DNA of 20,577 nucleotides. It comes from a virus. The notes under the pieces were generated by a model that was not told the origin of the DNA, searched no databases, and worked only from the letters and a program-made list of their open reading frames with translations. The position numbers and the translations under genes were made by a program. Shown here piece after piece: positions 1 through 20,577 of the stretch (position 1 is its first letter; each line of letters starts with the position of its first letter). The stretch lies in IMG/VR virus record IMGVR_UViG_3300036045_000069, positions 1 through 20,577 of that record; one strand, given 5' to 3'.

Positions 1-675
1 GCCCACGCAGCCGGAGATCAGGGGCAGGCGCAGCTCGGGCGGCGCCACGCCCAGCACGTCGGAGGCGAAGGACCAGCTACGCGGCGTGGGGAACTCCCGC
101 TCGTTCCGCTCCGGCTTGAAGTCGTGCAGGAGCGCCGGCTTGTACTGCATCAGGGAGATGACGGCCGGGTGGACGCCCGCCGCCTGCGCCCACGCCGTCC
201 AGTCGGCGAGGCTCACCTCCAGGTCCAGGTGGATGAAGCGGTTGAGGAGGGGCGTGATCAGCCGCCGCGCGCCCGCCTGGTCCTCCTGCCGGTTGCCGCA
301 CGCGACCACCATCGCCCCCTCCGGCAGGCGGTAGCTGCCCACCTTGCGGTCGAGCGTCAGCTGCATCGCCGCCGCCTGGACAAGCGGCGCCGCTTGCGGC
401 AGCTCCTCCAGGGCGATGATGCCACGCCACTCGGGGTCGTCGGGGAACAGGGTGTTGACCCACTCGACCGTCTTCGCCTTCTGGTCCACCACCGGGAACT
501 TCAGGTCGCCCGGCTCGTGGTACACCAGCCGCACGTCGAGCACGCCCACGCCCAGCTCGCCCGCCGCCTGCTTCACCACGTCGCTCTTGCCCACCCCCGG
601 CGGCCCCCACAAGGCGAGGGGGCGCCTGGTCGGGTACAGCGCCTTGATGGCTCCCTTCACGTCGCTCGGCGTCAT
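1..675 (-). CDS. MoxR-like AAA+ ATPase (partial, C-terminus beyond left edge)
   Basis: The ATG is at 675 and the frame stays open for 225 codons to the window edge. Walker A is GPPGVGKS at residues 24-31, a Walker B-like IIALEEL lies at 86-92 and a sensor-1 Asn (ACGNR, N129) follows. The next segment (RRLITPLLNRFIHLDLEV) matches the NRF region of MoxR/YehL-type ATPases. MoxR proteins are known as chaperone-like AAA+ ATPases that usually work with a von Willebrand factor A protein encoded next door; here that partner would lie beyond position 1 (inference). Walker B has Glu where the first acidic residue is usually Asp. The gene has its own sigma70-like promoter (731-759) and a perfect hairpin in its leader, so it can be expressed apart from the upstream small-gene operon. 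The AAA+ assignment is firm; the MoxR subfamily is likely. Confidence 0.9.
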   Translation of the reverse strand, partial: MTPSDVKGAIKALYPTRRPLALWGPPGVGKSDVVKQAAGELGVGVLDVRLVYHEPGDLKFPVVDQKAKTVEWVNTLFPDDPEWRGIIALEELPQAAPLVQAAAMQLTLDRKVGSYRLPEGAMVVACGNRQEDQAGARRLITPLLNRFIHLDLEVSLADWTAWAQAAGVHPAVISLMQYKPALLHDFKPERNEREFPTPRSWSFASDVLGVAPPELRLPLISGCVG

Positions 676-699
676 GGCTCGCTTTCTCGTGAGATGATG

Positions 700-726
700 G
701 AGGCGGGGCAACAATTGCCCCGCCTC
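700..726. promoter_or_regulatory. Perfect 12-bp stem hairpin in leader of the AAA+ gene
   Basis: GAGGCGGGGCAA (700-711), loop CAA, TTGCCCCGCCTC (715-726) is a perfect inverted repeat. No T-tract follows in either direction, so a classical terminator is not shown. The predicted start of the leftward transcript (about 724) falls at its edge, so the mRNA would begin with this hairpin. It could be an operator overlapping +1, a stabilising 5' stem-loop, or a factor-dependent end for the operon ending at 830. Confidence 0.6.
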
Positions 727-730
727 GTTA

Positions 731-759
731 ACTTTACAACACGTTTCGGAAATCGTCAA
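731..759 (-). promoter_or_regulatory. Sigma70-like promoter for the AAA+ gene
   Basis: On the minus strand TTGACG (759-754) and TAAAGT (736-731) are separated by exactly 17 bp. The segment is clearly less GC-rich than its surroundings and about 55 bp upstream of the ATG at 675. A 17-mer shared with the 88-bp repeats (757-773) overlaps the -35 box. No other promoter is visible between 830 and 675. Confidence 0.6.
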
Positions 760-829
760 CTCAATTGCAATTCACTGGACCAGGGTGCCCATGTGGACCC
801 CGGCCGATCGCGTGCGGACAACTACGAAT

Positions 830-1165
830 TCACCGATCACGTGTCACCTCCAGCTTGTCAATGACCATGTCGAACTGCCGTAATACGGCGGCGTGGCCCC
901 AGCACACGTCGTCGTTCATGTTGATCACCTCCTGGCGCGGGTCGTCGCAATCAATGCCGATTAGGAGGCGGCATGCGGGGGGGACCAACTGGTCGAACAC
1001 CGACGCCGCCTTGTAAATGGCGCCGACGGCACACCACTTGCAGGCAACCACGTCATAAACGCCCACCTCGTACCCCTCCTTGTTCCTGGCGTAGGCGCCC
1101 GTCGTCCACCGCGTCGGGCTGGCGATCAGCTGCCGCGCCCCCTTCAGAACGTCAAGCGGCGTCAC
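830..1165 (-). CDS. DUF6197-type small protein, paralog 1
   Basis: Last member of a leftward array of related genes. The 111-aa product has the array's three landmarks: an N-terminal LKGARQLIASPTRW segment, a WCAVGA motif (Cys about residue 45), and a C-terminal NDD...H element followed by an amphipathic helix. This pattern matches what I know of DUF6197, a family of small phage and actinobacterial proteins of unknown function. Two GTG starts are possible. The one at 1171 directly abuts the GGGAGG ribosome-binding site, so the one at 1165, with 5-nt spacing, is preferred; no ATG is available. The gene overlaps the end of the upstream paralog by 14 nt, implying translational coupling. Function is not known. 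The conserved Cys, Asn-Asp and His might form an active or metal site (inference). Confidence 0.8.
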   Translation of the reverse strand: MTPLDVLKGARQLIASPTRWTTGAYARNKEGYEVGVYDVVACKWCAVGAIYKAASVFDQLVPPACRLLIGIDCDDPRQEVINMNDDVCWGHAAVLRQFDMVIDKLEVTRDR

Positions 1166-1508
1166 CGCCACCTCCCTCTTTGGCGATGGCCCCGTCGAGC
1201 ACGGCCAGAACGTCTTCGTGCGTCGTGCGCGGCCAGTCGTTGAAGCTGACTATGTGCATCTCGTGCCTTACATACGGCCGGCGCAGGATGGCCCGTCGCA
1301 CCGCCGAAGTCACCGAAATAGGCAGCGCGTCGTCTGACCGCATTCCGAGCACCCGGAGCAGGGCGCCGTACAGGCAGAACCGGCAGGCTTCCCTGCTGTG
1401 CAAAGGCACCTGATGGCCGAATCGGTCTGTAGACATGTCACCCCTTGCCCACGCCTTGGGCTGCTCGATCAGGGCGCGGGCCTGCTTCAACACGTCAACC
1501 ACCCTCAT
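1152..1508 (-). CDS. DUF6197-type small protein, paralog 2
   Basis: The 118-aa product opens MRVVDVLKQARALIEQP and carries FCLYGA in place of WCxxGA. It ends with FNDWPRTTHEDVLAVLDGAI, the best copy in this window of the family's C-terminal ND...H-x-D-V-L element. The ATG at 1508 is chosen because AAGGAGG lies 8 nt upstream and because it overlaps the stop of the upstream paralog as ATGA. An in-frame ATG further upstream would run through the neighbouring gene and add an Arg-rich, shadow-like tail. The Gly/Asp/Ala-rich C-terminus is variable among the paralogs. Family assignment rests on motif spacing shared with its neighbours; the biochemical role is unknown. Confidence 0.82.
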   Translation of the reverse strand: MRVVDVLKQARALIEQPKAWARGDMSTDRFGHQVPLHSREACRFCLYGALLRVLGMRSDDALPISVTSAVRRAILRRPYVRHEMHIVSFNDWPRTTHEDVLAVLDGAIAKEGGGGDAA

Positions 1509-1840
1509 GCCCCCGCCTCCTTCCTGGCTATCACGCGGTCGAAGATCGCGAGGACATCGCCATGACACGTCGCCTCGCTGTCGTTGACAGCAACGATGGA
1601 TCGCAGGTCGCGCGGCAAACCCCGACACTCCTCATTCAGCAGGCAGATAGCCTCCATGCACCCCAACGTGCGCCCCAACGCCGCCCTCTCGCACGCGCCG
1701 GAAGCACACCACATCGCCGCGTCGCCAGCGAGCGGCGGCACGGTCGCGCCGTGTGCGTCCCTCGCCAAAGCGAACCGCGTCCAGCTGCCGGGCGGCGTGA
1801 TCAGCTGCCGGGCTTTCTTCAAGATCTCGAACCATGTCAT
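1505..1840 (-). CDS. DUF6197-type small protein, paralog 3
   Basis: The 111-aa product begins MTWFEILKKARQLITPP and has the WxRFALARD segment typical of the family. It contains MWCASGAC with the conserved Cys and Gly-Ala, and VNDSEATCHGDVLAIFDRVIA near the C-terminus. It overlaps both neighbours by ATGA (1505-1508 and 1837-1840), so it sits in a fully coupled run of genes. A purine-rich AGGAGGGGAAAGG tract precedes the ATG. Apart from these landmarks it shares little sequence with paralogs 1 and 2, so the duplications look old rather than recent. Function unknown. Confidence 0.82.
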   Translation of the reverse strand: MTWFEILKKARQLITPPGSWTRFALARDAHGATVPPLAGDAAMWCASGACERAALGRTLGCMEAICLLNEECRGLPRDLRSIVAVNDSEATCHGDVLAIFDRVIARKEAGA

Positions 1841-2094
1841 GTGCCTTTCCCCTCCTCTTTGGCGATGGCCCGCCTGATCAGGGCCGTCACGTCCGCGTTG
1901 GTCGCCTTCGCCTCGAACTCCGAGAGCGACTGGTACCTGCCCGGCATCTCCTTGTAGAGCGGGTAGAGGAAGCGCGTCGGCATCATGTTCCATTGCCCCA
2001 CGCCGGCCGCCTGCATGGCCAGGCCGCGCAGGTCAGACCTGCCGCTCGCCGTCGCGGCCAGCATCGTCGCGTGCAGGAACTCAAGAGTCGTCAT
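1837..2094 (-). CDS. Divergent array member lacking the Cys-Gly-Ala core
   Basis: The 85-aa product lies inside the DUF6197-type array, with ATGA overlaps on both sides. It is about 25 aa shorter than its neighbours and lacks both the [WF]CxxGA motif and the Asn-Asp pair. What it keeps is the N-terminal MTTLEFLHATM helix and a C-terminus (NADVTALIRRAIAKEEGKGT) very like that of paralog 2 (DVLAVLDGAIAKEGGGG). I read it as a shortened or decayed paralog, or a partner subunit that kept only the helical ends. It could instead be an unrelated small gene with a chance C-terminal match. The intact frame and kept overlaps argue against simple decay. Confidence 0.72.
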   Translation of the reverse strand: MTTLEFLHATMLAATASGRSDLRGLAMQAAGVGQWNMMPTRFLYPLYKEMPGRYQSLSEFEAKATNADVTALIRRAIAKEEGKGT

Positions 2095-2420
2095 AGCGCG
2101 GCCCTCCCGATGGCGTCCTCGAACAGGGCCATGATCTCACCGTGCTCGCGCGACGGGCCGTCGTTGTAGCTGCTGATCGTGTCCCGCCTGTTGGGCAAGG
2201 CCGCCTTGAGCATGGCGATCGCGGCCTGCCGCACCCATTCCGGCTCGTCCTGCCCCTGGCGCAGCACGGCCCCGATGGGGCAGAAGCTCACCGCCGCCGC
2301 CATGTCGTAGCTCGTCGGCTTGCCCTTGATGTCACGGCACATCGCACCCCGCGACCACTTGGCCGGGCCGTCCATCAGAAGCTTGGCCCGGCGCAGCAGG
2401 CCACTCACGCGGCTTGACAT
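2091..2420 (-). CDS. DUF6197-type small protein, paralog 4
   Basis: The 109-aa product starts MSSRVSGLLRRAKLLMDGPA and has WSRGAMCRDIKG, then SFCPIGAV with the conserved Cys and Gly-Ala, and YNDGPSREHGEIMALFEDAI near the end. The ATG at 2420 follows GGGGGAGGGG and overlaps the upstream gene's 3' end by 16 nt. Its own stop overlaps the next start as ATGA. Length and motif spacing agree with paralogs 1 to 3. Soluble, no signal peptide or membrane segment. Function unknown. Confidence 0.82.
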   Translation of the reverse strand: MSSRVSGLLRRAKLLMDGPAKWSRGAMCRDIKGKPTSYDMAAAVSFCPIGAVLRQGQDEPEWVRQAAIAMLKAALPNRRDTISSYNDGPSREHGEIMALFEDAIGRAAL

Positions 2421-3010
2421 GACCCCTCCCCCAGTCGGATCGCCTGGCTGAAAAGGGTCATGATCAGCTCGTGGCTGCACCACTCCTCGTCGTTGAAGCG
2501 CGGCACGCTCTTGTAGCCGAACGGCAAGGCCGCGTGGAGCAGCCGGTCGGCCTCGTCGATCTCGTCGTAGCTAGCGTGTACCGCCAGCCCGCACTTGGCC
2601 AAAGCCCCGACCGGACACCACCGCACGCACGCCGGGTCGTCCGGTCGGAGGTACACCTTCCTCTCCGTCTTCTCGTCGATTCGGAACATCGGCCTGTTCG
2701 GCGCCAGCTTGGCCCACCTCATCGGGTCGCTCAGCAGATCCCGGGCCTCCTTGAGCACCCTCACCGCCCCCCTCTTCAGACCGCTCATCGTCGTCCCCCG
2801 TAAGATGATCTCCACCGAGCGCAACGCGCACCTGACCACCACTTCAACGACGCGGGCCGCCACGCCGGGCGCGATGCCCAGCATGGCGGCCACGTCCCGC
2901 ACGGCCAGCGCCCTCAAGGCGTCTGACGGCGGCGGGGCGGCCGTTCCGGGCCGACTCCGCCCCGCCGCCGGCGGCTTTTGCCTCGCCGCCCACTTGTGCG
3001 TCGCCGCCAT
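2405..3010 (-). CDS. DUF6197-type protein with helix-turn-helix-like N-terminal extension, paralog 5
   Basis: The frame gives 201 aa from the ATG at 3010. Residues 75-201 are a DUF6197-type unit: VLKEARDLLSDPMRW, RWCPVGAL, FNDEEWCSHELIMTLFSQAI. Residues 1-74 are an extra part: a basic Pro/Ala-rich tail and then LAVRDVAAMLGIAPGVAARV, which resembles a helix-turn-helix. There is no stop between the parts. An internal ATG at 2788 (MSGLKRG) would give a 127-aa protein like its siblings, behind only a weak GGGGGA. The start at 3010 is preferred because it follows the microprotein stop by one base, keeping operon packing, though its own ribosome-binding site is also weak. Possibly a DNA-binding fusion; the start is the main uncertainty. 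Confidence 0.7.
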   Translation of the reverse strand: MAATHKWAARQKPPAAGRSRPGTAAPPPSDALRALAVRDVAAMLGIAPGVAARVVEVVVRCALRSVEIILRGTTMSGLKRGAVRVLKEARDLLSDPMRWAKLAPNRPMFRIDEKTERKVYLRPDDPACVRWCPVGALAKCGLAVHASYDEIDEADRLLHAALPFGYKSVPRFNDEEWCSHELIMTLFSQAIRLGEGSCQAA

Positions 3011-3011
3011 C

Positions 3012-3071
3012 TTAATCCCCGGAAGCCAGGTGTAAGAACAGCACCACCGCCATCAGCTCGATCCAGCACAT
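3012..3071 (-). CDS. 19-aa membrane microprotein, TGATG-coupled
   Basis: A 19-codon frame (MCWIELMAVVLFLHLASGD) starts at an ATG that shares its A with the TGA stop of the upstream 77-aa gene. AAGGAG lies at ideal spacing 8 nt before that ATG. Its TAA ends one base before the next gene's ATG at 3010. The middle (LMAVVLFLHLA) is strongly hydrophobic, long enough for a short membrane insertion. Too small for homology-based calling; the support is the ribosome-binding site, overlap and exact fit into the gap. It could instead be a leader or coupling peptide whose translation matters more than its product. Confidence 0.5.
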   Translation of the reverse strand: MCWIELMAVVLFLHLASGD

Positions 3072-3304
3072 CACGGCAACTCCTTGCTGCCCACCAGCGT
3101 CAGCGTCACCCCCACCTGCACCGGCACCTTCACGCCCCCCACCTCTAACGTCACCTTGCCGTTGGCGTACCACCCCAGCGACCCCGTGCTGAACTCTCGC
3201 GCCTCCGCCACCACCGCCTTCCCGTCGATCGTCACCAGGACGTCCTTCGCCTCCGCCCGGAACTTCGCCCGGTCAACCGGGCACACCGTCTTCGCAGCAG
3301 CCAT
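3071..3304 (-). CDS. Small conserved-looking protein (77 aa), first gene of the leftward operon
   Basis: The ATG at 3304 is preceded by AAGGGGGG at 8-nt spacing. The product starts MAAAKTVCPVDRAKFRAEAK and has a predicted beta-rich core with SLGWYANGKVTLEVGGVKV and VQVGVTLTLVGSKEL. No signal peptide or membrane helix is seen. I have an impression of similar GWYANGKV...VGSK proteins in planctomycetes, but this is recollection only. It is the first gene after the duplicated promoters in the 88-bp repeats and is coupled to the microprotein by TGATG. Function unknown. Confidence 0.78.
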   Translation of the reverse strand: MAAAKTVCPVDRAKFRAEAKDVLVTIDGKAVVAEAREFSTGSLGWYANGKVTLEVGGVKVPVQVGVTLTLVGSKELP

Positions 3305-3361
3305 CTCTCGAACCCCCCTTCGTGAAAAGTTTCCGTCACGCCGCCATCACGGCTTGAATGA

Positions 3362-3390
3362 AATATGCAACTCAATCACAATTCTGTCAA
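3362..3390 (-). promoter_or_regulatory. Sigma70-like promoter P1 of the leftward operon (repeat copy 1)
   Basis: TTGACA (3390-3385), a 17-bp spacer, and CATATT (3367-3362) on the minus strand: a perfect -35 and a four-of-six -10. The start would be near 3355, giving a leader of about 50 nt before the ATG at 3304. That leader contains the GCCGTGATGGCGGCGTGACGG imperfect inverted repeat. Confidence 0.7.
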
Positions 3391-3449
3391 GGACATCGAA
3401 CCCCCCTTCGTGAAAAGTTTCCGTCACGCCGCCATCACGGCTTGAATGG

Positions 3450-3478
3450 AATATGCAACTCAATCACAATTCTGTCAA
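3450..3478 (-). promoter_or_regulatory. Sigma70-like promoter P2 of the leftward operon (repeat copy 2)
   Basis: The same TTGACA-N17-CATATT arrangement occurs at 3478-3450 in the second repeat copy, 88 bp upstream of P1. On the opposite strand of this copy TTGAAT (3442-3447) and CACAAT (3465-3470), also 17 bp apart, could serve the rightward gene at 3515. The two directions overlap and so would compete. Confidence 0.6.
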
Positions 3479-3514
3479 GGACATATCGCATCCGTTTCAA
3501 GTTGCGAGTGAAAA

Positions 3515-4102
3515 ATGGACCCGACCCTCAAGGCGATGCTCTATGAGGCGATGGCCGCTCACGGACGGGCGGCGGCCAACGCCTCGCGGTTCCGGGCGTG
3601 GCACCGCACGACACGGCTGGTCATGGCCGACAGGCTGCTCGACGACGGCGACGACGACAGGGCCGACCAGCTGCGCCGACTGCCCGGACTGGTGCCGCTC
3701 CTGTGCGTGCCGTTCACGCCGGGCCGGGTGATCTACAACGTGAGACCCCACGTCATGCCGGTCACCAAAGCCCGGCCCTGGCTACGCCTCCTGGACGACG
3801 ACTTCGCCCAAGCCGGCATCGTCCGGTGCTTGGCGTACAGGGAGTTGTTATTCCAGCTGCCCACCCCCATCGGCGACGCCGGCCAGCCTTACGTCACCAC
3901 CGGCCCGCTCTGGCTCGAAGTGATGCCCAAGGTGTGGGGCGTGGCCGTCACCATCGACCTCCACCCCGCCGACCCAGACGAGCAGACCACCTGGCACATC
4001 AACGTCGAAGCCGTTCTCGCGCAGAGACGCCGCGAACTCGCGGCCATGTTCGGGGAGTACGCCGATGCTCAGAAAGCTATGGAGGTGGCTCATGGGGCCT
4101 GA
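3515..4102 (+). CDS. Hypothetical protein, first gene of a rightward three-gene operon
   Basis: The 195-aa product begins MDPTLKAMLYEAMAAHG. Residues about 25-60 (FRAWHRTTRLVMADRLLDDGDDDRADQLRRLP) recall the ADWLEEQGDPRAELIRLQ pattern of TIGR02996 repeat-companion domains of planctomycetes, a weak resemblance. The rest is mixed alpha/beta with no catalytic motif that I recognise. There is no signal peptide or membrane helix. The ribosome-binding site before the ATG at 3515 is poor (GAGTG), so translation may be modest. It lies about 30 bp after the 88-bp repeats and its 3' end overlaps the next gene by 11 nt. Function unknown. Confidence 0.75.
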   Translation: MDPTLKAMLYEAMAAHGRAAANASRFRAWHRTTRLVMADRLLDDGDDDRADQLRRLPGLVPLLCVPFTPGRVIYNVRPHVMPVTKARPWLRLLDDDFAQAGIVRCLAYRELLFQLPTPIGDAGQPYVTTGPLWLEVMPKVWGVAVTIDLHPADPDEQTTWHINVEAVLAQRRRELAAMFGEYADAQKAMEVAHGA

Positions 4103-4376
4103 CACCTGCATGTGTATCGGCTGCGCCGTCCGGCTGAAAGGGGGCCGCCTCATGTGCCCCCTGCACTGGCGCGACGTGCCGCCAGGCATCAAGGATCGGA
4201 TTGTCGCGGCCTACGGGCTGGACGGAGACGAGTTCTCCCACCAGCTCCTCCGGGCCGTGAACGAGATCGCCATGCAGGAGGGCCTCATGTCCCTCGCCGA
4301 CGCCATCGCCAGCGAGGAGGAGAGCCTCCGCAAGATGGGGCGCGCTCGTCGCCAACGTAAAAGGAGAGACCTTTGA
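4092..4376 (+). CDS. Small Cys-rich zinc-finger-like phage protein
   Basis: The 94-aa product has Cys at residues 6, 8, 11 and 22 and His at 25 (CMCIGC, then MCPLHWRDVPPGIKDRIVAAY). Cys-x2-Cys, ten residues, Cys-x2-His plus the HW...VP...R..V segment is common in small phage proteins thought to bind one zinc ion; their role is unknown. The ATG at 4092 is preferred over one at 4065 because GGAGGTGG stands just before it. It overlaps the upstream gene by 11 nt. The acidic middle (IASEEESLRK) and basic end (RARRQRKRRD) suggest nucleic-acid contact (inference). It overlaps the next start as TGATG. Confidence 0.82.
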   Translation: MGPDTCMCIGCAVRLKGGRLMCPLHWRDVPPGIKDRIVAAYGLDGDEFSHQLLRAVNEIAMQEGLMSLADAIASEEESLRKMGRARRQRKRRDL

Positions 4377-5095
4377 TGGCCACATGGACCAAGAAGGACG
4401 AGAACTTCGTCCGTGACAACTACAAGACGATGCCAATCGCCCAGCTCTGCCTCTTGCTCGGCCGCACGCCGATCCAAGTCCGCAACAAGGCGAATTGCAT
4501 CGGCGTGCGCCGCCGCAACATGCTGCGCTATCTGGAGAAGGACATCCTTTACCTCTACAGCCGCCAGATGTGCGACTCCGCCATAGCCCGAGAGCTTGGC
4601 CTGGACCAGGGCGGCGTCTCACGCTGGCTACGCAAAAGAGGCTTGCCCCCTCACGGGTCGTGGGGGCCGGACCAAGACATCGCCAAATGGCGCCGGGCCT
4701 GCAACATCAGAGCACGCCAGATCGGCGCCAGCTCCATCCAGGAGCTGGCCCTGTGTGCCAAGCGCTTGCGATATCTCTCCTTGATGCCCGGCTGCACCAC
4801 CAAAACGCAGGTGGCCGTCATGAAGGCCATCAAGGCCGCGAACGCCGACCCCCTTACAGCCCCCCAGATCGCCGCCGCCGCCAACGTCCATGAATGGACG
4901 GCCAGGCGCGCCATCTACGAACTCGTCAAAGCCGGCGTCCTGCTGCGCTCGTCCGACAAGGTCCCGCGCTACTACCCCTCCACTCGCAAGGGTAAGGAAA
5001 GAAGGCACATCCCTTACCCCTCCGACGAACAGCTGCGCCGTCTGGCCGGCCATTTCCGCGACGAGTGGGTTGAATCACAACGCGTGCGGACCTAA
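4376..5095 (+). CDS. Triple helix-turn-helix DNA-binding protein
   Basis: The 239-aa product contains three putative DNA-binding units: residues 3-44 are Myb/SANT-like (WTKKDENFVRDNY, LLGRTPIQVRNKA); 53-90 resemble a homeodomain-like resolvase or transposase helix-turn-helix (CDSAIARELGLDQGGVSRWL); 158-201 look like a winged helix (TAPQIAAAANVHEWTARRAI followed by LVKAGVLLRSS). Residues 100-150 are a basic linker. There is no catalytic recombinase or nuclease motif, so a transcription regulator or DNA-organising protein is likely. The ATG at 4376 shares its A with the preceding stop and follows AAAGGAGAG; a TTG one codon earlier is less likely. It is the only clear regulator in the window, making it a candidate ligand for the 88-bp repeats or the palindrome (inference). 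Confidence 0.85.
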   Translation: MATWTKKDENFVRDNYKTMPIAQLCLLLGRTPIQVRNKANCIGVRRRNMLRYLEKDILYLYSRQMCDSAIARELGLDQGGVSRWLRKRGLPPHGSWGPDQDIAKWRRACNIRARQIGASSIQELALCAKRLRYLSLMPGCTTKTQVAVMKAIKAANADPLTAPQIAAAANVHEWTARRAIYELVKAGVLLRSSDKVPRYYPSTRKGKERRHIPYPSDEQLRRLAGHFRDEWVESQRVRT

Positions 5096-5098
5096 CCC

Positions 5099-5137
5099 AC
5101 AAAAAGAAAGTGGCGCCGGCATCACGCCGGCGCCACT
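5099..5137 (-). terminator. Rho-independent terminator for the leftward small-gene operon
   Basis: AGTGGCGCCGGC (5109-5120), loop ATCAC, GCCGGCGCCACT (5126-5137) is a perfect 12-bp stem. On the minus strand it is followed directly by TTTCTTTTTG. That orientation terminates transcription of the genes ending at 5166. On the plus strand the stem still follows the stop at 5095 but lacks a T-tract. Confidence 0.8.
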
Positions 5138-5143
5138 CGCGCG

Positions 5144-5161
5144 AAAATCACATGTGATTTT
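5144..5161. promoter_or_regulatory. 18-bp perfect palindrome, copy 1 (AAAATCACATGTGATTTT)
   Basis: A perfect palindrome lying between the converging gene ends at 5095 and 5166, next to the terminator stem. The identical 18-mer occurs at 7235-7252. Two exact copies in 20 kb of GC-rich DNA are unlikely by chance. Here it could also work as a short A/T-flanked terminator hairpin in both directions; the promoter-linked second copy favours a protein-binding site. Confidence 0.75.
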
Positions 5162-5165
5162 TACA

Positions 5166-5465
5166 TCAGCCCGCCTTCATCTGGTCGCGATACCAAAACC
5201 TCATTGGCGCTGGCGTCATGAGCCTGGCGATCTTCACCGTTACCAGATTGCCATCACCCGATCGCACGTCGATATCCCACCATAGCCATCCAGCATCGGA
5301 CACGAATTTCCCGGCCCCGCGCAACACGTCCGGGCTGGCTATGCGCGGCCGCTCCGCAAGGCCCTCATGCATAAGATCCGCCAGCGCGTTCCTCTCTAGC
5401 GTAGCGTCATCGCCCGCTATCCAGCGAGATACGATCCCCTCCCTCACCATATCTTCTACGCTCAT
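5166..5465 (-). CDS. Hypothetical protein (99 aa)
   Basis: The product begins MSVEDMVREGIVSRWIAGDD and ends LMTPAPMRFWYRDQMKAG. A central DAGWLWWDIDVRSGDGNLVTVKIARL stretch looks like a beta-rich core. No known motif, signal peptide or membrane helix was recognised. The ATG at 5465 is selected because it forms an ATGA overlap with the stop of the 50-aa gene upstream; longer forms would run into that gene. It is the last gene of its operon, followed by the palindrome and terminator. Function unknown. Confidence 0.72.
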   Translation of the reverse strand: MSVEDMVREGIVSRWIAGDDATLERNALADLMHEGLAERPRIASPDVLRGAGKFVSDAGWLWWDIDVRSGDGNLVTVKIARLMTPAPMRFWYRDQMKAG

Positions 5466-5614
5466 CGCCCGGCCCCCTCCTGGCGAATGGGAACGGCCTG
5501 CCCCTTCACAAGGCGGTAGCGCTGCCCGGGATGACGGCTGGCGTAGGCGAGCCAACGCAGGTAGTTTGAGACGTCACGCATGATCGCGCGGGCTGAACTA
5601 CGCTTGAGCTTCAT
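5462..5614 (-). CDS. Small basic protein (50 aa)
   Basis: The 50-aa product starts MKLKRSSARAIMRDVSNYLR and is strongly basic (RYRLVKGQAVPIRQEGAGR). AGGAGA lies 6 nt before the ATG at 5614, and the stop overlaps the next start as ATGA. The start also lies 17 nt inside the upstream gene's 3' end. Its size and charge would suit a small nucleic-acid or host-protein binder, but nothing identifies it. Confidence 0.65.
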   Translation of the reverse strand: MKLKRSSARAIMRDVSNYLRWLAYASRHPGQRYRLVKGQAVPIRQEGAGR

Positions 5615-5927
5615 TTGAGTCTCCTTGTGTGTACACCGATTGGTCACAAAACACCGTCGGTTCGGCGGCCGGCTGCTGCAGCACCTCTTGAGTCGTCTGG
5701 ACGATCAGCATCAGGCAGTGACCGGCGTAGGGAACCCACGCCAGGTAGCCGGCCACCACGTCGAACTGTCCCTTGTCAACCGCCAGGTGGAAGTAGCAGA
5801 CGTGGTTCACCCCCGTCAGCGCGGCGAACGTGATCAGGTGGCGCGCAGCCTCGCGCGGCCTGCCGGCCGCCCAGAGCCATTCGATATCGGACGCCACGCG
5901 ATGCGCGGTCTGTTCCAGGATGGTCAT
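5598..5927 (-). CDS. Hypothetical protein (109 aa)
   Basis: The product begins MTILEQTAHRVASDIEWLWA and contains a helical segment (REAARHLITFAALTGVNHVC), a hydrophobic region (FDVVAGYLAWVPYAGHCLMLIV) and an acidic tail. One short membrane-associated helix is possible, but no signal peptide is present. The ATG at 5927 is chosen because the longer frame is Arg/Pro-rich and runs through the 5962-5987 hairpin. The ribosome-binding site is weak (AAGAGAA). First gene of a three-gene overlapping run; function unknown. Confidence 0.7.
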   Translation of the reverse strand: MTILEQTAHRVASDIEWLWAAGRPREAARHLITFAALTGVNHVCYFHLAVDKGQFDVVAGYLAWVPYAGHCLMLIVQTTQEVLQQPAAEPTVFCDQSVYTQGDSNEAQA

Positions 5928-5961
5928 GGCTTGTTCTCTTGCGTGTGCGGAATGGGAAGAA

Positions 5962-5987
5962 GGCCGGGCGCCATGTGGCGCCCGGCC
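5962..5987 (-). terminator. GC-rich hairpin after the frameshifted gene
   Basis: GGCCGGGCGCC (5962-5972), loop ATGT, GGCGCCCGGCC (5977-5987) is a perfect 11-bp stem. On the minus strand it is followed by TTCTTCCC, a poor T-tract. It lies 20 nt after the stop at 6007 and 35 nt before the ATG at 5927, so it could be a leaky terminator or attenuator setting the ratio of the flanking genes. Confidence 0.55.
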
Positions 5988-6006
5988 GGATGGGCGGGTA
6001 GGCGCG

Positions 6007-6847
6007 TCAGGCGGCCTTCTTAAAGGATGCCTGCTTGGCCTCCGCCGCCACCAGCGCCTCACGCGCGGGCTTGTCGAACGTCTTCGCCGGCATGGCGTTC
6101 ACCAGCGCCAAGAAGTGCGTCAGGACCGCGCTGGGGTCTTTACTCTTCACCAAGATCTGAGCCAGCATCTCGGCCACATCCTTCGGGTCCGCGTCCGCGT
6201 AGCCGTTGGGGTTGATGCGAGCGATCCTTCAGCTCACTGCACGTCTTGACCACCGCGTCGCGGCCCTCGCCCACCTTGACCGCTTGCGAAAACGCGGCCT
6301 TGCACTCGCCTTCCAGGCCGGGCAAGAGGACGTAGTCCTCCTCACCAGTGCCCTCGTTGACGGCGCACACCAGCGTGGACCAGCCGTTGACGTAGTGGCC
6401 AAAGGGGTGGTCCGCCGCCGCCTTGACCCCCGCCTCCTCGCCCAGCAGCCGGTAGGCGTGGTAGCACCGGATCAGCCCGTTCACGTCCACCCGGTCGTTG
6501 GCGTGTTTGGCAATCTCGCCCGCGATCGCCATCACGGCCGTCTCACGCGACTTGAGGCCAGCCGCCAGGCGGAGGCGGATGTACTGGTGGTAGTGCTTCC
6601 CAGCCATCAGTTTGCCCAGTCGGGACGCCTTCTCGCCCTTGGCAAACTCCCGCGTTCCGGCCTTCAGTTCCCCCACCGCCCGTTCGTTCAGCTCCGCCGC
6701 CTTGTCCGCCTCATCATGGGCGGACGCGGTTGCCTCACTGGCTGCCTCCGTCTCGGGGGTTCTGTCTTCCTGCTGCTCTTCCGCCGGTGGCAGCACGTCC
6801 AGGATCTCGACATGTCCTTTGGACACAACCTTCGTAGCCTGTACCAT
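6007..6847 (-). pseudogene. Hypothetical 279-aa phage protein interrupted by a one-base frameshift near 6226
   Basis: From the ATG at 6847 (MVQATKVVSKGHVEILDVL) one frame reads well to about 6227: an acidic linker (PAEEQQEDRTPETEAASEAT), a helical region and a core with HYHQYIRLRLAAGL and HPFGHYVNGWSTLVCAV. After CTG-AAG the frame turns Arg/Gly-rich and stops at 6140. Skipping one G at about 6226 continues into convincing coding sequence (IARINPNGYADADPKDVAEM through FKKAA) ending at 6007. The total of 841 nt equals 280 codons plus one base. The second frame has a TGA at 6231-6229 and no start codon, so it is not a separate gene. The break may be a sequencing or assembly error, a real mutation, or less likely programmed +1 frameshifting. 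Function not recognised. Confidence 0.78.
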
Positions 6848-6917
6848 GTCTCGACTTCCATCTAGTCGGGGCCGGGCGGGGGCGTGTTCGTAGCACGCGC
6901 CCCGCCGCTCTGTTGAA

Positions 6918-6936
6918 GCCTGGCGAAGTGCCAGGC
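6918..6936. other. 7-bp stem hairpin in the leader of the frameshifted gene
   Basis: GCCTGGC (6918-6924), loop GAAGT, GCCAGGC (6930-6936). It lies in the gene-free stretch 6848-6993 between the 47-aa gene and the next ATG. No T-tract follows on the minus strand. It may be a processing or attenuation element; nothing else was seen in that stretch. Confidence 0.4.
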
Positions 6937-6993
6937 AGCCGCTCGCGTCCCGTCGAAGGGAGGGGCCATGTCGCAGCCCCGCGAGCGTCATGG

Positions 6994-7137
6994 TCAGGGG
7001 GCCACACGGCGCGCCCACCGCACTCGGTCACCAATTGCCGCCTGTGCCAGCCCTGCCAGGCGGGTCAACAGCAGCACCTCGCGCTCATACGCCGTGAGGC
7101 TGTCCATCCGCCCCTGCACATTCGTAGTCGCTTGCAT
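6994..7137 (-). CDS. Small helical protein (47 aa)
   Basis: The 47-aa product starts MQATTNVQGRMDSLTAYERE and continues VLLLTRLAGLAQAAIGDRVR, a likely amphipathic helix. The ATG at 7137 follows GGGGAA at suitable spacing and lies about 53 nt downstream of the predicted transcript start near 7190. Third codon positions are mostly G or C, as in the neighbouring genes. The competing frame over 7085-7276 runs through the promoter and palindrome and is not credible. First gene after the promoter at 7197-7225; function unknown. Confidence 0.55.
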   Translation of the reverse strand: MQATTNVQGRMDSLTAYEREVLLLTRLAGLAQAAIGDRVRWARRVAP

Positions 7138-7174
7138 CGATACATTCCCCTCTCTTTGGGATAGTCTCCTTCGC

Positions 7175-7189
7175 GGCGGATCGTCCGCC
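7175..7189. promoter_or_regulatory. Hairpin at the predicted transcript start
   Basis: GGCGGA (7175-7180), loop TCG, TCCGCC (7184-7189). It begins where the leftward transcript from the 7197-7225 promoter should start, repeating the arrangement at the AAA+ gene promoter (700-726). It could be a 5' stabilising stem or an operator at +1. Confidence 0.45.
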
Positions 7190-7196
7190 CGAATTG

Positions 7197-7225
7197 AATC
7201 TATGTTGCATCTGAGTGAATGTCAA
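7197..7225 (-). promoter_or_regulatory. Sigma70-like promoter for the 7137-5166 gene group
   Basis: TTGACA (7225-7220), a 17-bp spacer, and TAGATT (7202-7197) on the minus strand. The perfect -35 with ideal spacing sits in locally AT-richer DNA. The 18-bp palindrome is centred about 19 bp upstream of the -35 box, an activator-like position. Confidence 0.72.
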
Positions 7226-7234
7226 ATGGATTTC

Positions 7235-7252
7235 AAAATCACATGTGATTTT
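7235..7252. promoter_or_regulatory. 18-bp perfect palindrome, copy 2 (AAAATCACATGTGATTTT)
   Basis: Identical to the site at 5144-5161. Its centre (about 7243.5) is some 53 bp upstream of the predicted leftward start near 7190, a spacing used by dimeric activators. The core TCACATGTGA is the reverse layout of the CRP consensus (TGTGA-N6-TCACA), so CRP itself is not implied. The binding protein is unknown. Confidence 0.75.
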
Positions 7253-7665
7253 TGAATCGAGTGTAGATATGTACACCCATACCCACGCTCCGTTAATGCT
7301 GGTACTAGATCTTGTGTGTTTAGTCTTGGCTAATGGGTGGGGTTAGGTGGGGAAAAAACGGTATAAAAATGTATAACCTTTCCGGATTCCGAAAAGTGGT
7401 TCTATTTTGGGAATGCTTAAGTCTTGACGCGGCAATGAGTTACATCGTAAGGCCGGCCCGGCCCGGCCCCCGGATTCGCTATCACAGTGAGTCACTGATT
7501 GGGCGTGGGATTTTTAGCGAACCTGAACTTTGCCCCTTGCGCATCCAGGAGATATGAATAGTGGACATAAGAGGTCTCAAAAGTGACCACCCCCACGAGT
7601 TGTGCAGAATTGTGGGGTGGATCTCTTGGTGTGCTATGTTTGCCAAGAAAGGGGGGAAATGTGTG
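7253..7665. other. Gene-poor, AT-richer gap
   Basis: About 400 bp with visibly lower GC than the rest and no convincing gene. It contains GGGGAAAAAACGGTATAAAA near 7350, a G/C-only block of GGCCGGCCCGG type near 7451-7472, and CAGTGA-G-TCACTG (7485-7497), a short inverted repeat. A 74-codon frame at 7333-7557 shows no coding character. Possibly regulatory or replication-related; nothing proves either. Confidence 0.5.
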
Positions 7666-7824
7666 ATGGGGATAAGAGATGCTGGGAAGTGCTGGTGGAT
7701 GTGGTGCGCGATGGCGGCGCTAGGCATCCTGATGGCCGTGTCGTGGTGGGTGAGCTGGCGGGTGACGTTGGGGCCGGCCGGAGGGCTGTATCGAGGCCCG
7801 TTGTCGGCCGGCCCTAAGAAGTGA
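7666..7824 (+). CDS. Small membrane protein (52 aa)
   Basis: The product begins MGIRDAGKCWWMWCAMAALG and has one hydrophobic segment of about 20 residues (WCAMAALGILMAVSWWVSW) followed by a short tail ending SAGPKK. Third positions are strongly G/C in this frame and less so in an overlapping alternative (7660-7817), which supports this reading. The tract AAAGGGGGG lies 9 nt before the ATG at 7666. Its stop is one base from the stop of the convergent gene at 7826, leaving no room for a terminator. A small holin-like or membrane-anchored role is possible but unproven. Confidence 0.5.
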   Translation: MGIRDAGKCWWMWCAMAALGILMAVSWWVSWRVTLGPAGGLYRGPLSAGPKK

Positions 7825-7825
7825 G

Positions 7826-8485
7826 TCAAGGGGCGGGGGCGAGCCTCATGAGGAGTGTGTTCCAGATGACAGTCCCGGTCCAATTGCCTTCGGTCTCGAT
7901 CCAGTCGACGTCGCCGGAGAACTTGAGAGGCGTGCGGCCTTCCTTGTTGACGGAGACGACGAACTTGGCGGGCTGGGTGTTGATTGTGGTGGCCCAGTCA
8001 CAGACGCCGTCGGGGCCGGTCTCCAGGAGGCGGTTCTCGACGGGTGGGCCGTCGTTGTGCAGCTGGAGGTGGATGACGGCCCCTTGGATGGGCTGTTGGG
8101 CTTCTTGCTTTTGGACGTACAGGTAGAGGTGGTAGGTGGACCCGGTGGGCGGGTCGGCGGGCTTGCGCTGGAGCTTGCCGACCTCTTCAGGCGTGGGGGT
8201 GAGGTGTACGGTGTAGCGGCAGACGGCCCCGACCCACTCCGCGCCCTCCTGGTCCCACTCGACGACCCCCTTGAAGGTACAAGGCTCGTACCCGGCCTTG
8301 CAGACGGTGATCGTGTAGTCGCGTGGCCTGGTGTTGATGGTGGAGTAGTGATGTAGGCAGCCGCCCTCCCCTGTCTGGAAGAGGCGGTCCTCCACCGCTT
8401 CTAGCTTGAGGTGGACGACTGCTCCTACCAGGGGCTGCCCCTGGTAGTCTGCGACCCTCATGTTCAGGTGGTAGGTGTTCGCCAT
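7826..8485 (-). CDS. Tandem two-domain beta-sandwich protein (carboxypeptidase-regulatory/Ig-like)
   Basis: The 219-aa product is an internal duplication. Unit 1 (about 4-97) and unit 2 (about 117-215) both open with TYHL, continue with GAVVHLKL or GAVIHLQL, then EDRLFQTG or ENRLLETG, then STINTRP or TTINTQP, and end with a W-rich strand (VEWDQEGAEWVGAV; VDWIETEGNWTGTV). The layout, with a plug-like GxP turn and TINT strand, resembles CarboxypepD_reg/Ig-like folds used by phage structural proteins for surface binding. The linker is Pro-rich (RKPADPPTGS). There is no signal peptide. A GAGG lies upstream of the ATG at 8485. It is transcribed against the late genes. A virion or adhesion role is inferred; the repeat is directly visible. 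Confidence 0.85.
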   Translation of the reverse strand: MANTYHLNMRVADYQGQPLVGAVVHLKLEAVEDRLFQTGEGGCLHHYSTINTRPRDYTITVCKAGYEPCTFKGVVEWDQEGAEWVGAVCRYTVHLTPTPEEVGKLQRKPADPPTGSTYHLYLYVQKQEAQQPIQGAVIHLQLHNDGPPVENRLLETGPDGVCDWATTINTQPAKFVVSVNKEGRTPLKFSGDVDWIETEGNWTGTVIWNTLLMRLAPAP

Positions 8486-9211
8486 CAGTGTGCCTCACTC
8501 AGGTGGCGCCAGGTTGCGCCAGGATCGCGCCTGACGCGCACCAGCAGGGGTGGTGCAAACAGCTGTACGCTGGGAGGCGGCCCCTGTAGCACCCGGTGTG
8601 CCCCATAGGGCCGCATGTGGGCTTGCCGCACTGAGCTGGTATGAGCCGACGAACGCAGCATGCGGTATGGAGAAGGGGAGGTGCGCACACACCCCGCCGA
8701 AGCGGGGCTATGTACACACCTCCCCTGTAGCGCCTGCGTATACGGAGCCAGGGTATGGTAGCTTGCGCGGCGGTGGTTTTGGTGTCGCAGTTCTGCCGCT
8801 TGCGCCCGACACTGCGTCAGGGGGGTGGTCCATCTGGCTTTCCCAGTAGGTCTACCACCGGTCCGGGGCCGTTCGTGGCACCTTACCCCGCACCCTGATC
8901 CAGACGCACTTCCTGACCGTAACATGAGGCCCCGTCTGGCGCCGGGCCTGTCCCCACTTGGGCTGTCAACGAGGGCGCAGTAACCAACTAGCGCCGCACC
9001 GCCCACCTATGCTAGGGGCCGCACTTGCCCAACCTGGGGCTATGTGCTTGGGCCGGTGTGCGCGTCGCTCCTCGCGAGAGCGCCCTTTCACCAGCTTGCA
9101 AGGTAATTGAAACAAGATTTTCACTGGAAGTCAAGTGGGATGGCTTGCAAACTGGAGAAAAATGTGATGAGATGGTCTTGCAGGACGTAAACAGGGTCAA
9201 GGGAAGACCGA
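8486..9211. other. Long gene-free interval before the late gene block
   Basis: About 725 bp without a convincing protein gene. Frames present are Arg/Pro/Ser-rich shadows lacking good ribosome-binding sites. It holds a large hairpin (8675-8725), the 10-mer CCCCTGTAGC twice (8581 and 8722) and GGGGCTATGT twice (near 8704 and 9036). It ends in an AT-richer tail (about 9096-9200) with three CTTGCA motifs just before the scaffold gene. No tRNA pattern was found. Position suggests late promoter, origin, packaging site or untranslated RNA (inference). Confidence 0.6.
8675..8725. other. Two-part strong hairpin (structured RNA or DNA site candidate)
   Basis: Outer stem GGGGAGGTG (8675-8683) pairs with CACCTCCCC (8717-8725). 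Inside, CCCCGC (8692-8697), loop CGAA, GCGGGG (8702-8707) form a second stem, with an internal loop between that allows a few more pairs. There is no T-tract on either side. Both stems are perfect, which suggests selection. Strand unknown. Confidence 0.65.
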
Positions 9212-10279
9212 GTGGAAACCACGACGACGAGCGCGCCGGCCGTGCAAGACCAGGCGCCAGTGACGGCGCCGGCGGCGCCAGCTGCGAGCCAGGCGGCGCC
9301 GGTGACGGCGCCGGCTCAGGCGCCGTCTCAGGCCGCGCAAGACTACCAGTCGGTGCGTGACGCGTTGGCGAACTACGGCTACGACGTTCGTGGGCAGTTC
9401 CAGGACGACCACGCGGCGTTGCAGCACCTGGCGAGTTTGGCGCGGCAGGCGCAGGAGCAGCAAAGTTTGCTGCCGTACGCGCAGCAGTACATGCAGCACG
9501 CGGCGCAGTTCCAGCAGTATTTGGCGGAGCGGCAGCGTGCGGCGCAGGCGGCGCAGGCGGCGCAGCAGAGCTGGTGGACGGCGCCGGAGTACGACCCGTC
9601 CTGGCAGCAGAAGCTGATGCGAGACCCCCAGACGGGGGAGATCCGGGCGTTGCCTGGGCACGACCCGTCGATCGTGCAGAAGTACCTGGCGTGGGTGGAC
9701 CACCAGCGCGGGTTCTTGGACCGGTTCGCGCGAGACCCGATCGGGTCGATCCGTCCGGGGATCGAGCAGGTCGTGCAGGCGATCGTGCAGCAGCAGGTGC
9801 AGCAGTCGCTGGGCCAGTACCAGGAGCAGTCGCTGGCGAGCCAGTTCCTGGCGCAGAACGCGGACTGGCTGTACGAGAGGGGCGCGAACGGGGCGCCAGT
9901 GCGAGACGCGCGAACGGGGCGGCCGGCACTCTCCTCGCTGGGCCAGCAGTTCGCGCGGTACGTCTACGAGGCGGAGCAGATGGGCCTCATGGACACGGCG
10001 TCGCAGCAGCGTTACGCGCTGGGCTTGCTCCAGCGCGACTACCTTCTGGCGACGGCGCAGCAGGGGGCGCCGGCGCAGCAGCCGCCTGGGCAAAACGCGG
10101 CGGCGCAGCAGTTCCTCCAGCAGGCGGCGGCGGGTGCGCACCAGGCGCCGGTGGCGCCGGCGGGTCCGGCCAACGGGGGCTACAAGCCTCCGAGCGGGGC
10201 CAGCCCGAGAGGTCTGATGGAGGAGATGATGAGGCAGTTCCAGGCGGCGGGCATCCAGCCCGGCCAGCAGCTCGTGTGA
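9212..10279 (+). CDS. Putative capsid scaffolding protein
   Basis: The 355-aa product starts at a GTG (METTTTSAPAVQDQAPVTAP) behind AAGGGAAG. The first 42 residues are a low-complexity Ala/Pro/Gln region. Residues about 45-125 are Gln-rich and helical (LASLARQAQEQQSLLPYAQQ). The centre carries more ordered sequence (HDPSIVQKYLAWVDHQRGFL). The tail is again Ala/Gln/Gly-rich and ends with a helix (RGLMEEMMRQFQAAGIQPGQ). An acidic/Gln-rich helical protein placed directly before the major capsid gene is typical of scaffolds, although this family is not named by me. No protease domain is seen. First gene of the late block; its GTG start and the Ala/Gln bias are notable. Confidence 0.72.
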   Translation: METTTTSAPAVQDQAPVTAPAAPAASQAAPVTAPAQAPSQAAQDYQSVRDALANYGYDVRGQFQDDHAALQHLASLARQAQEQQSLLPYAQQYMQHAAQFQQYLAERQRAAQAAQAAQQSWWTAPEYDPSWQQKLMRDPQTGEIRALPGHDPSIVQKYLAWVDHQRGFLDRFARDPIGSIRPGIEQVVQAIVQQQVQQSLGQYQEQSLASQFLAQNADWLYERGANGAPVRDARTGRPALSSLGQQFARYVYEAEQMGLMDTASQQRYALGLLQRDYLLATAQQGAPAQQPPGQNAAAQQFLQQAAAGAHQAPVAPAGPANGGYKPPSGASPRGLMEEMMRQFQAAGIQPGQQLV

Positions 10280-10311
10280 CGATCTGAGTCCCAAGGAGGG
10301 GAGGGGCGCTC

Positions 10312-11403
10312 ATGGCGGAATGGAGCCGGATCGTTAACACGACGATCCACAAGTACATCCGTGAGGTGGAGGTCGGCGTCCTGCGCAACCGCAAGCTGCT
10401 TGCGATGCTGCGCGAGAAGGGGCGGATTACCTTCAACCATGCCGGCGACCTGATGGACTGGAAGGTCCGGTTCAAGCGGGCGCCGATGGTGGGTTTCGCG
10501 GACCTGGACACGCTGACGTTCACGAGGCGTGACCGGTGGAAGACGGCGCAGCTGGACTGGCGCGGGTACGCGGCGACGGACGCGATGACCAAGCGCGAGA
10601 AGCTGATCAACAAGAACACCGAAGCGATCGTGAAGGTGTACAGCGAGATCGCCACGAACCTGATGGAGGACATGGAGGACCAGTTCGGCGACGAGCTGTA
10701 CATCGACGGCAACGCGACGGGCAACAGCAAGCGGATTCACGGCCTGGAGAGCTTCCTGGGCGACACGGGGTCGGAGGCGGCGGCCGGCTTCGTGTACCCG
10801 CCCAGCGACACCTACGCGGGCCTGGTGACCACCTTGGGCAACTACGGCGGCAGCTGGAGCACGGTCTCCACCAACGTCAACTGGCCGAGCGGCACGGGCG
10901 ACGCGCACTACGATTTCTGGTCGCCCTTGATCGTGCGGTACACCTCGAACAGCTGGCAGGCGACCACGAAGACATGGCCGAACACGTGCCGGGAGGCGCT
11001 GCGTTACGCCCTGATCAAGGGGCGGCGTAACAAGAGCAAGCGGACGCAGATCGACATGGTCCTGCAGGAGGGCGAGCTGTTCCGCCAGTTCGAGGAGAAG
11101 ATCGAGACGAACGAGCGGCTGCTGGTGAACCGCAACGAGGACGTGGGCCTTTGGAAGCTGGGCTTCCGTGACGTGATCTGGTTCGAGGGTGCCGAGCACA
11201 CGTTCGAGTACGGGATCCCGACGGGCGTCGTGTACGGCCTTTGCACGGACGCGTTGGAGCTGTGCAGTTTGCAGGGCCAGCTGTTCGTGCCGGAGGGGCC
11301 GGACTACGACCCGGCGACGCAGACGTGGCGTTTCAGCTTGGACTTCTTCGGCAACCTGAAGGTGGCCAGCCCGCGCCACTTCTTCAAGATGCGCGGCACC
11401 TGA
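10312..11403 (+). CDS. Major capsid protein (HK97-fold expected)
   Basis: The 363-aa product follows AAGGAGGGG at good spacing. Features typical of phage capsid proteins: an N-terminal helix (TTIHKYIREVEVGVLRNRKL), a DMEDQFGDELYIDGNATGNS segment leading to RIHGLESFLGDTG, later YALIKGRRNKSKRTQIDMVL, and a C-terminal strand (TWRFSLDFFGNLKVASPRHF). There is no fused protease or delta domain, in line with a separate scaffold upstream. The very regular G/C-ending codons point to high expression. The major capsid call is strong from motif pattern and position; the exact subfamily is not determined. Confidence 0.85.
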   Translation: MAEWSRIVNTTIHKYIREVEVGVLRNRKLLAMLREKGRITFNHAGDLMDWKVRFKRAPMVGFADLDTLTFTRRDRWKTAQLDWRGYAATDAMTKREKLINKNTEAIVKVYSEIATNLMEDMEDQFGDELYIDGNATGNSKRIHGLESFLGDTGSEAAAGFVYPPSDTYAGLVTTLGNYGGSWSTVSTNVNWPSGTGDAHYDFWSPLIVRYTSNSWQATTKTWPNTCREALRYALIKGRRNKSKRTQIDMVLQEGELFRQFEEKIETNERLLVNRNEDVGLWKLGFRDVIWFEGAEHTFEYGIPTGVVYGLCTDALELCSLQGQLFVPEGPDYDPATQTWRFSLDFFGNLKVASPRHFFKMRGT

Positions 11404-11424
11404 GATCAAGTGGGAGGATTTCTC

Positions 11425-12042
11425 ATGTCTCGTGACAACGCGCTCCCCTTCGACCGGGGGGTACCGCAAACGGAGGCCGGGGCCTTCGATCACTTGCTCG
11501 GCCGCGAGTACGTGATCGAGGACGTGGACTGGAACGCGGCTGGCGGCACGAAGCCGAGCCGCTCGGGCAAGTTCGTGCGGGTGAGGCTGGTGAAGAACGG
11601 CTCGGCGGTGGCGCTGCTGCCGTCGCGGCTGGTGAGGTTTAGCGTGACGGCTGGCGAGAACGGCCACGTCGTGACTGGCTACGGGAGCGTGACGCACGAG
11701 CGGGCCTACCCGGTGGACGAGTTCATTCCGGCGGCCGGCGCGCCGGCAGGCAGCTACTTCTACATCGTCGTGTCCGGGCCGGCGATGGTGACGACGGCCC
11801 TGGCGGGCGCCGACTTCAACGGCGACATCGCGGTGGGGGACGCGCTGAACGCGGGGACGGCGGCGGCGAGCACGGGGACGACGGCGGGCCGGGTGCAGAA
11901 GCAGAACATCACCGCCAGCTCGCAGACGACGGACTACTCGGCGATCATCAACGCCGCGCAGAACCTCGTAGGCCGCGCGCTGTCGGCGGCGACGACGGGG
12001 CAGACGAGCACGAACATCCTGTGCGAGGTCGGCAAGTTTTGA
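11425..12042 (+). CDS. Putative capsid decoration or head protein
   Basis: The 205-aa product starts MSRDNALPFDRGVPQTEAGA at the ATG at 11425, preceded by GGGAGGATTTCTC; an in-frame GTG at 11410 lies within that ribosome-binding region. The sequence is beta-rich and Gly/Ala/Thr-rich (VRLVKNGSAVALLPSRLVRF; ADFNGDIAVGDALNAGTAAA) and ends in a Thr/Ser/Gln-rich stretch. DUF2190- or gpD-like decoration proteins commonly follow the capsid gene and look like this. It is followed by a terminator-like hairpin, consistent with a high-copy virion protein. Confidence 0.6.
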   Translation: MSRDNALPFDRGVPQTEAGAFDHLLGREYVIEDVDWNAAGGTKPSRSGKFVRVRLVKNGSAVALLPSRLVRFSVTAGENGHVVTGYGSVTHERAYPVDEFIPAAGAPAGSYFYIVVSGPAMVTTALAGADFNGDIAVGDALNAGTAAASTGTTAGRVQKQNITASSQTTDYSAIINAAQNLVGRALSAATTGQTSTNILCEVGKF

Positions 12043-12050
12043 CGGGCCAA

Positions 12051-12113
12051 GGCGCGGGGGGGGGGCGATCGATGGCCGGCTCAGTGTGACCCCGCCCGCG
12101 CCCCTTTCCTTTC
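12051..12113 (+). terminator. Hairpin with T/C tract after the capsid and decoration genes
   Basis: GGCGCGGG-G-GGGG (12051-12063) pairs with CCCC-G-CCCGCGCC (12090-12102) with one mismatch, around a 26-nt loop. It is followed by TTTCCTTTCC (about 12105-12114). It is probably leaky, since the same-direction gene at 12129 follows at once, and would lower expression of downstream genes relative to capsid. Confidence 0.55.
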
Positions 12114-12128
12114 CTGGGGGCGACGCAC

Positions 12129-12485
12129 ATGCCGACGGAGTACCTGCTCGGGACGGACGGCCCCACGCAGCTGGATGTCAAGCGGGCGGTGGTCAATCAC
12201 GGGTCGAGCGGCGACAACACGATCGTCGCGGCGGTGACGGGTAAGAAGCTGCGCGTGCTGTCGGGCTACGTCCACGCGGCCGGCGCGGTGCTGGTGCGTT
12301 TCGAGAGCGGCGCGGGCGGGACGGCGTTGACGGGGCAGATGTCGCTGGCGGCGAACGCGGGCGTGGACCTGCCCTACGACCCGCTCGGCCACTTCGAGAC
12401 GGCGGCGGGGCAGCTGCTGAACCTGGAGCTGGGGTCCGGCGTCAACGTGTCGGGGTGGATCAACTATATTGAAGTCGGCCCGTAA
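12129..12485 (+). CDS. Small beta-sandwich virion-associated protein
   Basis: The 118-aa product begins MPTEYLLGTDGPTQLDVKRA. It has alternating strands: NTIVAAVTGKKLRVLSGYVH, VLVRFESGAGGTALTGQMSL, then DLPYDPLGHFETAAGQLLNL and a closing SGWINYIEVG strand. This DNTIVAAVTGKK...LTG.MSLAANGG...FET..G..L pattern recurs in small phage structural proteins and suggests a head fiber or decoration domain; that is pattern knowledge, not a proven function. GGGGGCG precedes the ATG at 12129. It lies just after the terminator-like hairpin. Confidence 0.68.
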   Translation: MPTEYLLGTDGPTQLDVKRAVVNHGSSGDNTIVAAVTGKKLRVLSGYVHAAGAVLVRFESGAGGTALTGQMSLAANAGVDLPYDPLGHFETAAGQLLNLELGSGVNVSGWINYIEVGP

Positions 12486-12528
12486 GTGATGTGTGGCAAA
12501 GACTTCCTTCCTCTCCAGGGGAAAGTGG

Positions 12529-13350
12529 ATGCCGAAGCACAGCGTGATGATCTGCCGGTTCCCGTACGGGGGCTACGAGCTGTCGGAGTGCGTGGACTGG
12601 CTGGTGGAGACGGTCATCGAGATGAAGGGTGACGCCAGGGTGGGCGACATCTTCCGCAAGAGGATCGCGGACACCCCCATCTCGATGACGAGGAACGAGG
12701 CGTGCTTGGTGGCGAGGGAGCTGGGCGCCGACTTCCTGCTGATGATCGACGACGACGTTGCGCCGGACCACCACGTGAAGGAGGCCGGCTCGCGGCCGTT
12801 CTGGCGTAGCAGCTTCGAGTTCCTCCTGGCGCACAAGGGGCCGGGCGTGGTGGCGGCGCCTTATTGCGGGCCGCCTCCTCATGAGAACATTTACGTTTTC
12901 CGGTGGCGCAACAAGGCGAGCGGCAACCCGGCCGACCACCAGGTGCTGGACCTGAAGCTGGACCAGTACACGCGTGAGGAGGCGGCGGAGCGGACGGGGA
13001 TCGAGGAGGTGGCGGCCTTGCCGACGGGCCTCCTCTTGATGAGCACGGCGGTGCTGGACAGGCTGCCGCCCCCCTGGTTCGAGTACGAGTACGCGGACCT
13101 GTACAAGGCGCGGAAGGTGACTACGGAGGACGTGTACTTCACGCGCAACCTCTCTATGTCGGGCGTGCCCGTCTACTGCAACTGGGACGCCTGGGCGGCG
13201 CACGACAAGAGGAAGCTGGTGGGGAGGCCCCGGCCGGCGACGTTCGATTTGGTGCGCGACGAGTACAGGAAGGCGTTCGAGATCCGCGCGCGTGGTGAGT
13301 CGCCCCGGATGATGGACGTGCCGCCGGGCGGCGTCATCGTGGGGACGTGA
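12529..13350 (+). CDS. GT-A fold glycosyltransferase-like protein
   Basis: The 273-aa product carries a typical GT-A signature: SMTRNEACLVARELGADFLL followed by MIDDDVAPD, with the metal-binding DDD at 74-76. A later strand has VVAAPYCGPP, then ALPTGLLLMSTAVLDRL and a TTEDVYFTRNL acidic acceptor-side motif ending at CNWDAWAAH. These features match nucleotide-sugar transferases of the GT2 type. The ATG at 12529 is preferred, behind GGGGAAAGTGG; a GTG at 12493 would add 12 residues. No membrane helix is present. Its place among capsid genes suggests it modifies a virion protein (inference), though the substrate is not shown. Confidence 0.75.
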   Translation: MPKHSVMICRFPYGGYELSECVDWLVETVIEMKGDARVGDIFRKRIADTPISMTRNEACLVARELGADFLLMIDDDVAPDHHVKEAGSRPFWRSSFEFLLAHKGPGVVAAPYCGPPPHENIYVFRWRNKASGNPADHQVLDLKLDQYTREEAAERTGIEEVAALPTGLLLMSTAVLDRLPPPWFEYEYADLYKARKVTTEDVYFTRNLSMSGVPVYCNWDAWAAHDKRKLVGRPRPATFDLVRDEYRKAFEIRARGESPRMMDVPPGGVIVGT

Positions 13351-13378
13351 GGCGGCCGCGCCGCCAGGGAGGGGAGAG

Positions 13379-13669
13379 ATGGCGCACATCATGGCGGCGG
13401 AGCAGGCGGGGGCGAGCCTGGCGGAGTACGGCATCGTGGGCATCTTGGTCACGGTGATCGTGGGGGTGATGGGGATGCTGTTGCGTCACATTCTCAGCCA
13501 GGCCGAGAAGGACCGGGAGATGTGGATCAAGCAGTCGGAGCGGTTCGTCGTGGCGCTGACGGGGGTGACGGAGCAGGTGCATCAGACGGCGGTGGTGCTG
13601 AAGGAGACGAAGGCGGAGCTGGCGATGCTCCGCGAGGAGTGGAGGGAGTACCGGGAGAGGAACAAGTGA
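13379..13669 (+). CDS. Holin-like protein with one membrane helix and coiled coil
   Basis: The 96-aa product follows GGAGGGGAG. Residues about 17-38 form one hydrophobic helix (YGIVGILVTVIVGVMGMLL). Residues 40-96 are charged and helical (QAEKDREMWIKQSERFVVAL; KETKAELAMLREEWREYRER), a likely coiled coil. One N-terminal transmembrane helix followed by a charged coil resembles BhlA/UviB-type holin-like peptides. The adjacent exported proteins and papain-like protease support a lysis module. A membrane-anchored virion or spanin-like function remains possible. Its stop overlaps the next start as GTGA. Confidence 0.6.
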   Translation: MAHIMAAEQAGASLAEYGIVGILVTVIVGVMGMLLRHILSQAEKDREMWIKQSERFVVALTGVTEQVHQTAVVLKETKAELAMLREEWREYRERNK

Positions 13670-14346
13670 AAAAGACTTACATCGCCTTGGCGGCGCTGCT
13701 GGCCCTGGCCGGCTGGGCGCCGGGCGCGGAGATCAGCCTGCCGGAGAAGGTGACGGTGAAGCCTGGCCGGCTGTTCAAGATCGAGGCCAAGGCTAAGGGG
13801 CAGGTGCGGTGGGTCAACGTGCACGACCAGCTGGACCTGATCCCCGACAGCTCGGGGGCGTATGCGATCGGGCTGGGCGCGGTGCCGGGCAGCTACAAGG
13901 TGGCGGCGTACGCCGGGGACAAGGACGGTGCGACGGAGCCGGCCTACTGCACGGTGGTGGTGGAGGGCGAGGCGCCGCCAGGCCCGAAGCCAGGGCCTGG
14001 GCCGAAGCCGGACCCGAAGCCGGACCCGGTCGTCAGGCCGTTGGCCTACCTCGTGGTTGTGGAGGAGACGGTGGAGGCTTCGGGCGTGCGCGGCGCGATG
14101 CTCCGCGACAGGGCGCTGCTGGAGCTGATGGCCGCGCGGAAGTACGTCGCGCGGGTGGTGGACAAGGACGTGAGGGACGGCGACGGCAACGTGCCGCGTG
14201 ACGTGCGGCCCTACGTCGAGCGGGCGAGGGGCAAGTCGCTTCCCCAGCTTTACCTGGTGGCCAAGGATGGCGCGGTGCTGTACGAGGGCGCGTGCCCGAA
14301 GACGGCGGCTGACCTGGTGGCCCTCCTCAAGAAGATCGGGGGCTGA
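13666..14346 (+). CDS. Exported two-domain protein (Ig-like plus thioredoxin-like fold)
   Basis: A GTG start at 13666 overlaps the holin stop and follows GGGAGAGG. Residues 1-21 are a signal peptide (KKTYIALAALLALAGWAPGA). Residues 22-100 are beta-rich and Ig-like (GSYKVAAYAGDKDGATEPAY). Residues 103-123 are a Pro-rich linker of PGPKP/DPKPD repeats. Residues 124-226 look thioredoxin-like by their closing pattern (LPQLYLVAKDGAVLYEGAC, then a terminal helix), but no CxxC redox pair is visible, so redox activity is not supported. Likely periplasmic or outside the cell. The ATG-initiated longer frame overlapping the previous gene is rejected. Confidence 0.75.
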   Translation: MKKTYIALAALLALAGWAPGAEISLPEKVTVKPGRLFKIEAKAKGQVRWVNVHDQLDLIPDSSGAYAIGLGAVPGSYKVAAYAGDKDGATEPAYCTVVVEGEAPPGPKPGPGPKPDPKPDPVVRPLAYLVVVEETVEASGVRGAMLRDRALLELMAARKYVARVVDKDVRDGDGNVPRDVRPYVERARGKSLPQLYLVAKDGAVLYEGACPKTAADLVALLKKIGG

Positions 14347-14349
14347 GCG

Positions 14350-15186
14350 ATGGTCGAGCGATTCAAGAACGTCTTCACGGCGGACGACGGGTATGTCTAC
14401 AAGCTGGGGAACCGCCTGCCGGAGCTGGGGAAGCTGAAGGCCGAGTGGCCGCTCTACGGCTCGGTGCCGAGCGCGCCGTTGATCCCGCGAGGCGACTGGC
14501 CGAAGTACGCGGCGAAGGCGTTCACGCCGAACCCTCACCTGCCGTCAGTGCACGACCAGAACGGCTACGGCATGTGTAATGCCAGCGCCACCTGCGCGGC
14601 GATGGAGTACTGCCGTGCGGTGCAGGGGCTGAAGTTCGTCAAGCTGTCGGCCGGGCACCTGTACGGCCGGATCAACGGCGGGCGCGACCAGGGGTCGCTG
14701 CTGGAGGACGGGCTGGAGGCGGCGATGAAGGTTGGCGTGGCCACCGTCGGCGCGTGCCCGTACCTGCAATGGCGGTCCAGGCCGCCTGGCAGCGACGAGC
14801 AGGCCAGGCACTTCCGGGTGCTGGAGTCCTTCCTGTGCCCGACGTTCGACCACGTCTTCAGCGCGGTGTGCATGGGCTTCGGGATGATCACCGGCATCCG
14901 GTGGTACGACAACTTCACCCCGAACGAGCAGGGCTGGCTGCCGCGTGCGGGGCGTGGCCGTTGGGGCGGGCACGCCATCTTCGGGCACACGCCCGTCGTG
15001 GACGAGTCGGACCCGGGCCACTTCGGCGTCGAGCACACCAACAGCTGGACGGAGCGGTACGGCAAGCAGGGCCGCTTCGTCATCGGCGAGGAGCACTACT
15101 CCGGGCCGGTGGGCGGGTGGTGGGCGGTGCGTGCGGTGACGGACGAGGGCGGCGGCGAGCTGCCGGAGCCTAAGGACTTGGAGTGA
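14350..15186 (+). CDS. Papain-like (C1A) cysteine protease
   Basis: The 278-aa product has the papain-family catalytic layout: SVHDQNGYGMCNASATCAAM with oxyanion Gln about 70 and nucleophile Cys76, GGHAIFGHTPV with His208, and VEHTNSWTERYGKQGRFVIG with Asn231. The order and spacing match C1A peptidases, as does the middle LEDGLEAAMKVGVATVGACP segment. No signal peptide or pro-region of usual length is evident, so activity may be regulated differently. It lies between an exported Pro-linker protein and an exported Cys-rich protein, next to a holin-like gene; roles in lysis, entry or virion maturation are all possible. GGGGG lies before the ATG at 14350. Confidence 0.88.
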   Translation: MVERFKNVFTADDGYVYKLGNRLPELGKLKAEWPLYGSVPSAPLIPRGDWPKYAAKAFTPNPHLPSVHDQNGYGMCNASATCAAMEYCRAVQGLKFVKLSAGHLYGRINGGRDQGSLLEDGLEAAMKVGVATVGACPYLQWRSRPPGSDEQARHFRVLESFLCPTFDHVFSAVCMGFGMITGIRWYDNFTPNEQGWLPRAGRGRWGGHAIFGHTPVVDESDPGHFGVEHTNSWTERYGKQGRFVIGEEHYSGPVGGWWAVRAVTDEGGGELPEPKDLE

Positions 15187-15473
15187 CCACGATGCGTCAG
15201 CTGATGGCCGACTGTATCGCCCTGGCCGCGATGGCGGCCCTGGCGTCCGCCGTGCTGGGCGCGGCGCTGCCGGAGCCGAACTTCGCCCCGGCCCTGCCGG
15301 CGCCGAAGTTCCCGGCGCCGAAGAAGAAGGAGGCCCGGAAGAAGACCTGCCCCTGCTCGCCGGCCTGCGTGTGCGGCTGCAACGAGGGCGGGCCGTGCCG
15401 GTGCGAGGTGCGCGTGGCGCCGGTGATCATCCGCCCGGCGCAGCTGCCGGCGATGGGCAGCTGCGTGAAGTGA
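15183..15473 (+). CDS. Exported small Cys-rich protein
   Basis: The GTG at 15183 overlaps the protease stop as GTGA, behind AAGGA; an ATG at 15192 is the alternative. The first about 28 residues are a signal-peptide-like helix (MRQLMADCIALAAMAALASA...), followed by a Pro/Ala-rich linker (PALPAPKFPAPKKKEARKK). The end has a dense Cys cluster (CPCSPACVCGCNEGGPCRCE), suited to disulfides or metal binding. There is no lipobox Cys at the expected position. Coupled to the papain-like gene, it may be its partner, inhibitor or a cell-envelope-binding factor (inference). Confidence 0.72.
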   Translation: MTTMRQLMADCIALAAMAALASAVLGAALPEPNFAPALPAPKFPAPKKKEARKKTCPCSPACVCGCNEGGPCRCEVRVAPVIIRPAQLPAMGSCVK

Positions 15474-15519
15474 AGGTGAGTCCTTGGCGCCAGTTGGCGC
15501 CGTTCACGGAGAGAGACTG

Positions 15520-15885
15520 ATGCCTACTGCCATCCCACCCCTGGTCGAGTCGTTCCCGTTCGAGGCGGCGTCGCTGCTGGTGGACCAGCTGCGCGGCCGG
15601 GCCTCGTGGGGCTACCGCACGATCGCGGCGGCCGGCCTCCAGATCGTCAGTTACGGCCTGCACGTCGCGCTGCCCGACGACGACGTGAAGGCGTGCTACC
15701 TGCCGGCCGGCTCGTTCGGCGAGACGCTGACGCACTCGGAGCTGGAGGACAAGCTGGCCGCCATCTGCGACGAGTGCGGCGGCGACCACGAGGGGAAGTG
15801 CAAGGCCGACGCCAAGTTCGACCCGGCGACGTGGCTGCTGATCATCCGCACGGTCCTGGAGATCATCGGCAACTTCCGGAGGTGA
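15520..15885 (+). CDS. Hypothetical protein (121 aa)
   Basis: The product begins MPTAIPPLVESFPFEAASLL; GGAGAGAG precedes the ATG at 15520. It has a mostly polar body, a small Cys cluster (ICDECGGDHEGKC) that could bind zinc, and a C-terminal hydrophobic helix (TWLLIIRTVLEIIGNF). I do not recognise a family. It stands between the exported Cys-rich protein and the terminase small-subunit candidate and is separated from the next gene by 3 nt. Confidence 0.7.
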   Translation: MPTAIPPLVESFPFEAASLLVDQLRGRASWGYRTIAAAGLQIVSYGLHVALPDDDVKACYLPAGSFGETLTHSELEDKLAAICDECGGDHEGKCKADAKFDPATWLLIIRTVLEIIGNFRR

Positions 15886-15888
15886 TCC

Positions 15889-16227
15889 GTGCCGAAGATG
15901 CCGCGCCTGCCCCGCTCCGTCGTCCAGGCGATGGAGGGGGCGGGCGTCTCGGTGCCCCAGATCGCGGAGCTGGTTGGGCACTTCATGGAGCTGGCGGGGG
16001 GCGCCAGGAAGTTCGCCGTGATGCTGATGGACGAGTACCGCTTCGCGCCGGCCGGCTCGATCATGCGGCAACGGATCCTCGACAGCGTGCTGCGCATGAT
16101 GGCGCTGGCCGGCCAGCAGATGGGCACGTCGGAGGAGACGGACCTGGTGAGCGCGGCCGACATGGAGCGCGAGCTGAAGAGGCTCATGGAGCAAATGCCA
16201 GATGCCCCGGAAGCCAAAGAACCCTGA
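15889..16227 (+). CDS. Candidate terminase small subunit
   Basis: The 112-aa product starts at a GTG behind GGAGGTG. It is helical, beginning with a basic arm (PKMPRLPRSVVQAMEGAGVS) and a possible helix-turn-helix (VSVPQIAELVGHFMELAGG), and ends with a charged helix (AADMERELKRLMEQM). The gene ends inside the start of TerL, overlapping it by 26 nt. Size, helical content and position immediately before TerL suit a TerS, which recognises phage DNA for packaging. The call rests mostly on position, as TerS families are very divergent. Confidence 0.55.
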   Translation: MPKMPRLPRSVVQAMEGAGVSVPQIAELVGHFMELAGGARKFAVMLMDEYRFAPAGSIMRQRILDSVLRMMALAGQQMGTSEETDLVSAADMERELKRLMEQMPDAPEAKEP

Positions 16228-18049
16228 AGCGCCCGAGCCGCCGAAGCAGTCGAGCCAGCGTAAGAAGCTGGCGAAGCTGCCGCCGCCGGACTACCGCAAG
16301 GGGCCTACGGGGAAGCCGGGCGGCCCGGTGAGGGCGGTGGCCTCGACGCAGGGGACGCCCCAGCCGCACATCCTGGTGGACGTCGGCGCGCCGGCGACGG
16401 ACGTGACGACGGCGTTCGCGGCCGACTACGTCAACGCCTACACGATCCACCGCATCCGCAAGCTGGCGCACGAGATGGCCAAGAGGCGGGCGGAGGCGCT
16501 GAACCTGTTCGAGCCGCTCGACGGCCAGAAGGAGTTCTTCGCCAGCAAGGTGCCGTACCGACTGGTGCGCGGCAGCAACCGGGCCGGCAAGACGCTGTGC
16601 GCGGCGGTGGAGGTGGCCCGCGCCGCGTGCGGCTCGGACCCTCACGGGAAGTACCCGGGCCGCGACGGCACGGCCTTCCTGGTGGGCAAGGACCAGAAGC
16701 ACGTCGCCAAGGTGATCTACGCGAAGCTGTTCCGGCCGGGGGCCTTCAAGATCATCCGCGACAAGGGGACGGGCCGGTGGCGGGCCTACCGGCCCTGGGA
16801 CTACGAGGACGCGGGGCGGGCGCAGGAGGCCCGGCTGGCGCCGCCCTTGATCCCCGAGCGGCTGGTCCGCGAGGTGGCGTGGGAGAACAAGAAGGAGAAC
16901 GTGCCGTCGGTGGTGCGGCTGACGAACGGCTGGGAGCTGTTCTTCTTCTCCTCCTTGGGCAAGCCGCCGCAAGGAAGCCCGATCGACCTGTTCTGGCTGG
17001 ACGAGGAGATCGTGGACCCGGCGTGGTACCCGGAGCTGGCCGCCCGCGTGGTGGACCGGAGGGGGCGTGGCATCTGGAGCGCGACGCCCCAGGCGGGCAC
17101 GGACCAGCTCTACGAGCTGCACGAGCGGGCCGAGAAGGAGCGGGCGCAGCTGGCGGAGCGTGACCGGCGCATCGCCGAGTTCGTGGTGCTGCTGGAGGAC
17201 AACCGGCACATCGACGAGGCCGCCAAGAGGGCGCTGGCGGCGGACCTGAGCGAGGAGGAGGCGCGGGTGCGGATCGGCGGCGAGTACGCCGTCACGAGTT
17301 ACAAGGTGTACCCGAACTTCAACATGCTCGTTCACGGCTGGCCGGAGATGGAGGTGCCGGCGGAGTGGACGCGGTACGCCTACATCGACCCCGGCCACCG
17401 GGTGTGCGCGGTGCTGTTCGCGGCGGTCCCGCCGCCGGGCGGGCCGGACATCGTGCTGTTGTACCGGGAGCTGTACATCCAGGAGGCGAGCGCCGCCGTG
17501 TTCGCGGCCGCCATGAAGGCCGCCGTCGCCGGCGAGGAGATCCAGGCGTTCGTGATGGACATGAACATGGGCCGGCACACCGAGCTGGGCACGGGCAAGA
17601 CGGTGGCCCAGCAGTACAGCGAGGCGCTGGTGAAGGAGGGCGTCAAGAGCCGCGCGACGGGGTACAGCTTCCTCCCGGCGGCCGACGACGTGCAGGCGGG
17701 GGTCATGGCGGTGCAGGGGATGCTCCGCGTGCGCGACGGGGAGGCCGGGCCGAAGCTCCGGGTGATGCAGGGGCGGCTGCCCAATTTCGAGTACGAGATC
17801 AAGCGCTACCACCGCAAGCGGGTGGCGGGCGTGGTGAAGGAGGAGCCGGACAACCGGAAGGCCAACCACCTTATGGATGATTTGCGCTACATGGCGCTGC
17901 ACGGGCCGAAGCACGTCCCGTCGCGGCCGCCCGCCACGAAAAGGTCGCCGGCGGTGGAGTACCTGAAGCGTAAGGAGGACCGCCGCCTCGCGCGGGACGG
18001 AGGCGGCGCGGTGAACCTTGGTCCCGGCAAGGGGGCGATATGGAAGTGA
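16202..18049 (+). CDS. terL: Terminase large subunit
   Basis: The 615-aa product carries a Walker A RGSNRAGKT (residues 123-131), a Walker B DLFWLDEE (262-269), and SATPQAG (293-299), which fits the ATPase coupling motif. A C-terminal RNase H-like nuclease follows, with YIDPGH (Asp396) and FVMDMNMG (Asp453); a third acidic residue probably lies near HLMDDLRY. The N-terminal 60 residues are Lys/Pro-rich and disordered. TerL pumps DNA into the procapsid and cuts it. Length is at the upper normal range. The ATG at 16202 lies within the TerS candidate's end; the 3' end overlaps the next gene by 10 nt. Confidence 0.95.
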   Translation: MPRKPKNPEAPEPPKQSSQRKKLAKLPPPDYRKGPTGKPGGPVRAVASTQGTPQPHILVDVGAPATDVTTAFAADYVNAYTIHRIRKLAHEMAKRRAEALNLFEPLDGQKEFFASKVPYRLVRGSNRAGKTLCAAVEVARAACGSDPHGKYPGRDGTAFLVGKDQKHVAKVIYAKLFRPGAFKIIRDKGTGRWRAYRPWDYEDAGRAQEARLAPPLIPERLVREVAWENKKENVPSVVRLTNGWELFFFSSLGKPPQGSPIDLFWLDEEIVDPAWYPELAARVVDRRGRGIWSATPQAGTDQLYELHERAEKERAQLAERDRRIAEFVVLLEDNRHIDEAAKRALAADLSEEEARVRIGGEYAVTSYKVYPNFNMLVHGWPEMEVPAEWTRYAYIDPGHRVCAVLFAAVPPPGGPDIVLLYRELYIQEASAAVFAAAMKAAVAGEEIQAFVMDMNMGRHTELGTGKTVAQQYSEALVKEGVKSRATGYSFLPAADDVQAGVMAVQGMLRVRDGEAGPKLRVMQGRLPNFEYEIKRYHRKRVAGVVKEEPDNRKANHLMDDLRYMALHGPKHVPSRPPATKRSPAVEYLKRKEDRRLARDGGGAVNLGPGKGAIWK

Positions 18050-18429
18050 CGTTGGAGGCCGGCCCGATGGCGCAGTCGCTGTTCCGGGTGTTCTCGGGGT
18101 GCTGCGTGCTGGCGGGGGACTGGGAGGGGCTGTCCTTGGAGGACCAGGCCCGGTGGTACGCCGTCGCGACGGGGGGGGCGCGGAAGATGCAGGAGCTGGA
18201 GGGCGAGACCCTGGCCGACGCCGGCCAGAAGTTGGCCGCCATCTTCGCCGGCGGCGAGGGCGTGCCGGAGGTGTTCAGCTCGCCGCCTGGGCGGCTGGCC
18301 TGGGAGGCGGTGGCGCGGCAGTTGTGGCTGCTGATCGACTGCGACGAGGTGGGCACGTTCGAGGACGGCGAGGCGATGTGTGTGAGCGTGTTCCGGAAGA
18401 AGATCGGCTTACTCAAGCAGGCGGGGTGA
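18040..18429 (+). CDS. Hypothetical protein between terminase and portal (129 aa)
   Basis: The ATG at 18040 lies just inside the TerL 3' end after GGGGGC. The product is mostly helical (GLSLEDQARWYAVATGGARK; LADAGQKLAAIFAGGEGV) with a Trp-rich segment (AWEAVARQLWLLIDCDEVG) and a basic end. No motif is recognised. A later ATG (MAQSLFRVF) is possible. Its stop is close to the next start. Position between packaging genes suggests a head-related or regulatory role only. Confidence 0.7.
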   Translation: MEVTLEAGPMAQSLFRVFSGCCVLAGDWEGLSLEDQARWYAVATGGARKMQELEGETLADAGQKLAAIFAGGEGVPEVFSSPPGRLAWEAVARQLWLLIDCDEVGTFEDGEAMCVSVFRKKIGLLKQAG

Positions 18430-18434
18430 ATTCA

Positions 18435-18713
18435 GTGACTCCTGAGATCGGGCAAGTTGTTCTTTGGTATCCTGAAGGTGACGCGAACGCCGCGCCGCAC
18501 CCGGCGGTGGTGACGGCGGTGGGCCAGTCGGCCCTGACGGTGAACGTGATGGGGCCGGACATGCGTAACTTCCAGGTTCGGGACGGCGTGCATCACGTCG
18601 CCAGCGCGGAGGCGCGGAAGGACGCGGCGAAGGAGGCTGGCGCGTGGGACTTCACCCCGCGTGACCGGAGGGTGGACGCCCTGCTGAGCGAGCTGGGCGG
18701 CGTCAAGGAGTGA
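18435..18713 (+). CDS. Small SH3-like protein (92 aa)
   Basis: From the GTG at 18435 (MTPEIGQVVLWYPEGDANAA) the product shows a small beta-barrel pattern: GQVVLWYPEGD, then PAVVTAVGQSALTVNVMGPD and MRNFQVRDGVHHV, followed by a charged helical tail. GGGGTGA lies 5 nt before this GTG; a GTG at 18426 overlapping the previous stop is an alternative. Proteins with an IGQ.V...P....A...V..V......... pattern are common in phages as uncharacterised SH3-like folds. It immediately precedes the portal (ATG at 18718). Function unknown. Confidence 0.68.
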   Translation: MTPEIGQVVLWYPEGDANAAPHPAVVTAVGQSALTVNVMGPDMRNFQVRDGVHHVASAEARKDAAKEAGAWDFTPRDRRVDALLSELGGVKE

Positions 18714-18717
18714 CGCG

Positions 18718-20577
18718 ATGGGCGAGGCGTTACGGCCGGTCGTGTCGCAATGGCTCCAGCTGCTGGAGGCTGCCCGGCAGCACAAGCAGAAGGAGTTCCA
18801 GGACGACGCCGACGAGTGCATGCGGTTCCTCGACGGGCCGTACGACTGGCTGTACGCGCCGCGCTCGGCCAAGGGGTCGTCGGGGTCGTTCGAGGCGGAC
18901 GACCTGCCCGGCCCGTCGGTGCGCATGACGGTCAACAAGACGGCCGAGCTGGTGCAGCTGTTCGGGCCGGCGCTGTACCACCGCAACCCGGTGCGGAAGG
19001 TCAACCCGCGCAAGGTGTTCCCGCCGCCGATTGGCCTGTTCGGCGACGTTCAGAATGACCCCATGGCGGGGCAGGCGTTCCAGCAGGCCGGCATGGAGTA
19101 CGAGGCGGAGAGCGGCGCGGACGTGGTGCGCGCCGAGCTGCTGGAGCGGTACCTGAACTACACGCCGGCGGCGCTGGACCTGAAGACGCACTCGCGGTGG
19201 GCGATCACGGAGGCGCTGATCAAGGGGGTGGGGTGCTTGTGGAGCCGGCCCTACAGCCCGCCGGGGGCGTCGACGCGGTGGGTGGGCAGCTTTTACGACA
19301 GTGCGGACAACCTCCAGATGGACCCGGACGCCACCTGCTTCGGCGACGTGAAGTGGCTGGCGAAGCGGTGCGTGCGGCCGACGTGGGAGGTGGAGCGCGT
19401 GTACGGCCTGCCGGAGGGGTCGCTCCGCCCGACGCCAGGGATGGAGTCTTACGCCCAGGGTTCGATGTCCAGCCCGGACGTGGACTACCGCCGCAAGCGG
19501 GGCCAGACGGCGAACCTGACGGTGTACTTCGAGGTGTACAGCAAGATGGGCCTGGGCGGCCGGCTGGCCGGCGTGCCGCCTGAGCTTCGCGCGAAGTTCG
19601 ACTGGGTGGGCGACTACGCCTACCTGGTCGTGACGGAGGGGGTCCCGTACCCGTTGAACCTTCCCCCTCCGACCTGTGACGCCTTTGGGGAGGACGCAGC
19701 CCTTGCCCAGCAACTGCTCCCGGAAGTGCAACGCAGGGTCGCGTGGGAGACGCCATATTGGGCGGACGACGGCTGGCCGGTCAGCCTCCTCGCGTTCCAT
19801 TGGCGCCCTGGAAAGTTGTGGCCGATGAGCCACCTGAAGCCGGGCCTTGGCGAACTGAAGTTCCTCAACTGGGCCTGGAGCTTCCTCGCGCATAAGGTGC
19901 GGGTTGCGTCACGCGACTTCATCGCGATTGCCAAGGCGGCGGGAGAAGAACTCAAGGAGAAGATCAAGCACGGCAGCGACTTCACGGTGCTGGAGATGGA
20001 GCAGGTGACCGGGCCGATCGACCAGGTGGTGAAGTTCCTCCAGCACCCCCCGTTCAACGCCGAGATCTACCGCGTGATCGAGGCGGTGGCGTTCAACTTC
20101 GAGCGGCGGGTCGGCCTGACCGAGCTGATGTACGGTCAGACCGGCCGCCAGCTCCGGAGCGCCCAGGAGGCGACGATCAAGGCGGACGCCGTCAACGTCC
20201 GCCCCGACGACATGGCCAACACCGTCGAGGACATGATGACGGACGTGGCCCGCAAGGAGGCGTTCGCGGCGAGGTGGCACCTGACGGGGGCGGACGTGGT
20301 CAAGCCGCTCGGCAAGATGGGCGCGATGGTGTGGGACGCCCTGGTGGTGCCGAGCGACCCGGCGGCGGTCCTGTTCCAGCTGGAGTACCGCGTGGAGGCG
20401 AACTCCGCCCGGAAGCCGAACAAGGCCAACGAGGCGGACAACATGCAGCAGGCGATGCAGGCGCTGTTCCAGCCGCTCCTGGGCTACAGCCAGGCGACGG
20501 GCGACGTGGGGCCGCTCAACGCGCTGGTGGGCGACTGGGCCAAGTCGATCGACCTTGACGGCGAGCGGTACCTGTTC
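18718..20577 (+). CDS. Portal protein (partial, 3' end beyond the window)
   Basis: The open frame runs 620 codons from the ATG at 18718 (AAGGAG 8 nt upstream) to the edge. The start (MGEALRPVVSQWLQLLEAAR) and FLDGPYDWLYAP, MTVNKTAELVQLFGPALYHR, and later IYRVIEAVAFNFERRVGLTE and LMYGQTGRQLRSAQEATIKA match portal-type proteins. They recall the region in which dodecameric portals have a helical stem and clip. It forms the DNA entry vertex. Codon choice changes in the stretch about 19640-19960 (many CTT, CCT, GAA, CAA, TTT), unlike either side, suggesting a recombined segment. The portal call rests on position and motif pattern. Confidence 0.8.
   Translation, partial: MGEALRPVVSQWLQLLEAARQHKQKEFQDDADECMRFLDGPYDWLYAPRSAKGSSGSFEADDLPGPSVRMTVNKTAELVQLFGPALYHRNPVRKVNPRKVFPPPIGLFGDVQNDPMAGQAFQQAGMEYEAESGADVVRAELLERYLNYTPAALDLKTHSRWAITEALIKGVGCLWSRPYSPPGASTRWVGSFYDSADNLQMDPDATCFGDVKWLAKRCVRPTWEVERVYGLPEGSLRPTPGMESYAQGSMSSPDVDYRRKRGQTANLTVYFEVYSKMGLGGRLAGVPPELRAKFDWVGDYAYLVVTEGVPYPLNLPPPTCDAFGEDAALAQQLLPEVQRRVAWETPYWADDGWPVSLLAFHWRPGKLWPMSHLKPGLGELKFLNWAWSFLAHKVRVASRDFIAIAKAAGEELKEKIKHGSDFTVLEMEQVTGPIDQVVKFLQHPPFNAEIYRVIEAVAFNFERRVGLTELMYGQTGRQLRSAQEATIKADAVNVRPDDMANTVEDMMTDVARKEAFAARWHLTGADVVKPLGKMGAMVWDALVVPSDPAAVLFQLEYRVEANSARKPNKANEADNMQQAMQALFQPLLGYSQATGDVGPLNALVGDWAKSIDLDGERYLF

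Follow-up and report, generated by a model that had tools for sequence, protein, structure and literature searches.

The protein family DUF6197 (Pfam PF19698, curated cut-off 24.6 bits; PHROG phrog_762) is known by name only. No function is recorded for it in either collection, and a literature search returned no paper on PF19698 and, on DUF6197, an announcement only. To our knowledge, no DUF6197 protein has a known target, phenotype or structure. DUF6197 duplicates in the Gordonia A15 phages are already in print, namely gp47 and gp72 of Nebulosus and gp48 and gp75 of Waits (PMC10586128). Here we describe a DUF6197 gene array in the 20,577-base virus record IMGVR_UViG_3300036045_000069 (positions 1-20,577, below called the window), whose source is a tailed phage according to profile matches to the terminase and major capsid proteins. 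Five of six products of the array match PF19698, and the window differs from what these entries describe by its six-gene coupled run. The array is an instance of a recurrent, unstudied pattern.

Layout and membership of the array

The array lies at the left end of the window, in a leftward unit that runs from a 77-aa gene through g1-g6 to a gene for a MoxR-like AAA ATPase (Table 1). A sequence-only reading had noticed six consecutive leftward genes with overlapping ends; the open reading frames are present at the coordinates it gave, and all five junctions overlap, three of them by ATGA (2091/2094, 1837/1840 and 1505/1508) and the remaining two by 16 and 14 nt. GC3 is 0.79-0.93 in all six genes, which is the phage's own coding signature.

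Table 1. Features of the leftward unit and its flanks in the window
Feature	Coordinates	Strand	Remarks
MoxR-like AAA ATPase gene	1..759	-	Runs off contig; Pfam AAA 22.0 bits, cut-off 21.2
Third copy of 25-nt motif GAATTGnnATTGAGTTGnnnATTTC	749..773	-	Between array and AAA gene
g6, DUF6197 protein, 111 aa	830..1165	-	GTG start; PF19698 41.5 bits; 14-nt overlap with g5
g5, DUF6197 protein, 118 aa	1152..1508	-	PF19698 71.7 bits; ATGA overlap with g4
g4, DUF6197 protein, 111 aa	1505..1840	-	PF19698 49.0 bits; ATGA overlap with g3
g3, probable shrunken DUF6197 paralog, 85 aa	1837..2094	-	ATGA overlap with g2
g2, DUF6197 protein, 109 aa	2091..2420	-	PF19698 50.0 bits; 16-nt overlap with g1
g1, DUF6197 protein, 127 aa	2405..2788	-	From ATG 2788; PF19698 31.2 bits
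First gene of the array's leftward unit, 77 aa, function unassigned	3071..3304	-	Conserved in G039 and G043
Two tandem 88-nt near-identical copies	3308..3483	-	99% identical, one mismatch; each with TTGACA-17-CATATT facing the operon

The start of g1 has two readings. An open frame extends as far as ATG 3010 (201 aa), and this long reading adds 74 residues of unclear nature. Since the DUF6197 domain occupies residues 84-192 of the long reading and begins only near 2761, and an internal ATG stands at 2788, residues 1-74 may not belong to the protein. ATG 2788 is well placed, comes with GGGGGA, a stretch like a ribosome-binding site, and is as good a start as ATG 3010. The core and the extension have the same codon-position bias (GC3 of 0.90 and 0.91, respectively), so that GC does not separate the two starts.

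Five of the six products score above the PF19698 cut-off (31.2-71.7 bits) with nearly the full profile matched, and a profile search of the raw DNA of the window returns exactly the same five genes, g1, g2, g4, g5 and g6. The identification of five DUF6197-type paralogs is thus confirmed, and so is their strong divergence, the mutual identity of the five being 22-37%. The [WF]CxxGA, ND and H pattern proposed as common to them is present in all five, and W, C, GA, ND and H are kept in each. In an alignment of 47 DUF6197 proteins, W20, C45 and N90 are invariant (100%), G48, A49 and D91 stand at 98%, I108 at 96%, and L7, H97 and D105 at 94%; several members have Tyr, Leu or another residue at the H position. 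Residues 50-88 form a hypervariable segment in the same alignment, with 30-56 residues between C45 and N90.

Structure prediction drew on window and IMG/VR loci. The AlphaFold2 model of g5, made with the alignment of 47 DUF6197 proteins, is confident and mostly helical (mean pLDDT 94.9, pTM 0.88); C45 stands immediately before helix 46-54, and H97 opens helix 97-113. Foldseek found no counterpart of the model among solved structures (best E 3.8, probability 0.02), and a profile search of PDB sequences found no relative. The best match in the latter search, a nuclear receptor at E 0.009, covers part of the profile only and was taken as chance. DUF6197, as represented by this model, is without a solved structural counterpart visible to Foldseek or to the PDB profile search. 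In a viral structure library, the g5 model has twelve matches at E <=0.001 (E down to 2.9e-6, TM 0.65-0.83), including proteins of Motura and Lullwater, both of which carry DUF6197. Thus g5, the sole window gene modelled, shares a fold with other members of the family. The outcome that the sequence-only reading had named as contradicting it, unrelated families or different folds, was not found for the five DUF6197 genes; g3 is doubtful in this respect, and the evidence on fold concerns g5 only.

The sixth gene had been described as core-less, and it is: g3 has neither the WC..GA core nor the ND and H positions. Profile searches gave no Pfam, PHROGs or NCBIfam family for it, and there were zero matches among 50,697 phage records. 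With a family HMM built in the absence of the window proteins, g3 reaches 8.7 bits, a value attained by none of 2000 shuffles. The score is carried by its C-terminal end, and this part of the protein is more like the end of g5 than any of 1000 shuffles. The 3' ends of g3 and g5 are 75% identical in DNA over 51 nt, the first 18 of which are identical, and the local DNA score is 41, whereas 200 codon shuffles reach at most 29. Although the profiles fail, this 3' end common to g5 at the DNA level suggests a remnant: judging by these resemblances, g3 is probably a shrunken DUF6197 paralog or else a small gene that has acquired the g5 end. Its coding signature is fully kept (GC3 0.92).

Genomic slot and recurrence of the arrays

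The capsid protein of the window is common to twelve IMG/VR records (54-79% identity), several of which are short fragments. A whole-record search found a DUF6197 profile match in only one of them, G039, and none in the other eleven. In G039, a D12-class DNA adenine methyltransferase separates two DUF6197 genes, each of which exceeds the Pfam cut-off, and the three are bordered by a homolog of the 77-aa gene on one side and the AAA gene on the other (locus L061, 2098-4697); in G043, the slot holds other small genes and no DUF6197. The 77-aa gene homologs head the corresponding region in both relatives (51-58% identity), and the AAA gene forms the other edge of this variable slot, the same flank being found in G039. 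An AAA gene and DUF6197 as a functional pair were considered and rejected: DUF6197 occurs in 0 of 50 loci with AAA relatives, in the stretches examined, and the linkage is therefore lineage-specific.

Elsewhere, by raw count among 150 large neighbouring ORFs, the most frequent recognisable products are DNA methyltransferases (5), followed by DnaB helicase, RecT and NAMPT. NAMPT genes occur near DUF6197 triplets in two unrelated phages (loci L007, 7339-10109, and L014, 1830-5460), the former also with a NadM-family adenylyltransferase/ADP-ribose pyrophosphatase and the latter with nucleotidyltransferases. Two different queries found no plasmid copies of DUF6197. Bacterial genomes of one phylum (399, drawn around a Shinella centre) gave a clear full-length match in Shinella and one other; hits near 25 bits, located in bacterial frames of 973 aa, overlap an apparent zinc-protease gene or the frame antisense to it and were put down to chance. 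Given the patchy presence among capsid relatives, the contents of the slot, the neighbours and the rarity in bacteria, the array belongs with the accessory, non-structural genes.

Promoter-like sites are concentrated in this part of the window (3 observed in positions 1-4600 against 0.4 expected). The 25-nt motif has three matches in the window, in the 88-nt copies and at 749-773, and nowhere else, compared with 0 in 100 shuffles. A stretch similar to the 88-nt copies also precedes the 77-aa gene homolog in G043 (L062, near 15010), as judged by eye. The array may be expressed early. Across the operon promoter region from the array sits a rightward gene (4373-5095) whose product has weak helix-turn-helix matches and is similar to D5-like transcriptional regulators (phrog_323).

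Several other genes of the window deserve mention. Located between the genes for capsid and terminase, 14350-15186 encodes a product similar to papain-family cysteine peptidases (16.9 bits, below the Pfam cut-off of 20.7). Downstream of the capsid gene, the product of 12493-13350 is weakly glycosyltransferase-like (TAGT), also below cut-off, and homologs of it occur in 12 of 12 capsid relatives at 41-53% identity. The protein encoded at 7826-8485 has two halves that look similar by eye, and is weakly like carboxypeptidase regulatory domains, again below cut-off.

A single-protein search of IMG/VR with g5 gave no close relatives; with the family alignment, 29 IMG/VR records were found. That DUF6197 is usually a single small gene, as stated in the sequence-only reading, is only partly right, agreeing with 16 of these records; at least two copies (maximum 5) occur in the other 13 and in 9 of 15 cultured phages, often as coupled genes, in samples gathered by similarity and non-random, which give no population frequency. 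Two of the 13 multi-copy records are Motura and pf16, and L031 and L032 are near-duplicates. Among the cultured phages, there are six copies in WXIN, five in Achromobacter phage Motura, three each in Synechococcus phage BUCT-ZZ01, RHph_I1_18, Waits, Myxococcus phage Mx1, Milchi and Astolliot, two in Pseudomonas phage pf16, and one each in BUCT555, Lullwater, BDU-MI-1, LeBron, Baka and Hammer. The search for similar arrays in other phages, proposed at the outset, was rewarded by coupled runs in several of them and by the two-copy slot of G039. The five window genes together with g3 make the longest strictly contiguous DUF6197 run in the sample; the window array is longer, yet the same kind of thing as the other DUF6197 arrays.

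The relationships were traced on a 63-protein tree, the resolution of which is limited by long branches and the small number of columns. The arrays of Motura, BUCT-ZZ01, Mx1 and G039 each form a single clade with starred support, the G039 pair joining two long branches; at least four separate local expansions thus took place. The five window genes are scattered on the tree with weak support, and g6 groups with the BUCT-ZZ01 triplet (support 97/79). Since the five are not a clade, a local origin of the window array by one duplication series is not supported, while a single origin is compatible with the AU test (p 0.232); the array may still have grown locally. DNA matches between g4-g3 and g6-g5, at an offset of 675-679 nt, suggested that two genes had been duplicated as a block, a reading then set aside, as the pair g2-g5 too exceeds shuffles.

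Candidate functions of the family

We propose, tentatively, that the array may be a diversified set of small proteins binding targets in the host or in its anti-phage defence. One small helical domain would have been duplicated to give an accessory non-structural phage operon, the copies of which then diversified, keeping the scaffold and the near-invariant W20, C45, G48-A49, N90-D91 and H97, whereas the stretch leading from the CxxGA helix to the ND motif was free to change. The small proteins would be co-produced from one coupled message, and the individual members would bind and neutralise different host or defence components. Of the two functions suggested in the sequence-only reading, variants against diversified targets fits better than specialised parts of one complex, because of the independent expansions, the hypervariable segment and the patchy presence. 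A wider claim, that DUF6197 as a whole is a structurally orphan counter-defence or host-takeover family, in which the scaffold is fixed, the recognition segment is hypervariable and the genes have repeatedly been amplified into coupled arrays, is doubtful; if true, one phage would carry several specificities at once.

Published overexpression data bear on the target-binding proposal. Gp41 of LeBron, a DUF6197 protein (56.1 bits), is missing from the list of toxic genes in a genome-wide screen in M. smegmatis, where "non-toxic" may also mean not expressed (PMC13148394); the gene numbering of the LeBron record and of that paper agrees by protein length for genes 36 and 47. This would speak against a general host-killing role, and would suit a protein directed at defence and not at growth. 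A second screen used Hammer and Baka, with Hammer 103 and Baka 17 and 224 given as toxic in its main table (PMC7474061). Both phages carry DUF6197 genes, that of Hammer being number 69. The PADLOC profiles, a library of defence systems and not of counter-defence, gave no match to the six array genes.

The strict conservation of Cys, Asn-Asp and His fits an enzyme or a ligand site at least as well, and this counts against the target-binding proposal. The main rival is accordingly a small thiol-dependent enzyme or ligand-binding domain with C45, H97 and N90/D91 as the candidate site, the variable segment setting substrate specificity. It would account for the retention of these residues at about 30% identity between members, for the position of C45 and H97 at helix starts in the g5 model, and for the NAD-salvage gene NAMPT adjoining DUF6197 genes in two cultured phages. 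However, the His is swapped for other residues in several members, and solved proteins show no structural relative; we regard this rival as unlikely.

Less probable still is that the paralogs are specialised subunits of one hetero-oligomer, their order fixed by translational coupling. Every operon junction overlaps, but gene overlap is commonplace in phages. Natural two-domain fusions in Gordonia phages are suggestive, as the predicted structure of a fusion has a continuous inter-domain helix (pTM 0.78) that would allow domain pairing; the second domain of this model, however, lacks alignment depth. Moreover, the copy number varies from 1 to 6, and the single-copy records imply that the domain can work alone. 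An accessory replication or regulatory factor acting for the phage itself, with copies kept for dosage or by drift, seems improbable to a similar degree: in Gordonia and Mycobacterium phages copies adjoin genes for DNA polymerase, DnaB helicase, a recombination directionality factor and HTH proteins, but DUF6197 is patchy even among capsid relatives, and such strong divergence is unlike amplification for dosage. Finally, transient amplification in a variable slot, leaving extra copies without specialised function and g3 in decay, would explain the loss of the core and conserved residues from g3 but is very unlikely, since the retention of W, C, GA, ND and H by five full-length copies at 63-78% divergence suggests purifying selection on each, and the coding signature of g3 is intact.

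The proposal of diversified target binders remains our tentative choice, and a counter-defence role may go with it. A widespread phage family of unassigned function shows repeated independent tandem expansion, few strict residues and a hypervariable segment, and this pattern of expansion and conservation marks it out as a promising candidate for host interaction through diversified members. Concrete material is offered by g1-g6, the Motura and Mx1 arrays, LeBron gp41, and residues W20, C45, N90, D91 and H97; the overexpression result published for one member, which came out non-toxic, narrows the search for function.

Comparison with other DUF6197 arrays

A close parallel to the window is found in Motura, which has coupled small DUF6197 genes with 4-nt overlaps between neighbours, four of them clustered and one elsewhere. 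Like the window run with g3, the cluster is broken once by a small gene, in Motura a non-DUF6197 one. We rejected it as a counterpart of g3, as its product begins like a signal peptide and no resemblance to g3 could be seen. In contrast to the window genes, the four array genes of Motura form one clade. BUCT-ZZ01 and Mx1 resemble the window in having adjacent DUF6197 genes, three each, but there NAMPT and nucleotidyltransferase genes lie nearby, whereas the window shows none. The Gordonia A15 phages likewise have more than one copy per genome and two DUF6197 domains in tandem; unlike the window, however, a fusion within one gene and a spread over two loci take the place of the coupled array, and their sequences are very distant.
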